From Bdellovibrionota bacterium (GTDB lineage: Bacteria > Bdellovibrionota > UBA1018 > CAUJDS01), in contig CAUJDS010000081.1 of the NCBI GenBank assembly GCA_963169695.1, positions 1-59,263 on the forward strand: 59,263 nt of DNA. The letters are read 5' to 3'. Position 1 is the first letter of the stretch; every line of letters starts with the position of its first letter. Position numbers and translations under genes: made by a program. This document shows positions 1-59,263 of the stretch, in pieces. Under the pieces are notes generated by a model that searched no databases, was not told the origin of the DNA, and saw nothing but the letters and a program-made list of their open reading frames with translations.

Positions 1-1412
1 ATTATCTCCGGTGCGTAGTAGCGGTGTTGGAAGTCGGTAAGTTCACCACGGATAAGGGCTATCTGGAGCTGATCTAAGACTTCTTTGAAGTCTCTTCTTA
101 TTCCGCCAGGATTCTTGAGCCACTCTTCTGCGCTATCCAAATAGGCCCAAAAAGCGCGGTCGTCAAAAAGATCGCCAATGACGTCCACTTGGCCGTGGAA
201 AGGGGTTGCTGTGGTTCCTAGTGCGAAGGCCTTGGAGTTGTTGTGATTGACGAGTTCTTTCATGGCCTCCGTGTACCAAGGCGCACCGGTATGGTGAGCC
301 TCATCGATCAGCAAGGTTCCGAGTTCTTGTCGAAGCGTTGCCCAATTGGCACTGGTCTTCTGTCGGCTAAAACCTTTATCTCCTTTCTGAAGGCGCCCAG
401 TGACGGTGCTGGATATGCTTTGAATGGTGGAGACCAATACGGTGTGAATTCCCTCCCTCTTATTGGCTTCAATGGTGCGCTTGAGCCTTCCAAGGTCTTT
501 CACTTTGCCATGGGACTCGTTCCAGTAGACGACGGCCATCTTCTTGCCGGTTGGCAAGGTGGCCTCAAGGCCATGGAGGTCTTTGCGTAATTGATTGGTG
601 AGATTGATTCGGTCAGCGGTGAGGATGTGAAAATGCTGAGAGCCTTCTAGGATTTGGGTTTTGAGTCCGCGCATCAGTACTTCGGTTTTGCCCAATCCTG
701 TCGGTGCTACAAAGAGAAACTTTCTAGAAGAAGCCCGAACGGCATCGATGCTTTTTTTTAGTTTATTTTGAAAGGCTTTTACTAGGGATTCAATGGCGGT
801 TTCTGCCTCGTGTTGTGCATCTTTGATGAGGAGTCGAGATTCTTCGAGGGCTAGTCGAGCCGCCACATTGTCGTCGTGGGGCATAAATGGATGGAGAATA
901 TGACCAACCAAGAAACGTCGAATGACGTTGGCTCCGTGATCGGGCGTTTCTTCCAAGAGCTTCGGGTCCAAAGGAAGGTAGAGGGTTCGAGGGCTTTTTT
1001 CGATATCAAAGTGAGCTACCTTGGTCTCATCGCTAAAAACAAAGCGGAGGCGTTCAAAGCCTTTTTCGATATCCGCTGGGGTGTCGAGGTCAAAGCAAGC
1101 TCCTCGCGATGCGATCTCACACGCTCTAAATATTCCAGGTTTTGCTTCTAGGCCGCGTCTTCCCACAACAGGAAGGAAGCTGTCTTCCAGAAAACGGCGC
1201 ATCCTGGGGTCTAGATTTTTAAAAGCCTGGTCCTCTTGTGCCAATGCCCTCATTAGGGATTGAGTGACGTCGCAGTGGATACCACGTGTTGCACTAGTGT
1301 GTAGCTCGCGATAGCTGGCTTTGGGTTTCTTTGCGCCGAGACCAGCCGCCGGAGATAGCAAGATCCCCAAAGCAAGCAGGCATACCCAAGTCTTTTGTAA
1401 TACGAACCTCAT
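1..1412 (-). CDS. DEAD/DEAH-box helicase family protein with predicted signal peptide (3' end outside window)
   Basis: Reading the minus strand from the ATG at 1412 gives 470 codons without a stop to the window edge, so the gene is partial. Superfamily 2 helicase/ATPase motifs are plain: Walker A APTGLGKT (residues 236-243), DEAH box in LLIDEAHH (370-373) and motif III TATPF (401-405). Helicase domain 2 would lie beyond the window. The N-terminus is odd for such an enzyme: a basic start, a hydrophobic run (about residues 9-20) and a PAAGLGA-type cleavage region, that is, a Sec signal peptide, followed by about 200 residues I do not recognise. A GGAAGG sits directly against the ATG, too close for an ideal ribosome binding site, and pairs with CCTTCC just upstream. 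The family assignment is secure; export is inference. The ORFs on the plus strand here are shadows of this gene. Confidence 0.85.
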   Translation of the reverse strand, partial: MRFVLQKTWVCLLALGILLSPAAGLGAKKPKASYRELHTSATRGIHCDVTQSLMRALAQEDQAFKNLDPRMRRFLEDSFLPVVGRRGLEAKPGIFRACEIASRGACFDLDTPADIEKGFERLRFVFSDETKVAHFDIEKSPRTLYLPLDPKLLEETPDHGANVIRRFLVGHILHPFMPHDDNVAARLALEESRLLIKDAQHEAETAIESLVKAFQNKLKKSIDAVRASSRKFLFVAPTGLGKTEVLMRGLKTQILEGSQHFHILTADRINLTNQLRKDLHGLEATLPTGKKMAVVYWNESHGKVKDLGRLKRTIEANKREGIHTVLVSTIQSISSTVTGRLQKGDKGFSRQKTSANWATLRQELGTLLIDEAHHTGAPWYTEAMKELVNHNNSKAFALGTTATPFHGQVDVIGDLFDDRAFWAYLDSAEEWLKNPGGIRRDFKEVLDQLQIALIRGELTDFQHRYYAPEI

Positions 1413-1443
1413 CCTTCCACGTATCGGAAGGACTTGTGTTCAC

Positions 1444-3066
1444 CTACATTCGAAAAATGCCAAATTTCGTAGGCTTAGCAGGTGAGTGAAGCGATGCAGC
1501 GAGAGCAAGGGCTAGGGTTTCTCGCGTCTTAGGAGGCGTCAAGATTCCGTCATCCCATAATCTGGAAGTACTATAATAAGGATGTCCCTCCTTATTATAC
1601 TGCTCAAGAATCGGTGCTTTGATCTCTGCAATTTCTTGAGCCGTAATTTTGGCTCCCTTTTTGGTGAGTTGATCGGCCTTCACTTGAGACAAGACTTCCG
1701 CGGCTTGCTCTCCTCCCATCACGGAGATTCTGGCGTTGGGCCACATCCAAAGCATTCGAGGCTGAAAGGCTCTGCCGCACATTCCATAGTTTCCTGCGCC
1801 ATAACTTCCGCCGACCACAACCGTAAATTTTGGAACCGAGGCATTGGAGACCGCAGTCACGAGTTTGGCTCCGTCTTTGGCAATGCCGCCTGCTTCGTAC
1901 TTCTTTCCAACCATAAACCCCGTGATGTTTTGCAGAAATAGGATCGGTGTATTCTGCTGGCAGCAGAGTTCAATGAAGTGCGTGCCCTTGAGCGCACTCT
2001 CACTGAAAAGGATGCCGTTGTTGGCAAGGATCCCTACCGGAATTCCCCAAAGGTGGGCAAAACCGCATACCAAGGTGTTGCCGTAGAGCGGCTTAAATTC
2101 ATGAAATCGGGATCCGTCGACTAAGCGTGCAATGACTTCTCGAATATCAAACGGAGTCCGCAGGTCTTTGGGTAGCACGCCCAAGAGTTCTTGAGTGTCG
2201 TAAAGCGGCTCCTCTGGTGCAACGCGCTCGAGGCAATCCGCCAAGGTTGGTTGCAACGGTTTGCTCCTCCGAAATCGCAGAATATCTCGAGCGATTTCTA
2301 AAGCGTGGTCGTCGTTTTCAGCGAGGTGATCCGTGACTCCCGAGGTTCTTGAATGCACGTCTCCACCGCCTAATTCTTCGGCAGTAACGGTTTCGCCGGT
2401 GGCCGCCTTGACTAGTGGAGGGCCTCCTAGGAAAATCGTGCCTTGGCTTTTGACGATGATGGTTTCATCCGACATGGCTGGGACGTAGGCACCACCAGCC
2501 GTACAAGACCCCATCACTACTGCAATCTGTGGAATACCCAAGGCGGACATTTGCGCCTGATTGTAAAAGATGCGCCCAAAATGATCGCGATCCGGAAAAA
2601 CTTCTGCTTGTTTGGGAAGGAACGCCCCTCCCGAATCTACCAGGTACACGCAGGGGAGGTGGTTTTCGATAGCGACCTCTTGCGCGCGAAGGTGCTTCTT
2701 CACGGTCATTGGAAAATAGGTTCCGCCCTTCACGGTAGCATCATTGGCAACGACCACAACCTCTTTGCCATGAACAACACCGATTCCGGTGACGACTCCT
2801 GCGGACGGAGCATCTCCATCATAAAGATCAAACGCGGCGAGCGGCGAGAGTTCCAAAAACGTCGTGCCAGGATCCAATAGCTTTTGGATTCGATCGCGGA
2901 CAAAAAGTTTTCCGCGCTTTTCGTGACGAGCGCGATCTTCCGTTCCACCTCCTTGTCGAATGCGCTCAAGGTCTTTTTCCAGTTGGTCCGCCAAGGCTTG
3001 ATGGTAGGCGGCGTTTTCTCGAAACTCGGGCGACTGAGGGCGAAGTTGGGACTGCAATGCTTCCAT
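1444..3066 (-). CDS. mccB: Methylcrotonyl-CoA carboxylase, carboxyltransferase (beta) subunit
   Basis: The 540-residue protein has the usual length for acyl-CoA carboxylase beta subunits. It carries the crotonase-fold carboxyltransferase signature of the methylcrotonyl-CoA type: LVDSGGA, then [17 protein letters not shown], then [17 protein letters not shown], and in the C-terminal half a [11 protein letters not shown] segment. It transfers carboxyl from carboxybiotin to 3-methylcrotonyl-CoA in leucine degradation. It is divergent from the hydratase, biotin carboxylase, biotin carrier and HMG-CoA lyase operon starting at 3220, which supports the methylcrotonyl rather than propionyl substrate. 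No good Shine-Dalgarno sequence precedes the ATG at 3066. It ends 31 bases before the helicase start on the same strand, so the two may be co-transcribed. Confidence 0.93.
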
Positions 3067-3219
3067 AAGTACTTTAGTGCTAACAGAGAAAGGGTCCCTT
3101 CGTCATCTGCCTCCCATCAGAAAATCGGGGTTCGGCGATATCGAGAAATCGTGCTTAGCGTCATAGATGGGTATGAGGTTCGAATGCGCCATCGTGCAAA
3201 GTTCGTGGTAAGAAAAATC

Positions 3220-4005
3220 ATGGCCTATCAAAAATTGAAACTTGAGGATGCGGACCCCTCCATTCTGCGAATTCGGCTTTGTCGGCCCGAAGTTCGCAAT
3301 GTGATGGATGAGCAGGTGATCGCGGAATTGACCAAAGTTTTTCAAAAAGACCTTCCTCGTTTAAAAAAAATACGAGCTGTTGTTTTGCAAGGAGAGGGTC
3401 CTGCCTTTTGTGGCGGTGGCGATTTGAATTGGATGGAACGAGCTGCGCGATTGAAGGGCACTGCCAATTTGAAGGACACGCAGGCATTGGCAAAAATGTT
3501 TGAACTTGTTTTGAACTGCAAAGTTCCCGTTTTGGCGGCGGTACAGGGCGCAGCATTTGGGGGCGGCTTGGGTTTGGTTGGCGCCTGCGATTGGGTTGTG
3601 GCTTCACGTGAGACCTGGTTTAGTTTCTCGGAAGTAAGGCTTGGATTGGTTCCTGCCGTCATTATGCCATTGGTGTTGCCGAAAATTGGCCTCTCTCACG
3701 CGCGTGCACTTTTTTTGACGGGTGAGCGATTCCAGGCGGACAAGGCCCTCCACGTAGGGTTGATTCATGCAGTAGTAGAAAAAGATGATGACTTGGAGCA
3801 ATCGGTCCAGGCACAGCTTGCCAATATTCGAGCGGGTGGTCCCGTGGCAGTGACTTATGCAAAAGAACTCCTCCTCAATCATAGAAATATCGGTCAAACG
3901 CCGACGCGAATGGCAAAGCACCTTGCTCAACTTCGTATTTCTAAAGAGGGACGCGAGGGTGTGAGAGCTTTCTTAGAGAAACGCAAGGCGAGCTGGAATG
4001 AGTAA
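3220..4005 (+). CDS. liuC: Enoyl-CoA hydratase/isomerase family, probable methylglutaconyl-CoA hydratase
   Basis: A 261-residue crotonase-fold protein. Oxyanion-hole segments are visible as FCGGGDLNWM and AAFGGGLGLVGACDW, and the C-terminal half has the usual A-KELL helix. In this context it most likely hydrates 3-methylglutaconyl-CoA to HMG-CoA, between methylcrotonyl-CoA carboxylase and HMG-CoA lyase. The frame stays open upstream to 2884, but that part lies antisense inside mccB; the ATG at 3220 fits the family's N-terminus. The stop overlaps the next gene's start by 8 bases, indicating translational coupling. General enoyl-CoA hydratase activity cannot be excluded from sequence. Confidence 0.85.
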   Translation: MAYQKLKLEDADPSILRIRLCRPEVRNVMDEQVIAELTKVFQKDLPRLKKIRAVVLQGEGPAFCGGGDLNWMERAARLKGTANLKDTQALAKMFELVLNCKVPVLAAVQGAAFGGGLGLVGACDWVVASRETWFSFSEVRLGLVPAVIMPLVLPKIGLSHARALFLTGERFQADKALHVGLIHAVVEKDDDLEQSVQAQLANIRAGGPVAVTYAKELLLNHRNIGQTPTRMAKHLAQLRISKEGREGVRAFLEKRKASWNE

Positions 4006-5458
4006 GAAACTTTTTATCGCCAATCGATCCGAAATTGCCTGCCGTATTCATCAATCGGCGAAGGAATTGGACTTTGTGACAGTGGCTCCCGTGGTGGCTG
4101 GCGATGAACAAGCTCGCCATGTGACCTACCTAGACGAAATCGTAACTGTCTCGAGTTATTTGGCCATCGATGCTTTGGTACAAGCCGCCAAAGATGCAGG
4201 ATGCGGCTACGTCCATCCCGGCTATGGATTTTTGTCAGAGAGGTCCGAGTTTGCGCAGAAGGTAGCGTCGGCTGGTATGCAGTTTGTGGGTCCTGAGCCA
4301 GCAACCATCTTAGAAATGGGTGAGAAGATTCGTGCCAAGAAAATCGCACAAGCTGCGAAAGTTCCCACGTTACCTTGGGCAGAGATCGGCGAAAAATCAG
4401 ACCTCAAAGCTGTGGCCAAGGAATTGGGATTCCCGCTTCTGTTGAAAGCCTCAGCGGGTGGTGGTGGCAAGGGGATGCGAATTGTCCGAGAGGCGAACGA
4501 ATTGACCGAGGCAGCTGAAGGTGCTCGGGCTGAAGCACTGGCGGCCTTTGGTGACGGTACTGTTTTTGCCGAACGTTATGTTGAAGATCCTCGCCACTTG
4601 GAGATTCAAGTATTTGGTGACGGTAGGGGAGGAGGGCTACACCTGCACGAAAGGGAATGCTCGCTCCAGCGTCGCCACCAAAAGATTTGGGAAGAAGCAC
4701 CCGCACCTCGGCTTCAAGCCAGCACGCGGAAAGCCCTTTCGGAAGCTGCCCATCGACTGATGAGCCAAACCAAGTATCGAAGCGCTGGTACGGTAGAGTT
4801 TGTCGTAGACGCCAAAGAAAATTTCTATTTCCTCGAAATGAATACGCGCCTTCAGGTGGAACATCCTGTGACGGAATGGATTACGGGTGTGGACTTGGTT
4901 CGATGGCAGCTTCAACTCGCAAGTGATAAGGGATTTCGGCTACCACAACAGGCACCTGAGCCGAGAGGTCATGCCATTGAAGTCAGGATTTGTGCAGAAG
5001 ATCCCTATCAGGATGGACGCCCAAGTCATGGAGTCATTCGACAACTCGTTTGGCCCACGGGCCCTGGCATTCGAGTAGAAAGTGGAATGGAAGTGGGGCA
5101 AGAGATCGGCACTCAATTTGATTCCATGCTGGCAAAACTCATAGTGCACGGTGTGGATCGCCCTCACGCGCTTTCGCGACTGCATTGGGCTTTGCACGAA
5201 ACCGTACTGCTCGGGGTCCGAAGCAATCTTGAGTTGCTTCATCAGCTCAGCTCTCACCCCTCGATCGTAGAGGGCAAAATGAATACCAGCTTCTTGCAAC
5301 GCAATAGCAAGGAACTTCAACCCACCGTCAGTGATTTGGATCTTGAACTTTTGTCCGTGATTCGTGACCAGGGTCTCGTCGTTGGAGCGGCGACTCCATT
5401 CACGGCTACCGCGGATGTTTGGAAAAGCCCATGGCTTCAAGGAAGGGATTCGCTATGA
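3998..5458 (+). CDS. mccA: Biotin carboxylase subunit of methylcrotonyl-CoA carboxylase (alpha subunit, N-terminal part)
   Basis: The 486-residue protein has the biotin carboxylase N-lobe, ATP-grasp and C-lobe: the glycine-rich ATP loop KASAGGGGKGMRIV near residue 150, SLQRRHQKIWEEAPAP near residue 225 and EMNTRLQVEHPVTE near residue 285. It carboxylates biotin with bicarbonate and ATP. Most methylcrotonyl-CoA carboxylase alpha subunits are about 650-670 residues and carry biotin carboxylase, a BT linker domain and the biotin carrier in one chain. Here the chain stops after about 30 residues of linker-like sequence (ending SPWLQGRDSL), and the carrier is a separate gene entered through an ATGA overlap. 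It could serve another acyl-CoA carboxylase, but the neighbours argue for leucine degradation. Confidence 0.9.
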   Translation: MSKKLFIANRSEIACRIHQSAKELDFVTVAPVVAGDEQARHVTYLDEIVTVSSYLAIDALVQAAKDAGCGYVHPGYGFLSERSEFAQKVASAGMQFVGPEPATILEMGEKIRAKKIAQAAKVPTLPWAEIGEKSDLKAVAKELGFPLLLKASAGGGGKGMRIVREANELTEAAEGARAEALAAFGDGTVFAERYVEDPRHLEIQVFGDGRGGGLHLHERECSLQRRHQKIWEEAPAPRLQASTRKALSEAAHRLMSQTKYRSAGTVEFVVDAKENFYFLEMNTRLQVEHPVTEWITGVDLVRWQLQLASDKGFRLPQQAPEPRGHAIEVRICAEDPYQDGRPSHGVIRQLVWPTGPGIRVESGMEVGQEIGTQFDSMLAKLIVHGVDRPHALSRLHWALHETVLLGVRSNLELLHQLSSHPSIVEGKMNTSFLQRNSKELQPTVSDLDLELLSVIRDQGLVVGAATPFTATADVWKSPWLQGRDSL

Positions 5459-5949
5459 GCGCCAAGCCAAATGGCTCCTACCTGCTTTTCGGGAAGCGTT
5501 ACGAAGTGGAGTCTCAGCTAGCGGAACCTCTCGCGATAGAAAAACGTCCCGGCGGTTGGTTGATCATTCATCGTAAAGATGAAATGGGTCAGATCCGACG
5601 GCATCGCATCCGAGGATACTCCCATCGAGGCGAAGTGGAGACCAAAATCCTAGGCCAATACCTCTATGGCGAGTGGAAGCCGCCCCTTCGGGCCGGTGCC
5701 AAAGCGAATTCAGATCAGGATTTTACGGCTCAGTTTCCTGGCAAGGTTCGCAAGGTGATGGTGAAGGAGGGACAGCGTGTCCAAGAAGGGGATCCGCTCT
5801 TAATGCTTGAGGCAATGAAGATGGAGTTTCCGGTGCGAGCTCCTTTTGTTGGTACGGTGAAGAAAATTTTAGTGCAAGCCGGTCAGCAGCTCGCACCGGG
5901 CGATCGTATGATTGAAGTAGAAGAGGATAAATCGAGTGGCAAAAATTAG
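5455..5949 (+). CDS. Biotin carboxyl carrier protein of methylcrotonyl-CoA carboxylase (alpha subunit, C-terminal part)
   Basis: The C-terminal 75 residues form a biotinyl domain with the biotinylation site EAMKMEF (the lysine carries biotin). The roughly 90 residues before it are probably the BT-type beta-rich domain that contacts the carboxyltransferase. The start chosen is the ATG of the ATGA that overlaps the biotin carboxylase stop; the frame is open a little further upstream to 5419. In most relatives this part is fused to biotin carboxylase, so this looks like a gene fission in the linker. The stop lies 14 bases inside the HMG-CoA lyase gene. Confidence 0.85.
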   Translation: MSAKPNGSYLLFGKRYEVESQLAEPLAIEKRPGGWLIIHRKDEMGQIRRHRIRGYSHRGEVETKILGQYLYGEWKPPLRAGAKANSDQDFTAQFPGKVRKVMVKEGQRVQEGDPLLMLEAMKMEFPVRAPFVGTVKKILVQAGQQLAPGDRMIEVEEDKSSGKN

Positions 5950-6868
5950 GATCTTTGAGGTCGGTCCTCGTGATGGCCTCCAAAACGAAAAAACACCAGT
6001 CGACCTCGATACACGATTAGATTTCATTTCTGGACTCTATGCTGCGGGACTTCGCGATGTGGAAGTTGGTTTGTTTGTGAGACCGGATAAAGTCCCTCAG
6101 ATGAAAGATACCGAGAAAGTCTATGAAGCCATTCGAAGTGGCCGTATTCTTTTGCCGAAGGGTGCAAAAGCATGGTCGCTTTTTGCCAATGAAAAGGGGT
6201 GGGAGCGCGCCCAGAATGCAAGAGCCAATCATCTCGCGGTTTTTACCGGCGTGACCGAAACTTTTGTGAAGAAGAACATTGGTATGTCGATTTCGGATTC
6301 CTTGATTAAATTTGAAGATTTGATTCAAGCAGCGAAATCAAAGAAAGTAGAAGTTCGGGGTTACATCTCAGTTGCCTTTGGTTGCCCTTATGAGGGCAAA
6401 GTGGCTCCCGCGAAGACGCTTCAGCTCATCGGAAGATTTTTGAAGATGGGAGTCAGCGAAGTTTCCATTGGAGATACCATTGGCGTGGCGACGCCAGCAG
6501 ACGTCGATAAAATAATTGCCCCAGCGATCAAGCGTTGGGGGCCTAAGAAGATTGCGGTGCATTTTCATGATACGCGAGGAACCGCATTGGCCAATGCGCT
6601 TCGGTCGTATCAATTGGGCGTGCGTACCTTTGATTCCTCCGCAGGCGGCTTGGGAGGATGTCCCTTTGCACCAGGTGCTAAAGGCAATTTGGCTACGGAA
6701 GATTTGGTTTATATGTTTCATGGCATGAAGGTAGCCACAGGAGTTCAGTTGGAACGGCTCTGTGATGTCAGCCTCAAACTTCAACGAAAAATGGGAAGGA
6801 CCCTAACCTCGCGTTACCTTCAGGCGTACGCAAGTCCTTCGGCCAATCCTGCATTGTCGGTGACATGA
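5936..6868 (+). CDS. mvaB: Hydroxymethylglutaryl-CoA lyase
   Basis: The 310-residue protein opens with the metal-binding DRE-TIM signature EVGPRDGLQNE and carries HFHDTRG near residue 205 and the catalytic-loop GGLGGCPFAPGAKGN near residue 237. It cleaves HMG-CoA to acetoacetate and acetyl-CoA, the last step of leucine degradation. The start is GTG at 5936, 14 bases inside the preceding gene, with AGAGGATAA upstream as a weak ribosome binding site. The stop overlaps plsC by ATGA. Motif order and operon context leave little doubt. Confidence 0.92.
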   Translation: MAKIRIFEVGPRDGLQNEKTPVDLDTRLDFISGLYAAGLRDVEVGLFVRPDKVPQMKDTEKVYEAIRSGRILLPKGAKAWSLFANEKGWERAQNARANHLAVFTGVTETFVKKNIGMSISDSLIKFEDLIQAAKSKKVEVRGYISVAFGCPYEGKVAPAKTLQLIGRFLKMGVSEVSIGDTIGVATPADVDKIIAPAIKRWGPKKIAVHFHDTRGTALANALRSYQLGVRTFDSSAGGLGGCPFAPGAKGNLATEDLVYMFHGMKVATGVQLERLCDVSLKLQRKMGRTLTSRYLQAYASPSANPALSVT

Positions 6869-7584
6869 GGATCTATTTGCGTTGGCCCTTTGCAGTGCTT
6901 TGGTTTTTACTGAGTTATGGATGCGGCACTGTGCTTTGCCTTGTTCGGTGGGGCAATCGCGAAAATTTCAGGTTTGCTACGCAGATGGCTTCGTGGGGAA
7001 TGCTGAAGGTGATGGGCATTGAGACTCAATGGGAAAATGAAGCCTACCTCAATCGAGACATGCCTAGCATCTACATGGGCAATCATCAAAGCATGTTGGA
7101 TGTGATGACCTTTGGATCGCGTGCACCCAAGAATCTCACGCTCGTGGTTAAGAAAGAAATTCAATGGGTGCCGGTATTTAATATTCTAATGTGGGGTTCG
7201 CGCCAACTCTTCATCGATCGGTCTAATCGACAGAAATCTGTGGAGTCCTTAAAGCGAATCGCTGAGATCCTGCAAGAGCAGAAGATCAACGTGGCGATTG
7301 CGCCCGAGGGGACGCGCAATAAGACGGGGCAAGGGCTCTTGCCGTTTAAGAAGGGTGGATTTCATCTTGCGATTGCTGCCCAAGCTTCGATTGTACCTGT
7401 GGTCTCTGCTCCCTTGGCGCCGCTTTATGATTGGGAAAAGAAGCGCCTTAAGCCAGGGACGTTGAAGCTGCGATTCTTGGAGCCCATTCCTACGAAAGGT
7501 TTAGTCGATACTGATGTGGATCAACTAATGGAGCGTGTGCGTTCGGCCATGTTGAAGGCACAGGAGGAACTCTCAAGCGGATGA
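6865..7584 (+). CDS. plsC: 1-acyl-sn-glycerol-3-phosphate acyltransferase (PlsC family)
   Basis: The 239-residue protein has a hydrophobic N-terminus and the acyltransferase motifs NHQSMLD (the HX4D catalytic pair, His74 and Asp79), a block II-like FIDRSNRQ near residue 116, and APEGTRN (residues 146-152). It acylates lysophosphatidic acid at the inner membrane in phospholipid synthesis. It is joined by ATGA overlaps to the HMG-CoA lyase gene before it and to a lipoprotein gene after it, so it appears to be expressed with the leucine pathway, which is an unusual pairing. Confidence 0.9.
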   Translation: MRIYLRWPFAVLWFLLSYGCGTVLCLVRWGNRENFRFATQMASWGMLKVMGIETQWENEAYLNRDMPSIYMGNHQSMLDVMTFGSRAPKNLTLVVKKEIQWVPVFNILMWGSRQLFIDRSNRQKSVESLKRIAEILQEQKINVAIAPEGTRNKTGQGLLPFKKGGFHLAIAAQASIVPVVSAPLAPLYDWEKKRLKPGTLKLRFLEPIPTKGLVDTDVDQLMERVRSAMLKAQEELSSG

Positions 7585-8390
7585 AAAAACTTTATCTTTT
7601 GATGGTCAGTATTCTTTTGGCGACTTTCATTGCGGCTTGTTCAACTCAGCCTGTCACTTACTTTCCGATTGAATCGATGTTGGCGCAGCCCTTGCGAGTG
7701 CGTCGGCCTGTTGGGCCACCCGCTAGTCCTGCAGTTGAACCCGGGGGAGAAGATTACACCTCTCAACCACTCCCCAATGAGCAAATGGATTGCCGTAAAC
7801 CGGAGTCGCTCATTGAAAAATGGAAAGTCGAAAAAACTCTGAAGTGCTTAGGCTCCATCCGTAAGCCTGTCTCGGTTCGGTACCTGCTAGTAAAAGCATC
7901 AGAACCTCTCTTTCAACTTCAGGTCATCAAGTCAGAGGACGATGCTGAGAATGCCACGCCAACTTGCCTTGAAGGTGACCTTTCGCAGATCCTAGTGCCA
8001 CGGGAGCTTTTTTTTCAAAGCACTCAACCTCCAGCGGGCGTGCAGGAGGAGTGGAAGGCTGAGCTTCCTGCACTGAAGGGTCACGAAGACCCCGTTTGGT
8101 GTTATTCGACCCGAATCCCGATTGAAGAAGGAAAGGTCCTAGGAATAGAATTTTTTCCGGATAAGCTTTATTTGAAAATAGACTTCCCGCTGCCAAATCC
8201 GCCGCGCAATCGGCAGGAGCTTGAGCGCACCGTAGCAGCTTGGGCTTTGACGCCTTTTTATTACCTTCAAGATCCACAAGGGCGAATTCGTGCCCGCTAC
8301 GTCAATCGCAGTTTTTGCCGCGCATGCTTTGGCGAAAAGAACGTTCTTGATAAAGTTGATTCCGCGACTCCAAAAGTGATGGGACCGTAG
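7581..8390 (+). CDS. Predicted lipoprotein of unknown function
   Basis: The 269-residue protein starts with a lipoprotein signal peptide (MKKLYLLMVS, hydrophobic core) and a lipobox ending at Cys20 (FIAAC). The mature part has a proline-rich linker and then a mixed beta-rich region with several cysteines (DCRKPES, KCLGS, TCLEG, WCYST, FCRACFGEK), which might form disulphides in the periplasm. I do not recognise a family. The start overlaps the plsC stop as ATGA, so it is the last gene of the leucine/plsC operon. Confidence 0.7.
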   Translation: MKKLYLLMVSILLATFIAACSTQPVTYFPIESMLAQPLRVRRPVGPPASPAVEPGGEDYTSQPLPNEQMDCRKPESLIEKWKVEKTLKCLGSIRKPVSVRYLLVKASEPLFQLQVIKSEDDAENATPTCLEGDLSQILVPRELFFQSTQPPAGVQEEWKAELPALKGHEDPVWCYSTRIPIEEGKVLGIEFFPDKLYLKIDFPLPNPPRNRQELERTVAAWALTPFYYLQDPQGRIRARYVNRSFCRACFGEKNVLDKVDSATPKVMGP

Positions 8391-8477
8391 CCGATTGCAC
8401 TGTTTTGGTCAGGCCTTTGCGTTTCTCCCTATCTGTTCGTGAACAATAGTTAAGTTACATAAAGTTAGCAGTCAAAT

Positions 8478-10607
8478 GTGCCGAAGTCAGAGTATTGGTC
8501 GGCATTGCTTTGGCTGGGGGATACTTTGCGTAAATCGATATTGATTCTAGGGTTGTTGGTACTTTTTGGAAATGCCGAGGCTCAAACAACTGTGAAGTTT
8601 CGCAATGGATCTAGTCATTCTTTCAATGGATGGATCCATGCTACGATTCCGTTTGAGCCGGATACTGTTTTAGGAGAGGCAGAGCTGCAGCGCCTTACGC
8701 TTTCTGGTGTTCCTACTGACTTGAAGCCACTGAAGTGGCATTGGAGGAATGGGGTTCGAACTTCCATTGCTTTGGCGAAGGCTAGAGCTTTTTTGAGTCT
8801 CAGTCCAGGTGAAGTGGTTGTTAAGTCACTGGTACCAGGGTCTGCAGTCACCAACTCTTTTGCGTTTGGTGCGAAAGTAGCGGAGTGGCTGTCCTCAGGA
8901 AAAGCTGCTGACGCGTTCAGTGTATTAGTGCGACTGCAGGGTGATCCATCATTCTATGTTGCTAGCCTTGGCCAGAACATTAGGGTTTTAGAATCCACCA
9001 ATTCTTTGAACGTCATTCGAAATAGAGTGAATTTTGTAAAGGTGGGCGATCCCTCGACCGTACATCCTCTCACATTGACCCTCTATTGGAGCGTACAGTC
9101 CAATGTGAATTTAGGTAAAGCCACTTTGGTTTTAGGAAATGACACTCTTGAACAACCGGTACAAGGCGGCATTGTGGTCGAAGAGGCGTATTTAGTTGCT
9201 GTCAAACCACTTTTTGTTCAGCCAGTGGACCCTACTACTAGCGGTATAGTAGGTCCTCTGGGGAATGGTCAATTTCAAGTCTGGAAGATACTCCAGTCGC
9301 AGACCCTATCTGATGGCCAGGAGTTCGCATTAGACTTCGCATTTGCGGTTTCTGATAGTGGACAAGATCTCGCAGTGAGTTCTATGAAAGCGATGGCTGA
9401 GTTTCCACTCTACGGTGTCGCAGATGTCGAGTCTTGGCGAAGAAGTGAGGCGGCCGGTCCGGTCGGTTTCATTCCTCCTTCACGATTTACCAGCCTAGCG
9501 CAGGGCACTGGGGCAGTGGAGGAACTTTGTACGCCGGTGATGGCTGGTGCTCAAGACAGTCTGGGTACTGTCAATGCCAATCCTCCTTCTACAGGAGATC
9601 AGCCAGATTTTGGATCAAATATTCCGCTTTTTTATCTACAAGTTGTGCAGACAGGATCCATTTGCCCGCTTCGCAAGCACCTCATTGGTTCAAAGCGAGA
9701 AACCTGGAGGCCAAGTTACTATTGGGATACGACCCGAGGCTACCCAGAGCGGGTAAGTGCTATGACCTATCCCACGCTTTTTCTTTGGAGCGGTCGTCCT
9801 CACTTTGATCCTAGTTGGAATAGGGAGTATCCAATCTGGAATTTGCGAACTGGTAGTTTCAATCCGGGCTTTTCAGGCCCGTGGGGTGGAATGGACAATC
9901 AACACAGCGGCCACAACGGACTGCGCGCGGTCTATGAGCTTACGGCGGATCCTTATATCGAAGAAGTGCTGAAAGCTAATATCAGCCTTCTCTATTTCAA
10001 TTTTTACACGAAGTGGTTCAACACGCTTGAAGCAGAACGCACTGGCCGGTCGGTCAAAGAGGCAGTCATGCTTTCCACTCTTTTTCCGAACATGCCTGAG
10101 GCTCTGCTCTTGAGAGAAAAAGTCTTGTCGAAGAATCAACTGTACCTCAGTGCGGCTCAGAGCTACATCAATCTCTACGGTATTCCAGCCATATCAGGCG
10201 TTGCGAATGATCCTCGGGTCACCTTGACTCAGCAATTTCCAAACCAAGAAGTCCATATGGCTTGGCAAACTGGGTTCAATTTGGAAGGAATGAGTCTGAG
10301 TTACAAGATGTTTGGAGATGCCGCGAGTAGGCAGGTGCTTGATTTATATCTGGATGCTGCTGACCGCATGTTTCTTCAAGATGGTACTCCCAAGACCTAT
10401 TATTTGATGAGCAATTCAGATTTTTATACATTGGGAGGTATTGGAGTGACCTGGTGGAGTGGATGGATGTTTGCGAATCGGGTCCGGCCAGGCCGAGCCA
10501 ACTCTCTCTTCCTCTCTGGGCCGGTTGCGGACAACATAAGGGATGGACTTGGAATCCCGCCCGGTCAATTCTGGTCCGAAGGTGACCGCTGGAGATGCTT
10601 CGAGTAA
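8478..10607 (+). CDS. Large secreted protein, possibly polysaccharide-lyase-like (RIFT-barrel type N-terminus)
   Basis: About 700 residues with an N-terminal signal peptide (hydrophobic ILILGLLVLFG ending NAEAQ). The stretch after it, with NG near the start, IPF, a long loop, W-NGVRTS and LSPGE, resembles the N-terminal RIFT barrel of PcRGLX/YetA-type lyases. The middle part (WGGMDNQHSGHNGLRAVYE) and helix-rich C-terminal half would fit an alpha/alpha toroid, a common lyase architecture. This is pattern reading, not a database match; enzyme activity is unproven. The GTG at 8478 gives the longest form. A TTG at 8526, preceded by GGGGGA, gives a cleaner signal peptide (MRKSILIL) and may be the true start. 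It stands alone, with no sugar-transport genes nearby. Confidence 0.6.
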   Translation: MPKSEYWSALLWLGDTLRKSILILGLLVLFGNAEAQTTVKFRNGSSHSFNGWIHATIPFEPDTVLGEAELQRLTLSGVPTDLKPLKWHWRNGVRTSIALAKARAFLSLSPGEVVVKSLVPGSAVTNSFAFGAKVAEWLSSGKAADAFSVLVRLQGDPSFYVASLGQNIRVLESTNSLNVIRNRVNFVKVGDPSTVHPLTLTLYWSVQSNVNLGKATLVLGNDTLEQPVQGGIVVEEAYLVAVKPLFVQPVDPTTSGIVGPLGNGQFQVWKILQSQTLSDGQEFALDFAFAVSDSGQDLAVSSMKAMAEFPLYGVADVESWRRSEAAGPVGFIPPSRFTSLAQGTGAVEELCTPVMAGAQDSLGTVNANPPSTGDQPDFGSNIPLFYLQVVQTGSICPLRKHLIGSKRETWRPSYYWDTTRGYPERVSAMTYPTLFLWSGRPHFDPSWNREYPIWNLRTGSFNPGFSGPWGGMDNQHSGHNGLRAVYELTADPYIEEVLKANISLLYFNFYTKWFNTLEAERTGRSVKEAVMLSTLFPNMPEALLLREKVLSKNQLYLSAAQSYINLYGIPAISGVANDPRVTLTQQFPNQEVHMAWQTGFNLEGMSLSYKMFGDAASRQVLDLYLDAADRMFLQDGTPKTYYLMSNSDFYTLGGIGVTWWSGWMFANRVRPGRANSLFLSGPVADNIRDGLGIPPGQFWSEGDRWRCFE

Positions 10608-10766
10608 AAAGGTGCCTAAAAGAGGCGCCAAAAAAAACGTGTCTCACACCTTTCTCCCTTTTTTGAGCTGAGGCGCATCAATTTGCATCCATTTCTGGAC
10701 CCCTGCTTTCTTGCTGGCTCAATTCCATGATCTAGGTTATCCCCTCGATCCTCGGAGGCAAATAAA

Positions 10767-10997
10767 ATGACAACATGGGTCATTATCAGTTGGGTCGCGG
10801 TAGCGATCTTTACAGGCGTAAATATTTTTGTTTTTCTCAAGCTCAAGAAAGCAAGTGAGCAAATGATGAAAGCTGCCTTTCCGGGAGCAAAAAATATGCA
10901 GGCTGCGGTCCAGCAGATGCAGAGCATGATGAATCAGCCCAATATGCAGCGGGCCATGCAAATGATGCAACAACAACGCGGTCGCGGAAAGCGTTAG
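10767..10997 (+). CDS. Small single-pass membrane protein with Met/Gln-rich cytoplasmic tail
   Basis: A 76-residue protein preceded by a good ribosome binding site (CGGAGG). It has one N-terminal membrane segment (about residues 4-24) ending in KLKK, then a tail dominated by Met and Gln (QQMQSMMNQP, QMMQQQ) and a basic end RGRGKR. The positive-inside rule puts the tail in the cytoplasm. The composition suggests a helical, oligomerising or disordered tail. I know no family for it. It stands alone between two unknown genes. Confidence 0.65.
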   Translation: MTTWVIISWVAVAIFTGVNIFVFLKLKKASEQMMKAAFPGAKNMQAAVQQMQSMMNQPNMQRAMQMMQQQRGRGKR

Positions 10998-11034
10998 CAG
11001 GGACCAATCGGTCTGTGGTAGTTTTGTTTCTCAA

Positions 11035-11616
11035 ATGACAGCACCACGCGCCAACGAAACATCGGTTTTGAACGAATCACAAACGGATAGCGAAAGCCTC
11101 CTAGCACTTCATTCTTTGGATGAGTATCAGTCTCTCCAGGGACAGCGATTTGCAGGAGTGCGGACGGTACTTATCGTCCTCTCGTCAAAGGCTATGATTT
11201 ATGACGTAGAGGCCCTTCGACAGAAAGTTTTGTTGGCCTATCCTGAGGCTGCGGTGTTTTTTATGTCCACCTCGGGACAATCGATGGGTGTGGTTTGTCC
11301 CCGAGCTGTTGACCTTGTTATTGATTTGACAGGACCTGGCCAGAGGCAAGGGTGGTTCTTTGCACGAAAGCTAAAAGGCATGGCGAAGCACATTGTGGGA
11401 CGAAATGCCGGACTGTTTCGAAAAAAGATTTATGATCGTATTTTTGATGAAAAGGCTGATAAGGTGGGGCTGCCTGACGATTTTCTAGAAAGAGAGAGAG
11501 CGGTCCAGAAACGAGTTTTGTCACTTGCAGGTGTTCCAGTAATTCCTTCAGGTGGTACGACTGCGGATCTTGCAAAAAAAATTGCCTTGGAACTTCCTCC
11601 AATGGCGGATCGCTAA
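11035..11616 (+). CDS. Conserved-looking hypothetical protein
   Basis: 193 residues without signal peptide or membrane segments. A central segment alternates hydrophobic strands with helices (RTVLIVLSSK, LVIDLTGPGQRQGW, IVGRNAGLFRKKIYDR) and looks like a Rossmann-type alpha/beta domain. DLVIDLTG is faintly reminiscent of glycosyltransferase family 9, but the catalytic half is absent, so I give no function. It ends 11 bases before resB and may belong to the cytochrome c maturation operon. Confidence 0.65.
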   Translation: MTAPRANETSVLNESQTDSESLLALHSLDEYQSLQGQRFAGVRTVLIVLSSKAMIYDVEALRQKVLLAYPEAAVFFMSTSGQSMGVVCPRAVDLVIDLTGPGQRQGWFFARKLKGMAKHIVGRNAGLFRKKIYDRIFDEKADKVGLPDDFLERERAVQKRVLSLAGVPVIPSGGTTADLAKKIALELPPMADR

Positions 11617-11627
11617 AACGATCGAGC

Positions 11628-13052
11628 GTGTTGCTAAAACTATTTCGTTTCTTCAGTTCTCTGAAACTGGCTGTCCTTGTCTTGAGTGGCTTGGCAATCA
11701 GCTTGGCAGTTGCAACCTTTGTTGAGTCCCTCACGGATATTGCGACGGGACGCTATTGGGTTTATCGATCCAGCTGGTTTTATGGAATCCTTACCCTTCT
11801 TGGTATCAATATTTTTGCCGTTGCGGTGAGCCGCTATCCCTGGAAGCGCAAGCATACGCCATTCCTTATGGCACATCTTGGAATCTTGATGGTTCTATCG
11901 GGATCCTTTGTAACATTCCGCTGGGGCTTGGATGGTTCTTTGGTCTTACGTGAAGGGGAGCGAAGTGCGCTGCTTGAAATGGATGAGTTGGCCATCTACT
12001 TGAGTCGAGAAGCTGGGACCGTAGAGAAGTGGAAGATTCCTTGGCGACCGCCGGGTGTTTCTTTTTCGCCAATGGTTCTTGGTGCAAGCGGTCTTGAAGT
12101 AGTGAGTTGGTTGACCCATGCGGAACCCAAAGTGCAATTCGAGGCATCTCAGTCCGGTTACGCTGCAATTCAGCTGGAAATGACGGGCGGGCCAATGGAC
12201 GCGCACGAAAAGATCTGGCTCTGGGGAGGGGATCCTAGCTGGTCTGATACCACCATGGGTCCGGTGCAAATCCGACTCATGGACAAAGTAAACTCAAAGC
12301 TTGCGACCAGCGCCGTCACCAAGCCCGAGTTGCGAGTGACGGTTGCGAAGGATGGACGCTTGGAGCTGGAAGCCCTTTCTCCCAAGGGGCCAAGTGTGAA
12401 GAAGCAGTATTCGACAACAAACGCCGAAGGAGCCCAAATGGAAACTCCTTGGATGAAAGCGACAGGAAAACCGTTTCGCGTTGCGATCCTTCGGTATTTT
12501 CCACATGCATTGAATACGACGGCCTATGTGGCATCTCGAATCAAATACGGCGACCAAGCACCCGAGAGCGCGGTGGAATTACAAAAAGCCGATGGCAAGC
12601 GATTCTGGTTGGGCCTTGGTCAGCGTGCAACCGTGCTTCTCAATGCGGAGACCCCTTCCTCAGAGGTGGCCCAAATCGGATACATGAGAGAGCGCAGAAT
12701 CTTGCCCTTTGAAGTCGAACTGAAGCGGTTCCAACTCGATCACTATGAAGGGAGCAATCAGCCTTCAAGCTATGCGTCTCATGTAGAAGTCTTTGGGCCG
12801 GATACTTTGCCCAAAGGCGAAGTGGAAATTTCGATGAACACGCCGCTCGAAGCAATGGGCTACACTTTGTACCAGTCCAGCTATGTTCCTGAAATGCCTC
12901 GTCCAACAACTTCCATCCTCAGTGTGAATCAAGATCCCGGAAGGCCCCTCAAGTATTGGGGTTCTATCTTGATCGTTCTGGGAGCGTTTTTGCTTTTTGC
13001 AGTAAAGACTTGGAAACAGTGTCGCTGGCTCGATTTTTTGAGAGGAAACTAA
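11628..13052 (+). CDS. resB: Cytochrome c biogenesis protein ResB (CcsB)
   Basis: The 474-residue protein has the ResB layout: three N-terminal membrane segments within the first 95 residues (FFSSLKLAVLVLSGLA; FYGILTLLGINIFAV; MAHLGILMVLSG with its histidine), a large periplasmic domain and one C-terminal membrane helix near residue 450. ResB and CcsA form the system II heme-export and cytochrome c ligation complex. The start is GTG at 11628 or the adjacent TTG. CcsA follows after one base. This machinery would serve the c-type cytochromes encoded at 23262-41121. Confidence 0.88.
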   Translation: MLLKLFRFFSSLKLAVLVLSGLAISLAVATFVESLTDIATGRYWVYRSSWFYGILTLLGINIFAVAVSRYPWKRKHTPFLMAHLGILMVLSGSFVTFRWGLDGSLVLREGERSALLEMDELAIYLSREAGTVEKWKIPWRPPGVSFSPMVLGASGLEVVSWLTHAEPKVQFEASQSGYAAIQLEMTGGPMDAHEKIWLWGGDPSWSDTTMGPVQIRLMDKVNSKLATSAVTKPELRVTVAKDGRLELEALSPKGPSVKKQYSTTNAEGAQMETPWMKATGKPFRVAILRYFPHALNTTAYVASRIKYGDQAPESAVELQKADGKRFWLGLGQRATVLLNAETPSSEVAQIGYMRERRILPFEVELKRFQLDHYEGSNQPSSYASHVEVFGPDTLPKGEVEISMNTPLEAMGYTLYQSSYVPEMPRPTTSILSVNQDPGRPLKYWGSILIVLGAFLLFAVKTWKQCRWLDFLRGN

Positions 13053-13053
13053 T

Positions 13054-14697
13054 ATGCATATCCCTTCTTTTTGCGTGGGACTGGTAGCACTCAGTGTTGG
13101 TGTCCTTTCTGTTCCTTCAGCTTGGAGTTTGGGGCCAGCAGCAGAACCTGGTACATCGCGATCTGCGTTTGACTGGGAAAGCGTGAGAAACCTGCCCATT
13201 CAAAATGGCGGGAGATTGAAGCCATTGGATTCTTTTGCGAGAGAATCCGTGCTTCATATTACGGGGTCGCGCTCTTTGCGTGGATGGGATCCTATTGATC
13301 TTGTGTTCTCTTGGATCGCATTTCCAGATGCTTGGTCTCACCGTGAATTTATTGAAGTCAAACATCCCGAATTGCGCAAACAACTTCTCTTAGATTCCAA
13401 TCGGGTGCGTTTTTCGCCACAGGAGTTGCTCAATCATCCTGTTGTTTTGCAATATGGACAAAGTTTGTCCGGACGCACGCAGACTTCGCCGGGCAATATC
13501 ACCCGTGGAAATCCCCAGCAGAATGAGCTTTCGAAGCTATTCTCTCGCTTACGCTTGTACTTAGCCGTGGTTTCTGGAGAAGCTTGGACAGTACTTCCTG
13601 CTGCGGAACAAGGTTCTTGGAAGAGTTTAGGCTCTGTTACTAAGGAGACCATGCCCGAGACCTATGCTGCGCTCATCAAAGCGTACTATCAGGGAGATGC
13701 GGATGCTTTTCAGGAGGTTTCTCAAAGAGCGCTGGGAGAGGTTCGTGTCGGTCTTTCGCAGAAGGAAGTGCGCTTGCTTCATGCCGAAGTATTTTATCAT
13801 GAGTTCCGACCTTTTCTTTGGGCGTGGATACTGTATCTCTTAGCAGCATTGCTATGGATCCTTTCGTCGACTTTGCCAAAGTGCGTACCCTTTGCCTGGG
13901 CCGCAACGATAGCGGGATTTTTGATTCATCTTTTTGGATTTGCGTTGAGGATTTGGATCGCTGGTAGGCCACCCGTTAGCAATATGTATGAGTCTGTGAT
14001 TTGGGTGAGCTTTGGAATTTTATTATTTGCTTTTGTTTTACAGAGAAAAAATCAAAACAAGCTGATCATGGCGGTGGCATGCACGTTGGCAGGTTTTTGT
14101 TTGATTTCTGGCGAAGCCGCACCTGCCATCATGGACCCATCGCTCCATCCCTTGGTGCCAGTCCTTCGTAGCAATTTTTGGCTCACCATTCATGTGCTTA
14201 CCATCACGTTGAGTTATGCCGCTTTTGCACTCAGCATGGGACTAGGAGATGTGAGTCTGTTTCACTTGCTCCTCAAGAGGCCAGGATGGGTAGCACGAGT
14301 TGAATCCACCAATCAGTTGATGTACCGAGCTATGCAGATCGGTGTGGTTCTGGTTGCGGGGGGAACCATTCTGGGTGGAGTATGGGCAGATTATTCGTGG
14401 GGTCGGTTTTGGGGATGGGATCCTAAGGAAGTCTGGGCCCTTATTACGCTCTTGGTCTATCTGACCATTCTTCATGGTCGGTATGCGGGCTGGGTGGGCA
14501 CAAAAGCCTTTGCGGCGTGTACTGTGGTAGCCTTCCTTTCGGTAGTGATGGCTTGGTATGGAGTGAACTTTGTCCTAGGAGTAGGGCTTCATTCCTATGG
14601 TTTTGCCTCAGGTGGGCAGTGGGTTGTTGGAGGTTTTTGTTTGATACAGCTGGCCTATGTAGGACTCGTCCTACTTCGAGGAAGGAAGCAAAAATGA
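13054..14697 (+). CDS. ccsA: Cytochrome c biogenesis protein CcsA (CcmC/CcmF-like) with long periplasmic N-terminal extension
   Basis: 547 residues. The C-terminal 300 residues hold about eight membrane helices with the heme-handling tryptophan-rich WWD-type loop ([14 protein letters not shown]) and flanking histidines. The N-terminal 240 residues begin with a signal-like helix and form a soluble domain ([16 protein letters not shown] near residue 48). I recall similar extensions in CcsA of planctomycetes and Bacteroidetes. With ResB it delivers heme to apocytochromes on the periplasmic side. It overlaps thyA by ATGA, so cofactor and nucleotide genes share the operon. Confidence 0.88.
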
Positions 14698-15488
14698 AAA
14701 ATTACCTGGATTTGCTCCATAAGGTCCGTCACGAAGGTACCCGAAAAACAGACCGTACAGGCACCGGAACGCTCTCTCTTTTTGGTCATCAACTGCGAAT
14801 TCCTTTGGATCAGGGTTTTCCTCTTTTAACGACCAAGAAAGTCCATCTCAAGTCTGTGATCTATGAACTTCTTTGGCTTCTGAAGGGTGATACCAATATT
14901 GCTTACCTGAAAGAAAATGGCGTCGGTATTTGGGATGAATGGGCAGATGCTCAGGGTGACCTCGGTCCGATCTATGGCGCTCAGTGGAGAAACTGGCGCA
15001 AGCCAGATGGGACTACGGTGGATCAGATTGCTAGCGTCGTCGAGTCGATTAAGAAGGACCCTGATTCTCGTCGACACATTGTCAGTGCGTGGAACGCGGG
15101 CGAAATCGACCAAATGGCCTTGGCCCCTTGCCATGCCCTCTTTCAATTCTATGTGGCCAATGGGGAGATTAGTCTGCAGCTCTACCAACGTTCTGCGGAT
15201 ATTTTTTTAGGGGTCCCGTTCAATATCGCTAGCTATTCGCTTCTGCTGATGATGGTGGCCCAAGTCACTGGCTTAAAGGCCAAGGAATTTGTGCATGCTT
15301 TTGGTGACGTACACCTCTATCTCAATCATCTGGAGCAGGCCGATCTCCAGCTCTCCAGGGCGCCGCGGTCCTTACCAAAAATGCAGATCAATCCCAAGGT
15401 GATGAACCTATTTGAATTTCAGTATGAAGACTTTGAACTCGTCGACTACGATCCCCATCCAAGGATCTCAGCACCGGTGGCGGTTTAG
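14694..15488 (+). CDS. thyA: Thymidylate synthase
   Basis: 264 residues, the same length as the E. coli enzyme. The catalytic cysteine falls at position 146 in [11 protein letters not shown], followed by the nucleotide-binding [20 protein letters not shown] and the C-terminal APVAV. It methylates dUMP to dTMP with methylenetetrahydrofolate, which becomes dihydrofolate. The frame is open upstream to 14517, but that part overlaps ccsA; the ATG at 14694 gives the canonical N-terminus and an ATGA overlap with ccsA. folA follows after three bases. Confidence 0.97.
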
Positions 15489-15491
15489 GGG

Positions 15492-15992
15492 ATGAAAATC
15501 TCTCTCATCGTATCTATGGCAGAGAATCGAGTGATCGGGAGAGACGGAACCTTGCCATGGCATATATCGGATGAATTAAAGTACTTCAAAGCAACTACCT
15601 GGGATCATGCCGTGATTATGGGAAGGAAGTCTGTCGAAAGCCTCAAGCGGTCTCTTCCAAATCGCGAAATCCGAGCCATCACTCGTGATTCGAAGTACCA
15701 GGCTCCTTTTGAAGGGGTCAAGGTATACACCTCTTTGCAGCGGGCTCTGCAGGACCCAGTAGGCCCAGGTTCAACCATAAAAAAAGATGAAATATTTGTT
15801 GCAGGTGGGGGTGAGATTTATCGCCTCGCACTTCCGATGGCCGAACGTCTGTATTTGACTGTGGTCCATCAGGAAGTAGCTGGAGATACTTTCTTTCCCG
15901 AAGTGGATCTCACGCAATGGATTGAAAAATCTCAAGTGCCCAAGACTAGCGGTGAATGGAACTACACGCATTTCATCTATGATCGTAAATAA
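15492..15992 (+). CDS. folA: Dihydrofolate reductase
   Basis: 166 residues with the DHFR landmarks: SLIVSMAENRVIGRDGTLPWHIS at the start, MGRKSVESL and VAGGGEIYRLALP for NADPH binding. The acidic active-site residue is Glu28 where E. coli has Asp27. It regenerates tetrahydrofolate for the thymidylate synthase encoded three bases upstream. The last nine codons form one arm of a strong inverted repeat (see 15964-16024). Confidence 0.96.
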   Translation: MKISLIVSMAENRVIGRDGTLPWHISDELKYFKATTWDHAVIMGRKSVESLKRSLPNREIRAITRDSKYQAPFEGVKVYTSLQRALQDPVGPGSTIKKDEIFVAGGGEIYRLALPMAERLYLTVVHQEVAGDTFFPEVDLTQWIEKSQVPKTSGEWNYTHFIYDRK

Positions 15993-16024
15993 AATGTAGC
16001 TACGACCGTAGATGAAATGCGTGT
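15964..16024. repeat. 24-bp inverted repeat spanning the 3' end of folA
   Basis: Arm 15964-15987 pairs with arm 16001-16024 across a 13-base spacer: 24 positions with 22 Watson-Crick pairs, one wobble and one mismatch. The left arm is the last coding part of folA, so the right arm is an inverted copy of it. There is no T-tract after either arm, so it is not a classic intrinsic terminator. It may still stop transcription or protect the 3' end between folA and the convergent regulator gene. Confidence 0.85.
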
Positions 16025-16045
16025 CATTCAAAAATAATCTAACGA

Positions 16046-16528
16046 CTAGGCTCCAAGCGCCTTCTTGGCAGTTTGCTGGAAGCGTTTTTTGGCGCCAGCG
16101 CTAGCAGAACTATACTGCTGCAGGATCTCTCGAAGTTCGCGATCGCGAGCTGTCAAAGCAACCAATGAAGCCGCATCTTTGAGTCCTGCCAAAGCAGTCT
16201 CCGCTTTTGCGACCTTTTTTCGGCCTGAGCCAGATTCAGAGGACGAGGTCGTCATAAAGCTCTTAAAATCTGACCGAATGGCCAAGTTAGCCGCATGGAG
16301 CTCTTCAATTGTAATGTCGAGTGCCTTGGCGAGCTGTTCAGCCTTCTCCCAAGGAAGCGGAGCACGACCGTGCTCAATATTGGAAATAAACTGTACGGAG
16401 CAACCACAGGCATCCGCAACCTCCAACAAACCCATTCCTAGGTTGAGTCGGTGTTTTCGGATGAGGTCCCCTAGGGGGCCGTAAGAACGAGTGTCGCTGG
16501 AGCGACCTTTTGGACGACCGCGCTTCAT
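16046..16528 (-). CDS. XRE-family transcriptional regulator with N-terminal AT-hook
   Basis: 160 residues from the ATG at 16528, which has AAGGAG ten bases upstream; the frame is open further to 16591. Residues 2-8 (KRGRPKG) match the AT-hook core. The helix-turn-helix follows (about residues 20-75): LGDLIRKHR, LLEVADACGCS, QFISNIEHGR, LAKALDITIEEL. The C-terminal half is helical and Ala/Lys-rich (KKVAKAETALAGLK, AGAKKRFQQTAKKALGA). It probably binds DNA as a dimer with help from the minor-groove hook. It is divergent from the MBL-fold gene at 16668 and may control it or itself. Confidence 0.82.
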   Translation of the reverse strand: MKRGRPKGRSSDTRSYGPLGDLIRKHRLNLGMGLLEVADACGCSVQFISNIEHGRAPLPWEKAEQLAKALDITIEELHAANLAIRSDFKSFMTTSSSESGSGRKKVAKAETALAGLKDAASLVALTARDRELREILQQYSSASAGAKKRFQQTAKKALGA

Positions 16529-16667
16529 AGCTTTTGAACTCCTTTTTATATTTATACACATGGGGCTAAACCGTGGCGGTCGGTTCGTCAAGGGATAAAC
16601 AGTTATTAAAAACTCGGCAAGTTTTACCGGTGCTAGCAGGATAGGATTTCTTCATTATACTGTGTTT

Positions 16668-17648
16668 ATGGCTTTGAAAATCCGGATCTGGGGTGCTAGG
16701 GGATCGCTTCCCGCTCCCGAAACCCCCATACAGCTGCAAGAGCGCATTCGATTGCTTTTTGATGATTTTTTTTCGTCGGGCTACTCCAAGAAAACGGATG
16801 TCGAAAAATTTTTTAAACGCTTTGATTTGACTCACTTTGGTGGCTTTGGAGGCAATACTCCATGCATCGAGGTATTGTCTCCTCAGCAGCAATTGATCGT
16901 GGATGGCGGAAGCGGTATTCGTCAACTGGGCTATCAATTGATGGAAGGGCCATGTGGCAAAGGCAAGGGCGAGGTGCACCTCCTTTTCACGCACTTTCAT
17001 TGGGATCATCTGATTGGGTTGCCTTTCTTTACGCCCCTCTTTGTTCCAGGCAATCAAATTCACGTTTATGCCGTTCAACCCGATCTCAAGTCGGTCTTTG
17101 AGACATTATTTAAGAAGCCTTACTTCCCAGTTCCGCTGGAGGGTTTGGCCGCTACGATTCACTATCATGCCTTAGAGCCTCGAAAGCCAAAGCAGTTTAA
17201 GGATATTCAAATCACTCCTTACCAATTGGATCATCCAGATCCGTGCTGGGGCTATCGTATTGAGGTTGGTGGGCGAGTACTTGCTTATTGTGTGGACACT
17301 GAGGCCAATCGCACCTCTCGAGAGGACCTGGGTCCAGACCTCCCGCTTTATCAAGGCGTGGATGTCATGATTTTTGATGCCCAGTACACCTTAATGGAGA
17401 CGATCGAAAAAATTAATTGGGGCCACGCGGCTGCGTCCCTTGGCCTGGATATCGCAATGAGAGAGGGTGTGAAGCGCGTGCTCTTCATGCATCATGACCC
17501 AGCTTCGTCGGATGCCAAAATTTTTCAAGCAGAGGCGGAAGCCCGACGCTATTATCAAACCCAGGTCCGAGCTGCTAAGGACGGGGCACCTGATCTGCAC
17601 GAAGTCGATTGGTCCTTTGCTCACGAAGGAATGGAATTCGAAATTTAG
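16668..17648 (+). CDS. MBL-fold metallo-hydrolase
   Basis: 326 residues. The metal-binding motif THFHWDH lies at residues 108-114, preceded by LIVDGGSG (residues 76-83) and followed by a VDTEAN segment near residue 210, AQYTLMETIEKINWGHA and MHHDP near the C-terminus. This set resembles the PhnP/cyclic-phosphodiesterase-like branch of the superfamily; the substrate cannot be told. GTG at 16662 is an alternative start. A TATACT hexamer at 16656-16661 would place transcription initiation almost on the ATG (see findings). Confidence 0.85.
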   Translation: MALKIRIWGARGSLPAPETPIQLQERIRLLFDDFFSSGYSKKTDVEKFFKRFDLTHFGGFGGNTPCIEVLSPQQQLIVDGGSGIRQLGYQLMEGPCGKGKGEVHLLFTHFHWDHLIGLPFFTPLFVPGNQIHVYAVQPDLKSVFETLFKKPYFPVPLEGLAATIHYHALEPRKPKQFKDIQITPYQLDHPDPCWGYRIEVGGRVLAYCVDTEANRTSREDLGPDLPLYQGVDVMIFDAQYTLMETIEKINWGHAAASLGLDIAMREGVKRVLFMHHDPASSDAKIFQAEAEARRYYQTQVRAAKDGAPDLHEVDWSFAHEGMEFEI

Positions 17649-17723
17649 AAAAAGAAGCGCAATTTCTTGTACTTCAAGCCGATTTCAGACTTGTGATTAG
17701 CATTTTTTATATTTGTGAGGGTT

Positions 17724-17751
17724 TTGATTAACTTAATGTCTTGCTGATATT
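17724..17751 (+). promoter_or_regulatory. Weak candidate sigma70-type promoter
   Basis: TTGATT at 17724-17729 and GATATT at 17746-17751 are separated by 16 bases, upstream of the small membrane protein at 17797. Four of six consensus bases match in each box. Judged by eye only. Confidence 0.3.
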
Positions 17752-17796
17752 TCGTCCATACCACCCAGCGATAGTGGGACCTGGAGGTAAAGGAAA

Positions 17797-18126
17797 ATGA
17801 AGTATTTAGTGGTATGGATAGGAACAGTAATTTCCGGGCCGATTCTCTTAGTGGGTTCGTGGTTTATGCTAGTACTGGCTCCATTCGTAGTTGTGGCAAT
17901 TGTGCCTGTAGCCTTGGTCGGGTTGGTATTGTTTCGACCTTGGAGCAAAGCTTCTGAGGAACGCAAAGCAATTCAAGTTCAGGACAATCCATCGAACATT
18001 CAACTTGCAATGGTTGGAGGAAGGCAATGGAGGCGTACCCCCAATGTCCTTCATGACATTGGCACTATTCACTCCATCAAATTGAATCAAGTCATCGAAT
18101 CGGAATATTCTCGATTCAATGATTGA
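17797..18126 (+). CDS. Small membrane protein of unknown function
   Basis: 109 residues with a strong upstream ribosome binding site (TGGAGGTAAAGGAAA). Two hydrophobic segments fill residues 3-48 (LVVWIGTVISGPILLVGSW and LVLAPFVVVAIVPVALVGLVL), then a soluble tail rich in polar residues. It is convergent with the hybrid kinase gene, with only 9 bases between the stops. I recognise no family. Confidence 0.65.
   Translation: MKYLVVWIGTVISGPILLVGSWFMLVLAPFVVVAIVPVALVGLVLFRPWSKASEERKAIQVQDNPSNIQLAMVGGRQWRRTPNVLHDIGTIHSIKLNQVIESEYSRFND
18092..18122. repeat. Hairpin at the 3' end of the small membrane protein gene
   Basis: TCATCGAATCG (18092-18102) faces CGATTCAATGA (18112-18122) across nine bases: an 11-bp stem with one mismatch. 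A GTTTTT run begins at 18140, too far for a textbook terminator. It sits between two convergent stops and could act as a weak transcription end point. Confidence 0.4.
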
Positions 18127-18135
18127 AGATTGGAT

Positions 18136-20091
18136 TCAAGTTTTTCCGCTCGCAACGGTATTTTGGTATTCTTGAAGGATTTGAATAGCCAGGGCCGTTT
18201 CGTTTTCGACGGAGAAGAGTAGCCCTTCGATTTGAAAGGCGGGCGTATTTTGACTCTCGATCTTATCTAGAAGTAGCGCGTTTCTTTTTAAGCCGAGGTT
18301 ATTATTACTGGACTTAAATCGGTGAGCTTCTTTTCTAAGCACTTCGATTTCACTGCTCTGCAAGTTCTTTTTCATTTTCGCAAGAGCCGCTGGAGCGTCA
18401 TCAAGGTAGAGCGTGATAAGTCGTTGAATAAGCCCTGGTCGAGTCCGACCCTGATCGAGCTCTTCCAATTGATTTAATACGGTTCGATCAAAGGACGGAG
18501 TGCTATCCATTGGGGTTCCTTCTGTCAGGCACCAGCGATCCACCATTTCTATAAGTTTTCTCTCGGTATAGGGCTTCGGAAGGTAGTCAGACATTCCAGA
18601 TTGGAAGGCCCTTGTGCAATCTTCTCGCGAGGCATGGGCAGTGAATGCGACGATAGGCGTGGTGCTGCCCTCCATTCGGAGGATCTTGGCGGTGTCATAC
18701 CCGTTGAGAAGCGGCATCTGCAGGTCCATCAGGATGAGCGAGTAAGGCTTCGTGCGGGTCAATTCTAAGGCATCTAGGCCATCCAAGGCCGTATCAATTT
18801 GGTACCCTAAATTTTCTAATAAGGCGCGTACGACTGTCTGGTTTATGAGGTTGTCCTCCACTAAAAGGATACGAATTCCGGACCTCTTTGGATTACTCTG
18901 GAAGCGTTCCTCCTTTATTTGCAGGGATTCTTTTATTTCGTGGACAGAAATATCTTTGATGACTTCTAGCGGAAGTGAAACTCGAAAGGTTGACCCCTGG
19001 TTCACACGACTCTCGGCACGAATGACACCGTTCATTTGTTCTATGATTTTTTTACAAATGGTAAGTCCCAGTCCTGATCCTCCGTATTTCTTTGAGATCG
19101 AAGGGCTTCCCTGAAAAAATTCTCTAAAAATATGCTTCAATACTTCTTCGCTCATTCCAATGCCTGTGTCATTGACGACGAATTGCAAAATTATGTGACT
19201 TGGCTTCGAGGACGGAAGCGTATTTACTTTGACGGTAATCCTGCCTCGGGGAGTGAATTTAAATGCGTTTGACAATACATTGCTGAGCACTTGTTTGAGT
19301 CGAAATGAATCGCCATAGAACCAGGTTTCGAGGTCAGGGGTCTTTTCTGTTTGAAATTGGATCTGTTTGGTCTCGGCCTGCTTTATAAAGGGGTATGCCA
19401 TTTCGTCTATTAACGTACCAAGGTGAAAGGGCTTCGCTTCTAACAAAAATTTATTGGCCTCAACTTTGCTGAGATCTAGCACATCATTGACGACACATAA
19501 AAGTTGGTTGGACGATTCCGAAATGGCTTTTAAGAAGTCATTTTGCTTTTTGTCCAGAGGAGTTTTGCCCAAGAGAGCCGCCATTCCAATAATTCCATTC
19601 AACGGGGTCCGGATTTCATGGCTCATATGAGAAACGAACTCAGATTTAGCTTTGGTTGCATTATCTATTTCCACGTAGATGCGTTTTAGAGAGGATGCAA
19701 TGAGTGCCGTGCCGATGCTCGATAGGAGAAAAATGAGGTAGTGCTCAACGGAATGCCAGTCCGAAAAAACTATACCTAAGGGAGGCATCAAAAAATAATC
19801 TGCGATTAATGCCATCGCACTTGAAAGCATAACGGAAAAGCCTATCCCATTGACGAAAGAAAGTAGGAGGGTCGTCCAAAGCAACGGCAGCGTACTATAA
19901 ACGCCAGTCAATTGAACTACGCCCTCAACGAAAAGTAAGGCAGAGGCCGCCAAAAGAAGAGAACCTATAATCCGGGTGTTTTTCGGAAGGGAATTATTAA
20001 GAATCCGCTTCCAAAGCCTATCAACTAAACCAAAATCAGTACCTCGATTACCGAACGTCAAGATATCACCAAAATAGTTTTGTATGGACAC
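18136..20091 (-). CDS. Hybrid sensor histidine kinase with receiver and Hpt domains
   Basis: 651 residues. The N-terminal 135 residues hold about four membrane helices, similar to a DUF4118/MASE-type sensor. The histidine is His158 in MSHEIRTPLNG, followed by the ATPase domain with N (NVLSNAFKF), G1 (NDTGIGMS) and G2 (GGSGLGL) boxes. A receiver domain follows, with phospho-acceptor Asp456 in LMDLQMP, and a C-terminal Hpt domain with His590 in EAHRFKSS. This His-Asp-His layout is an intramolecular phosphorelay. The start is GTG at 20091 with GGAGG five bases upstream. An OmpR-family regulator lies 84 bases upstream on the same strand and is the likely final acceptor. Confidence 0.92.
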   Translation of the reverse strand: MSIQNYFGDILTFGNRGTDFGLVDRLWKRILNNSLPKNTRIIGSLLLAASALLFVEGVVQLTGVYSTLPLLWTTLLLSFVNGIGFSVMLSSAMALIADYFLMPPLGIVFSDWHSVEHYLIFLLSSIGTALIASSLKRIYVEIDNATKAKSEFVSHMSHEIRTPLNGIIGMAALLGKTPLDKKQNDFLKAISESSNQLLCVVNDVLDLSKVEANKFLLEAKPFHLGTLIDEMAYPFIKQAETKQIQFQTEKTPDLETWFYGDSFRLKQVLSNVLSNAFKFTPRGRITVKVNTLPSSKPSHIILQFVVNDTGIGMSEEVLKHIFREFFQGSPSISKKYGGSGLGLTICKKIIEQMNGVIRAESRVNQGSTFRVSLPLEVIKDISVHEIKESLQIKEERFQSNPKRSGIRILLVEDNLINQTVVRALLENLGYQIDTALDGLDALELTRTKPYSLILMDLQMPLLNGYDTAKILRMEGSTTPIVAFTAHASREDCTRAFQSGMSDYLPKPYTERKLIEMVDRWCLTEGTPMDSTPSFDRTVLNQLEELDQGRTRPGLIQRLITLYLDDAPAALAKMKKNLQSSEIEVLRKEAHRFKSSNNNLGLKRNALLLDKIESQNTPAFQIEGLLFSVENETALAIQILQEYQNTVASGKT

Positions 20092-20175
20092 TCACCCCTC
20101 CGATCCACTCGCTCTTGGCAGGACCTATTGTGGTGGACTCATATCAGTTTGGTTGAAATACGAGATTAAGAAATC

Positions 20176-20865
20176 TTAAACACCGGCGTTTTCATTCAAC
20201 TGAATTCGATAACCGGTTCCAACAATGGTCTCGACTCCCACTTTGGTTCCATTGAGCTTTCGTCTGAGATTGGAGACGTGCACATCGACGACACGATCCG
20301 CGACCTTGACGGAGTCCGTCCATACGCGATCGAGGATCTCTTCTCGGGTAAAGACTTTATTCGGAGTCAGTACGAGCAGATGATAGATGCGAAATTCGTG
20401 TGAGGTAAGGTCAATGATTTTATTGTCGATGTTTCGTCGCAGTCGTTGTTCTTGTGGGGAGCATACGAGGTCTCCAAAGCGAATAGCTTGACCTTGTTCT
20501 TTAGATTTTGAAATTTTTCGTAGTTTGCTTTCGATTCGCAGTTTGAGTTCTTGTGGGTGAAAAGGCTTCTGGACGAAATCGTCTACCCCTAAAGTAAAGG
20601 CTGAAACTTTGCTGGCAAAATCGCTTTTACCTGTCAGGCAGATGATGCTCGTGTTTTCCATTTTGCTTTGGGCCGACGCTAGGATTTCAAAGCCGTTTCC
20701 GTCTGGAAGTTCTACGTCCAAGATGATCAGTGAAAATGCTTCTTTCTTTAAATATTTGGTCGCGTCTTGAACGGTTTTTGCAATGACTAGGTGGTGTTCT
20801 TCAAGAATCGTCGATAGGATCTCGAGGGTTTCATTCGAATCTTCTACACAAAGAATTCTATGCAT
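20176..20865 (-). CDS. OmpR/PhoB-family response regulator
   Basis: 229 residues. Receiver domain with acidic pocket (CVEDS), phospho-acceptor Asp50 in LIILDVELPDG, conserved Thr (CLTGKS) and Lys (QKPFHP). The C-terminal winged helix shows the OmpR signature: LTSHEFRIYHLL, FTREEILDRVW, VVDVHVSNLRRKL and GTGYRI. The ATG at 20865 is preferred, with GAGG nine bases upstream; a TTG at 20871 is also in frame. Probably phosphorylated through the Hpt domain of the adjacent hybrid kinase. Confidence 0.93.
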   Translation of the reverse strand: MHRILCVEDSNETLEILSTILEEHHLVIAKTVQDATKYLKKEAFSLIILDVELPDGNGFEILASAQSKMENTSIICLTGKSDFASKVSAFTLGVDDFVQKPFHPQELKLRIESKLRKISKSKEQGQAIRFGDLVCSPQEQRLRRNIDNKIIDLTSHEFRIYHLLVLTPNKVFTREEILDRVWTDSVKVADRVVDVHVSNLRRKLNGTKVGVETIVGTGYRIQLNENAGV

Positions 20866-20929
20866 CGGCAAGGACCTCGCTCAAATCGGTGAATAGATCT
20901 GCCTGTGTACCCTTTTCATGTTGGAATGC

Positions 20930-20959
20930 AAAGGTGTTGAGAAAACTTTACACACCTTT
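20930..20959. promoter_or_regulatory. Dyad symmetry in the divergent promoter region of the response regulator
   Basis: AAAGGTGT (20930-20937) and ACACCTTT (20952-20959) form a perfect 8-bp inverted repeat with a 14-base spacer, so the half-sites are 22 bases apart centre to centre, about two helical turns. It lies between the regulator start (20865) and the divergent small gene (21035), a place fitting an operator. Confidence 0.4.
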
Positions 20960-21034
20960 TGTTTCTCCTTAAGGCGCCTGAACTAATTAGAATCCTCAAC
21001 CACGGGTCATCATTTTTGAAAAAAGAGGGTGAAA

Positions 21035-21265
21035 ATGTTGAAGCGAGAGAGAATCATGGCGGCATTCGCTCAGGTCTACACTGTTCTCATTTGGGGTACC
21101 CTTGCGGTAAGCGGGTTAAAGCATTTTTTTGAGCCGCCGGAGACCCCGATCACTCAAGTGGTGGCCTATTCGGTATCGGTTGAGCAACCTAATCCTTTTT
21201 CGACGCGAGATTACCTTCTAACTATGGAAGGTCTTCGCGCCTATCATCCAATTGAATTGCCCTGA
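21035..21265 (+). CDS. Small membrane-anchored protein of unknown function
   Basis: 76 residues. One hydrophobic segment (about residues 8-28, IMAAFAQVYTVLIWGTLAVSG) precedes a short, proline-containing tail. AGAGGGTGAAA before the ATG is a fair ribosome binding site; GTG at 21029 is an alternative start. It is divergent from the response regulator and may belong to its regulon. No family recognised. Confidence 0.5.
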   Translation: MLKRERIMAAFAQVYTVLIWGTLAVSGLKHFFEPPETPITQVVAYSVSVEQPNPFSTRDYLLTMEGLRAYHPIELP

Positions 21266-21377
21266 GCCTCTCGTAAAGATTTCTTAATAGGGGCCACAAA
21301 AGAATCCAAAATTAAAATATGAAACTTTCCTCTGACGTTCAGCAAAACCATACGAAAGGGATAAAAAGGGAAAACCA

Positions 21378-21821
21378 ATGACTTTAGAAGGTACGATTGA
21401 ATTTGATACATTTCTCAAGAGCGCCAAGTTGAAGCGGCAAGTGGAGCGCGGAATCGCCAATTGGGCAGAACAACATGCTCCCAAGGCTTTGGGCGGAACC
21501 GTTCATTACCTCATCGTATTTACCCGCTTAAGCCCCTATTCGCATAAGTCAGATGCGGTAACCTGCCACATCGAACTTCAGGGTGGAGGCCAGTCTTGGG
21601 TGATTACCTTGAGTTCCAGGAGTGCGCGAGAAGCCTTCCGCGCCTGTATGCGTTCGCTCCTAAGGAGAAAGACCTTAAGAAAGGGCGTGATTCTCGTGGA
21701 TTCTCACGCAGACCTCAATCACTATCGAGAAATGCGCGGAGTCCTGTCTCTGCCCCCAGAAGATGTCGCGGAGACGGTCCCATTTGGACTTCGGCTTGCC
21801 TTGGGTGGGGCAAGGGCTTGA
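21378..21821 (+). CDS. Putative ribosome-hibernation-factor-like protein (HPF/RaiA-type fold)
   Basis: 147 residues preceded by AAAGGG. The order of elements resembles HPF/RaiA: a beta strand, a helix (TFLKSAKLKRQVERGIANWAEQH), a beta strand (VHYLIVFTRLS), an exposed loop, two strands (AVTCHIELQG, SWVITLSS) and a helix (REAFRACMRSLLRRKTLRKG) with a strongly basic end, as expected for binding 16S rRNA. The C-terminal extension of about 40 residues is unfamiliar. This is a fold guess from pattern, not a sequence match. Confidence 0.55.
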   Translation: MTLEGTIEFDTFLKSAKLKRQVERGIANWAEQHAPKALGGTVHYLIVFTRLSPYSHKSDAVTCHIELQGGGQSWVITLSSRSAREAFRACMRSLLRRKTLRKGVILVDSHADLNHYREMRGVLSLPPEDVAETVPFGLRLALGGARA

Positions 21822-21855
21822 CTCGGCAAGGGGGATGCTCTAGTACATAGCCTTT

Positions 21856-22137
21856 ATGTATTTTGAGCTCGATACCCTCCATACCGATCCAAAGCGCATT
21901 CGCAAAGAGCGTGAAAAGGCTCGTGCATTGCGAATGAGTGATTGGTGGAAGCAGAAATTAGCACTGGGCAATTGTCATTACTGTGGCGAAAAGTTTGCTG
22001 CCAAAGAATTGACGATGGATCATGTGGTGCCGCTATCACGAGGTGGATTGAGCACGCGTGGAAATCTTGTTCCATCTTGCAAACCCTGTAATCAATCCAA
22101 AGGTCTTGCCACCCCGGTGGATCTGCTTCTCAGTTAG
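21856..22137 (+). CDS. HNH endonuclease family protein
   Basis: 93 residues. It shows the full zinc-bearing HNH module: CHYC, then LTMDHVVPLSRGG with the catalytic DH pair, then NLVPSCKPCNQSKG with the asparagine and second Cys pair. The N-terminal 40 residues are basic and helical. No restriction or phage genes lie nearby, so its role is open. It is followed after 28 bases by mepA. Confidence 0.88.
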   Translation: MYFELDTLHTDPKRIRKEREKARALRMSDWWKQKLALGNCHYCGEKFAAKELTMDHVVPLSRGGLSTRGNLVPSCKPCNQSKGLATPVDLLLS

Positions 22138-22165
22138 GTCATTTTGAGCTATCCTGAATTTTCTC

Positions 22166-23137
22166 ATGCTGGCGATATTAGGAATGCTACTGGTAGGCGG
22201 GAGTTTTGCGCAAACGGATTCAAGCTGTGAGCCTGCCTCACCCTTGGTTCAGGATACTCAAACAGGTCTCGACATGGCTTTTTGCGCGGAATGGGATCCC
22301 GAATTTGCCTTTCGTGGCAATACTTGCTGCGGAAAAATACCCTTTAAACTGAAACGTCGCGGAGTTCGAGCTGACCCTGCGCGATCGCTGAATACCTTCT
22401 GTGGAGATCGCACCGAAGAGCAAGTGGAATACCAGCGTCAGTTCGACGAAGGTCAAATTGACGACCCGCTCGAGATTTTGACTAAAGAAATGGGCCAAAG
22501 TGGGGTTCAGGCGATTGGGCACCCTTTTGATGGCTTTTTGGTTCGGGGGAAACCGGTTTTAGCTAAAGCTACCGATGGAATTCGAATCCGGCGCCCGGAT
22601 CGCTGCGTCAATTTCGGTACAGACCAAATGGTAGCCCTCCTTGAGTGGCTGGGTAGGGAAGTTCGACAAAAATACCCAGGTCCAGAGTATGCGAGATTGC
22701 AGCTACTCGTTGGGGACGTCTCTGCTCCTCGAGGAAGAGGAATTAAAGGCAAGGGTGGAAAGCGTGGCCATCGGTCTCACCAAACGGGATTGGATGTGGA
22801 TTTAGGGTTTCTGGATCTGCATGAAAATCGCGCTTCGTCTCAGGAGTTTATTCCACGTTTTGATGTGGAACCTAATTGGTGGGTATTGAAAAAAGTATTT
22901 TCGAATCCTTATGCCTGCGTTCGAATGATTTTGCTCGATCACGGACATGAAAGAAAAATTGAGCGTGCATTGGCCGCCATTCGAAAAAAAGACGAAACGC
23001 ATCCCGACCTTGCCCTCTGGGATAAGGTGAAAAAATATATTAAACATGCTCCTCGCCATCGCAATCATTTCCATATTCGTGTGGAAAATGAGCCTCGGAC
23101 GGCAGATTGCGAAAGCGCAATCGCATTCACAGAATGA
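22166..23137 (+). CDS. mepA: Penicillin-insensitive murein endopeptidase (MepA family)
   Basis: 323 residues with a short signal peptide (MLAILGMLLVGGSFAQ). The LAS-type zinc motif is HRSHQTGLDVD (His205 and Asp212 as likely ligands), followed by LLDHGHE and the C-terminal HRNHFHIRV supplying the third ligand. It cuts peptide cross-links in peptidoglycan in the periplasm. It is longer than the E. coli enzyme, with an extra cysteine-containing N-terminal region (residues 20-110). In a predatory lineage such enzymes can act on prey walls; nothing here proves that. Confidence 0.9.
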   Translation: MLAILGMLLVGGSFAQTDSSCEPASPLVQDTQTGLDMAFCAEWDPEFAFRGNTCCGKIPFKLKRRGVRADPARSLNTFCGDRTEEQVEYQRQFDEGQIDDPLEILTKEMGQSGVQAIGHPFDGFLVRGKPVLAKATDGIRIRRPDRCVNFGTDQMVALLEWLGREVRQKYPGPEYARLQLLVGDVSAPRGRGIKGKGGKRGHRSHQTGLDVDLGFLDLHENRASSQEFIPRFDVEPNWWVLKKVFSNPYACVRMILLDHGHERKIERALAAIRKKDETHPDLALWDKVKKYIKHAPRHRNHFHIRVENEPRTADCESAIAFTE

Positions 23138-23152
23138 CGCTCCGTAGATAAT
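23126..23152 (+). promoter_or_regulatory. Weak candidate promoter upstream of the act operon
   Basis: TTCACA (23126-23131) and GATAAT (23147-23152) each match five of six consensus bases, but the 15-base spacer is short. It overlaps the end of mepA and would leave a leader of about 100 bases before actA. Confidence 0.3.
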
Positions 23153-23261
23153 CTCTCTTACATTTCTAGAAAGAAACTCCTGGCAAGTTTATTTGCAAGG
23201 CGCTAAAACAGAAGGAGTTCAAAACATTTCGGTTCCAAACACTACGTAGCAGGATGGTTTC

Positions 23262-23888
23262 ATGTCGAGTGGATCGAATTCTCAAGCGAGTTCTCGCGGC
23301 TCTGTGCGGAAAAAAATAGGCCTGTTCTTTGTCGGCGTGACGGCAATCTTCCTCATTTGGACGGTTATTTGCCTTTTCCCGAATGCATCGAACAAGGGTT
23401 ATGGCCCAACGCAGCCTATTCCTTTTAGTCATCGTCTTCACGCGGGGACCCATAAAATAGATTGCCAGTATTGTCATTCGCAGGCCGAACGCTCGCAACA
23501 CGCCAGCATTCCTTCCCTCAATGTCTGTATGAATTGTCACTCGGTTGTGAAGACCGACAGCCCTTATATTCAGAATTTGACGAAACATTATAAAGAAGGA
23601 AAGCCCATTGAGTGGGTTCGTGTTCACGAGTTGCCGGACCACGTTCGATTTAGCCACAGTCCTCATATTCGAAAAGGGATTGGTTGCGAAACTTGCCACG
23701 GAGATGTTCGATCGATGGATAAGGTCCAACAGGTCGGAGATTTGACCATGGGATGGTGTTTGAATTGCCATCGAAATCGAGCGGCCCCGTCGGATGTGAT
23801 CGCAACCGTTCGACCCAAAGGCATGCCAGACGATCCGAATCACAAGGGTCCTTTGGCTCCGTTTAGTTGCTCTACTTGTCACTATTAA
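23262..23888 (+). CDS. actA: Alternative complex III subunit ActA, pentaheme cytochrome c
   Basis: 208 residues. One N-terminal membrane anchor (about residues 18-38) and five CxxCH heme sites: CQYCH, CMNCH, CETCH, CLNCH and a final CSTCH two residues from the end. Five hemes match ActA of characterised alternative complex III. It carries electrons on the periplasmic side. First gene of actABCDEF; a 124-base upstream region separates it from mepA. Confidence 0.95.
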   Translation: MSSGSNSQASSRGSVRKKIGLFFVGVTAIFLIWTVICLFPNASNKGYGPTQPIPFSHRLHAGTHKIDCQYCHSQAERSQHASIPSLNVCMNCHSVVKTDSPYIQNLTKHYKEGKPIEWVRVHELPDHVRFSHSPHIRKGIGCETCHGDVRSMDKVQQVGDLTMGWCLNCHRNRAAPSDVIATVRPKGMPDDPNHKGPLAPFSCSTCHY

Positions 23889-23911
23889 AGCGGGATTTTG
23901 AGAAGGAAGTT

Positions 23912-26900
23912 ATGGAAAAGCAGAACCTGAATGCAGCGCCGAGACACTGGGTGGATCTTGACGAGTTGACACCGGACTATTGGAATAGTGCTCAAGAGCA
24001 AGAAAAACGTGGCCAGGAATTTTTTCACAAGCCCATTGAGACCCTCGAGAAGATCGAGAAACTAGATACACAGGGAATTGCACGGCGTGATTTTTTGACC
24101 TTGATGGGAGCAAGTATTGCGTTGGCAACGGCTGCCTGTGCCAGACGTCCTGTGCACAAAATCATACCCTACGTCGTAAAGCCGGAAGAAATCACTCCGG
24201 GCGTAGCCAATTATTATGCGTCCGTCTATCCCTATGCGCATGAGTGCTCGGGGCTCCTTATTAAGTGCCGTGAAGGTCGTCCCATCAAGTTAGAAGGAAA
24301 TCCTGAAGATCCTATTACTCAAGGTAAGTTAGGCACTCAGGGTCAAGCCTCTCTGTTGGAACTCTATGACCCCGAAAGGCTCAAGGGCCCTTTGAAGGTT
24401 CAACGGGCCTCGGGTCTTACTCAAGAAGTCAGTTGGGCGCAGGCCAATGCAGATATTTCGAAGCGATTGCGCAGCGCAAAGTCTCTGAGGGTTTTGACTA
24501 GCGCGCTTGTGAGCAACTCCGAACGAAAAGTCCTTCAAGACTTTCTATCGAGTCATCCGGGATCGGAGCATATTGAGTATGATGCTTTGCATGACAATAC
24601 TTTTGCTGAAGGCCAGCAAGTTTGTTTTGGTGAAGCGGTTATGCCCGAATACCTTTTTGACCGAGCCGACCTTGTTCTTTCTTTCGGTGCAGATTTTTTA
24701 GGTACCTGGACGAACGCGGTAGCCCATCGAAAACTCTGGGGCAAAAAACGTAAGCTAGCATCTGCAAACGCAGCTCACGCCAAAATGTCGAAGCTCATTT
24801 GTGTTGAGCCAACCATGTCCGTGACCGCTACCAATTCTGACGAACGAGTTTTGGTAGCATCGGGAGATGAGTATAAAGTCGCCCTCGCCCTGGTGGGAGA
24901 GCTGTTGAAGGGCAACTCCTCAGCAGCGGGAAGTGCTGCGAGTGTCTTGAGTTCTTATTCAGCAGAAGCAGTGGCAAAGGATTCGGGCGGGAGCGTCACT
25001 GCCGAGAAAATTCGCGAAATTGCTCACGCGCTTTCTGAAAATCGAGGGAAGTCGATTGTTTTGGCGGGTGGGATCAGTGCCCAAAGTGAAAATGGATTGG
25101 CGCTACAGATTGCTGTGAATTGGCTCAATAGTATCTTGGGCAATGAAGGCAAGACGATCTTGGGCAATCGCGCACCGCAGACTTACCAAGTTCAAAAGAC
25201 TCGCGTCATGAAGCTATTGGAAGAAATGCGAGCCGGCAAGGTAGATGCGCTCGTCATTGCTGGAACGAATCCAGCCTATTCGTTTCCGGAGAGCTTTGGA
25301 TTTAAAGAAAATCTTTCAAAAATTGGAATAGTAGTGACGCTTGCTTCGCACTTGGATGAGACCGCTTCTCGGTCAGATTATGCGCTTGGTGCGAGTCATT
25401 ACCTCGAAAGTTGGGGTGACGTCGAAGTCCGACGTGGGCTTCACTATATTCAGCAACCCGTTATTGCTCCTTTGTTTGATACCAGGTCCCTCGGTGAGAC
25501 GATTTTAGGGTGGATGGAACCTGGCAAAGATCAAGGAATGAACGCACATCCTTGGTATGATTATGTGCGAGCCAACTGGAAGGCTCAGGTCCATGCGAAG
25601 CATGGGCGTGGTGCGGGAGTCGACGACTTCTGGAATGCCACGCTTCAGAAAGGATTCGTAGACGCGCGATCCTCATCAGAGGCTCCTAGGGCTTTTCGGT
25701 CTGCTGCTTTGGCTAACTTGACGAAGTTCTCTGGGCGACCTGTTCAACAAATCCGTTTGGCACTCTACGCGTCTTCGTCTTTGCAAGATGGCAGGCCCGC
25801 CAACAATGGTTGGCTTCAAGAATTGCCAGATCCCGTATCAACTATTACTTGGGACAATTACCTAAATGTCAGTCCTAAACTAGCCAAAGAGCTTGGCCTA
25901 TCAACCAATGATGTGGCTCGAGTCAAATCTGGAGCGGCAGAGGTAGAACTTCCTGTTGTTGTTCAGCCTGGAATGCATGCATCGACGGTCAGTGTTGCCG
26001 TAGGCTACGGCCGTGAGAGGTCCGGAAAGGTCGGTACTGGAGTAGGGGTCAATACCTTTGGATTCCGTGAAGGACGAGCAGGGCAGTGGGTAGCAGCCGG
26101 ACTTGTCGTGGCTGTGACCAAGACTGGTCGACGTTACGAGTTAGGTCTTACTCAGAATCATCATCGAACCGAAAATCGTCCCATCATCAATGATCTAACG
26201 CTTTCTGAATTTCAGAAAAATCCTGGAGAAGCCAACCACACGGATCCCCACTTAAGACTTCCAGAGATCAAGAGTCTTTGGTCAGGGCATAAATATGATG
26301 GCCCTTATCGCTGGGGAATGGCCATTGATTTGAGTTCTTGCACAGGGTGTGGGGCTTGCACCGTGGCTTGTCAGGCGGAGAATAACGTTCCGATTGTGGG
26401 TCGCGAAGGAGTTCGCTACGCGCGTGAGATGCATTGGATTCGGATTGATCGTTACTACTCGGGCTCGGAGGACAATCCCGATGTCGTATATCAGCCAATG
26501 TTGTGTCAGCATTGCGAAAACGCCTCTTGCGAGACTGTTTGCCCCGTCTTGGCTACGGTTCATAACGACGAAGGTCTGAACGAAATGGTTTACAATCGTT
26601 GCGTCGGAACTCGCTATTGTCAGAACAACTGTCCGTACAAGGTGCGACGGTTTAATTATTTTGATTATTGGAAGAACCATCAAGATCAGGCCAACCTCGT
26701 TTGGAATCCAGATGTTACGGTGCGTACTCGCGGTATTATGGAAAAATGCAGCTTCTGCACCCAGCGAATTCAAGAGAAGAAGCTACTGGCCAAGTCCGAG
26801 AATCGATTGGTTCGAGACGGCGAAATCATCACCGCATGTCAGCAGACCTGTGCTTCTGAGGCGATTGTATTTGGAAACCTCAACGATCCGAAAAGTCGAG

Positions 26901-27037
26901 TGTCGCAGCTTCAGAAAGAGGCGCATTCCTTCAGGGCTCTAGAGATTCTCAATAACAAACCGCAGATAGCCTATCTGTCTAAAGTTCGGAACAAGCAGAA
27001 AGAAAGGACTGAGCACGATGGGCAGCACCACGGCTAG
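23912..27037 (+). CDS. actB: Alternative complex III subunit ActB, molybdopterin-oxidoreductase-like/iron-sulphur fusion
   Basis: 1041 residues from the ATG at 23912, which has AAGGAAG upstream; the frame is open to 23867 inside actA. A twin-arginine-like [10 protein letters not shown] near residue 55 precedes a hydrophobic stretch. The first 750 residues resemble a molybdopterin oxidoreductase fold, known to lack the cofactor in ActB. The C-terminal part (about residues 805-985) is a ferredoxin-like domain with four cysteine clusters: [37 protein letters not shown], and CSFC with a later CQQTC. Its 3' end overlaps actC by 20 bases. Confidence 0.95.
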
Positions 27038-28379
27038 TTACCAACAGGATGTTCTTGTTACTGGTGGAAAAAATTACGCGGACGTCAATAATGACGTTGC
27101 TAAGCCACTGGAGAGTTTTCCTACGACAAAATGGTGGGTTTGTTTCGGGACAGCCCTCGCCGCATTTGGAATGGGAGCGACACTTGCAGCCTTGATGTTT
27201 ATGCGAGGACTGGGTGTACTAGGAATCAACCAGCCTAACGGATGGGGTTCCTTCATCGTTACCTTTGTGTTTTGGGTAGGTATCGGACACGCTGGCACTT
27301 TGATTTCAGCCATCCTTTTTCTTTTTAGACAGAAATGGCGAACGGCAATCAATCGTTCTGCAGAGGCCATGACTATTTTTGCTGTGATGACGGCACTTTT
27401 GTTTCCGTTGATTCATACGGGACGTCCTTGGTATGCGGCGTTTTGGCTCATTCCTTATCCCAACCAGCGCCAGTTGTGGGTGAACTTTAGATCACCTTTA
27501 CTCTGGGACGTGTTTGCCGTTGGGACGTACTTCACTATATCTCTATTGTTTTGGTACATCGGATTGATTCCAGACATTGCATCGATTCGTGACCGTGCGA
27601 AGAATCGAATTCGCAAAGTCATTTATACGATCCTCTCAATGGGCTGGCGTGGATCAAATCGTCACTGGTCGCACTATGAAGTGGCCTACCTACTATTGGC
27701 TGGATTGTCGACGCCACTGGTTCTATCAGTCCATAGCGTAGTGTCCTTTGACTTCGCGGTATCGAACCTTCCCGGTTGGCATACGACTATTTTTCCACCG
27801 TACTTTGTAGCGGGGGCCATTTTTTCTGGATTTGCCATGGTGGTGACTTTGTTGGTCATTATGCGTGAAGTCTTCAATATGAAGAATTACGTCACCATTG
27901 CGCACCTGGAGAGGATGAATAAGATCATCATGGCTACTGGGATGATGGTTGGATACGCCTACGCCTGTGAATTCTTCATTGCTTGGTATAGCGGAAGCGC
28001 CTTCGAGCGGTTTGTCTTTATTCAGCGAGCATTTGGACCTTATTGGTGGGCGTATTGGACCATGGCCATCTGCAACGCTTTCATTCCGCAGATTTTCTGG
28101 TGGAAGAAAATGCGGACCAATATTGCAGTGATGTTTGTGGTTTCGCTCTTCGTAAATATCGGAATGTGGTTTGAGCGATTCGTCATCACGATTACTTCCT
28201 TGAATCAAGATTTTCTCCCATCTTCTTGGGCGCTCTATGTTCCTTCATGGTTTGACTGGGGAATTGTCACTGGAAGTTTTGGCTTTTTCTTTATTTGGTT
28301 CCTTCTTTTTGTCAGGGTTCTTCCGGCGATTGCAATGTCGGAAGTCAAAGGAGTGATGGAGACTTCACATGGCCACTGA
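27018..28379 (+). CDS. actC: Alternative complex III subunit ActC, NrfD/PsrC-like quinol-interacting membrane protein
   Basis: 453 residues with about ten membrane helices, typical of NrfD/PsrC-like subunits. Characteristic pieces include [16 protein letters not shown] near residue 90, [16 protein letters not shown] near residue 135 and [35 protein letters not shown] near residues 240-275. It is expected to hold the quinol site. It starts 20 bases inside actB and overlaps actD by 11 bases. Confidence 0.95.
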
Positions 28380-28902
28380 GGCACGAAATTTATCAGGAGT
28401 GGTGGGGTTTTTTTCTGGGCCTGGGGCTATCCTTAAAGCCATGGAGAAAGTCAAAGCAACGGGTTTTGAAAAGTTCGATGCGTTTACGCCTTTTCCAGTG
28501 CACGGAATGGACGATGCCATGGGGATTAAGCGATCGGTGCTTCCCTATATAACCTTAGTTGGAGCCATCACTGGACTGACCATCGGTTTTAGTCTTGAGT
28601 ATTGGACGTCTGCGGTAGATTGGCCACTTAATGTGGGTGGAAAACCTTTTAATTCCTGGCCAGCGTTCGTCCCGGTTATGTTTGAATTGACGATATTGCT
28701 CGCAGGACTTTCGACAGTTTTCGGGATGTTTGCACTCAATCGGTTGCCGAATCTCAAGGATGCGGCGTTTGATCCAGGAATTACTCGTGATCGGTTTGCC
28801 ATTTGGATTGGAGTCCCTTGTGATCTTCAACAGGCGGAGTCGCTTCTGAACTCACTTGGTGCCACGGATGTGCGCAAAGTCTATCAGGAAGGATGGTTTT
28901 AG
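28369..28902 (+). CDS. actD: Alternative complex III subunit ActD (DUF3341)
   Basis: 177 residues with two membrane helices (about residues 60-80 and 100-120), the layout of ActD/DUF3341. The N-terminal [21 protein letters not shown] segment and C-terminal DRFAIWIGV are typical. A small integral subunit without cofactors. Its start overlaps actC; its stop abuts the actE start codon. Confidence 0.93.
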
Positions 28903-29463
28903 ATGTTTAGGGTGGCCCCTCAGTGGCTCTTGCTGTCATCATTGCTTTGGGTCTTTGGTGCTTGTGGACCAAGAGAAAAGCCTAATACCATTTATATGCC
29001 TGAAATGGTCTACAGTCCTGCATACAAAGCCCAAGAAGAAGGATCCATGCGGACACCTCCTTTTGGGACGGTTCCGAGAGGGTTTGAAGTTTATGCTTAT
29101 ACCGGAAGGCCGGATGCTGCAGGCGCAGCACTGAAAAATCCCTTTCCTCACAAGAAAGAAGTCTTGGTGAGAGGACAAGTTTTGTTCAATCGATTCTGTA
29201 TGCCTTGTCATGGCATTCGAGGAGAAGGCGACGGCCCCGTAACGCCAAAATTTCCGCGGCCGCCTACGCTACAGTCCGAAAAAGTTCGAGGTTGGTCCGA
29301 TGGTCGAATTTTCGCAGTGATTACGGAAGGGCAGAACCTAATGCCTTCCTATGCTGGCCAAGTCTTGAAGGATGATCGTTGGAAGATAGTCAGTTACATT
29401 CGCGTCCTTCAACGCGCCAATCAGCCTACGCCGGAAGATTTAGAGAAGCTTAAGAATTGGTAA
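28903..29463 (+). CDS. actE: Alternative complex III subunit ActE, monoheme lipoprotein cytochrome c
   Basis: 186 residues. A lipoprotein signal with lipobox ending at Cys21 (VFGAC), then a class I cytochrome c domain with CMPCH (residues 99-103) and the likely axial methionine in LMPSYA. ActE takes electrons from ActA and passes them to the oxidase. The heme domain closely resembles that fused to the subunit IV protein at 40357 (see findings). Confidence 0.94.
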   Translation: MFRVAPQWLLLSSLLWVFGACGPREKPNTIYMPEMVYSPAYKAQEEGSMRTPPFGTVPRGFEVYAYTGRPDAAGAALKNPFPHKKEVLVRGQVLFNRFCMPCHGIRGEGDGPVTPKFPRPPTLQSEKVRGWSDGRIFAVITEGQNLMPSYAGQVLKDDRWKIVSYIRVLQRANQPTPEDLEKLKNW

Positions 29464-29485
29464 ATTTTGAAGAGAGGTTAAGTCC

Positions 29486-30673
29486 ATGAGCGCAGTGATA
29501 AAAAATCCAGGAAAATTCCAGATGTCGAGTTCCATTACCTTAGTAACTGGACTGATGGCTGTAGTAGGTCTTGGAGCTTTCTTGGTTCAGCTCAGCACGG
29601 ATCCGCATCGTGCATGGTCATCCTTTGTTCTGAATCACTTCTACTTTTTAACCCTGGGCTTAGGCGGTATCGTTTTCGCTGCGATTCAGTGGCTGACCAA
29701 CGCAATGTGGAGTGCGCCTATTCGTAGAATCCTGGAAGCATTTTCAGGGTACCTGCCCTTTGTGGTGCTTACGATGCTAGTTCTCTTCTACGGGCTTCAT
29801 CATGTTTATACTTGGACCGACGTGGCCATGGTTTCAAAGGATCCCATTTTGAGTGGCAAGTCAGGGTACTTAAGCCCTGGTTTCTTTTTGGCTAGGAATT
29901 TGGGCGCTATTTTGATCTGGATTTACTTTGCCAGAAAAATGATCGGCAATTCAGTCGCGCAAGATGCGAATGGAGATTTTCAATACACCGAGCGTAATCG
30001 ATTCTTGTCTCCTATCTTCATCATTGTCTTTGCACTGACCTTCACGATGGCTTCTTTTGACCAAATGATGTCCCTCGATCCCTATTGGTTCAGTACGATA
30101 TTTGGAATCTATATGTTTGCTGGAATGCTTTATTCCACGCTGGCGGCCCTTTGCTTGGGGACTCTCTACCTCAAAGGAAAGGGGTATTTGGATGGTCTCG
30201 TCAATGACAACCACATCCACGATATTGGTAAGTTCATGTTTGCCTTTACCGTTTTCTGGGCCTACATCGCCTTTTCTCAATTCATGTTGATTTGGTACGC
30301 CAATCTGCCGGAAGAAACGGGATATTATCTACGTCGCTTTAATAGCGGTTGGCTAGGGCTCTCCATTTTCTTACTGGTTGGTAAATTTTTGGTGCCATTT
30401 GTTTTTCTTCTTCCACGAGGCGCAAAGCGGTCCGAGGCGCGATTGAAGAAAGTTGCGATCTTCATGCTTATTGCTCAATGGATAGATGTTCTGTGGATTG
30501 TTCAGCCAGAATTTTTCCAAGAAGGTCCTCGCGTAGGCATATTCGAAATCTTGATAGCCATGGGCTTCTTGGGCGTCTTTATATTTCTGACGCTGAAGTT
30601 CTTAAGCAAACACAATGTGGTTGCCATTGGTGATCCAAGGCTGGAAGAAGCTGTCTCTCATCATCATCAATAG
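29486..30673 (+). CDS. actF: Alternative complex III subunit ActF, second NrfD-like membrane protein
   Basis: 395 residues with about ten membrane helices and the ActF pattern: SFVLNHFYFLTLGLGG near residue 45, MASFDQMMSLDPYWFSTIFGIYMFAG near residues 190-215, and FWAYIAFSQFMLIWYANLPEET near residue 258. It forms the second membrane core next to ActC. A DxxAGAGGTTAAG-type ribosome binding site (GAGAGGTTAAG) lies in the 22-base gap after actE. It is the last act gene; a methyltransferase gene is convergent 18 bases downstream. Confidence 0.94.
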   Translation: MSAVIKNPGKFQMSSSITLVTGLMAVVGLGAFLVQLSTDPHRAWSSFVLNHFYFLTLGLGGIVFAAIQWLTNAMWSAPIRRILEAFSGYLPFVVLTMLVLFYGLHHVYTWTDVAMVSKDPILSGKSGYLSPGFFLARNLGAILIWIYFARKMIGNSVAQDANGDFQYTERNRFLSPIFIIVFALTFTMASFDQMMSLDPYWFSTIFGIYMFAGMLYSTLAALCLGTLYLKGKGYLDGLVNDNHIHDIGKFMFAFTVFWAYIAFSQFMLIWYANLPEETGYYLRRFNSGWLGLSIFLLVGKFLVPFVFLLPRGAKRSEARLKKVAIFMLIAQWIDVLWIVQPEFFQEGPRVGIFEILIAMGFLGVFIFLTLKFLSKHNVVAIGDPRLEEAVSHHHQ

Positions 30674-30691
30674 TCTCCTAAGCTTGAAGCA

Positions 30692-31456
30692 TTAGGGTTT
30701 TCGGTGAATGCGGCTTAGGTACATTGGCCCCGAACGATCTTCATCTGGTAGAAAATACCACCCGTACTGGGTTGGACGACCTATGGGAAAGTCTAGTTTA
30801 TCCAAATAAAAGTCTTCCTGCCGACGATCAAAGAGCTTCTGCAAGACACCGTCATTTTCCTGGGGAGCCAAAGAACAGGTGGAATAAATCATGATGCCGC
30901 TTGGTTTCAGTAGGTCCAAGCAGGAGGCCAACATGGCGTATTGGTCGATTGCAAGGCGTTTGGAGCGGCTTGGGGACCATTTTTGCAGCTCAGTTGCTTC
31001 TCTGAGTACGTGAGATTCACTTGAGCAAGGGGCATCCAATAAGATCCGGTCAAAACTAGATTTTTCGCGTTGCGACCACTGCCTCACGTCGTAACCCGTG
31101 ATCGCAATGCGATTCCGAGCAGAAGAGGTGAGGTGCTCATCCAGAACCTTCTTTAATCGTAGTCTACGAGGGCGAGAAACATCGTTTGCGATAAGGTTTC
31201 CCTGACTTCCAAGACTTTGCGCTAGGATCAAACACTTCCCACCAGGCGCAGCACAAGCATCCAGTACGCGGTGATGGGGCTCAATGGGTAAGGACTTTGC
31301 GGTGAGAATGGATGCTGGATCCAATTCGTAGACTTTGCCGCCAGGAGTCGGCATCTTTGCTTTTTCGGGCGGGCGCACTAGCGCATCGCGTAGACGTGGC
31401 CAGCGATCGCCATAAAGGTCTCGGTAGTACTCTTCGAAGGCTGCGGGTCCACGCAT
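30692..31456 (-). CDS. RsmB/NOP2-family RNA (cytosine-5) methyltransferase
   Basis: 254 residues. SAM-binding motif I is LDACAAPGGK near residue 85. The motif IV catalytic region is LLDAPCSSE near residue 140 and motif VI is YSTCSL near residue 193; the two cysteines in PC and TC are the pair needed for m5C formation. It lacks the NusB-like N-terminal domain of RsmB and is shorter than most relatives, so its target (rRNA or tRNA) is unclear. It separates actF from the rest of the respiratory cluster. Confidence 0.88.
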   Translation of the reverse strand: MRGPAAFEEYYRDLYGDRWPRLRDALVRPPEKAKMPTPGGKVYELDPASILTAKSLPIEPHHRVLDACAAPGGKCLILAQSLGSQGNLIANDVSRPRRLRLKKVLDEHLTSSARNRIAITGYDVRQWSQREKSSFDRILLDAPCSSESHVLREATELQKWSPSRSKRLAIDQYAMLASCLDLLKPSGIMIYSTCSLAPQENDGVLQKLFDRRQEDFYLDKLDFPIGRPTQYGWYFLPDEDRSGPMYLSRIHRKP

Positions 31457-31583
31457 AGTGGTCCCGACTATAGTACGAACTCTTGGCTTAACACAAGGCG
31501 TTGGATTAAAAGCATCCGTATTGACTCATAAGTAAATGGCCTATTAGCTCAATTATCCTTTTATCTCGGCCGATACGTCTCCG

Positions 31584-32570
31584 ATGGGTTCTGAGAAAAG
31601 GCTCGCCAAACTTGCTACCTATGAAGACCTCTTTGAGCGAATGCTCGATGCGGGTCTGTTATTGGACAAAGATCAATTTACGGTCTTGGATGCCAATGAG
31701 GCATGTGAGGGAGTGCTTGGGTTTTCGAGGGACGCCCTCATTGGGAAGAAACTTGAAACCTTCTTGTCTCCCTCCTCCTGTGTTTCTTTGCTCAAAGAGC
31801 TTAGGGTCTCACGACGGAGGTACCATCCTCGACGGTTCGATACGCTTTGGCTCGGATCGGATTCCAAAGAGCGAACGATGGAGATTGCAGCATGCAGTCT
31901 TCGACTGCAGCCAGGTGAAGGACAGCCGGCCGAAGTGTTACAAGTTCTTATCAAAGATGTAACTCGCGAAAGAAGCGCAGAGCGCGATGCAGAAAAATAT
32001 TTAAGTGATCTTCAGATAGCCAATCAGAAACTTGAAAAACTTTCCACGACAGACGAAATGACTCAGCTTGCGAACTATCGGCATTTTCGTTCAGAACTAG
32101 AAAAAGAGCATGAGCGCTCCTTCCGCTATGGAACACCCTATGCTTTGATTTTTGTAGATATCGATCATTTCAAAAAGCTAAATGATACCCACGGACACAA
32201 AGCGGGTGACGAAGTGTTACGGCAGGTAGCAATGGTGCTGCGAACACAGTGCCGAAATACAGACTTGCCCGCACGATACGGCGGAGAAGAGTTTGTCGTA
32301 CTTTGTGCCGGAGTGCCATGGCATGGCTCTTTGATTCTTGCCGAGCGAATTCGAAAAGGAATCGAAGCTATTCAAACTCCCTATGGTTCAACCCAGCCTT
32401 TAGGAAAAGTAACCGCTAGTTTTGGTGTTGCTGGCTTTCCGGATCATGCACCCAGTGTAAATGAAGTACTTGAATGTGCAGATGAAGCTCTCTATGAGGC
32501 TAAGTCCGAAGGACGGAATCAGATCCACACGGCTTCTCCTAAGCTAAAGGCCCGAGCTAGTGGCGAATGA
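31584..32570 (+). CDS. PAS-domain diguanylate cyclase
   Basis: 328 residues, soluble. The N-terminal 130 residues are a PAS domain (VLDANEACEGVLGFSRDALIGK). A short coiled coil (ERDAEKYLSDLQIANQKLEKL) links to the GGDEF domain with active site GGEEF (233-237) and the inhibitory RxxD site RNTD (224-227) at the usual spacing. It makes cyclic di-GMP and should be product-inhibited. The last 27 bases overlap a convergent small gene. Confidence 0.92.
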   Translation: MGSEKRLAKLATYEDLFERMLDAGLLLDKDQFTVLDANEACEGVLGFSRDALIGKKLETFLSPSSCVSLLKELRVSRRRYHPRRFDTLWLGSDSKERTMEIAACSLRLQPGEGQPAEVLQVLIKDVTRERSAERDAEKYLSDLQIANQKLEKLSTTDEMTQLANYRHFRSELEKEHERSFRYGTPYALIFVDIDHFKKLNDTHGHKAGDEVLRQVAMVLRTQCRNTDLPARYGGEEFVVLCAGVPWHGSLILAERIRKGIEAIQTPYGSTQPLGKVTASFGVAGFPDHAPSVNEVLECADEALYEAKSEGRNQIHTASPKLKARASGE

Positions 32571-32858
32571 GTGGATGGCATTATCGACATCCCCCATTTT
32601 AGAAATACTTTCGGGTGCGAGAGGCAAGGGACCTTCGAGTGGGTCAGAGATGCCGTCTTCAGACCAGAAATTGATAAGCCCAGATTCCTGCCACTGTTTC
32701 AAAAGGACCCACTGATCCAAAGGATCTTCAAGATGATCCTGAAGCTGATTTTTCAGCGTCAATATTCGGTCTGGCAAAAAGCTTGTGGCGTAGAATCGTT
32801 GTATGGGGCCCTTAATCTTTAGGTAAAACTCTCCGTGATCTTCCAATATAAATTCCAT
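32544..32858 (-). CDS. Small hypothetical protein
   Basis: 104 residues, acidic, no signal peptide. It begins MEFILEDHGEFYLKIKG (beta-rich) and continues with a helical middle (ILTLKNQLQDHLEDPLDQW). A GGGAG seven bases before the ATG supports translation. The 3' end overlaps the diguanylate cyclase gene by 27 bases. No family recognised. Confidence 0.6.
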   Translation of the reverse strand: MEFILEDHGEFYLKIKGPIQRFYATSFLPDRILTLKNQLQDHLEDPLDQWVLLKQWQESGLINFWSEDGISDPLEGPLPLAPESISKMGDVDNAIHSFATSSGL

Positions 32859-32988
32859 TGCACACTCCCTATTTTTAAATCTGAGCCCGCATGCAACTTA
32901 CGTCAATCTGGCGGCAGGCCCAAAGAAAGAAATCTTAATTAAGCTTTCGTTCTATTTCTTCGATCAGCCTTCACTAGGAGGCTCTCAA

Positions 32989-33327
32989 ATGAAAGAAAAA
33001 TACAATCGCTTCGCTTTATTGGCTTTGGTTTTAGGATTGGGATTGTCCCAGTTCGCACTGGCCCAAAGCGAAGACGAAGATACCATTTGGTTCGAAACAG
33101 TCGGTGGCTATTGCAGTCATTTTGAAAAATCCATGACGACTTGTGCGACCGATATTACTAACTTCGCATCGGATCATGGATACGACTATCCAAGTCCTCA
33201 GAGCGGACATGTCGTTAGCACGGAAGTCGTAGATATCACCGGCGCTGCTGAGACGATGGCTCGCTGGATGGTTTGCGTAGGAGCAAGTCCCAGTGGCGGA
33301 GGCCAGGGCTGCGGAGGTCCAAATTAA
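32989..33327 (+). CDS. Small secreted cysteine-containing protein
   Basis: 112 residues. A signal peptide (MKEKYNRF, then LALVLGLGLSQFALAQ) is followed by an acidic mature part with four cysteines (YCSHF, TCATD, VCVGA, QGCGG) and a Gly/Ser-rich end. The upstream TAGGAGG is a strong ribosome binding site. Its stop overlaps the convergent DUF4423 regulator gene by four bases. Function unknown. Confidence 0.75.
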   Translation: MKEKYNRFALLALVLGLGLSQFALAQSEDEDTIWFETVGGYCSHFEKSMTTCATDITNFASDHGYDYPSPQSGHVVSTEVVDITGAAETMARWMVCVGASPSGGGQGCGGPN

Positions 33328-34175
33328 ATCAATTTCTCTTCTTTTTTTGTAAGGGTCATTGGAAACAGTGACACTTCCAATTGATAGACGTCTTTAGGCG
33401 CGGATAGGTATTGCAAGCGATTCATTTTTTTGATGAATCGGCCTATCTCGCGCTTAAAGGTGTTGAGGTCCTTCACGTCAATATTAATGATCCAATTATA
33501 AAAATGCCTGGTGTCCTGATCGAGGCCAGCCTCATTTCTTGCCAAGATACTTTCATACCAATTTTTTCTGAATTGCTTCCATGCCTCTGGCGCTACTTTT
33601 GCTGAGGGAGAAACGGGGTAAAGCCTTGTTCGTTCATAAAACACTCCTGCTTTCGCAAGGAGCCCTAGTTTCTCAAGGTTTTTTAACCGAAAAGACAGCG
33701 CTTTGAGAGTGAGTCCTGATCTCCTTTGAAACCATCGCATTGAGGGCCTGAAATCTTCCAAATGAAACATCTGGAGAACGCAATAGCTCATAGGATCGGA
33801 GCAAAAAAATTCCTGCTCCAGAGTTAGTAATGGCTTGCCATCTCGAATGGTGTGAAGGGCGAGGCCTTCTTCTGGCAAGAAGGAATTTTTCTCTTCTCGA
33901 TTAAAAGTTTCTTCCAATTCCGCCAGTGCTTGCGGCTGAAAAAGTGGACGGAGGTATTTCTGAAAGGCTTTTCTGGTAACTTTTCTTCGACCCGATCGAT
34001 ATTCGGAAAGTACCGTTTCTGAGATTCCTAGTTCTGATGCGATTTGGGTGAGGCGCCGTCTCTTATCAGCGTCTCTGCACTTGAGACGTGATTCAATTTC
34101 GGAGCGAATTCTATCTTGGGAGGAGCGGAAGTCCTTAGGCGTCCTTCTTTGATTGAGAATCAAATTGGATTCCAT
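33324..34175 (-). CDS. TIGR02147/DUF4423-family transcriptional regulator
   Basis: 283 residues. An N-terminal helix-turn-helix (RLTQIASELGISETVLSEYRSGRRK, about residues 40-65) is followed by the DUF4423 region: a second winged-helix-like part (RWFQRRSGLTLKALSFRLKNLEKLGLL) and a C-terminal domain ending SLFPMTL. The family is known chiefly from Bdellovibrionota and Fibrobacterota, with unknown ligands. A perfect palindrome just upstream (34208-34225) suggests autoregulation. Confidence 0.83.
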   Translation of the reverse strand: MESNLILNQRRTPKDFRSSQDRIRSEIESRLKCRDADKRRRLTQIASELGISETVLSEYRSGRRKVTRKAFQKYLRPLFQPQALAELEETFNREEKNSFLPEEGLALHTIRDGKPLLTLEQEFFCSDPMSYCVLQMFHLEDFRPSMRWFQRRSGLTLKALSFRLKNLEKLGLLAKAGVFYERTRLYPVSPSAKVAPEAWKQFRKNWYESILARNEAGLDQDTRHFYNWIINIDVKDLNTFKREIGRFIKKMNRLQYLSAPKDVYQLEVSLFPMTLTKKEEKLI

Positions 34176-34207
34176 AATTAGCCGGTCTCCCTATTCGGTG
34201 GGTTCTT

Positions 34208-34235
34208 TTTTGCGAATTCGCAAAATGAATTTATA
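34208..34235 (-). promoter_or_regulatory. 18-bp perfect palindrome and -10 box of the DUF4423 regulator
   Basis: TTTTGCGAATTCGCAAAA at 34208-34225 is a perfect palindrome without a loop, so an operator rather than a terminator. On the minus strand TATAAA (34235-34230) sits just upstream of it, which would place the palindrome over the transcription start. A further 10-bp palindrome, CCTCTAGAGG, lies at 34253-34262. The regulator starts at 34175. Confidence 0.55.
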
Positions 34236-34274
34236 CACGAATAGTGAGCCTGCCTCTAGAGGATACTTGAATTT

Positions 34275-35192
34275 TTAACGTAGAAAAAGGCTCCAACGGT
34301 CAACCAGTGCGGCCGCTAAATAGATGAGAAGACTAAAGTTGATCCATAGAAAGAAGGGGAGCCATCCTTTTTCGTCCGGCTGCCTTACAAATCGCTGGAG
34401 CTCCCAAATCAGCTTAAAACTCGCCGGAAGTACAATCATTAAATAAATAGGGCTGGCGTGGAGTAAGAGCTGGCCAAGAATAGCTACGGCCACGAAAGCT
34501 AGGGTCCAAAGCGTAATGTGAAAGAGCGTCTTCGAGACTCCATAGACTACGGGAAGGGTGGGAATGCCGCCCTTTCGGTAGTCCTCGCGGTAACGAATGG
34601 CGAGAGACCAAAAGTGTGGCATCTGCCAAAAGAAGAGGATCAAAAATCCATAGAGCCCTTGAGGTGAAGTCCAGTCTGAATTCGACGCCGAATATCCCAT
34701 CAAGATGGGGAGTGCTCCAGGGACAGCACCAGGAACTGCAGCGAACGCCCACTTGCGCTTCCACCAAAGTGTGTAAAAACCATTGTAAGTAAGGACGGTC
34801 AGAAGTCCCAACCAAAGGGTTTCTTCATTGAGAGATCCTAAGATAGTAACGCCCAATGAAAAGCAAAGGCCCATGACCACGATACCTTCGGCTAGACCGA
34901 TCCGTCCTGAGGCATAGGGGCGAGAAGCCGTGCGTGGCATTTTTTGGTCAATGGATCGCTCTTGAAGCTGGTTGAGTACCGAGGATCCAGCTCCAAGAAA
35001 AAAAACGCCCAATAGCGTGGCCAAAAAGTGCGATATCACCACGGGTTGATTGATAGGTTGCCCAAGGAGGTATCCAAGGAAGGCCATCATCACGACCAGA
35101 TTCAAAACCTTAAATTTTATCAAGTCACGGTAGAGGCTCAATCGAACAGACAGGCTCCACCGACTTGCCGTGGGAGTTAGGCTTTCTTCCAT
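34275..35192 (-). CDS. ctaB: Heme O synthase (protoheme IX farnesyltransferase)
   Basis: 305 residues, UbiA superfamily, about eight to nine membrane helices. The two polyprenyl-diphosphate motifs are visible: NQLQERSIDQKMPRTASRP near residue 78 and YREDYRKGGIPTLP near residue 200. It farnesylates heme b to heme O, the precursor of heme A. The frame stays open to 35453 but that part overlaps ctaA; the ATG at 35192 overlaps ctaA by 16 bases and gives the usual N-terminus. Confidence 0.94.
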   Translation of the reverse strand: MEESLTPTASRWSLSVRLSLYRDLIKFKVLNLVVMMAFLGYLLGQPINQPVVISHFLATLLGVFFLGAGSSVLNQLQERSIDQKMPRTASRPYASGRIGLAEGIVVMGLCFSLGVTILGSLNEETLWLGLLTVLTYNGFYTLWWKRKWAFAAVPGAVPGALPILMGYSASNSDWTSPQGLYGFLILFFWQMPHFWSLAIRYREDYRKGGIPTLPVVYGVSKTLFHITLWTLAFVAVAILGQLLLHASPIYLMIVLPASFKLIWELQRFVRQPDEKGWLPFFLWINFSLLIYLAAALVDRWSLFLR

Positions 35193-36073
35193 ATCCAAGA
35201 CAATCCTCCTGTCCGAAGGACTCCGAAGAAGGTGATTCCCCAGAGAGCATAGCCAATGGCTGCATGAGTAGCCCGCACAAGGGTGCTCAATCCCGAAAGT
35301 ACGGTCCATATTCCAAGGGTAGCTTGAAGTACCGCAAGAAGAAGGACGGCAGCACTCCAAAGAGAGACTCCCTTGGAGGAGGAAAAAGATCGCGCGGCGA
35401 ATCGAATCTGAATAAATCCTACGAGGAGTAAAATGCCGATCCATCGATGGCAAAAGTGAAGGGCATTTTGGATTGTGATGGGACTAGGTAGGATTCCATC
35501 CATGCAATAAGGAAAAAGCGGGCAAGCGAGTCCTGCGCCCGAATGTCGCACCAAAGCACCCAGCGCAAACTGAAGCAAGAGCGCACCAAGCGTGGCAACG
35601 GAGAGTGCGCGTAATTTTTTTGTAGCCGCCGGGTTAGAAAGCCCCTCCCAAGGAATGGGCTCGTAGGTGGTGGCAACAGCAACCGCAATAAGCGCACTGA
35701 AAAGCAAGGTTGCTAGGACTAAGTGAATGCTGCTCACAATAACCGAAAGCTTTAAAAGTACGGTGATGGCTCCGAGGAGAATTTGAATTCCAATAAAACT
35801 TACGAGAAAGAGAAGGGGCTTTTTGAGAGAGGCTGTTTTGCGAATTTCCTTCCATCCTTTAAGAATGGTGAGAAGGATAAACGCCGTCGCAAGTGCTGCG
35901 AGTAGTCGATGTCCCCATTCTAAAACAATATCCACGCGAATGGGCGGAAGGAGTGTGCCGTGACAAGTCGGCCAGTCAGGACAAGCAAGCCCCGAACCCG
36001 TTGCGCTGACGGTATTTCCCCAAACCATGAGACAGTAGGTGAGAGCCACAGTCCACCAAGCGAGTACTTTCAT
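35177..36073 (-). CDS. ctaA: Heme A synthase (COX15/CtaA)
   Basis: 298 residues with eight membrane helices. It has the GNTVSATGSGLACPDWPTCHG start with the disulphide-type cysteine pair, EWGHRLLAA near residue 53 with its heme-binding histidine, VRHSGAGLACPLFPYC near residue 175 and FCHRWIGILL. It oxidises heme O to heme A for the caa3 oxidase. Co-transcribed with ctaB and divergent from the SCO/cox operon, with a 99-base shared upstream region. Confidence 0.93.
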   Translation of the reverse strand: MKVLAWWTVALTYCLMVWGNTVSATGSGLACPDWPTCHGTLLPPIRVDIVLEWGHRLLAALATAFILLTILKGWKEIRKTASLKKPLLFLVSFIGIQILLGAITVLLKLSVIVSSIHLVLATLLFSALIAVAVATTYEPIPWEGLSNPAATKKLRALSVATLGALLLQFALGALVRHSGAGLACPLFPYCMDGILPSPITIQNALHFCHRWIGILLLVGFIQIRFAARSFSSSKGVSLWSAAVLLLAVLQATLGIWTVLSGLSTLVRATHAAIGYALWGITFFGVLRTGGLSWIWKKA

Positions 36074-36172
36074 AATGAGTTCGGGTCTAACATAATGAAA
36101 ATGGCTTGGCTTGCCAGAAAATCGGATTGGCGACGGGGGTAATCCGTGTGATAGGCTGAACGCACAGCCAAG

Positions 36173-37012
36173 ATGAAGTCTTCACGATTTATCCCGCACC
36201 TTCTGCTTGCTTTTGCATTCCTATCTGAGGGCGCCTTTGCCACGTCGCAGCGTCCACCGGACGAACCCCCTGGACAAATTCCGACTGAACTTCAAAATAT
36301 TGGAATTGACGCCCAGCTTGGCAAAAAATTAAACCTGGAGAGCCACTTCTTCCGGGATGAAGCTGGAAATAAAGTTGGGCTGGCTAGTTTTTTTCATCAG
36401 AAGAAGCCTGTTATTTTGAACCTCGTCTATTACCAATGTCCTAGCCTATGCAACCTTCTATTGAACGGACTTTTGGAAGGATTGAAGAAGCTGTCTTGGA
36501 CGGTTGGAGAGCAGTTTGACATTGTTACTCTCAGCATCAATCCGCGCGAAACTCCAGAGCTGGCTCGTGCCAAGAAAGAAAACTACCTCAAAATGTACGG
36601 GCGCCCTGATGCCGCAAAGGGTTGGCATTTTCTAACCGGAGATGAAGCGAGCATTCAGTCTTTGGCGGCAGAATTGGGATTTAAGTATCGCTACGATGAG
36701 AAGCAAAAAGAATATGCGCATGCCGCCGGTATCTGGTTGGCAACTTCTGAAGGTTTGATTTCGCGCGTTCTTTATGGGATTCAATTTTTAGAAACAGATT
36801 TGCGTCTCGCGTTATTGGAAGCCGGACATGGTGATATCGGAACAATCGTTGATAGAGTATTATTGTTCTGTTACCGTTATGATCCTAAAGAGAAAAAATA
36901 TTCTTTGGGAATATTGCGTCTCATTCAGGCCGGTAGTGGGGTAATGCTTCTTGTTCTGGGAATCTACCTCCTTCTGTTTTGGAGACGGCAAGGGCGGGAA
37001 TCCGAACCGTAG
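36173..37012 (+). CDS. SCO1/SenC-family copper chaperone
   Basis: 279 residues: signal peptide (ending GAFAT), thioredoxin-fold domain with the copper-binding CPSLC (Cys89, Cys93) and the distal histidine in EYAHAAG near residue 183, and a C-terminal membrane helix (about residues 245-268) that many SCO proteins lack. It loads CuA of the oxidase subunit II encoded next. Confidence 0.92.
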   Translation: MKSSRFIPHLLLAFAFLSEGAFATSQRPPDEPPGQIPTELQNIGIDAQLGKKLNLESHFFRDEAGNKVGLASFFHQKKPVILNLVYYQCPSLCNLLLNGLLEGLKKLSWTVGEQFDIVTLSINPRETPELARAKKENYLKMYGRPDAAKGWHFLTGDEASIQSLAAELGFKYRYDEKQKEYAHAAGIWLATSEGLISRVLYGIQFLETDLRLALLEAGHGDIGTIVDRVLLFCYRYDPKEKKYSLGILRLIQAGSGVMLLVLGIYLLLFWRRQGRESEP

Positions 37013-37060
37013 TAGCTAAGTTTTGATTAGGTGTTGAAGTAGTTGAGGAGAAGTTAGGGC

Positions 37061-38050
37061 ATGAAGAATTTCCTGCATTCTGGAGCGTTGCCGGCCACAG
37101 GATCTGATGTCGCCGAACAGTGGAACCATCTCTATGATTTTTTGGTGGGAATGAGCTTTTTCTTCCTATTGATTGTCGTTGGCGCGATGTTGCTCTTTAT
37201 TTGGAAGTACCGCAACGCCAAGGAGTCTGATGTTGTTCCGATTAAAGACCATCACGCCTTAGAACTTTTTTGGACTTTGGTTCCTACGGCGCTGGTTATG
37301 GGTCTTTTTGTTTGGGGATACGTCGTCTATCGCGACATGATCGTAGCTCCGACGGACGCTGTTGAAATTCGTGTCATAGGAAAGCAGTGGCTTTGGAATT
37401 TTCAGTACCCCAATGGTGAAATCCTTACCAATAAGCTCATTGTGCCAGCCAATAAGCCGGTAAAACTTATTATGACCTCAGAAGATGTCCTGCATTCCTT
37501 CTTTATTCCTGCGATGCGAGTAAAGAAAGATGTCGTGCCGGGGATGTATTCTTCTATTTGGTTTAAGGCGCGAGAGTCAGGTAGGTACCAGGTATTCTGC
37601 GCAGAATATTGTGGCGCGGCGCATTCTGGAATGCTTGCCAGCATGTACGCTGTAGATCAAGACAACTGGGAAAGATTCCTCAGTGGTAGAAAACTCACCG
37701 TAGTATTGGATGAAGTGAAGGAGTCTCAAGCGGCTTCAAATGGGACAGGCGGGCGGCCGACTCTCGTTGAGCAAGGACAGATGCTGACCAAAACCAAGGG
37801 TTGCATCGCTTGCCACTCGGAGGATGGATCATCCCGAATCGGTCCAAGTTACAAAGGTGTTTTCGAGTCTGAAGTCGAGCTGACGGATGGTTCCAAAGTG
37901 ATTGCGGATGAAAATTACATCCGAGAATCTATAGAGTTTCCGTTGAAGAAAGTGGTGAAAGGATTTGCCCCTACGATGCCGTCTTTTAAAGGATTGATCA
38001 AAGAAGAAGAAATGAACGCAATCCTTGCGTACATCAAAAGTCTGAAGTGA
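37061..38050 (+). CDS. coxB: Cytochrome c oxidase subunit II fused to cytochrome c (caa3 type)
   Basis: 329 residues. Two membrane helices (about 27-48 and 68-90), a cupredoxin domain with the CuA ligands His145, Cys180, Cys184, His188 and Met191 ([12 protein letters not shown]), and a C-terminal cytochrome c domain with CIACH (248-252) and a likely axial Met in TMPSF. This is the caa3 arrangement, where the heme domain delivers electrons to CuA. GGAGAAGTTAGGG precedes the ATG. Confidence 0.96.
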
Positions 38051-38063
38051 CGAGGTAGGATTT

Positions 38064-39674
38064 ATGTCTTCCGCTGCAACTGTCCCTGGTGAAAATTATC
38101 TCAATTGCGAAAAAGGACTTTGGTCCTGGCTCTCAACCTTAGATCATAAACGAATCGGCGTGATGTACCTCTTTACGGTGCTTTTTACGTTTCTGCTCGG
38201 GGGTATTTTTGCTCTTTTGGTTCGAATTGAGCTGATGTCGCCCGGAAGGACGATCGTCGACGCTGACACCTATAATAAGATGTTTACTTACCACGGTGTC
38301 ATTATGGTTTTCATGGTGGTGATCCCCATGATTCCAGCTGCCCTTGGAAACTTTATTCTGCCCATGCAGCTTGGGGCCAAGGATGTCGCCTTCCCACGGT
38401 TGAACCTTCTGTCCTACTATATCTTTGTGTTGGGTGCGCTGATCGCCGCTTCCACTCTCTTTTTGGGTGGACTTGATACGGGTTGGACGTTTTATACCCC
38501 TTACTCTTCACAATCAAGCACAGCGGTGACTTATGCCCTCTTGGGCGCTTTCGTAATGGGGTTTAGTTCTATTTTGACTGGATTGAATTTCATTGTGACC
38601 ATACATAAGTTGCGAGCACCGGGTCAGACTTGGATGCATTTGCCACTTTTTGTCTGGGCACTGTATGCAACTAGTATCATACAGGTCTTGGCTACTCCTG
38701 TCGTAGCCATCACGCTGTTCTTAGTGGTTTTGGAAAGAACCATGGGAATTGGAATCTTTGATCCAAAACTTGGAGGAGATCCTGTTCTCTTTCAGCATTT
38801 CTTTTGGTTTTATTCTCATCCAGCTGTTTACATTATGGCTCTGCCTGCTATGGGCGTTATCTCAGAGGTCATTCCCGTTTACTCAAGGAAGCCCATCTTT
38901 GGCTACCGAGCTATGGCCATTGCTATCTTTGGAATTGCACTGGTCGCCTTCTTGGTCTGGGGCCACCATATGTTTGTCAGCGGTCAATCAGAAGTAGCAA
39001 ACTTTGTATTTTCGTTATTGACCATGTTTGTGGCGGTTCCAACTGGAGTGAAGGTATTTAGTTGGGTGGCAACACTCTACAAAGGCTCCATTCGGCTGAC
39101 CGCAACCTTATTGTGGGCTGTTGGGTTTATTTTTATTTTCACGATTGGCGGTATGACTGGAATGTTTCTTGCGACCCTTGCAACGGATATTCACCTCACC
39201 GATACTTACTTTGTGGTCGCGCATTTTCATTATGTCATGGTTGGAGGAACGCTCTTTGGATTTATGGCGGGACTTCATCACTGGTTTCCGAAAATGTTTG
39301 GCCGGATGTATTGCGAGAGGTCTGCTCGTATTTCTTGGCTGCTCGTATTTTTGGGGTTTAACGTAACTTTTTTCCCGCAGTTTATTCTTGGCGCTCAGGG
39401 TATGCCGCGAAGGTATTACGACTACCTTCCAGAATTTACGACACTCAATCGTATTTCTACTTATGGATCCTGGCTGATTGGCTTAGGATTTCTCTGGTGT
39501 GCCGTGTATTTATTTCGTGCATTGCGAAGTGGCCCAAAGGCACCAGACAATCCTTGGCAAGCTCTTACGCTGGAGTGGGAGAGCTCTTCTCCGCCCACGT
39601 TTCACAATTTTGATCACAATCCCAGAGTGACCCATGGTCCTTATGACTACGGGCTGATTCGGAAGGAAGTGTAG
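38064..39674 (+). CDS. coxA: Cytochrome c oxidase subunit I (A2-type heme-copper oxidase)
   Basis: 536 residues, twelve membrane helices. Heme a ligand in [10 protein letters not shown] (His77), CuB His252 and the cross-linked Tyr256 in YSHPAVY, the CuB pair in WGHHMF, and heme ligands in VAHFHYVM. Helix VI has YSHPAVY in place of GHPEVY: the D-channel glutamate of A1 oxidases is absent and the Tyr-Ser motif of the A2 subfamily is present. It reduces oxygen and pumps protons. Confidence 0.96.
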
Positions 39675-39677
39675 TCC

Positions 39678-40343
39678 ATGGCTCACCCAACAACAGAACA
39701 CCACTACGCCCATCATTTTGAGAGTGCGGAGCACGAGTTTGAATCGTGCAAGCAGGGAATGTGGCTCTTCCTGATGCAGGAAGTCCTATTCTTCAGTGCT
39801 CTCTTTGTGGCCTACGCAGTGTTTCGGATGTTTTTTCCTGAGGCCTACCATCAAGCGCACCATGCTCTGGATTGGAGAATGGGCGGACTCAATACGCTGA
39901 TTCTCATTTGCAGTAGTTTTACGATGGCGCTGGCTGTGAATGCTGCGCAGAGGGGCCTGCGCGAGCGGACGGTTTGGCAGTTGGCTTTTACTTTGATTTT
40001 GGCCACTGGGTTTCTGGTAGTGAAGTATTTTGAATACTCCCACAAGTTTCATGTTGGAATTTTGCCGGCGAAGTACTTTCATGTGGCGGAATTGATTGGT
40101 CCGGGCAAGGAATTTACGGACCCCAACGTACCAATCTTTTTCTCGCTCTATTTTACATTGACTGGGTTGCACGGACTCCATGTTTTGATCGGTATGGGAG
40201 TGATCTTTTGGATCCTTCTCCGAGCGGCGCGCGGAGAGTTCAGCCCTGGCTACTATACTCCGGTAGAGATGGTGGGGCTCTATTGGCACTTTGTAGACTT
40301 GGTTTGGATTTATCTATTCCCGCTTCTGTATCTCATTAGTTAG
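39678..40343 (+). CDS. coxC: Cytochrome c oxidase subunit III
   Basis: 221 residues with about five membrane helices. Typical pieces are KQGMWLFLMQEVLFFSALF near residue 25, YFTLTGLHGLHVLIGMG near residue 155 and EMVGLYWHFVDLVWIYLFPLLYL at the C-terminus. The N-terminus is histidine-rich. Three bases separate it from coxA. Confidence 0.95.
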   Translation: MAHPTTEHHYAHHFESAEHEFESCKQGMWLFLMQEVLFFSALFVAYAVFRMFFPEAYHQAHHALDWRMGGLNTLILICSSFTMALAVNAAQRGLRERTVWQLAFTLILATGFLVVKYFEYSHKFHVGILPAKYFHVAELIGPGKEFTDPNVPIFFSLYFTLTGLHGLHVLIGMGVIFWILLRAARGEFSPGYYTPVEMVGLYWHFVDLVWIYLFPLLYLIS

Positions 40344-40356
40344 AGGAAGGTTTTTC

Positions 40357-41121
40357 ATGTCGAATCACGAAGGCAGTCATCACCATTTCATCCTTCCCGT
40401 AAAGACCGGGACTTTCATTTGGATCACTTTGATGGTTCTTACGGTGATTACCGTTTGGATTGCTCAGTTCAATTTCGGAGCCCTGAATTTTGCAATTGCG
40501 ATGTTAGTGGCGACGATCAAAGCCAGCTTAGTCGCGATGTTCTTTATGGGGTTGAAGTACGACAAGCTTGAAAATCGCGTTATCTTTATCGCGTCACTGA
40601 TTTTCTTTGCGATTTTTATGGTTTTGACCTTTTCGGATTTGGCTTTTCGAGGTGCGTTTCGCGTCCAGCAGCCATTTTTTGCAGAGTCAGGTTCACAGCC
40701 AAAGTTTGCGAATCCCTGGAAGGTGACTCCCGAGTTGCTGGCGCATGGTAAAGCGGTGTTCGAAACCAATTGCGTGACTTGTCATGGCGCTCAAGGAAAG
40801 GGTGATGGACCTGCTGGTTCGGCCTTCAATCCGAGACCAAGGAATTTCACTGAGGAGCCAGGTTGGAAGAATGGACGAAAGCCAACCCAGATTTTTGCCA
40901 CCCTAAAGAATGGTCTAGGGAGTATGCCTTCTTTTGCAAGCCTGCCCTTGGATGACCGTTGGGGCGTGGTGCATTATGTTGCTTCTCTGGGGCCAAATAC
41001 TACGGTCGTAACTGACGCAGATCTCAAGTCAGTCGGGGTCGACCCATCTGGAGCGGTGAGTGCGGCTGCAAAGACGCTACCCATTGATTTTGCCATCGAG
41101 CGAATGGCAACCGGGAATTAA
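40357..41121 (+). CDS. Cytochrome c oxidase subunit IV fused to a cytochrome c domain
   Basis: 254 residues. The first 100 hold a prokaryotic subunit IV-like membrane part with three helices (about residues 19-35, 42-64, 74-92). A linker and a class I cytochrome c domain follow, with CVTCH (139-143), CHGAQGKGDGP and a likely axial Met in SMPSFA. In most caa3 operons subunit IV is a small three-helix protein, so this is a fusion that adds a second heme c to the oxidase. Its stop overlaps the convergent lipoprotein gene by four bases. Confidence 0.9.
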   Translation: MSNHEGSHHHFILPVKTGTFIWITLMVLTVITVWIAQFNFGALNFAIAMLVATIKASLVAMFFMGLKYDKLENRVIFIASLIFFAIFMVLTFSDLAFRGAFRVQQPFFAESGSQPKFANPWKVTPELLAHGKAVFETNCVTCHGAQGKGDGPAGSAFNPRPRNFTEEPGWKNGRKPTQIFATLKNGLGSMPSFASLPLDDRWGVVHYVASLGPNTTVVTDADLKSVGVDPSGAVSAAAKTLPIDFAIERMATGN

Positions 41122-42137
41122 ACCCCGATTCCACCGCTGCCGCAACCGATTCCCGTGCAGGTTTCGCCGCCGTGAGTGCCGACCGTTCCGGTGCTACTGC
41201 CGCCATTGCTACATGGATTGCCTGGGTCGTGAGCTGGGCGAGTGTAGTTATTTGAGTTGAGGGGCTTCCATCCTCTTTGTTGCATGCCGATGTAGGTAGG
41301 CATTGGGAGTGGAGGATTATGAGATGAATCATGAAACTCACCCGTGCCGAACCTGCCGCAAGCCTCATCATTATAGAAAGCTGGGTTCTGAATTTCGGAT
41401 TCAGGAACTTGTCGCCACATCAATTGAAGAGCGATGTGGTAGCGAGGTCCTTGGAAGTACTGAACGCGAGCTGGAATTCGAGTTGATCCATCCAGATATA
41501 CGGCGTTTGATCCGCAGGCAAATTTTGGGGGATGGACAAACGGATCTGAAATTGCAGTGGCGAGACCATGTCCATCGGTGTCAAGATCTACGATGACACC
41601 ATCATCAGATACGATACCGAACTGGTAATATCCGGCTTGGTCAACCTGCGATAATTTGATCTGGGTTTCGAGCTTGAGTCCAAAGTACTCATAGAGGTTT
41701 TCGCCTGTAGGTGTTTTGACAAAATTGCCTTCTTGAGTTTCGAATCCTCGGTCAAAGGGGCGAGTTGGTACGTTTAAGTCATTCATATAGACCGTCGCGC
41801 CAATTCGGATTCCGTTTTGTATCAAAAAATCCACAGGTGTGGAGAAGGGATTAGGAAGAGAAGTACGAAGGGCTTCGGAGAAGTAATAGAGTTCTCCACG
41901 AATACCACTGCTTGCCTGACCATTTCCGCCACTACCACCTAGGGGGTCGCAAACCACGGGGTCATCGCTGATTTCGACAGGCGCAGGCTCAACGGAGGAT
42001 CCCTGAATTTCTGAATTTGCTGTGAGATTGATGTCGGTGTGAACAACCTGGAGCTTACCATCTTGGTCCATTGAAACTTCACAACCGGCAGATCCGATGG
42101 TGAGTAAAAGCCCTGCTGTTAGTAGTAGTCTTTTCAT
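41118..42137 (-). CDS. Lipoprotein with PA14-like domain and Cys/Gly-rich tail
   Basis: 339 residues. Lipobox ends at Cys19 (IGSAGC). The central part (about residues 75-255) resembles a PA14 beta-barrel: GYYQFGIVSDDGVIVDLD with the SDDG turn, and HIALQLMWRQVP. PA14 domains usually bind carbohydrate. The last 40 residues are rich in Cys, Gly, Ser and Thr (CSNGGSSTG, CTGIGCGSGGIG). It is convergent with the oxidase operon. Confidence 0.75.
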   Translation of the reverse strand: MKRLLLTAGLLLTIGSAGCEVSMDQDGKLQVVHTDINLTANSEIQGSSVEPAPVEISDDPVVCDPLGGSGGNGQASSGIRGELYYFSEALRTSLPNPFSTPVDFLIQNGIRIGATVYMNDLNVPTRPFDRGFETQEGNFVKTPTGENLYEYFGLKLETQIKLSQVDQAGYYQFGIVSDDGVIVDLDTDGHGLATAISDPFVHPPKFACGSNAVYLDGSTRIPARVQYFQGPRYHIALQLMWRQVPESEIQNPAFYNDEACGRFGTGEFHDSSHNPPLPMPTYIGMQQRGWKPLNSNNYTRPAHDPGNPCSNGGSSTGTVGTHGGETCTGIGCGSGGIGV

Positions 42138-42176
42138 GGCCAGGTCCTCTCAGTGAGTCTCAAAAATTAACAGAGA

Positions 42177-42205
42177 TTCACAATATGAAGTTAGTTTAAC
42201 ATAAT
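42177..42205 (+). promoter_or_regulatory. Candidate sigma70-type promoter of the penicillin-acylase-family gene
   Basis: TTCACA (42177-42182) and CATAAT (42200-42205) are 17 bases apart; each box matches five of six consensus bases. Transcription would start near 42212, about 58 bases before the ATG at 42270. Confidence 0.5.
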
Positions 42206-42269
42206 GCGTCACGACTGCAAAGCAATAATAGTCATTTAAAGTCAACGAGTTATGTGAGATCTGTGCCCC

Positions 42270-44672
42270 ATGCGTCTCAAAACACCTCGTAAATGGGTCC
42301 TTTTATTGGCATCTCTTTTTCTGGTCCTTGTCCTGGCTGGCGTGCTGGGCGCTTACTGGTATTCACGAGCTGGGAGCAACACGTTGGTGAAGCCTGGTAG
42401 TGGAGGCATGATAGCTGGATTATCGGGGGAAGTAAGGATCGACCAAGATGCCAAGGGCATTCCCACCATTCGGAGCCAATCGACCCTGGACGCCTATCGA
42501 GCCCAGGGATGGATCGTGGCGCGAGATCGATTTTTTCAGATGGATCTTATGAGGCGCGCTACTTCTGGGCGGCTTTCGGAAATCCTTGGGTCCGGCCTAG
42601 TTTCTCTTGATCGATTGCATCGATGGGCGCGATTTCAGTTCATAGCGGAAAAGGCGGAGCAATCTCTGGATCCAGCCGTTCGTGAAGAAATGCTGGCTTA
42701 CGCGGATGGAGTCAATGCCTTCCTACAAAAGCACCCAGAAACTTTTGAGTCCAAAATCTTAGGCTACCACCCCGAGCCTTGGAAGCCCTCAGATTCTATT
42801 TTAGTAGCGCTCTCTCTTTTTGAACAGCTGGACTTCTTCACGCAATATGGAGCCGAGCGGATTCGAACCCTGGCTTCTGAAAAGCGTGCCCCGTCCGTAC
42901 TTTCGTTTTTGTTTTCGGATTTTGGATACCTAGACAGTCCTCAATTTCCAGATGCAGTACCGGGATCTTTGCCTCTGATTCCTGGCCCCGAAATCTTGGA
43001 TATTCGGAAAGAAAAAATGGATCTCCCAGACCCAAGTTTTGCAAGTCTAGATCACCAACCTGTTTTTGGAAGCAATGCCTGGGCCCTGTCAGGGAAGAAG
43101 ACTCAGTCAGGAAATCCGATCCTGGCGGGTGATCCACATTTAGCAATGATGCTTCCAAGTGTCTGGTATCGAATAAAGCTTGTGTCACCCGATTTTCAAG
43201 TAACGGGAGTTGCCATACCTGGAATGCCTGGAATTGTCATTGGACACTCAGACTTTGCAGCATGGACTTTTACGACCGCTTCGGGAGATTCGCTGGACCT
43301 GGTTGAATTAACGGATCGAGACAAGATTGAAAAATTCAAAGAGACTTTACCGGTTCGATTTGGAAAAGACGTAGAATATGAGCACGAGTGGTCGGAGTAC
43401 GGACCGGTCTACCAGGAAATCAACCAAAGAAAATTCGCCCTCAAGTGGGTTGCATTGGATCCCAATGTTTTGAGTAAAATGTCCGTGACGCCCCTAATGA
43501 AAGCTCGAAGCCATTCAGCCTTCAAGGACGCCATGCGCGGTTGGACAGGACCTATTCAGAATTTAATCTATACAACCCAAGAGGGTGATTTTGGTTGGCA
43601 GGTAGTGGGTGTTTTTCCAAAGCGCGTGGGAATCGACGGCAAACAGGCCTTTGTCTGGGATGAGCAGCACCGTTGGGACGGCTATCAGGCGAGCTCGGAT
43701 TTACCCGGCGTAGAGAACCCGTCCTCCGGTGTAGTAGCAAATGCCAATCAGCGAATGATTTCAAACGATTCCCCCATGAAAGACTGGTTCAATAATTATC
43801 CTGGGCCATCGCGCGGGTTTCGAATCCGAGAGGTCTTGGCCGAAAAAAATGATTGGACTTTGGAATCGATGAACACTTTGCAACTCGATCGCAAGAACCA
43901 TGAGTTTGATCTCTACTATCAAATTTTGACCGAAGCCCTTCAAGACGCAGAAGCGTTTTCGAAGCAAGGAATGGCTGACGCCCAATGGCTTGATGAGATT
44001 CGAAAGTTGCTTACCTCATGGAAAGGAGAAGTGGCCCTTGACCTGCCATCCTATGTCTTGATTCGAAAATTCAGAACGCTTTTGGTTCATTCACTTCTCA
44101 GTCCTATCCTTGGGATTGCAGTGCATAAGGATCCACTTCTGGATCGCGATACGTGGGGAATGTTTGATTGGTTCAATCCGTCACCGGCATTGCGGGCGCT
44201 CTGGTTGCAAAAACCTCTTCATCTTTTAACGCCTCCGTTTACGAGTTACCCCGAATTAGTTTTAAAGACTGCAGTGAAGGCAGCTAAGGCTTTGGCAGAT
44301 CAGCCCGAGGATTTAGAGACTCAGAACTGGGGAGATCATAATCGAGTGCAGATTGGGCATGCTTTTTCAAAGATTCTACCTGATTTTTTGGCAGGGGGCT
44401 TTCGAGTTCCAATCACTGGGTTTGACGGGGATCATTGGTCGCCCAAAGTCGGCGTGGAGTACAAAGGCTTTTTTCACTCCGCATCGATTCGGTGGGGATT
44501 TGAACAAGGAAAAGAAGAAATGGGAAAAGGCTACCTGCAGTTTCCAGGCGGACAATCCGGGCACTACCTGTCTTCTCACTTTAAAGATCAATACGATGGT
44601 TGGCTTCGCGGATCCATCGATCAATTAGAGCCCGGCAAAGCTGTGGTCGAGGACGTCCTTACGAATCGATAA
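42270..44672 (+). CDS. Penicillin acylase family protein (Ntn hydrolase)
   Basis: 800 residues, membrane-anchored or secreted through an N-terminal hydrophobic segment (residues 9-30). The alpha-chain part has RDRFFQMDLMRR near residue 85. The autoprocessing site is FGSNAWALSG, with Ser268 expected to become the N-terminal nucleophile of the beta chain, followed by DPHL and the oxyanion-region GMPGIVIGHSDFAAW. Family members cleave amides such as beta-lactam side chains and acyl-homoserine lactones; the substrate here is unknown. The 3' end overlaps the convergent MFS gene by 14 bases. Confidence 0.92.
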   Translation: MRLKTPRKWVLLLASLFLVLVLAGVLGAYWYSRAGSNTLVKPGSGGMIAGLSGEVRIDQDAKGIPTIRSQSTLDAYRAQGWIVARDRFFQMDLMRRATSGRLSEILGSGLVSLDRLHRWARFQFIAEKAEQSLDPAVREEMLAYADGVNAFLQKHPETFESKILGYHPEPWKPSDSILVALSLFEQLDFFTQYGAERIRTLASEKRAPSVLSFLFSDFGYLDSPQFPDAVPGSLPLIPGPEILDIRKEKMDLPDPSFASLDHQPVFGSNAWALSGKKTQSGNPILAGDPHLAMMLPSVWYRIKLVSPDFQVTGVAIPGMPGIVIGHSDFAAWTFTTASGDSLDLVELTDRDKIEKFKETLPVRFGKDVEYEHEWSEYGPVYQEINQRKFALKWVALDPNVLSKMSVTPLMKARSHSAFKDAMRGWTGPIQNLIYTTQEGDFGWQVVGVFPKRVGIDGKQAFVWDEQHRWDGYQASSDLPGVENPSSGVVANANQRMISNDSPMKDWFNNYPGPSRGFRIREVLAEKNDWTLESMNTLQLDRKNHEFDLYYQILTEALQDAEAFSKQGMADAQWLDEIRKLLTSWKGEVALDLPSYVLIRKFRTLLVHSLLSPILGIAVHKDPLLDRDTWGMFDWFNPSPALRALWLQKPLHLLTPPFTSYPELVLKTAVKAAKALADQPEDLETQNWGDHNRVQIGHAFSKILPDFLAGGFRVPITGFDGDHWSPKVGVEYKGFFHSASIRWGFEQGKEEMGKGYLQFPGGQSGHYLSSHFKDQYDGWLRGSIDQLEPGKAVVEDVLTNR

Positions 44673-45831
44673 CCTGAAGTGAGCCTCTTGCATAAACGAA
44701 GGCAAGAAAAAACAGCAAGGCAGCAAAGAGAAACGGTGTTTCAGCAGAAACATGTTGGTAGAGCCACCCCGCACTCAAGGGCCCTAAGACTCGCGCCAAA
44801 CTGCTTCCCGATTGAAAAACGCCCATGGTAGTGCCTCGTCGAGTGGCCGGCACTTCTTTGGTAACAAGACTTGTAAGAGAGGGCTGCAAAAATCCTCGAG
44901 CGGCAGAAAGGCATGCCAGTGCAAGGATCGCAAGGTAGAGGTGATGAGTGGATCCATAAATCGCCATCGCCAATCCACATACTAATGTACAGGCCAGTAT
45001 CATTTTTGAATCGGAAACATATTTTGAAACTCGACCAATGAGCCCCCCTTGAACGAACACCATGATGAGTCCCAATCCAAACATCAGATAGCCAGTAGAA
45101 TGCGCGGTAAATCCAAAGAGCGCGGCCATATACACAGCAAACATCACTTCCATTTGGGTGAGCGAGAGCGTGAAAAGAAAAAAGATAAGGATTCCTACGC
45201 GAGAGGGTTTGTGTTGCAGGACTTGGAGGATCGCTGCCTTGCTCAACGCTTTTTCCCTTCTAGCAGCGAGACGTACCTGCTTGAGTTCAGGCGGTTCCTT
45301 TAGCCAGAAATAACCCACTGCAAAGTCCAGAAACGAAAGTGACGCTGCCAGGTACATTGGGGCCGAAAAACTCACTTTTGAGAGCAATCCACCGATGCCC
45401 GGTCCAAACGTAAATCCAAGTCCGAACGCTGCACCCAAAAGCCCAAAATACTTGGTTCGGTTTTGGGGAGTTGTCGTATCCGATACAAACGCATACGCAG
45501 TAGAAATATTTGCCCCAAAGATGCCCGAAAGGGTGCGTGCGACAAAAAGCCCAGCAAGGGTATCTGCGCGTCCCAGGGCAGCAAGTGCAACGCTATTTCC
45601 AAGGAGACATATGAGTAGAACGGGCCTTCTGCCGACCGAGTCGGACCACCTTCCCCAAAGGGGAGCAAAAATAAATTGGGCTGCCGAATAAGTACCCATG
45701 AGCATTCCGAGCTGAAGCGCAGAAGCTCCCATGGATTGTGCGTAATAGGGAAGGACTGGGATGATGATTCCAAATCCGAGCAGATCAATAAAAACGAGAA
45801 CAAAGAGTGTAAAAAATCTTTTTTTATCCAT
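44659..45831 (-). CDS. MFS transporter, TetA/DHA1-like drug exporter
   Basis: 390 residues, twelve membrane helices. The N-terminal LLGFGIIIPVLPYYA, the loop 2-3 motif GRWSDSVGRRPVLL and motif C GAAFGLGFTFGPGIGG are those of the TetA-type DHA1 antiporters. Substrate unknown. The ATG at 45831 is preferred; a GTG at 45849 is also in frame. It is convergent with the penicillin-acylase-family gene. Confidence 0.88.
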   Translation of the reverse strand: MDKKRFFTLFVLVFIDLLGFGIIIPVLPYYAQSMGASALQLGMLMGTYSAAQFIFAPLWGRWSDSVGRRPVLLICLLGNSVALAALGRADTLAGLFVARTLSGIFGANISTAYAFVSDTTTPQNRTKYFGLLGAAFGLGFTFGPGIGGLLSKVSFSAPMYLAASLSFLDFAVGYFWLKEPPELKQVRLAARREKALSKAAILQVLQHKPSRVGILIFFLFTLSLTQMEVMFAVYMAALFGFTAHSTGYLMFGLGLIMVFVQGGLIGRVSKYVSDSKMILACTLVCGLAMAIYGSTHHLYLAILALACLSAARGFLQPSLTSLVTKEVPATRRGTTMGVFQSGSSLARVLGPLSAGWLYQHVSAETPFLFAALLFFLAFVYARGSLQVIDS

Positions 45832-45923
45832 GGCGTCGAGAGCGTACACCAGTATTTTTGGGCTAGGAACCTAGATTCAGTGTGATAGCATTCGGAAGCA
45901 TTTTACGAATAAGGAGACCTAAT

Positions 45924-46451
45924 ATGTCAGAGATCATTCAAGTTGGAAAGCAAGCACCAGAATTTCGCGCCACCGCCTATGTTCGCGGAGAATTTAAAGA
46001 AGTTGGACTTTCTGACTATCGCGGAAAATGGGTTTGCCTTTTCTTTTATCCACTAGATTTTACTTTTGTTTGCCCTACAGAGATACGCAGTTTTGCTCAA
46101 AATTATGCGAAGTTTCAAGAAGCGGGATGTGAAGTTCTCGGCTGTAGCACCGACAGTCAATTTTCCCATAAGAATTGGTATGAGCGCGATCTGAAGGAAG
46201 TCACCTTTCCAGTATTGGCCGACACCTCCTTGAAGATTTCTCGATCTTTCAATGTCTTGGTTGAAGAAACCGGCATCGCATTACGCGGAACCTTCTTGAT
46301 CGATCCCAAAGGAATCTTGCAATACGCTTCCGTGAATAATCTCAGTGTGGGCCGCTCTGTGGATGAAATTCATCGCACGTTGAAAGCTTTTCAAACCGGC
46401 GGACTCTGTCCCGTAGAGTGGAAGCCTGGACAGGCTACCATCAAAGCTTAG
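45924..46451 (+). CDS. ahpC: Peroxiredoxin, AhpC/typical 2-Cys type
   Basis: 175 residues from the ATG at 45924, which follows a clear AAGGAG; the frame is open upstream to 45882. Peroxidatic Cys50 lies in FTFVCPTE; the resolving Cys is in GLCPVEW near the C-terminus. It reduces peroxides. No AhpF or other partner reductase is adjacent. Its stop is two bases from that of the convergent large gene. Confidence 0.93.
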   Translation: MSEIIQVGKQAPEFRATAYVRGEFKEVGLSDYRGKWVCLFFYPLDFTFVCPTEIRSFAQNYAKFQEAGCEVLGCSTDSQFSHKNWYERDLKEVTFPVLADTSLKISRSFNVLVEETGIALRGTFLIDPKGILQYASVNNLSVGRSVDEIHRTLKAFQTGGLCPVEWKPGQATIKA

Positions 46452-46453
46452 TT

Positions 46454-49081
46454 TTATTTTGGTGTAGAGGCCAACGGCGACTGTTGAAGTTTATTCAGCT
46501 GGGCTCTTCCGTCCGGTGAAAGCTGGGCAGTAAGTACATTCACTTTGTCGCTTAAGTTTCTTGCTGGCGAGTCAATTCCTAATTCTACCATTCCAATGAG
46601 AGCTGCATTGGATGCCGATAGTCTTTTGGATTCGTAAAGAATTTCTTTGATCCGATCGGGCTTGATGGTCGCAAGTTTGGCTAAAACATCCGATTCAGGC
46701 GTGCGAGGACTCAGTGATTCTAGTAGCGCGGTCAGTGCTGCTAGTTCTTCATGGTAGTGGGTTAGTACCGAAAGTTGAGCAGCTTCCAACAGGGAGAGGG
46801 GGTCACAGTATTCTACCCGCCACTGCGCATCAATCCAAGTCCAACTGCTTGCACCGAGTACAGAGAGGGACCCCATGCTGAGGAAGGTTCTCGCCTTCGG
46901 CCATGGGATCTTTCCGTAAGTTCTTGCATAGGCCGCTTCTAAAAGACGAATGGGTCTTTGCATTATTTCGGGCGTTCGGGAGTATGCTTGAGCCGATTTT
47001 TCGAAAAGTGTCTGCAAAGACTTCCATTTAGATACGGCTCCTCCACCATTTTTTAAAAGAGAAGTAAGGAGGTAAACGGCCACTATTTTTTCCGAAAAAT
47101 CAAAAACCGGATCTCTTTCATGAAATTCAAATTGGCGTATTTTAATTTCTTGATAGCGTGGACTCCGGTCTACCGCATTGGCGAGAGCCCCTAAGGCTTC
47201 TCGCTGGGTAGGATCCAAAAACGCCTGAGTAGCAACTACATGAAAGAAAAGATTGAACTGATAGGGGTCAATCATGATTCGCTCGACAAAAGCATGAAGC
47301 TCGGTTTCCATTCGGCGTTGGTAGCGCGCGCGGGTAGACTCATCCAGCGGGGCGTCTGTCTTTTGGATAGCCGACTGGTAAGACTTCCGTCGAAATAAAA
47401 AGCGGCTCCAATCAGAATCCAGTGAAGTCGAGTCGAAAGAGTTCAGAGGCCGCTCTGTCTGATTTGGAAGGGTGCCAAACTGAATGGTAGATTCTAGCAC
47501 CATGGCCTCAAGATGTGATTCTCTCAACTTAAGAAGCTCATAAAGTTGTTGCGCGGAATCCTCTAGTCCAGGTTCATCTAATGTTGAAAGGTAACAAACA
47601 GACATCATCAAAAGATCTGATGGGTTGGTTGGAACTTGACCACTGCGGAGCGACTCTCGAAAGGCATCAGCGAGTTCTTTCATTTCTTCAAGGTTGATTC
47701 TTTCTAAAAATTGGATCTTGGTTTCTTTTTCTTGAGAACGGGATTCAAAGCGCCGGTCGTATTCCTGCGCTAACATTTCGGCAGAGGGGCCACGTAAGCT
47801 GATAGCAGCTCTGTCTTCATTGGCAAGGAGGCTCCGAATAAGAAAGTGCGAATACCATCCATGCCACTCAAATCTTTGAGTGCCTAAGAGCTTAACGATC
47901 TTTAGCACGCCTTCTTGGCGAGCAGTTTGGATCTGCCGGTCCTTATCGAAGGCGGCACGCTGATAAGAAGTCGAATGGGGTATCAGGTGTGAAGCAGTGT
48001 TCTGGAAGCCTTCCTCAATTCGAACAAGATTTGTTTGAAGTTCCAGGCTAGCTTCCCGTACAGGATGGTCCATTAATCCATAGAGGTAGCTAATGGACTC
48101 AGCCATTTTTTCTCCCAGCTGAATGAGGGACATTTTTTGCGCCGGAGTTCGATTAGGAAGCGTAGTGGAGGACCGAATTTGCTCCATATCACGAAAAATT
48201 TGATAAAGGGCGCGATCCATCTTTTGGACTTCGTAAGAGTGGATTGCTTCTTGAAAGAGCGGTTCGATTGCTTGGGTAATGCCAATTCCAAGCAGAAAAC
48301 CACCTACATTCCACTTCGCCCCTTTGATAAAAGAAGCATTGCCTTTGAGCCACTGAAGTCCACTACGGGCAACGGACAGAGTACCCATCGAAGCGGCCCA
48401 ACCGGCCGTCAATGCCATTAGTTTTTCTTGGGATATCTGATCATCTGCTTCACCATAGGCGGTCCAATCGGCGATGACGGGAGGAAAACCAAATGTTTCC
48501 TGGCTGGTTGAATGTAAGCGCTGTCCCACTAGCGGGCCTGACCAGGCCCCTAATGCCGGGAGTAGGTGACCCGCCATAGTGAGGCTCTCAGAAAGAAGGA
48601 CTTTCTTGGTTGCAGTGGCCAGTTTCAATGCGGTCAATCCCAAGAGAATGCCGGAGGCCGCGCCGTAGGACTGGCCCTTTTGGAGCCAAACTCTGCGATC
48701 AAAAACGCCGTAGCGCTTCTCCCAACGCTGCACTTGAAGGTAGTTTCTCAAGTGGGCCGTACCTTCCGGATCAGCATCCGCATGGGCCAAAATGAGTTCT
48801 AGCGTTTTTTGGTAGGAGTCGAGGATGGTCTGTCGTTGGGCGCCTACTGGCTCCAATAGAAACAAGGAATCCCCTAATTTTTTTCGAAGGCTTAGCAATG
48901 AAAGGTTGGCTTCGTAAGCAGCATCCTCATCATGAATATCGCGGGCACTAGCATAGTCTCTTGATGCCTGAAAATACCGATCGAGCATGTCCTTAGGAAC
49001 AAGCAGCCCTTCGTCCTGTGCATAGAGCAGAGTGCTCCAGACGAAAAGAAAAAGTACGACAAGGGAGCCGATCCTCCTCAT
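46454..49081 (-). CDS. Very large exported protein of unknown function (second of a pair)
   Basis: 875 residues. A signal peptide (RRIGSLVVLFLFVWSTLLYAQ) leads a mostly helical protein. Two hydrophobic regions near residues 132-180 (GAASGILLGLTALKLA; AGHLLPALGAW) and 222-275 (ALTAGWAASMGTLSVA; KWNVGGFLLGIGITQA) may be membrane hairpins. The rest is rich in charged helices, with no repeat or catalytic motif I can name. The start overlaps the stop of the preceding 961-residue gene as ATGA, so the two are made together. Confidence 0.75.
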   Translation of the reverse strand: MRRIGSLVVLFLFVWSTLLYAQDEGLLVPKDMLDRYFQASRDYASARDIHDEDAAYEANLSLLSLRKKLGDSLFLLEPVGAQRQTILDSYQKTLELILAHADADPEGTAHLRNYLQVQRWEKRYGVFDRRVWLQKGQSYGAASGILLGLTALKLATATKKVLLSESLTMAGHLLPALGAWSGPLVGQRLHSTSQETFGFPPVIADWTAYGEADDQISQEKLMALTAGWAASMGTLSVARSGLQWLKGNASFIKGAKWNVGGFLLGIGITQAIEPLFQEAIHSYEVQKMDRALYQIFRDMEQIRSSTTLPNRTPAQKMSLIQLGEKMAESISYLYGLMDHPVREASLELQTNLVRIEEGFQNTASHLIPHSTSYQRAAFDKDRQIQTARQEGVLKIVKLLGTQRFEWHGWYSHFLIRSLLANEDRAAISLRGPSAEMLAQEYDRRFESRSQEKETKIQFLERINLEEMKELADAFRESLRSGQVPTNPSDLLMMSVCYLSTLDEPGLEDSAQQLYELLKLRESHLEAMVLESTIQFGTLPNQTERPLNSFDSTSLDSDWSRFLFRRKSYQSAIQKTDAPLDESTRARYQRRMETELHAFVERIMIDPYQFNLFFHVVATQAFLDPTQREALGALANAVDRSPRYQEIKIRQFEFHERDPVFDFSEKIVAVYLLTSLLKNGGGAVSKWKSLQTLFEKSAQAYSRTPEIMQRPIRLLEAAYARTYGKIPWPKARTFLSMGSLSVLGASSWTWIDAQWRVEYCDPLSLLEAAQLSVLTHYHEELAALTALLESLSPRTPESDVLAKLATIKPDRIKEILYESKRLSASNAALIGMVELGIDSPARNLSDKVNVLTAQLSPDGRAQLNKLQQSPLASTPK

Positions 49082-51963
49082 CGCACTCTCCGTAGCGTTG
49101 CCAGAGATTCGATTCTTTGGAGATAACGGTAAGCATTTTCGGCTAATTCGCGATAGGCTGGAGAGGTCGATGTGCTTGCTCGAATGTTTGTAATTGCTTC
49201 CTCGAGAGATGCAAAATTCCCAGGTTCTAGACCTAAGTTTCGAAATGAGGATCTCGTTTTCAGGTAGCGTAATCCAGAGGATGCACTCGGGACTAAATCA
49301 GTGGCGAGAAAGAGTGGCAAGTCTAAGACGAGGAAGTGAAATCGACTGCTAGCGTAGGCGTCTTTCATTTGAAAATAATCCCTCGCAGAAAAATCACCCG
49401 ATCCCATAGCCCGCGCTTCCGAAAAGCGTCTCTTTTGTTCATTGAGCTCGTATTGTGGGCCAAGCAAATCATAGCCTCGCAGGACCATCGTGATCCGAAA
49501 ACTCCAAAGCATGGGACGAAGGAGCGATTGGGTGTAGAAGCCACTTCCTAGGAATCGCTGCAACCACTCGATCGCTTGTCCAGTTGCCGATTTTTTTAGA
49601 AATCCAATGGCTCGAAGTCCTATGTCACCCAAGAAAAAAAGAAAAGTCGGGCCGTGAAGTTGGTTTTGAAGTTTTTGGAGCGAGGACTGGGCGCTCGTAC
49701 GCAACGTCCAATCGCGATAGATTCGACCATAGGCTGGATAGAGTCCACTCATCATCCTCCCAAAGGCCGAAGCCATCAGTGGAGCAGCAAGTTCCTTGGG
49801 ATTTTTTGCAGAAGCGATTTCAGAAAGAATGGCTTGGATTTTTTCGTGAATTTGATGAGCCGCTTGTTGGATGGCTGATAGCGAGTTGGCGATGGCTTCA
49901 GGGGTCGGTGAATCGTCGGGACTCGAAACGAATGGGGCAAGTACTTGGCGCAATTCTAAGGTTTGGCCTTTATAGTTTATTTTTTCAAAAAGGATTCGGT
50001 ACGTGTCAAAGACTGCAATCTTAAGTGCTTCTCGAAAAGCATTGCGATAATCTCTGCGATCTTCAGCTTGGATGAGTATTTGTTTGAGGCTTGGGCCATT
50101 CGCTAGTGGTTTTAGATGAAATCCCATGCTGACGCCAAGTTGTATGATTTGCCAATCGAGGGATCGAATTTTCTTTTGAACTTCTTGATCTAAGTACTGA
50201 TCCAATGGGGTTGGTCGGTCAACGTAAGCATTGCGATTGTCCTCTAATAGCTTTGCTCGATGGAGAGACGAAAGTCGTTCCATTCTTAGGTACCCACCTT
50301 CGACGGATTCTTGACCCAAGAGGATCGCAATTCGATTGAGGTAGAGACCGCGCGCGCTCTCATAGTCTTTGGCCGTGGTGAGTGCCTCGAGGAGATCGAT
50401 CGACTCGGCTTCCACTGGTGCGCCGCCCCCCTGTAACTTACTCCATGCGATTTCAACTAAGATTCGAAGTTCGGGCACATCTGATTTTTCTTCCTCCTCA
50501 AAGCGCTTTGAGAGCGAAAACAACCATTTCCATCTCCGTTGATTTGCCTCATTTTTCTCTTTGGCTTTGCTCGTATTCGAAGCAGCGATCCACTCAGAAA
50601 GATTCAATGCTGGAAATAGTTCGAGGTATTTGGCAGCTCTTTTTTCGAGAAGTGGTCCAAGTTTGGTTGGATACCGTTCCAATTGCCCATGATTTTCGGC
50701 AACGATCAATGCCTTGAGATAGGGATCGCTTTGGATGGCTTCTTGAATCTTCCGCACCCTTTCGTATTCCACATGATCCAAAGGTAGATCGCCGTGAGTC
50801 GATAGTTCAATCAGAGGTAGGCACTCGCGATAGTCCTGAAGTCTTTCTAAGTAAGAAATAACGGTATCTACCCTTGCTTGGGTGACAAGATTTGCAAGAA
50901 GAGATGGAAGCGCTTCTGAATTAGTCTGAGACAAAAGGTGAGGAGTATTGGCCAAGGCTTTCTTGAGTTGTTCCAAGAATTGGGCCGACTCCATTTCTTG
51001 AATGAGTTGAGCGAGTTGGATTTGCCATTTCTTTCGCTCTTCGAGGGGCGGGGCATTGGAATGGGTTTGAGACAAGAGTGTGTCCGCTATTGCCAATGCA
51101 ATGGGCTCCATCAGGGATGGGTTTTTTTCCAGTTTGACGTCCTCAGCGGCCCGAAGCAGGGAAGCACGAAACTCAGTTTCTTGTTCTACCAGCCGAACAT
51201 CCTGCCGGACGCTATCTTGAAGAGGGAATCCACGAATGCGCTCAATCAATTCGGGAGGAGTGTTGAGGTCAGAAAAGGTTTCTTCTGGAAGTAGGACTCG
51301 CAGCTGTTCGTCCGCCGCCCATTTTTCTTTAGTAAGGAGGTAACTCGCGAGTTTGAAATATCCGTCGAGCGAAGGGCGACGTAGAAGAGCCAGGTTGACG
51401 TAGCGTTGGTAATGAGTATCCGAAGCCCTTAGTAATAGGTGAGTAGGACTCGTGGAATCAGAGGAGACTAGCCAAGGGGAGTAGGTGTCCCCGTCCTCCG
51501 ATTGAATAAAGCGCATTCGAAGTCGATTCTGGAGAGCGGCGGGGAAACGAAAGGCGTCACGCACCAAGGTTCCCTGCTGCGGGTAGATTTGGAAGGAAGC
51601 GCGCAACTCAATCAGGCGAGGAAGGACTTCGAGGAAGTAGACAGGGACCAATAGCGCCCCGTCATTCGGATGGGCTTCGAGAAAGACCTCTGCGCGTGCT
51701 TTCCACTCATAGACCTTCGATTCAAGATAGTCAGTAGGCCGCGGCGCACCTTGGTTTGGTGCAAAGTGCAGATCATAGAGGGCCTGGTCAATCTGGTAGG
51801 TGAGAGCTTTTCCGTCCAGATGAAAGGTCGCAGCCGTTTCCTCGGGTAACGGTTCTGACTGGGGCGCCTGGGCAAGGCAGGGAGAGTATAGAAGTCTGAG
51901 CGCTAGAACGATGAGCGCAAGCGGCAAAAAGGTAGCTCGGATAGAGACCAACCCATTTTTCAT
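49078..51963 (-). CDS. Very large exported protein of unknown function (first of a pair)
   Basis: 961 residues from the ATG at 51963; a TTG at 52008 is also in frame. A signal peptide (IRATFLPLALIVLALRLLYSPCLAQ) precedes a long helical protein with many Leu/Glu/Arg-rich stretches, which could be solenoid repeats, and hydrophobic patches only near residues 775-830 (FLFFLGDIGLRAIGFL). I recognise no family. Translationally coupled to the 875-residue partner and divergent from the small basic protein, porin-like and giant lipoprotein genes. Confidence 0.75.
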   Translation of the reverse strand: MKNGLVSIRATFLPLALIVLALRLLYSPCLAQAPQSEPLPEETAATFHLDGKALTYQIDQALYDLHFAPNQGAPRPTDYLESKVYEWKARAEVFLEAHPNDGALLVPVYFLEVLPRLIELRASFQIYPQQGTLVRDAFRFPAALQNRLRMRFIQSEDGDTYSPWLVSSDSTSPTHLLLRASDTHYQRYVNLALLRRPSLDGYFKLASYLLTKEKWAADEQLRVLLPEETFSDLNTPPELIERIRGFPLQDSVRQDVRLVEQETEFRASLLRAAEDVKLEKNPSLMEPIALAIADTLLSQTHSNAPPLEERKKWQIQLAQLIQEMESAQFLEQLKKALANTPHLLSQTNSEALPSLLANLVTQARVDTVISYLERLQDYRECLPLIELSTHGDLPLDHVEYERVRKIQEAIQSDPYLKALIVAENHGQLERYPTKLGPLLEKRAAKYLELFPALNLSEWIAASNTSKAKEKNEANQRRWKWLFSLSKRFEEEEKSDVPELRILVEIAWSKLQGGGAPVEAESIDLLEALTTAKDYESARGLYLNRIAILLGQESVEGGYLRMERLSSLHRAKLLEDNRNAYVDRPTPLDQYLDQEVQKKIRSLDWQIIQLGVSMGFHLKPLANGPSLKQILIQAEDRRDYRNAFREALKIAVFDTYRILFEKINYKGQTLELRQVLAPFVSSPDDSPTPEAIANSLSAIQQAAHQIHEKIQAILSEIASAKNPKELAAPLMASAFGRMMSGLYPAYGRIYRDWTLRTSAQSSLQKLQNQLHGPTFLFFLGDIGLRAIGFLKKSATGQAIEWLQRFLGSGFYTQSLLRPMLWSFRITMVLRGYDLLGPQYELNEQKRRFSEARAMGSGDFSARDYFQMKDAYASSRFHFLVLDLPLFLATDLVPSASSGLRYLKTRSSFRNLGLEPGNFASLEEAITNIRASTSTSPAYRELAENAYRYLQRIESLATLRRVR

Positions 51964-52074
51964 CAAGTACCCCGCCCGCAAACTAGCGCGTTCAACCTGC
52001 GAAATCAACCCAGGCCGGCCCGAACAATAAATAACGCTTGAAATCTACTTAAAATGGTGATTTCTAAGGGGCTT

Positions 52075-52338
52075 ATGAGTGAAACTACGAATTCAACGGC
52101 AACCGATGCAACCGCTCCCGCGGCTGAAACCTCGACCAAAAAAGCTCCTTTTTTCCCCCCAATTCCAGACCGAGCTAAATTAGGACGCCGAACGCTGCGA
52201 AGTATCGCGCGTAAGCGAAGAAAGATCCGTCTTGCTCAGGATACTGAGTTTGCCAAAGCCTATTTTGACGCCAAGAGTAAAAGATCTGCTTCAAAGCAGA
52301 AGGCTTTTAAGACGCGTCATACGAAGGCCGCTTCCTAA
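52075..52338 (+). CDS. Small basic protein with disordered N-terminus
   Basis: 87 residues from the ATG at 52075, with AAGGGG at the right distance; 52054 is an alternative start. The first 30 residues are Thr/Ala-rich (TNSTATDATAPAAETSTKK). The rest is strongly basic and helical (KLGRRTLRSIARKRRKIRLAQ; KSKRSASKQKAFKTRHTK). The composition suggests nucleic-acid binding, as in histone-like proteins. No family assigned. Confidence 0.65.
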   Translation: MSETTNSTATDATAPAAETSTKKAPFFPPIPDRAKLGRRTLRSIARKRRKIRLAQDTEFAKAYFDAKSKRSASKQKAFKTRHTKAAS

Positions 52339-52370
52339 GCCTAGTTGGCTTAGAACTCTAAACTTAATTA

Positions 52371-53858
52371 GTGTATTGCTTGGCTTCCTGGCCGATTGCT
52401 TCCCTTAGTTGGGAATGTTATTCCTCCAAGGTGTTCCCAGGATTGAGGTTCTTTTTATGGATCCTGACCGTAACCCTTTGGCTTACTCCTCTCGCAGGTG
52501 CCTGGGTCGCTCAATCTGAAGTTCTAGGTCCATCTCCACTCGAACTTGCCATTCGATCCTATAATTATTTAGAGGCAGATGAGCTATCAACGAACGGCAA
52601 GCCTTCAATTATCCCGGGCTTAAAGATTGGCGCTCATAAGGAATTTGTTGGAGAGCGTTTTGAAGGGGGCGTTGACGTAGACGCTTTTTTTTCGACTCGT
52701 GGACTTAAGAATAGCTACTTCTTGATTCGAGAAAGCTATATCGCTTCTTCCCGTCACTGGTCCGAAAATCAGCTCACGATAGGACGAAGGCTTCAAGAAT
52801 GGAGCCGATTGGATAGCTCTTGGGGCCTTGGAGTTTGGCAACCGCGGTCTCGATGGGACAACTTGGCGATTGAGGAAATGGGGTTATCGGGTGTCTTCTA
52901 TTCTCGTAAGATTCCGGGACTTGAAGTAGTGGCTTATTTGTCGCCTATTTTTGTTCCTGAGCAAGGGTCTGACTACAATATTGATCCCAATTCGGGAAAA
53001 GTGACCTCCTCTAATCCCTATGACCTGATTCCGCCCAATCAGGCGTTATTAAAAGAATCTAATCCAGTCCCAGTCCGGTACACGCTGAATAAACCCAACA
53101 TCGTTGAAGACATTATTTTGAAGGCGGGTGCGGGTGCATTGGTCCGAATTGGAAGGGAGCGTGGACCTTGGGGTAGGGCAGCGTATGGCTATAAACCCTA
53201 CAATCAACCTTTGCTGAGCTACGATCCTTTCAGTGTCGCTGGTGGCGAGAAGGAACTACGGGTTAATGTTTATCCGCGATTTATCTACCATCACGTTGCG
53301 ACCCTTGAAGGGGGCTATGAAAGTGGAATATGGGGTTCTGAACTTATGTTCCTGGGGGATTTTCCGGTTCAGGAGTCTAGGATTCCCATTCACGTCAACC
53401 AAGAAGTGTCCCAGGCTTTGATGGCAAGTTTGGCTGGCCATGTTCAGTACAACCCGTTTGGAAGGGGAAGAATGACCTGGACAGGGTCCTACCTAAAACG
53501 CTGGGGCGGATCGGAGCCTGATTCGGGTTCTCCCTTCATTGTCACTGGCGCGCATAGCCTTTTTGAAATTCGATATCCCTATCGCGAGGCGGTCCGATTG
53601 AGTTGGGAGTATGAATCTCCCTCCTCCCAATGGGCCTTCGGGCAAAAGATTACCTATGACTTTCCACTCACGGGAATGATCTGGTCAGGCGAGTTGGGCT
53701 ATCGCCCCGAAAAAAATTGGAAACTGAATTTGGGATACGACCTTATTGGAGTGGGGCCAAGTGCGGATAGCAGTATGGCAGAAACTGGAGGCACCAACTG
53801 GCTCTCTAGGATACGCCAGACCGATCGAGTTCGGGGGGAAATCTCTTATGCGTTTTAA
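52371..53858 (+). CDS. Outer-membrane beta-barrel protein
   Basis: Up to 495 residues. A signal peptide (FFLWILTVTLWLTPLAGAWVAQ) precedes a beta-rich chain with alternating aromatic strands (SRHWSENQLTIGRRLQEW, GRMTWTGSYLKRW, VRLSWEYESPSSQWAFGQKITYDF) and ends RGEISYAF, the terminal Phe expected for BAM-dependent barrels. The start is uncertain: GTG at 52371 is the longest and lacks a ribosome binding site; GTG at 52431 gives a more normal signal peptide. Its last 11 bases overlap the giant lipoprotein gene, so they are probably made together. Confidence 0.8.
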   Translation: MYCLASWPIASLSWECYSSKVFPGLRFFLWILTVTLWLTPLAGAWVAQSEVLGPSPLELAIRSYNYLEADELSTNGKPSIIPGLKIGAHKEFVGERFEGGVDVDAFFSTRGLKNSYFLIRESYIASSRHWSENQLTIGRRLQEWSRLDSSWGLGVWQPRSRWDNLAIEEMGLSGVFYSRKIPGLEVVAYLSPIFVPEQGSDYNIDPNSGKVTSSNPYDLIPPNQALLKESNPVPVRYTLNKPNIVEDIILKAGAGALVRIGRERGPWGRAAYGYKPYNQPLLSYDPFSVAGGEKELRVNVYPRFIYHHVATLEGGYESGIWGSELMFLGDFPVQESRIPIHVNQEVSQALMASLAGHVQYNPFGRGRMTWTGSYLKRWGGSEPDSGSPFIVTGAHSLFEIRYPYREAVRLSWEYESPSSQWAFGQKITYDFPLTGMIWSGELGYRPEKNWKLNLGYDLIGVGPSADSSMAETGGTNWLSRIRQTDRVRGEISYAF

Positions 53859-56800
53859 GAGCATTTTTTGGATAATTGCAGTGACTATTGCACTGTCTTT
53901 TTCACAGCTCGGGTGTGGATATTTTAAAGAAGGTGGAGCGCCAAAACAAAATGGGCTTAATCTTACCAATTCCCTGGGATGTCTCAATCAGTTTGATGCA
54001 AAAATACGTAACTACTTTAAAGGAAGATCAGTTCAAGATAGTCAGGAAGTTGAGCAAAATTCAAAAGATGTTGAAGCAGTCTTAGATTGCGGTGTTAATG
54101 CGCTCTCCTTTTTTATGGATCATGTCCGAGGAGAAAGCCGAGACGCCAAAACTACCAAATACATCATCTCAGATCATTATACGCCAGATGAGCTGAAGCG
54201 GTTTCTAGAAACCTATCTCTTAGATCAGAAGCGACTACCGAACACGCTTGTGTCAGGCCTGATGAGCCTTAAGGTAGCGCTGTTGGGTGGGGATGCCAAT
54301 CACCTCAGTCGAACGGATATACAACGCATTCAAACTATTCTTCGAACCCTGAAGATTCCCGCCAGAGCCATGGCTTCTTTTATGCCCCTCACGATGGAAC
54401 GTGCAAAAACAATGTCCTTAGAAGAAATAAGGAGCGCAGGACGTGCGTTGGAAGCCGCAGGTGAAATCGTTGGAACTACCCTTTCCTCTAGTGCCAAATC
54501 CTATTCTTTGGACGATTTCAAGCTCTTGTTAGGTGCGGTATCTGAGGTCTACGAAAACGGAGATTCCGGCACTGGTCCGCGTTATTTTCTTTCTCACATT
54601 AAGGTCTTTCAGGGTCTGAAATTGGTCTTTGTTGGAGACGGAATCAATGCCGTACGCCAAGACCAATGGAAAGAACTCATTAAGATGGGAGCGAGGCTTT
54701 ATTCCCTTCAGTTGTTTGTCAGCTACTTAAGCCATGAAAAAGAAAAGACCGATTCAGCACCCAATCCGAATGGCAAGGGAGTGGAACGCCGACAATGGGA
54801 ACTCATCCTAACAGGAGTGGAAGAAGGATTATCTATCCTCCTACGGGCTGCGGACAATCACGCCGAAAACTACTTGGCGGATGCAACCCTTGGAACCAGT
54901 GGGGTGACAGCTGATTCACTCACTGTTCTTTTGAGGGCATTAGTGGACAGTTTATTACTCCCTCAGTCGCTCGATGTTGAGAACTTTGTCAGTGCAGCGA
55001 TGGGACTAAAGGTTGCCGTAGTGGGTGGGACGCGAAACAAAATTCATCGCGAGGAAATTCGTCAGTTTCAGACCATGCTTCAGGCAATACGAGGCCCCTT
55101 CTTGGAGGTCGCGGACTTCTTTCCTTTGAAGGCCTCGAATCCAGGTTTTGAAGATCCACAGTGGGTCGATCAGGCAAGTCAAGCTTATGGAAAGCTTTTG
55201 AAAATTGGTGGATCCCTCGTTGAGACGAGTGCCACCACCTATGCATTTGAAGACTTTGAACTTATTGTCAAATCACTCTCCGACCTGGTTGAAGCTCCCC
55301 CGACAGGCAATTGGATTACCTTTTTGAAGAGTAATGCTGATTTGATTCGAGCCTTTAAGGGCGCACTTCTTGGCGGGAAATCCAACGAGATTGAGAAAGA
55401 AAAATGGAAAACACTTTTTGAATCCAGTGATGAAGCCATCCGACTTTATCTAGGAGTGCAACACCTTTTCAGCGGCCACTTCAAACATTGGACCTACGGA
55501 GAGGGACTACATTTTTTTACCAATTTGGCGAACAACTTCTTTCAGTTTTTTGAAAAAATAATCGAGCAACAAGATCCCGATCGCTGGGGACAGCGAGTCC
55601 TCTCATTCGAAAAAATGAAAACCCTCCTTGCTGCAATTGCTAAAGCAGGGTGGCTGCCAGAAGGATTAACTCCAGAAACTGTCTACGAAACCTTGGTGGA
55701 CGCGACACGGCAGATATTGAGGGTCAGACATTCAACAATTGAGCCTAAGGACGTGACTGGGATCTCCATAGAGTCCTTGAGGGTAATAGAAAAAGCCTTT
55801 CATCAGTGGCAGCGCAGGCAGGAAGTGCTGGCGGAGTTGTTCTTAAAAGCGGCAAAGGGCGACGAACGCGAACTTTTTGGTGTAACGATCAAACGCACGG
55901 ATATCCTTGATTACTTAATTAAGTTGCCAGGCCGACTCCCTGAGCTCGAGGAAATGGTAGCGCGCCATGCACCCATGTTTGATCTCAATCAAGATTACGT
56001 AACGATTGACCCAATTAATATGCCGAGTGAATTTTCTTTCTTCGGCCTATCCGAAATAAACTGGTGCCGCGAGCTCATTCTATTTCTGACTGAGGGATAT
56101 GTTGAAGATGAGGCCCGAACCCATCCAATTAAGCGGATATTAGTAAACGAGCTTCGAAACTTCTATGAATTTACTCGACCGCTTGGAATCCAATTAAAAT
56201 GGGTTGATCCTCGGTTTCGAGATTCCGCCGAGGGACGATTTTTAGAGGCTGGACTTTTTACTAAGAGTGGAGACGGAGATGCGTTTCTTGACGAATTTGA
56301 AGGCACCGAGGAATTTATCCTTCTTGTAAAAGGTAGGTCTCGTGCTCGCCTGAACCACGATAAAATTGCAAGACTTTGTAGTAAGGGTGCTCCACTCGAG
56401 CTGGATACCTTTGGACTGCCGCTGATCGATGCGACTTGTTATCGTGATCAGTTCTATGATGCGAGTGCCCTTTCAGAACATTGGGCGGGCCTGCCGGGAC
56501 TCGTTCAATACTACAATGGACTGGATGCCAATAAGAAAAAGGAATTTCAAAGAGTTTTCGAAAGTGCCGCTCGCCGGGGCGGGTACCTAGCAGAAGGCAA
56601 ATTTGAAAGCTCAGACTCAGAAGCCTATATGATCCTAGCTTACTATTTGGAAGGGGTTTTCCTGAAGTTTGATTCCCCTGGCGCAAATGGAAAATCAGCA
56701 GATGGCGTATTGAGATTTAACGAATTGATACCTCCCAATGAAGCAGGATTTGAAGATAAAAAATATGCGCTTTCTGTGCTTTATCCTACCTTGCAAACCC

Positions 56801-57171
56801 TGGCCAAAGGTCAAAATATTCAATTGAATAAGAGTGCCTCGAAAGTCCTCTTTAGTTATGTCCTTATGAAGGGAAAAGTCGCTGGATCCTCAAGAATGGG
56901 GATTTGGTATTCTACAACCTTTGAAAGCAGTATCTTTGCAGATCGAATGGCGATTTTGCGCGTGATAGGAATTCTGAAAAACCCTCAGTCCATGTCCGCT
57001 AGTGGTCAGGAGAAAGAAACAACCTCATCCAAAGATGACCTAGGGAAGAATGCAACTTCGGATTGGCCTGAGGTTCAAGAAATGGCTGACATCTGGCGGC
57101 AGACTGCTGAAAAAATAACGGACCTTCAGCAGAAAAAGGCGAAAGAAAGTAAGAAAGTAGATAAAAAGTAG
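53848..57171 (+). CDS. Giant lipoprotein with tandem duplicated modules, unknown function
   Basis: 1107 residues from the ATG at 53848, which has GGGGGG upstream and overlaps the barrel gene by 11 bases; the frame is open to 53746 within that gene. The lipobox ends at Cys23 (SQLGC). Residues 110-345 and 354-590 are related modules: MSLKVALLGG with NHL and MGLKVAVVGG with NKI mark the first half of each, LKLVFVGDGIN and FKGALLGGKSN the second. A third, degraded copy may start near residue 592. The C-terminal half (from about 700) is different and has SDSEAYMILAYYLEG near residue 922. A Lys-rich end (KKAKESKKVDKK) closes it. I recognise no family. Confidence 0.78.
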   Translation: MRFKSIFWIIAVTIALSFSQLGCGYFKEGGAPKQNGLNLTNSLGCLNQFDAKIRNYFKGRSVQDSQEVEQNSKDVEAVLDCGVNALSFFMDHVRGESRDAKTTKYIISDHYTPDELKRFLETYLLDQKRLPNTLVSGLMSLKVALLGGDANHLSRTDIQRIQTILRTLKIPARAMASFMPLTMERAKTMSLEEIRSAGRALEAAGEIVGTTLSSSAKSYSLDDFKLLLGAVSEVYENGDSGTGPRYFLSHIKVFQGLKLVFVGDGINAVRQDQWKELIKMGARLYSLQLFVSYLSHEKEKTDSAPNPNGKGVERRQWELILTGVEEGLSILLRAADNHAENYLADATLGTSGVTADSLTVLLRALVDSLLLPQSLDVENFVSAAMGLKVAVVGGTRNKIHREEIRQFQTMLQAIRGPFLEVADFFPLKASNPGFEDPQWVDQASQAYGKLLKIGGSLVETSATTYAFEDFELIVKSLSDLVEAPPTGNWITFLKSNADLIRAFKGALLGGKSNEIEKEKWKTLFESSDEAIRLYLGVQHLFSGHFKHWTYGEGLHFFTNLANNFFQFFEKIIEQQDPDRWGQRVLSFEKMKTLLAAIAKAGWLPEGLTPETVYETLVDATRQILRVRHSTIEPKDVTGISIESLRVIEKAFHQWQRRQEVLAELFLKAAKGDERELFGVTIKRTDILDYLIKLPGRLPELEEMVARHAPMFDLNQDYVTIDPINMPSEFSFFGLSEINWCRELILFLTEGYVEDEARTHPIKRILVNELRNFYEFTRPLGIQLKWVDPRFRDSAEGRFLEAGLFTKSGDGDAFLDEFEGTEEFILLVKGRSRARLNHDKIARLCSKGAPLELDTFGLPLIDATCYRDQFYDASALSEHWAGLPGLVQYYNGLDANKKKEFQRVFESAARRGGYLAEGKFESSDSEAYMILAYYLEGVFLKFDSPGANGKSADGVLRFNELIPPNEAGFEDKKYALSVLYPTLQTLAKGQNIQLNKSASKVLFSYVLMKGKVAGSSRMGIWYSTTFESSIFADRMAILRVIGILKNPQSMSASGQEKETTSSKDDLGKNATSDWPEVQEMADIWRQTAEKITDLQQKKAKESKKVDKK
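54175..55617 (+). repeat. Protein-level tandem duplication inside the giant lipoprotein
   Basis: Two modules of about 240 residues (codons 54175-54882 and 54907-55617). Each contains an LP-rich helix, a K-A-hydrophobic-GG turn, a DI/EI-Q helix, an SYSLDDFKLLL or TYAFEDFELIV helix, and a second GG/GD-N turn. The similarity is seen in protein, not as DNA repeats, so the duplication is old. Confidence 0.7.
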
Positions 57172-57172
57172 G

Positions 57173-57919
57173 TCAGTGCCTTCTTTTTGGCTTTTTTTTC
57201 TTTACCGCGGAAGCTTCCTGAATTTGAAGTAGGATTCCTTCCGGGACAATCCTTGCTCCGCCCCGTGGAAGCGATCCCAATGCAATGGGTCCTGCACCAA
57301 CACAGCGAAGTTGTATTACAGGATGACCGGCTCGATAACAGATGCGTTGGATGAGATCTGGATAGGAGTCTGTGGTCTCGATCTCAATATCTGTTTTGCC
57401 CTTAGGTGCTTCTCGCATGACTTTTACGGATTTGAGTTGGAAGGTTCCTTCCTCAAGGTGGCACTTGGCCTGAAGCCTTCGGATTGAGGCCTCTTGAACT
57501 TGTCCTTTTACCCGCACACGATACGTTCGGACCCATTCGTGAGAACGATCCATCCATTTCTGGGCCAATTCTCCATCATTGGTGAGAATGACAAGTCCTT
57601 CTGAACGATAATCCAATCGTGTGACAGGGTACAGGTCTTGGTGTTTGGCTGGAAGGAAGTCACGAATGCAGGTGCGTCCAAATGGATCCTTCTTAGTGCA
57701 GATGACTTCAGCAGGTTTATGAAATGCCAAAGTGGTGCGCTTGCGCTTCTTCGATACTGACTCACCATCTACGCGGATTTCATCGGCCACCAATGCCTTA
57801 GTCCCAAGGCTTGTTACGACTCTGCCATTGAGTTCTACTCTTCCTTGAATAAGGGCTTCTTCAGCCTTTCGACGGCTCATGATTCCTGAATTTGCGATGA
57901 TTTTTTGTATGCGTTCCAT
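57173..57919 (-). CDS. Pseudouridine synthase, RsuA/RluB/RluE/RluF family
   Basis: 248 residues. An N-terminal S4 domain (RIQKIIANSGIMSRRKAEEALIQGRVELNG) precedes the catalytic domain with the RLDYRSEGLVILTNDG motif near residue 100 (the Asp is the catalytic nucleophile), and a Lys-rich tail KKKKPKRRH. The family converts specific rRNA uridines. The exact site cannot be told. It starts two bases after the stop of the truncated upstream gene, with AAGGA as ribosome binding site. Confidence 0.9.
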   Translation of the reverse strand: MERIQKIIANSGIMSRRKAEEALIQGRVELNGRVVTSLGTKALVADEIRVDGESVSKKRKRTTLAFHKPAEVICTKKDPFGRTCIRDFLPAKHQDLYPVTRLDYRSEGLVILTNDGELAQKWMDRSHEWVRTYRVRVKGQVQEASIRRLQAKCHLEEGTFQLKSVKVMREAPKGKTDIEIETTDSYPDLIQRICYRAGHPVIQLRCVGAGPIALGSLPRGGARIVPEGILLQIQEASAVKKKKPKRRH

Positions 57920-57921
57920 TT

Positions 57922-59263
57922 TTATTCCTTATCCGTTTTTGTATAAATGACTTTGCCGTTGGATCCTTTTAGAGTCGATAATGTTTGGGAATTTACTGGA
58001 GCCAGCTTGAATTCTGAAGGTTTAAAGAAAGCGGAATTGGTGCCGTTGTCATATTCAGGCTTAAATAGAGCCGCCAATTGTGCTTTTAGGTCCTTCGAGC
58101 CTCGAATAGCCTCGATGTTCCAATCTCTTGAATATCCCCATGAGGCCGAGGGGCTTTTAAAGAGGTCGTCCAAAAGGGACCTTTTAATGCTCGAGAGTTG
58201 ATTTGCAATATGGGAATAACCCGCCTGGATGCTTTTTGGATCTACAAAGAAACATTGTTTGTCTTGGCTTATTTTGTGCCAAATCTTTTGAAGTTTTGCC
58301 TCAGGATCATCTAGCTCCAAATAAACTGGAATCTCAACTCTCACTGGCGCCACGGCAGCAGCCCCTTGGTTTACCGAAGGTATTTTGGCATTGGCGGAAA
58401 CTTGGAAAGCGAGAAGGGGATTGCATTGCTGTTTCTTCTTCGGTCCAATAGTTTCGTATCGTTCATAAAATCCATTGGTAGGCTGACTCACTAAATTGGT
58501 TTGCGCCACAGCGATAGGAGCTAAGACTTCATCATTGAAATAGGTCTGAAAGGCAGTCGAAGGTATGAGATTATATTGGGCCGGCTCGCCGCCCGTATTT
58601 TTTTCCGTACCTTGCGGGTTTCCTCCAACGCTCCAATAAGCAAATGGGGCTACCACGGTTTCCTGTCGAGCTATTTCTATGTCGCCGCCTCGGTAACCTG
58701 GTTTCAATTTGTCTTGTTCGATGGGTCTCGGCAACGCAGGACTTCTGAGGTTGGCATGAAATACAAAGAAATGTAGGCCCGCATCAGGGTCGCGGTTTTT
58801 CTGGTAATCGTCCTCGGAAAGGTTGAAGATTGACTTATCGCTGCCTGTATAATTGGTTCGAATTCCTGCAAGAATAGGAAGCGCCAATCCTCCTGAATCT
58901 TTGCCTAAGGGTGGAACTTGATAGTCCTCATGCTTAAGTACATCCTTGGCAGAGAGATTGAATATTCCTCCACCTGAATAGCTTGGATCAAGCGTGATTC
59001 CGATTCCGGAGGTATCAAGTAGGAAGTCATCTGGTAGGCGGCCGGGTTCTCTGCCTAGTGAGGCCGCAAAAGTTACTCTGAGTCGTTTTACTTCCGTTGC
59101 TTCTCGATAGCCAGCATAAGCGGGACTCGGCCTTCCCTTGCGTACGGATTGAGCAAAGTTGCTATCTGCAGGGAATGAGAAGGTATGACAGCCAAGAGGG
59201 GGGGTTGTTGGAAGCTGGATGGTGCCTTTGCTTAAAATTTCGTCGGTTAGACTTTGAGAAGTG
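57922..59263 (-). CDS. Hypothetical protein, 5' end outside window
   Basis: The frame stays open from the stop at 57922 to the right edge, so at least 446 residues are present and the start is missing. A TTG at 58887 is an internal candidate, but in-frame coding continues upstream without a stop (for example DDFLLDTSGIGITLDPSYSGGG). The composition (many Asn, Pro, Gly; two cysteines KQQCNP and KQCFFV) suggests an exported protein. No family recognised. It is probably cotranscribed with the pseudouridine synthase gene two bases downstream. Confidence 0.65.
   Translation of the reverse strand, partial: TSQSLTDEILSKGTIQLPTTPPLGCHTFSFPADSNFAQSVRKGRPSPAYAGYREATEVKRLRVTFAASLGREPGRLPDDFLLDTSGIGITLDPSYSGGGIFNLSAKDVLKHEDYQVPPLGKDSGGLALPILAGIRTNYTGSDKSIFNLSEDDYQKNRDPDAGLHFFVFHANLRSPALPRPIEQDKLKPGYRGGDIEIARQETVVAPFAYWSVGGNPQGTEKNTGGEPAQYNLIPSTAFQTYFNDEVLAPIAVAQTNLVSQPTNGFYERYETIGPKKKQQCNPLLAFQVSANAKIPSVNQGAAAVAPVRVEIPVYLELDDPEAKLQKIWHKISQDKQCFFVDPKSIQAGYSHIANQLSSIKRSLLDDLFKSPSASWGYSRDWNIEAIRGSKDLKAQLAALFKPEYDNGTNSAFFKPSEFKLAPVNSQTLSTLKGSNGKVIYTKTDKE

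Follow-up and report, generated by a model that had tools for sequence, protein, structure and literature searches.

Several outer-membrane complexes are already known in which a beta-barrel works with a lipoprotein: LptDE, SusCD, AlgE-AlgK and OmpC-MlaA. AlgK, the Pseudomonas partner of the alginate export barrel AlgE, is a helical outer-membrane lipoprotein of the TPR type.

Which other channels come with such a partner? Bdellovibrio-like predators have many outer-membrane proteins without an assigned function; a 2010 study counted more than 60% of the 100 outer-membrane proteins predicted for Bdellovibrio bacteriovorus HD100 as being of unknown function (PMC2797640). Here we analyse a stretch of 59,263 nucleotides (the window) from a Bdellovibrionota bacterium, which is contig C81 in a draft genome of 2.79 Mb. 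It carries a barrel gene coupled to the gene of a large lipoprotein. The pair is ancient and has evolved together across Bdellovibrionota, and it most likely forms a two-component outer-membrane transporter. The features of the locus are:

46454..49081, minus strand: exported protein of 875 residues, overlapping the 961-residue gene by 4 nt
49078..51963, minus strand: exported protein of 961 residues, ATG at 51963
51964..52074, no strand: divergent intergenic region of 111 nt, defined only by gene orientation
52075..52338, plus strand: small basic protein, 87 residues from MSETTNS
52371..53858, plus strand: outer-membrane beta-barrel (F1 family), ORF of 495 residues, signal peptide GLRFFLWILTVTLWLTPLAGA, C-terminus Y-A-F
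52782..52859, plus strand: barrel signature, conserved in a 20-sequence alignment
53848..53858, plus strand: 11-nt overlap of the barrel and lipoprotein genes, ATGCGTTTTAA, with the lipoprotein start codon within the final barrel codons
53848..57171, plus strand: helical outer-membrane lipoprotein (F0 family), 1107 residues, LGC lipobox (Cys23)
56671..56724, plus strand: site of the EF-hand loop of relatives; the window copy, DSPGANGKSADGVLRFNE, is lengthened and non-canonical

An ORF check confirmed all five genes at the positions given by an earlier note on this DNA. For the 961-residue protein an alternative TTG start at 52008, giving 976 residues, is less likely than the ATG at 51963. The start of the small protein at 52075 is the best one judged against its homologues, and the true start of the barrel may be 52431 or 52443 instead of 52371. 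The earlier note had placed none of the five proteins in a known family, and this stands: Pfam and NCBIfam returned no family for any of them, nor did PHROGs for the four that were searched there.

The barrel and lipoprotein genes across Bdellovibrionota

Relatives of the lipoprotein were found in 47 of 58 near genomes and relatives of the barrel in 46 of the 58. Across the phylum, the barrel profile matched in 187 of the 241 Bdellovibrionota genomes sampled, commonly with two copies per genome. The pair is present twice in HD100, with the barrels on the minus strand at about 2268043–2269410 and 2323594–2325027, and likewise twice in another complete genome of its family; the genome of the window also bears a further pair, on contig C48. 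The nearest named contigs bearing a barrel come from metagenome bins of Oligoflexia, Bdellovibrionales and Bacteriovoracaceae. This conservation shows clearly that both are real genes. The literature searched, subscription journals and supplements being outside its scope, yielded no description of the pair.

The arrangement of the two genes is strongly conserved. At the loci retrieved from the same order and class, the lipoprotein gene lies 3' of the barrel gene on the same strand wherever the contig permits; two lipoproteins (L061, L063) have no barrel neighbour. The lipoprotein again adjoins the barrel in HD100 and in further distant genomes, with one exception, a barrel without a lipoprotein (L110), and two loci (L111, L112) carry tandem double pairs. 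The two genes also adjoin at all 15 further loci, the majority of which come from those barrel-bearing families that are farthest away within the phylum; there the lipoprotein gene lies upstream once and on the opposite strand once.

Barrel and lipoprotein genes also share bases. Of 55 intact barrel genes, 52 hold the lipoprotein ATG at one and the same overlap position: it starts exactly ten bases before the final base of the barrel stop codon (TATGCGTTTTAA in the window) and opens the lipoprotein signal peptide. Since the barrel ends in the pattern Tyr-x-Phe-stop, an ATG can arise here only if the tyrosine is encoded by TAT and the next codon begins with G. The overlap tyrosine is TAT in 54 of 54 sequences, against 53% for the other tyrosines of the same genes, and the overlap is retained at 8 of 15 further deep-phylum loci. 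The sequences compared are not independent of one another, but the overlap persists even among proteins with no more than about 25% identity, at which synonymous sites should be saturated, so that selection is the simplest reading. With its exact 11-nt overlap the pair is a clear natural example of an outer-membrane channel whose translation is coupled, apparently under selection, to that of its partner.

The two families have also diverged in parallel, through several duplications. A mirror-tree comparison of 49 barrels with their 49 lipoproteins gave a distance correlation of 0.856, to which shared species descent contributes part, while the largest value among 500 permutations was 0.184. 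Many paralogous clades correspond in both trees: a clade with short lipoproteins, a clade with lipoproteins of 1150–1180 residues, and the HD100-type clades. These matching clades point to barrel and lipoprotein as partners. The earlier suggestion of a coupled outer-membrane unit made of undescribed families is therefore borne out, by adjacency, by co-divergence and by the conserved overlap.

Predicted structures of the two proteins

The AlphaFold model of the barrel (mean pLDDT 81.7, pTM 0.82) is an all-beta, full barrel. Its leading Foldseek matches, with E-values down to 2e-11, are all outer-membrane porins, OccAB channels and AlgE; by query length, the best TM-score among the top 50 is 0.51, to AlgE. 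As the TM-score to any solved barrel reaches about 0.5 at best, the fold does not reveal what the barrel does. The signal peptide, the closed beta-barrel and the C-terminal Y-A-F, found in nearly all relatives, together mark an outer-membrane barrel. The family carries a signature of its own, GR-x4-WS-x-LD-x2-W-x-LG-x-WQPR-x-RWD, in which G138, R139, W144, D148, W151, P158, W162 and D163 are invariant or nearly so in the 20-sequence alignment. In the model, this W/D/R-rich signature sits in a strand-helix-loop element that probably folds into the lumen.

A profile search of the PDB with the barrel came back empty. When 20 barrels were compared with Pfam, no named family was found, and the alginate-export family gave no match at E up to 1. 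LptD was considered as an identity for the barrel and rejected: there is no PF04453 match, and the same genome has a separate LptD gene on contig C28. Neither barrel nor lipoprotein could be assigned to a named family, as both are without Pfam or NCBIfam matches save for sub-threshold EF-hand matches.

The lipoprotein has the signal peptide and lipobox cysteine of an outer-membrane lipoprotein. The lipobox pattern is found in 46 of 49 sequences, and the residue at +2 is mostly Gly or Ser, with Asp, the signal for retention in the inner membrane, in two. Cysteines 23 (that of the lipobox), 45 and 81 are present in all 49 sequences and cysteines 844 and 864 in 48; the four near-invariant residues outside the lipobox suggest two disulphides. 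Lengths in the family range from 740 to 1240 residues, most falling at 740–850; the window copy, with 1107, exceeds most, and its extra length comes from a stretch of about 245 residues that is repeated internally. AlphaFold predicts an all-helical protein at low confidence (pLDDT 69.7, pTM 0.55), with about seventeen junctions of the form helix-short strand-helix in this low-confidence model, and a fold search of the PDB with the model gave nothing above noise.

Three comparisons relate the lipoprotein family to EF-hands. A canonical EF-hand loop, invariably located in one region near the C-terminus, occurs in 15 of 49 sequences (0.1 expected by shuffling); 7 of 13 lipoproteins give sub-threshold matches to the EF-hand models of Pfam; and the lipoprotein profile, run against PDB sequences, matches ALG-2 with an E-value of 1.5e-6. 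The window copy has a lengthened loop without the canonical 12-residue DxDxDG.

The neighbouring genes

Do the remaining three genes belong to the same system? The earlier note had suggested that all five share a divergent control region and might be one envelope machine. The export signals on all but one of the proteins, the compact divergent layout and the overlap of the 961- and 875-residue genes speak for such a machine. Each of the two minus-strand proteins starts with a hydrophobic Sec-type segment, and neither has an acceptable lipobox. However, neither the 961- nor the 875-residue protein has a match in 57 relatives, most of which retain the barrel and the lipoprotein. Across the phylum the 961-residue protein gave weak single-sequence hits only, one of which led to proteins of about 1040–1095 residues in four genomes that belong to a single distant family; comparing the profiles over 709 columns confirmed the link (probability 96.5, E 9e-10), and no other convincing homologues came up. 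There, the 961-like gene is followed by a gene for 420–500 residues in a different operon, and the contigs with 961-like genes carry neither barrel nor lipoprotein, an independent placement of the kind that the earlier note had itself named as refuting its proposal.

The 875-residue protein is not significantly related to the product of the 420–500-residue gene downstream of the 961-like gene, despite similar hydrophobic stretches in both, and by these searches it is an orphan without a detectable relative. The two minus-strand proteins are not paralogues of each other. A phage protein was considered for the 961-residue product and a plasmid protein for the 875-residue product, and no phage or plasmid match, respectively, was found. 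This exported pair is unrelated to the barrel-lipoprotein module. In several relatives a homologue of the small basic protein directly precedes the barrel or is separated from it, as is often the case, by a DUF4442 gene; beside the HD100 pairs it is absent. The small protein is a neighbour conserved within only part of the order, and it probably does not belong to the barrel-lipoprotein unit.

A consensus scan of the 111-nt gap, which is weak evidence, found no sigma-70-like promoter, and the shared control region is therefore unsupported. Of the genes expected to stay together across relatives, barrel and lipoprotein do so, the minus-strand pair does not, and the small protein does only in part of the order. 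With the minus-strand genes absent from relatives, the small protein patchy and no promoter match, the five-gene machine is unsupported; we regard it as largely refuted already and highly improbable. Barrel and lipoprotein are one unit, and the other three genes are neighbours only.

Function and comparison with known systems

We propose, with a probability of roughly 0.7, that barrel and lipoprotein form a translationally coupled two-protein outer-membrane complex that moves or holds an envelope substrate. Coupling would let the two be made in step. The lipoprotein would be anchored in the outer membrane and may cap or line the barrel from the periplasmic or the cell-surface side, using EF-hand-like helical hairpins that would bind calcium in part of the family and be degenerate in the window copy. 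The complex would then be a channel or export platform for a specific, probably large substrate, and paralogous pairs could serve different ones. Counting against this proposal are the two lipoproteins and the one barrel found alone, the share of species descent in the tree agreement, the low-confidence lipoprotein model with no match in the fold search, and the non-canonical loop of the window copy.

What might this substrate be? An outer-membrane glycan or lipid is our leading guess, and a weak one. The second pair of the window genome lies near genes for a UDP-glucose dehydrogenase, a GT2 glycosyltransferase and an LPG_synthase_TM protein. In Bdellovibrio, genes for a Kdo transferase and a heptosyltransferase are divergent to a pair. 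One draft genome encodes an in-frame fusion in which an MFS-acyltransferase protein precedes the barrel, and in a relative from the same distant family an acyltransferase-like gene adjoins the pair. Among 127 neighbours scanned, no family stands beside more than five pairs and there is no universal companion; as the neighbours vary between lineages, glycan or lipid involvement is weak. On the glycan or lipid side, we also observe that AlgE is among the top Foldseek folds of the barrel.

The same features can be read in other ways. A nutrient importer of SusC/SusD-like layout, in which a porin carries a surface lipoprotein lid that binds oligosaccharides or peptides and paralogues would have different diets, would account for a barrel and a large helical lipoprotein in one operon, for several paralogous pairs per genome, and for the place of OccAB and general porins near the top of the fold matches; it is rather unlikely, since the pair lacks a TonB plug or receptor family and its neighbours are not, as a rule, catabolic genes. 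The LPS-core genes divergent to Bdellovibrio pairs, the acyltransferase fusion and the acyltransferase-like neighbour would fit a role in outer-membrane lipid or lipopolysaccharide homeostasis with an OmpC-MlaA-like layout, but these links are lineage-limited and 10 of the 15 genomes examined for it encode LptD separately, which makes this reading unlikely.

Calcium enters two further proposals. A putative calcium-dependent device for contact with prey or surfaces would agree with the two copies each in HD100 and the other complete genome of its family, with the EF-hand loops in part of the lipoprotein family, and with the predatory culture of HD100 in calcium buffer (PMC10769870). Yet one of the two HD100 lipoproteins is without an EF-hand match and many carriers are uncultured, and we consider such a device very doubtful. 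Broader, and in our view quite improbable, would be a phylum-characteristic export or contact machine in which the calcium state of a giant EF-hand-array lipoprotein gates an AlgE-like barrel, duplicated into at least two specialised versions that serve to build the unusual surface of the predator or to handle prey. The two-component transporter remains our preferred reading of the pair.

How does the pair compare with the described systems? Like LptD-LptE, it joins a barrel to a lipoprotein partner, but its barrel has no LptD match and LptD is encoded separately in the same genome. It resembles SusC-SusD of Bacteroidota in its operon of a barrel and a large helical lipoprotein and in having several paralogous pairs per genome; unlike that system, its barrel has about 450 residues and no TonB plug, its lipoprotein is not SusD by Pfam, and neither Pfam nor NCBIfam gives a SusC or SusD match. 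The Foldseek matches of the barrel include porin chains of MlaA complexes, as for OmpC-MlaA and the general porins, whereas the sequence is unrelated and the lipoprotein is far larger and of a different make. The Wzi capsule-assembly barrel gave a marginal Pfam match in 1 of 20 barrels (E 0.039, below any cut-off) and none in the other 19.

The pair resembles AlgE-AlgK in having a barrel of about 440–490 residues and a helical lipoprotein partner, and AlgE gives its barrel the highest TM-score (0.51). Against the 18-stranded AlgE fold, the modelled barrel reaches TM-scores of 0.46–0.51 by query length with an rmsd of about 10 Å and some 18–20 predicted strands. Unlike AlgE-AlgK, the pair matches neither the alginate-export nor the TPR families of Pfam by sequence, no alginate genes were identified beside it, and its lipoprotein has 740–1240 residues and EF-hand-type motifs. 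As judged by sequence, the pair falls outside LptD, SusCD and AlgE and is without a family name; conserved, coupled and present twice in HD100, it has a function that is directly testable in a model predator.

Genes at or near the locus

52075-52338 (+), small basic protein
42270-44672, penicillin-amidase family protein (E 1.5e-142), near the five-gene locus

Members of the small basic protein family, whose gene in the window lies upstream of the barrel (a predicted outer-membrane beta-barrel), are 62-113 aa long, carry the motif AKAFF-AKSKRSTDKK-AFRKKKKKK and look like nucleic-acid- or ribosome-associated small proteins. In many relatives the family is retained close to a DUF4442 gene and the barrel.

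An operon with a 961-like protein

Four loci of a distant family of the phylum (L094, L102, L103 and L104) hold an operon for a giant protein of up to 2149 aa, an exported protein of 264-296 aa, an exported remote homologue of the window's 961-aa protein and a partner of 420-500 aa. Almost none of these has a family assignment.

Arrangements of the barrel-lipoprotein pair

How did paralogues of the barrel and its large helical lipoprotein partner arise? Two tandem pairs within one locus, in both L111 and L112, suggest local duplication. L131:2332-5445 (G088:C78) is a single 1037-aa open frame comprising an MFS transporter, a PlsC-type acyltransferase and, behind an internal signal-peptide-like stretch, the barrel; the lipoprotein gene follows. 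This frame is either a genuine fusion or an assembly error. In Bdellovibrio bacteriovorus HD100 (L107:8047-11864), a heptosyltransferase and a Kdo transferase are divergent to one pair. L105, L113 and L116 seem to share this layout, to judge by gene sizes and the family tally.
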